DNA of 6,399 nt from a bacterium. Its GTDB lineage: Bacteria > 4484-113 > JALSIF01. This document shows, piece after piece, positions 1 through 6,399 of the stretch; positions within the stretch are counted from its first letter, which is position 1, and every line of letters starts with the position of its first letter. A model generated the notes under the pieces. That model worked only from the letters and a program-made list of their open reading frames with translations. It did not search any database and was not told the DNA's origin. The stretch is taken from assembly GCA_026981635.1 (NCBI GenBank), contig JALSIF010000016.1, positions 1 through 6,399 of the forward strand. Direction: 5' to 3'. The position numbers and the translations under genes were made by a program.

Positions 1-319
1 ACAGCAGCAGCTCGCCGGGGACGGCGAGGGTGCCCAGGCGGAGCTTGTAGAGGAGGAGGGGGGCAAGCATAACCAGGGCGGGAAGCAGGAAGACGGCAAG
101 GGAGGGCAGGAAGCCTGAGATGCGAAGGCCGATCTGGCGGTAGCAGAAGCCGTCGCGGTAGAGGGCGAGGAAGATGTAGGCCACCCCCAGGGCGGTAAGC
201 AGGGAGTTGGTGGTGAGGTGACTTACCGGCAGGCGGGGAACCAGCCACTCGCCCGCCAAGACCAGGGCGAGGATCACCGCGTAGTCCACCACCATCCTTG
301 GGGGGAGGGGTCTTGCCAT
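1..319 (-). CDS. Partial multi-pass membrane protein, possibly CPBP-family intramembrane protease (N-terminus only)
   Basis: An open minus-strand frame runs from ATG at 319 off the left edge, giving 106 codons without a stop. An in-frame TAG lies 12 nt upstream of that ATG, so the start is either 319 or the in-frame ATG at 295; neither has a clear Shine-Dalgarno site. The peptide is strongly hydrophobic, with about three likely membrane segments: DYAVILALVLAGEWLV, then the stretch around LLTALGVAYIFLAL, then FLPSLAVFLLPALVMLAPLLL. Between the second and third sits YRQIGLRISG, which resembles the short '(R)xxGLR' segment before the membrane core in CPBP (CAAX-like) protease family proteins. 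The catalytic Glu-Glu and His motifs of that family would lie beyond the edge, so the family call is a guess; that it is a real membrane protein is more secure. It is divergent from the zinc-ribbon gene, with 101 bp between them. Confidence 0.6.
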   Translation of the reverse strand, partial: MARPLPPRMVVDYAVILALVLAGEWLVPRLPVSHLTTNSLLTALGVAYIFLALYRDGFCYRQIGLRISGFLPSLAVFLLPALVMLAPLLLYKLRLGTLAVPGELLL

Positions 320-368
320 CCGGGTGTTAGTCTAGAATCCAGGAAAAGCGGAGGGCACCTTTTTAAAT

Positions 369-396
369 CTGACAAGTGGAGTCTCCTTCCTTTACT
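369..396 (+). promoter_or_regulatory. Possible sigma-70-type promoter for the zinc-ribbon gene
   Basis: CTGACA (369-374) matches the -35 consensus at five of six positions. TTTACT (391-396) matches the -10 consensus at four of six, with a 16-nt spacer. Transcription would begin near 403, leaving a leader of about 18 nt that contains TAAGG upstream of the ATG at 421. The surrounding 355-420 stretch is clearly more AT-rich than the flanking genes. This is based on pattern matching only. Confidence 0.3.
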
Positions 397-420
397 GAGG
401 CTTTTTAAGGTTGGGTTAGA

Positions 421-855
421 ATGCATCCTGTGAGCCAGGAGGAGGTAAGGGAGGAGGAGTTTGACTGGTCCCAGGTGGACCCCGAGGTCAGGGCGCGCTT
501 CAGGCCGGAGGGGCCGCCCGAGCGCATCGCCTGCCCCCGCTGTGGGGGGATTATCCAGACCACCGCCCTCTACTGCTACCACTGCGGGCTAAGACTTAGG
601 GAGCCCACCGAAGAGGAGCTGGAGCGGCGCATGCGGGGCTACGGGATGGGCTCGGCCAAATTTGACGAGACGGCCCGGCGCAGGGTGCAGGAGGAGGTGG
701 AAAAACTCCTGGAGGAGCGGGGCAGGCCCGACTACGGAGCCACCGCCACCGCCATCAGGATGACGGTGATTGCGGCGGTGATCCTGGTCCTGCTGCTCTA
801 CGGACCCAAGCTCTACCGGCTGGTGGCTCCCCTGATCGCTGGACTGTTCCGCTAA
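421..855 (+). CDS. Membrane-anchored zinc-ribbon protein of unknown function
   Basis: The product is 144 residues, starting at ATG 421 with a modest TAAGG site 10 nt upstream. An acidic N-terminus (residues 1-35) is followed by a four-cysteine zinc ribbon, CPRCG at 38-42 and CYHCG at 52-56 (Cys38, 41, 52, 55). A charged, probably helical segment rich in Glu and Arg (about 62-103) comes next, then one hydrophobic membrane helix at about 113-128 and a short amphipathic tail ending GLFR. The arrangement suggests a tail-anchored protein with its zinc ribbon in the cytoplasm. Zinc ribbons of this kind bind protein or nucleic acid partners, but nothing here identifies the partner. I do not recognise the family. 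Its stop codon lies 6 bp from the 3' end of the convergent metG, with no room for a separate terminator. Confidence 0.85.
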   Translation: MHPVSQEEVREEEFDWSQVDPEVRARFRPEGPPERIACPRCGGIIQTTALYCYHCGLRLREPTEEELERRMRGYGMGSAKFDETARRRVQEEVEKLLEERGRPDYGATATAIRMTVIAAVILVLLLYGPKLYRLVAPLIAGLFR

Positions 856-861
856 CTGGTC

Positions 862-2910
862 TTAGCTGAGTTTGCTTCCCGGGGCCACCTCGCCGTCCAC
901 CGTAACAATCCGCACCACCCGCTCGCCCTGGCTCTCGTCGGTGGCGGCAAGGAGCATCCCTTCGCTCAGGACACCGCGGAGCTTCTTGGGCTTCAGGTTG
1001 TCCAGGATGACGATGGTCCTCCCCACCAGCTCCTCCGGGTCGTACCAGGGGCGGATGCCCGCCACCAGCACCCGGTCCTTACGGGAGCCGTCGTCCACGG
1101 TGAGCTTGATCAGCTTGTCGGCCCCCTCCACCGGCTCGGCGCTGAGCACCTTGGCGGTGATGAGGTTTAGCTTCATAAAGTCGCCGATCTCAATCCATTC
1201 CTTCTCCTCGGTTGGCTTTTCGGCCATCTTCTCCTCCTTGGGGGCAGGCTTTTCCTCTGCTGCGATGCGCTCCACCTTCTCGCCGGTGAGGGCCTCTTTG
1301 CGGCGGATGAACTCCTCCTCCAGGTCCTCCAGGTCCAGGCGGGGGAAGACCACCTCGGGCTGGCCCACCTTGTGGTTTTCGGGCAGGGTTTCCGAGAGGG
1401 CGTCAAAGGTAAGCTCACTTACCCGTCCCTCAAAGCCCAGCTGCTGCCAGTAGCGGTCGCAGGCTCCCGGCATCACCGGAGAGAGCACAATGAGCAGGCG
1501 GCGGATGGCCTCAATGAGCAGGTGGAAGATGGTGCCGATCTCCTCCTTTTTGCCCTCCTTGTTTAGCTCCCAGGGCTTGGTGGTATCTATATAGCGGTTT
1601 AGCTCCCTCACCAGCTCCCAGGCCAGCTCCAGCCCCTCCTTGAAGCGGAGGCTTTCGTAGTGCTCAATCACCTCGCCGGGCACCCGGTCGGCAAGCTCCT
1701 TGATCTCCAGGTCGCGGGGGAAGACCACGGTGGGGGCGGGGATCACCCCGCCGAGGAACTTCAGGGCCATGTTGAGGGTGCGGTGGAGCAGGTTGCCCAG
1801 GTCGTTGGCCAGGTCGTAGTTGTAGCGCTCGGCCAGGGCGCGGACGGAGAAGTTGCCGTCCAGCCCCACCGGCACCTCCCGCACCACGAAGTAGCGCACC
1901 CCGTCGGCCCCTACCAGGGCGACGGCGTCCTTGGGGTGGAAGACGTTGCCCTTGGACTTGCTCATCTTGGTCCCCTCAAAGTTCCAGAAGCCGTGGACGA
2001 GAAGCTTTTTGGGGGCGGGGATGCCGAAGCTCTTTAGCATGGCCGGCCAGATGACGGCGTGGAACCAGGGGATGTCCACCGCCATGATGTGAAGGTCGCA
2101 GGGCCAGAAGTTGGCCGCAGGCTGGACCGCCATGGGGTCCTCCCCCCTCTCCAGTGCCGCAAGGGCGGCGTCGATGTCAAACCCTGAGCCGGTGAGGTAG
2201 GTGAGCAGGGCGTCCACCCAGACGTAGAAGACGTGGTTTCTATCCCAGGGCAGGGGGATGCCCCACTCGGTGGAGGAGCGGCTGATGCAGAGGTCCTTCA
2301 GGCCCTCCCTGATGCGGTTTAGCATCTCGGTGCGGCGAAAGTCGGGGTGGATGAAGTCGGGGTGCTGGTCATAGAACTCAAGCAGGTAGCCCTCGTACTT
2401 GCTCAGCCTGAAGTAGTAGGCCTCCTCGGTGAGGAACTTGAGGTAGGGCTTGCTCTCCGGGTCCTCGGGCACCTCGGAGGGGTCCAGGAAGCGGTTGTCG
2501 GTGGTGTGGTACCAGCCGGAGTAGGTCCCCTTGTAGATGTCGCCCAGCTCATAGATGCGCTGGAAGAACTTCTGCACCACCTCCCGGTGGCGGGGGCTGG
2601 AGGTGCGGTAGAACTCGTAGTCGGAGATCTCAAGTAGCTTCCACGCTTCAAGGAAGGCGGGGATGTTTCGGTTGCAGAACTCAAGGGGGTCCAGGCCCAG
2701 CTCGGCCGCCTTGTCGGCGATGTTCTGGGAGTGCTCATCGGAGCCGGTGACGAACTTGACCCGGTAGCCCTGCTTGCGCTTGGTGCGGGCCACGATGTCG
2801 GCGAGTATCGTGGTGTAGCCGGTCCCCATGTGGGGGGCGGCGTTGACGTAGTAGATGGGGGTGGTGACATAGAACTTCTTTTCCTCGGGGGGGCTTTGTT
2901 TGCTCTCCAT
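862..2910 (-). CDS. metG: Methionine--tRNA ligase with C-terminal tRNA-binding domain
   Basis: The product is a cytoplasmic class I synthetase of 682 residues that charges tRNA-Met with methionine using ATP. The Rossmann core opens with FYVTTPIYYVNAAPHMGTGYTT; the HIGH signature reads HMGT at 27-30. TGSDEH follows at 55-60 and an intact KMSKSKGN at about 315-322. The connective segment 133-172 (from WYHTTDNRF to YYFRLSKY) has no zinc-knuckle cysteines, so this is a zinc-free type. A helical anticodon-binding domain (about 370-535) leads to a Lys/Glu/Pro-rich linker, then an EMAPII/Trbp111-like OB domain from about W572 to the end (KLNLITAKV, EGMLLAA), which in this family drives dimerisation and tRNA binding. 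AAGGAGGAG at 2919-2927 is a strong ribosome-binding site for ATG 2910. It lies 48 bp downstream of the DUF3084 gene on the same strand. The identification is firm. Confidence 0.97.
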   Translation of the reverse strand: MESKQSPPEEKKFYVTTPIYYVNAAPHMGTGYTTILADIVARTKRKQGYRVKFVTGSDEHSQNIADKAAELGLDPLEFCNRNIPAFLEAWKLLEISDYEFYRTSSPRHREVVQKFFQRIYELGDIYKGTYSGWYHTTDNRFLDPSEVPEDPESKPYLKFLTEEAYYFRLSKYEGYLLEFYDQHPDFIHPDFRRTEMLNRIREGLKDLCISRSSTEWGIPLPWDRNHVFYVWVDALLTYLTGSGFDIDAALAALERGEDPMAVQPAANFWPCDLHIMAVDIPWFHAVIWPAMLKSFGIPAPKKLLVHGFWNFEGTKMSKSKGNVFHPKDAVALVGADGVRYFVVREVPVGLDGNFSVRALAERYNYDLANDLGNLLHRTLNMALKFLGGVIPAPTVVFPRDLEIKELADRVPGEVIEHYESLRFKEGLELAWELVRELNRYIDTTKPWELNKEGKKEEIGTIFHLLIEAIRRLLIVLSPVMPGACDRYWQQLGFEGRVSELTFDALSETLPENHKVGQPEVVFPRLDLEDLEEEFIRRKEALTGEKVERIAAEEKPAPKEEKMAEKPTEEKEWIEIGDFMKLNLITAKVLSAEPVEGADKLIKLTVDDGSRKDRVLVAGIRPWYDPEELVGRTIVILDNLKPKKLRGVLSEGMLLAATDESQGERVVRIVTVDGEVAPGSKLS

Positions 2911-2920
2911 CTGGGCGGCT

Positions 2921-2942
2921 CCTCCTTGGGCAGGGAATTATA
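2921..2942 (-). promoter_or_regulatory. TATAAT box and strong Shine-Dalgarno site ahead of metG
   Basis: On the minus strand the 48-bp gap before metG holds a perfect TATAAT (2942 down to 2937), unusual in such GC-rich sequence, followed by AAGGAGG (2927 down to 2921). A start near 2930 would give a leader of about 20 nt. No convincing -35 hexamer is visible: 17 nt upstream reads GGAGTA and lies at the end of the DUF3084 gene. metG may therefore have its own start as well as read-through from upstream. The ribosome-binding site is secure; the promoter is tentative. Confidence 0.4.
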
Positions 2943-2958
2943 GGCCCGCCACCGGCCG

Positions 2959-4206
2959 CTACTCCTCCACCACCAGCGCAAGGTCGTCCATCCGGTCAAG
3001 CACCCTGAAGTCTCGCTTGGCGACGATCTTTGCCCGGGCGGGCCTTTCCCGGCCGGCAAGCTGATCTATCCAGCCGGTCAGGGTATCGCGGCTCATGGTG
3101 CCCACCGAGAGGTCCTGGGGGCTGGGCAGGATGCCGTCTTTTACCGCCTGGTCGTGGAGCTTGTTTAGCTCCTGCTCCAGCAGGCGGGCGGCGGCCGAGC
3201 GGGAGAGACCAGCGGGGACCTTGAAGCGGGAAAGCACCTCACCGCGACGGTAGACCACCTTCTGCTCGGTGGCCAGAAAATCAAGCCTCAGGCGGTCGCC
3301 CACAAAGAGGTTCTCCCGCGCCACCACGATGAGAACCATGTCCTGGTCGCTCTGGGAGAGCCGCTCGGCCACTCCGCTGATGATCTCTGGATCGGGCGGC
3401 TCAACCTCAATGTTTCGCTTCTCAAACTCAACCGTGAGTTTCTTTACCACCTGGCGTACCGCCTGCTCCACCTGGGCCTTACTCCAGCTTTTGGGGATGA
3501 GCAGGTAGAGCAGGGGGTTGTTGGCATAGAGCAGGACCTTGCTGTGGCGCAGGCGAAAGAGCTCCTCCTCCAGCTCCTGCCCCTCCTTCACCAGCGCGTC
3601 GCGCATCTGGCGCTGGAGCTCAATCTGCTTCTGCAGGCGGTCGCGCTCTTTGCGCAGCTCATCAATCTCCTTCTCAAAGCGGCTCTTTTCGGCAGAAAGC
3701 TCCTCCCTCACCCGTTGGTAGTCGCGGCGGGTCTTCTCCAGGTCGGCCTGGAGGGAGGCCAGCTCACCGGTAAGCTGGCTCAGGCGCCGGTTCTGGGCGG
3801 CCACTTCGCGGGAGAGGGTATCAAGCTGTGCGCGAAGCTCGTCCCGCTGGCGGGAAACCTTCTTTAGCTCTTCCTCGGCCCGCTCCCGCTCCCGGGAGAC
3901 CTCGGCCAGCCTGGCCCTGGCCTGCTGTAACTTCTCTCCCGTCTCACTCACCTGGCGCTGGAGCTGGTCAAACTCCAGGATCATCTCGCGCACGTTGTCG
4001 GAGCTTATGAGCAGGACGCCCAGGGTGGCGAGGGCGATGACGATGCCGGTGAGCACCGCGATGGCGCTGGAGATGACCCGGGGGCGCAGGCCCATGAGGG
4101 AGATCTTCCGCTTGGCCACCCGCCAGCCCACCCGGTCGGCGGTGTAGGCCACGATGCCCGAAAGCACCGCCAGAACCAGGGTAAAGATAATGCCCGTCCA
4201 GTTCAT
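2959..4206 (-). CDS. DUF3084-family membrane protein with long coiled coil
   Basis: The product has 415 residues from ATG 4206, which has AGGTGGAG 5 nt upstream; the open frame continues further upstream but the sequence there is not protein-like. Order of parts: membrane helix 1 (about 3-23), a basic loop with DRVGWRVAKRKISLMGLRPR (24-43), membrane helix 2 (about 47-68), a long heptad-rich coiled coil (about 71-220, dense in Glu, Arg, Leu and Gln), then a compact domain (about 222-415) with KVLLYANNPLLYLLIP and VLIVVARENLFVGD. The GWRVAKRKISLMGLRPR loop between two helices plus the coiled coil is the DUF3084 layout. The molecular function of that family is not established. The coiled coil points to oligomerisation or scaffolding at the membrane. 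It is followed by metG and divergent from the glutaredoxin-like gene. Confidence 0.88.
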   Translation of the reverse strand: MNWTGIIFTLVLAVLSGIVAYTADRVGWRVAKRKISLMGLRPRVISSAIAVLTGIVIALATLGVLLISSDNVREMILEFDQLQRQVSETGEKLQQARARLAEVSRERERAEEELKKVSRQRDELRAQLDTLSREVAAQNRRLSQLTGELASLQADLEKTRRDYQRVREELSAEKSRFEKEIDELRKERDRLQKQIELQRQMRDALVKEGQELEEELFRLRHSKVLLYANNPLLYLLIPKSWSKAQVEQAVRQVVKKLTVEFEKRNIEVEPPDPEIISGVAERLSQSDQDMVLIVVARENLFVGDRLRLDFLATEQKVVYRRGEVLSRFKVPAGLSRSAAARLLEQELNKLHDQAVKDGILPSPQDLSVGTMSRDTLTGWIDQLAGRERPARAKIVAKRDFRVLDRMDDLALVVEE

Positions 4207-4222
4207 CGCCGCTCCACCTGAG

Positions 4223-4249
4223 CCTAAGTTTAGGTGGCCTATGATTAGG
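4223..4249. promoter_or_regulatory. Tandem CCTA-N4-TAGG inverted motifs in a divergent promoter region
   Basis: The 48-bp gap between the divergent DUF3084 and glutaredoxin-like genes holds two copies of CCTA-N4-TAGG, at 4223-4234 and 4238-4249, offset by 15 bp. The first extends to CCTAA-GT-TTAGG. The second extends to GGCCTA-TGAT-TAGGCC (4236-4251). Possible -10 boxes for both genes fall inside them: TATGAT (plus strand) in the second and TAAACT (minus strand) in the first. Paired dyads over two divergent promoters look like operators for a dimeric repressor, which is an inference; hairpins in the nucleic acid are the alternative. Confidence 0.45.
4240..4245 (+). promoter_or_regulatory. Possible -10 box giving a near-leaderless transcript of the glutaredoxin-like gene
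   Basis: TATGAT matches the -10 consensus at five of six positions. Normal spacing puts the transcript start near 4252, only about 3 nt before the GTG at 4255, and that GTG has no Shine-Dalgarno site. The best -35 at 17-nt spacing is the weak CTGAGC (4217-4222). This suggests leaderless or near-leaderless expression, unlike metG with its strong ribosome-binding site. Confidence 0.3.
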
Positions 4250-4254
4250 CCTCC

Positions 4255-4521
4255 GTGGCGGGTGAAAAGCTCGACTTTGTGATCTACATGCGCAGGGGCT
4301 GTCACCTGTGCGAGGTGATGTATGAGCGCCTGCTCCTCCTCATTGAGGTGACCGGCTGGGAGGCGGAGGTTGAGCTGGTTGACATTGACCAGGACCCCGC
4401 CCTCCGGGAGCGCTATGGTGAGCTGGTGCCGGTGCTTGAGCTGAACGGCGAGGAGCTCTGCCACTTCAGGCTGGACGAGGAGCGGGTAAAGAGGGCGGTG
4501 GAGGCGCTCAGACCAGGCTAG
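4255..4521 (+). CDS. Glutaredoxin-like thiol-disulfide protein (DUF836 type)
   Basis: The product is an 88-residue thioredoxin-fold protein starting at GTG 4255. A first strand, FVIYM, leads into the redox motif GCHLC with Cys16 and Cys19 at the start of helix 1. VELVDIDQDPALRERYGELVPVLEL follows, with the conserved VDID-D turn and the cis-proline at Pro59 facing the active site. The C-terminus ends in a short helix (EERVKRAVEAL). Length and the CHLC + DID-D + YG-VPVL pattern match the DUF836/glutaredoxin-like family rather than full thioredoxins. Such proteins exchange disulfides in the cytoplasm; the substrate is unknown. A third Cys (Cys69) is not part of the motif. It is divergent from the DUF3084 gene and 180 bp upstream of the thiolase gene, so a functional link to either is not shown. 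Confidence 0.9.
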   Translation: MAGEKLDFVIYMRRGCHLCEVMYERLLLLIEVTGWEAEVELVDIDQDPALRERYGELVPVLELNGEELCHFRLDEERVKRAVEALRPG

Positions 4522-4525
4522 ATCA

Positions 4526-4598
4526 GGGCTCAGCCGAAATCCCCCGCTGCTAACAATCAACAGGTGTTGATTAGTCTGTTGACTTATGGGCTGAGCCC
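4526..4598. repeat. Nested inverted repeats between the glutaredoxin-like and thiolase genes
   Basis: The outer arms GGGCTCAGCC (4526-4535) and GGCTGAGCCC (4589-4598) are perfectly complementary over 10 bp and enclose 53 nt. Inside are two alternative 7-bp stems sharing the same left strand: AATCAAC (4555-4561) with GTTGATT (4566-4572), or TCAACAG (4557-4563) with CTGTTGA (4576-4582). They cannot form together. The outer arm begins 5 nt after the glutaredoxin-like stop, so a transcription end is possible, but no T-run follows the right arm. ATCAGG occurs at both ends (4522-4527 and 4601-4606), which could be chance. Confidence 0.6.
4555..4572. promoter_or_regulatory. 18-bp palindrome, possible operator upstream of the thiolase gene
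   Basis: AATCAAC-AGGT-GTTGATT is a perfect dyad of two 7-bp arms around 4 bp, about 130 bp before the thiolase start. The half-site core TGTTGA recurs at 4577-4582 and 4650-4655. TTGACT, a good -35 match, lies at 4579-4584, although the nearest -10-like TATCAG (4600-4605) is at a short 15-nt spacing. Size and symmetry suit a dimeric regulator of the TetR type, which often controls acyl-CoA genes; the link is inferred. Confidence 0.35.
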
Positions 4599-4701
4599 GT
4601 ATCAGGAGCGGAGAAACGACCGGTTGATAAAGCCCGCCGCGGTGGCCGGTGTTGATATCGGTTAAGCTTTCTGTGGAAAACTTTTGCCTGGGGGTGGCCA
4701 T

Positions 4702-6096
4702 TTGCAGCGAAGGACGAGCGAGGTCTACATCGTGGCGGGGGGCCTTACCCCGTTCAGTCGCGCTCAGCAGGAGGCCGACTTTCGGGAGCTCTGCCGGCAG
4801 GCCTTCGCCAGCGCCCTGGGACAGCTACCCGATCTTTCCACTGACGACATTGACGCGGCGGTGATGGCCTACTACTCGGACTACTTCACCAAGCAGTCCT
4901 CGGCCCATCTTGCGGTCCACGACTACCTGGGGCTTGCCCCTAGGCCCTGCATCCGGGTGGATGCGGCCAGCGCCAGCGGGGGGGCGGCGCTGCACACCGC
5001 CTACCTCATGGTGCAAAGCGGCTATGCCCATGTGGTGGTGGTGCTGGGCTTTGCCACCCTGGGGAGGGTCTCCACCAACCAGGCCATTGACCTGCTGTCT
5101 CTTTCCAGCGACATCAACTTTGAGTATCCCCTGGGGGTCTTCTGGTCGGGCTTCTTCGGCATGGTGGCCAACCGCCAGATCCACGAGCTGGGCTGGGACC
5201 CCAAGCTGTTTGACATGGTGAGCATCAAAAACCACGTCAACGCCACCTACAACCCCTACGCCCAGCGGCCCCTGGAGCTCACTCCGGAGGAGATCCACCG
5301 CTCAACCCTGGTCTCCACCCCCCTGCGCAAGCTCCACTGCTCGCTGATCAGCGAGGGGGCGGTCTGTCTGGTGGTGGCCAACGAGGAGTGGGCCTGGCGG
5401 CTGACCGAGCGGCCGGTGCGTATCGCCGGCATCGGGGCGGCCTCCGACACCCTCAGGCTGGCCGACCGGGACCACGGGCAGGTACCCCTGCTCCAGCACG
5501 AGGACCCCAGGCAGTATGAGAAGATGTACGAGCAGGGACTGCGCTATCCGGGAGTGCACCACTTTCGGGCCACCCGCATCGCCGCCCGGGAGGCCTACAT
5601 GGCGGCGGGGATCCACTTCCCGGTGGCGGAGATTGACTTTGCCGAGATCACCGACGCCTACGCCAACCTGGAAATCGCCACCTACGAGGACCTGGGCTTC
5701 TGTCCCCTGGGGGGTGGGCCCGACTTCCTGAGCTCGGGGGCGCCCATGATGCCGGGGATTGACTATGGGATGAGGGACCTGCCTGAGCGGGGAAAGCTCC
5801 CCGTCAACCCCTCGGGGGGGCTTTTGGCCTGCGGCCACCCCATCGGCGTCGGGGGGCTGATGCAGGCGGTGTTCGCCCTCTGGCAGCTCAGGGAGGAGCT
5901 GGCCAGCCGGTTTGCCGATCTCAGGAGCGAGGCGCAGATCTCCTTTACCCCCCTGCAGCTTGAGCGCCCCTTGCGCGGCCTGGTCCACTCCATGGCGGGG
6001 ACCGGCACCATGGCCACGGTGACCATCCTGGAAAGCCCCCTGGCCCGGGAGGTGGAGACGGTGGCGGGTGAGGGGGCGGGGGGATTCATGGAGTAG
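4702..6096 (+). CDS. Thiolase-superfamily protein with Ser at the nucleophile position
   Basis: The product has 464 residues from TTG 4702, chosen because GGGGGTGG lies 4 nt upstream and SEVYIVAGGLTPFSR then begins as in other thiolases; TTG 4684 is an in-frame alternative. It resembles SCP2/archaeal-type thiolases: KNHVNATYNPYAQ (177-189), CSLISEGAVCLVV (213-225), DAYANLEIATYEDLGFC (318-334), NPSGGLLACGHPIGVGG (369-385) and HSMAGTGTMATVTIL (429-443). Normal members join or cleave acyl-CoAs using a Cys nucleophile and the GHP His. Here His379 is present, but the usual 'ACASGG' reads ASASGG, putting Ser90 (AGC, 4969-4971) where Cys belongs. It is longer than the usual 390 or so residues, with extra sequence around 248-290 and 338-365. 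It is followed 15 bp later by a DUF35 partner. Superfamily membership is firm; ordinary thiolase activity is doubtful. Confidence 0.93.
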   Translation: MQRRTSEVYIVAGGLTPFSRAQQEADFRELCRQAFASALGQLPDLSTDDIDAAVMAYYSDYFTKQSSAHLAVHDYLGLAPRPCIRVDAASASGGAALHTAYLMVQSGYAHVVVVLGFATLGRVSTNQAIDLLSLSSDINFEYPLGVFWSGFFGMVANRQIHELGWDPKLFDMVSIKNHVNATYNPYAQRPLELTPEEIHRSTLVSTPLRKLHCSLISEGAVCLVVANEEWAWRLTERPVRIAGIGAASDTLRLADRDHGQVPLLQHEDPRQYEKMYEQGLRYPGVHHFRATRIAAREAYMAAGIHFPVAEIDFAEITDAYANLEIATYEDLGFCPLGGGPDFLSSGAPMMPGIDYGMRDLPERGKLPVNPSGGLLACGHPIGVGGLMQAVFALWQLREELASRFADLRSEAQISFTPLQLERPLRGLVHSMAGTGTMATVTILESPLAREVETVAGEGAGGFME

Positions 6097-6111
6097 GGAG
6101 GTGTAGCGACC

Positions 6112-6399
6112 ATGGCCATTGACCCGGAGTTCAGACTGCCCGAGGATGAGAGCCTGGCCGAGGGGAGCGTCATCTTCTCGGTGGAGCCGCTGGTGCTCAG
6201 GGACCACTTTGAGCTCACCTTCCTCCACTCCCTCGCCCAGGACTCCCCCTTCTTTACCAGCCTGGCCGAGGGGGTGCTCACCGGCAGCACCAACCCGGTG
6301 ACCGGGTTTACCTTTGCCACCCCGCGGGCCTGGGACCCCAGCCAGGGCCAGCCCACCCACCCCCAGGAGCTCCCCCCGGAGGGGCGGGTGCACACCTGG
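6112..6399 (+). CDS. DUF35/OB-fold thiolase-partner protein lacking zinc-ribbon cysteines (partial)
   Basis: The first 96 codons start at ATG 6112 with GGGAGG 10 nt upstream, and the frame runs off the right edge. DUF35 proteins carry an N-terminal helix, a rubredoxin-like zinc ribbon and an OB fold, and bind the thiolase and the CoA portion of its substrate. The stretch SPFFTSLAEGVLTGS (45-59) matches the family's 'FF-L-EG-L-G' lead-in. NPVTGFTFATPRAWDPSQG (61-79) aligns without gaps to the usual CxxCG...PPR..CxxCG ribbon, but the four Cys positions are Asn61, Thr64, Asp75 and Gln78. The GRVHTW at the end matches the first OB strand (GxVxTF/W). The ribbon thus appears to keep its fold length without metal. 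The pairing with the thiolase gene supports the family call, though the OB fold itself lies mostly beyond the edge. Confidence 0.8.
   Translation, partial: MAIDPEFRLPEDESLAEGSVIFSVEPLVLRDHFELTFLHSLAQDSPFFTSLAEGVLTGSTNPVTGFTFATPRAWDPSQGQPTHPQELPPEGRVHTW

What the first reader, a model, noticed from the sequence alone, without database searches (positions are those of the whole stretch)
4966..4977. Thiolase with Ser in place of the catalytic Cys
The nucleophile motif reads ASASGG, with Ser90 where the family has Cys, while the GHP histidine (His379) and the C-terminal glycine-rich loop remain. The C-terminal HSMAGTG loop also lacks the second Cys of biosynthetic thiolases, as in SCP2-type members. 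The frame is intact over 464 codons. Options are a Ser-based acyl transfer, a non-Claisen reaction such as retro-aldol cleavage (thiolase-fold Ltp aldolases are a known precedent), or a CoA-binding non-enzyme. AGC differs from TGC by one base, so a sequencing error must be excluded.
Basis: partly seen in the sequence, partly recalled or inferred. Interest (0 to 1): 0.65.

Follow-up and report, generated by a model that had tools for sequence, protein, structure and literature searches.

The report
Divergent cysteine-free thiolase-like protein
The protein looks like a thiolase but has lost the cysteine that thiolases use; its relatives lost it too (they carry glycine), so it probably performs or supports a different carbon-carbon bond reaction on CoA-bound acids, and its own serine is most likely a side effect of rapid divergence rather than a new nucleophile.

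Summary
Ser90 (AGC, 4969-4971) lies exactly in the thiolase nucleophile column; GHP His379 and the Cys-less HSMAGTG loop are present, the 464-codon frame is open and its codon usage matches metG. The comparison behind the title needs correcting: the nearest family (PRK06365-like, at most 49% identical) does not have Cys here. All 93 aligned family rows (about 90 genes, bacteria and archaea) carry Gly; none has Cys or Ser. So Cys was lost before, or apart from, this Ser. The window protein is a long-branch outlier that also lost residues invariant in the family: Tyr151->Phe, Tyr152->Phe, His431->Met, and nearly invariant His317->Thr. Downstream lies a truncated DUF35 (ChsH2-type) partner without zinc cysteines. 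Relatives sit with acyl-CoA dehydrogenases, B12 acyl-CoA mutases and once the methylcitrate cycle. The same plan (thiolase fold, Gly for Cys, DUF35 partner) occurs in the retro-aldolase Sal. Best reading: a Cys-free, DUF35-partnered acyl-CoA C-C lyase family, probably aldolase-like, of which this is a remodelled, perhaps reduced-activity member. Ser-based acyl transfer is weakly supported and a read error unlikely. The family's chemistry is untested.

The parts
4702..6096 (+). Thiolase-like CDS, 464 aa (start TTG 4702 or TTG 4684, not resolved), PRK06365-like, Thiolase_N + Thiolase_C_1
   Evidence: AlphaFold model pTM 0.90; closest folds 7yvy, 6esq, 4yzo
4969..4971 (+). Ser90 (AGC) in the nucleophile column: Cys in thiolases, Gly in the family
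4975..4977 (+). Ser92 (Ser of CxS; Thr in 92 of 93 family rows)
5143..5157 (+). Trp148, Phe151, Phe152: family has Tyr148 (92/93), Tyr151 and Tyr152 (93/93)
5650..5661 (+). TDAY motif (position of HDCF in SCP2 thiolase, YDCY in Sal, YDHF in Ltp2; HDAY in most of the family, YDAY in L014/L103)
5833..5841 (+). GHP motif with His379, invariant in the family
5986..6006 (+). HSMAGTG loop; no second Cys; family HSHAGTG, so His431 is Met here
6112..6399 (+). N-terminal 96 aa of a DUF35 (zf-ChsH2/OB_ChsH2_C type) partner, cut by the contig end; zinc cysteines replaced (N, T, D, Q)
   Evidence: 50% identical to the L005 partner; relatives' partners hit PF01796

Best explanation
The gene encodes a divergent member of a widespread thiolase-fold family (PRK06365-like) that works with a DUF35 (ChsH2 C-terminal-type) partner and has no nucleophilic cysteine. 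Without Cys it cannot form the acyl-enzyme of a thiolase. The family most likely makes or breaks a C-C bond next to a CoA thioester non-covalently, in the manner of the Ltp2 and Sal retro-aldolases: the beta-hydroxyacyl-CoA binds in the thiolase CoA pocket, a protein base takes the hydroxyl proton, and the enolate of the short acyl-CoA (acetyl- or propionyl-CoA) is held by the oxyanion hole and reprotonated. In this member Ser90 most likely replaces the family's Gly without acting as a nucleophile, and the pocket has been remodelled (Y151F, Y152F, Y148W, H317T, H431M), so substrate or activity differs from the rest. Shown: fold (predicted), column identity, absence of Cys in the family, partner gene, neighbourhood. 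Inferred: complex formation, aldolase-type chemistry, substrate class.
For: No Cys in the column in 93 family rows. Sal also has Gly there, cannot do thiolysis, and is a DUF35-partnered retro-aldolase (PMC12329534); Ltp2 is a second DUF35-partnered aldolase of this fold. Adjacent DUF35 gene in the window and in most relatives. Neighbours in relatives: acyl-CoA dehydrogenase (21 loci), B12-dependent acyl-CoA mutase subunits (13 loci; the residue that is Tyr in methylmalonyl-CoA mutase is Phe, as in isobutyryl-CoA mutase, in 7 of 10 matched, assignment from memory), 3-hydroxyacyl-CoA dehydrogenase, CoA ligase/transferase; methylcitrate cycle genes beside L103, consistent with a propionyl-CoA product. 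Model pTM 0.90 with thiolase fold, Ltp2 and Sal among the matches. Codon usage like metG (r 0.93) and retained His379, His429, Asp318, Tyr57, Asp60 argue against decay.
Against: The catalytic Tyr and Cys of Sal (YDCY) and the Tyr pair of Ltp2 are not conserved: the family has HDAY, the window TDAY. Invariant family residues that could replace them (Tyr151, Tyr152, His317, His431) are lost in the window protein. No substrate evidence. In the window's own contig only the DUF35 gene supports the context; the rest is from relatives at most 49% identical. No MaoC-type hydratase fusion was seen. The closest solved folds are Cys thiolases and ST0096, not the aldolases.
Confidence: 0.45

Rival explanations
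1. Reduced or lost catalysis: the window protein is a CoA-binding scaffold or regulatory pseudo-enzyme descended from the Gly family.
For: Departs at 59 of 199 columns that are at least 95% conserved, against 3 to 39 for six other members (65 for the distant L118); the lost side chains are acid/base types replaced by similar-sized, mostly apolar ones (Y->F, Y->F, Y->W, H->M); partner lost its zinc ligands.
Against: His379, His429, Asp318, Glu315, Tyr57 and Asp60 retained; normal codon usage; the partner's zinc loss also occurs in Chloroflexi whose thiolase-like protein keeps the full family site.
Confidence: 0.27
2. Ser90 is a true nucleophile forming an acyl-Ser intermediate for acyl transfer, as the Ser-His-His site of DpsC does in the KSIII branch.
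For: Correct column at the start of the nucleophile helix (H89-105 in the model); His379 and His429 present; Ser-His-His precedent in DpsC (PMC9573744); ST0096 (4yzo) also has Ser in this column.
Against: Every family relative has Gly, and the members sharing most rare residues, L014 and L103, also have Gly, so Ser probably arose from Gly, not by keeping a nucleophile; His317 is lost.
Confidence: 0.12
3. Early branch: Cys changed to Ser in this lineage and separately to Gly in the rest of the family, making Ser a survivor of an intermediate state. (This concerns origin and does not exclude the other readings of function.)
For: Ser92 and Ala89 match true thiolases rather than the family; one reduced tree puts the window outside most of the family.
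Against: The larger tree nests it with L014/L103 (96/88) and it shares 15 and 14 rare residues with them, against 7 at most with others; holding the rest of the family together without it gives p 0.06; long branch.
Confidence: 0.12
4. Sequencing or assembly error (TGC or GGC read as AGC).
For: One base separates AGC from TGC or GGC; the genome is a draft in 317 contigs and reads are not available.
Against: No relative has Cys; A89, S92 and many surrounding positions differ too; frame and codon usage are clean.
Confidence: 0.03

Closest known systems
PRK06365 / NF004982 'thiolase domain-containing protein' (NCBIfam, no function assigned)
   Same: Best profile hit by far (455.7 bits, residues 1-445); its relatives share the length and the DUF35 neighbour
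   Different: Below the model's cut-off of 695 (L003 and L014 reach 680); Ser not Gly in the column; lost Tyr151, Tyr152, His317, His431
Sal (steroid aldolase of Comamonas testosteroni, 9myr)
   Same: Thiolase fold, Gly in the Cys column (as in the family), DUF35 partner, acyl-CoA substrate (PMC12329534)
   Different: YDCY catalytic motif absent (TDAY here); 22% identity; Sal's partner domain is fused to a MaoC hydratase and keeps zinc
Ltp2-ChsH2(DUF35) (6ok1)
   Same: Thiolase fold repurposed as aldolase, DUF35 partner; Z 45.0
   Different: YDHF motif and second catalytic Tyr absent; 24% identity
Archaeal acetoacetyl-CoA thiolase of the thiolase/HMG-CoA synthase complex (6esq, 6et9)
   Same: Among the closest folds, with 7yvy; DUF35 partner in the complex; GHP
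   Different: Has the Cys nucleophile and does Claisen chemistry
ST0096, Sulfolobus tokodaii thiolase-like protein (4yzo)
   Same: Ser in the Cys column (VDNTSGSGG); Z 50.3
   Different: Separate subfamily, 32% identity; function not found in the papers held

Membership tests
Canonical / SCP2-type thiolase | Nucleophilic Cys in CxS | tested here: not met
   Ser90 here, Gly in all relatives
Canonical / SCP2-type thiolase | Thiolase fold with GHP His | tested here: met
   (fold from a predicted model)
Canonical / SCP2-type thiolase | HDCF (SCP2) or NEAF motif | tested here: not met
   TDAY
PRK06365 (NF004982) | Score over curated cut-off of 695 bits | tested here: not met
   455.7 bits; relatives at 566-681 are also below
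PRK06365 (NF004982) | Best full-length profile match and rare residues shared with members | tested here: met
Sal/Ltp2 CoA aldolases | No nucleophilic Cys | tested here: met
Sal/Ltp2 CoA aldolases | Catalytic Tyr of the YDxF/Y motif | tested here: not met
   Thr317 here, His in 91 of 93, Tyr in L014 and L103
Sal/Ltp2 CoA aldolases | DUF35 partner | tested here: met
   Adjacent gene 6112-6399, truncated; complex formation itself not tested
Sal/Ltp2 CoA aldolases | Retro-aldol activity | not testable with these tools
   Needs an assay

The most novel reading that the evidence does not exclude
An unrecognised family of DUF35-partnered, Cys-free thiolase-fold C-C lyases, spread over archaea and bacteria and tied to branched or propionyl-CoA metabolism with B12 mutases, uses a catalytic set different from Ltp2 and Sal; the window protein is an offshoot with a further changed site in which Ser90 takes part in catalysis.
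Probability: 0.15. Interest if true: 0.7.

Novelty: new variant of a known kind. Interest (0 to 1): 0.42.

Why it matters
A whole family annotated as thiolase or thiolase-domain protein lacks the residue that defines thiolase chemistry, so metabolic models that count it as a thiolase are probably wrong. Its partner and neighbours point to another group of thiolase-fold, aldolase-like enzymes outside steroid degradation. The window protein shows how far the site can drift.

Tried and rejected
Cys83 as alternative nucleophile: Ser or Gly in relatives. Sequencing error from TGC: no relative has Cys. Pseudogene: open frame and host-like codon usage. Mis-binned contig: its metG is the genome's only full-length copy and is 49-56% identical to those of the class, which fits the bin. 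Closer relatives with Ser: none in 61 loci of genome contigs or about 1,200 genomes searched; nearest 49%. Exact tree position: long branch, two trees disagree. Literature for this family or for ST0096's function: nothing found in the papers held. Steroid substrate: no steroid genes seen nearby.

Full report
Observation. The codons at 4966-4977 read A-S-A-S; the first Ser, S90 (AGC 4969-4971), aligns with the thiolase nucleophile: query VDAASASGG against VEAACASGS of the Methanothermococcus thiolase 6esq. The CDS 4702-6096 is open (464 codons), matches Thiolase_N and Thiolase_C_1 above their cut-offs, and has GC3 0.88 and codon usage correlated 0.93 with metG on the same contig. The contig ends at 6399 and its metG is the genome's only full-length copy.

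What the relatives have. A scan of one genome per species gave 61 loci, nearest 48-49% identical; searches of about 1,200 further genomes in four phyla added 39 loci, a few of them genes already found. In an alignment of 93 family rows (a few are the same gene found twice, two are distant) the nucleophile column is Gly in 93 of 93, followed by A-T-G-G in nearly all. Seven paralogous SCP2-type thiolases from the same genomes have Cys in five cases and Gly in two. So the closest family is Cys-free, and the window's Ser is unique within it. In the window's own phylum only this genome of ten holds the gene, and it is the genome's only Thiolase_C_1 protein.

How the window protein differs. It departs from 59 of 199 columns that are at least 95% conserved; six other members depart from 3 to 39. 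Losses include Tyr151->Phe, Tyr152->Phe and His431->Met, invariant in all 93 rows, and Tyr148->Trp and His317->Thr, nearly so. His379 (GHP), His429, Glu315, Asp318, Tyr57, Asp60 and Gln65 are kept. It shares 15 and 14 rare residues with L014 and L103, at most 7 with any other; these two have Gly in the column and YDAY instead of HDAY. A 76-row tree joins the three (96/88); a smaller tree puts the window further out, and holding the rest of the family together without it gives p 0.06. The branch is long, so Gly->Ser is favoured over Cys->Ser but not proved.

Partner and context. Sixteen bases downstream (after the stop at 6094-6096) begins a gene cut by the contig end; its 96 residues are up to 50-53% identical to the DUF35 genes that follow the family gene in most relatives, which hit OB_ChsH2_C and, where the zinc ligands are kept, zf-ChsH2. 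The four zinc cysteines are replaced in the window, and likewise in Chloroflexi partners. Around relatives lie acyl-CoA dehydrogenases (21 loci), the two subunits of a B12 acyl-CoA mutase (13 loci), 3-hydroxyacyl-CoA dehydrogenase, ordinary thiolase, CoA ligase and CoA transferase. In seven of ten matched mutases the residue that is Tyr in methylmalonyl-CoA mutase is Phe, as in isobutyryl-CoA mutase (the assignment is from memory). The L103 gene is followed by acyl-CoA dehydrogenase, PrpD-like, PrpB and methylcitrate/citrate synthase genes. Pyruvate dehydrogenase-type E1 and E2 genes lie near L002 and L014.

Structure. The AlphaFold model (pLDDT 84.9, pTM 0.90; residues 123-146 poor) is a full thiolase fold. 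Best matches: 7yvy (Z 52.9), 6esq (50.5), 4yzo ST0096 (50.3), BbsB, SCP2 thiolases, PhlC, Ltp2 (45.0) and Sal (43.9). ST0096 also has Ser in the Cys column.

Mechanism. Sal of Comamonas is a DUF35-partnered thiolase-fold retro-aldolase with Gly in place of the nucleophile, and its authors conclude that it cannot do thiolytic cleavage (PMC12329534). The family studied here repeats that plan, so a non-covalent C-C lyase or aldolase reaction on acyl-CoA is the most likely chemistry. The catalytic residues of Sal (Tyr302, Cys304) and Ltp2 (Tyr294, Tyr344) are not the ones conserved here; Tyr151, Tyr152, His317, His431, His379 and His429 are the family's candidates. Since the window protein lost four of these six, its activity may be changed or reduced. 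A Ser-based mechanism has a precedent in DpsC (PMC9573744) but no support from relatives.

Verdict. The Ser itself is probably incidental. The more interesting fact is that the whole family, annotated as thiolase, lacks the Cys.

Noticed in passing
6112-6399 and partner genes in L028, L031, L034, L045-L051, L054-L056: DUF35 partners have lost the four zinc-ribbon cysteines in the window and in Chloroflexi, while other relatives keep them; apparently separate losses.
   Followed up: partly
L074 and L077 (G012, G014): Two other SCP2-type thiolase-like paralogues also have Gly in the Cys column and GDP or GNP instead of GHP: more Cys-free subfamilies.
   Followed up: no
L126:129-7185 (contig of L103): Family gene followed by acyl-CoA dehydrogenase, PrpD-like, PrpB and methylcitrate synthase genes, with no DUF35 gene between.
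   Followed up: partly
L118, L119: Distant relatives (about 33% identical) with Gly in the Cys column, MHAVG instead of GHPVG, and Val for His429.
   Followed up: no
2959-4701, minus strand: DUF3084 coiled-coil protein; the listed ORF start is too long and overlaps the glutaredoxin-like gene 4255-4521, so the true start is probably near 4209.
   Followed up: no
421-855: Small protein with an N-terminal zinc-ribbon-like segment (sub-threshold PF13248) and a C-terminal hydrophobic helix.
   Followed up: no
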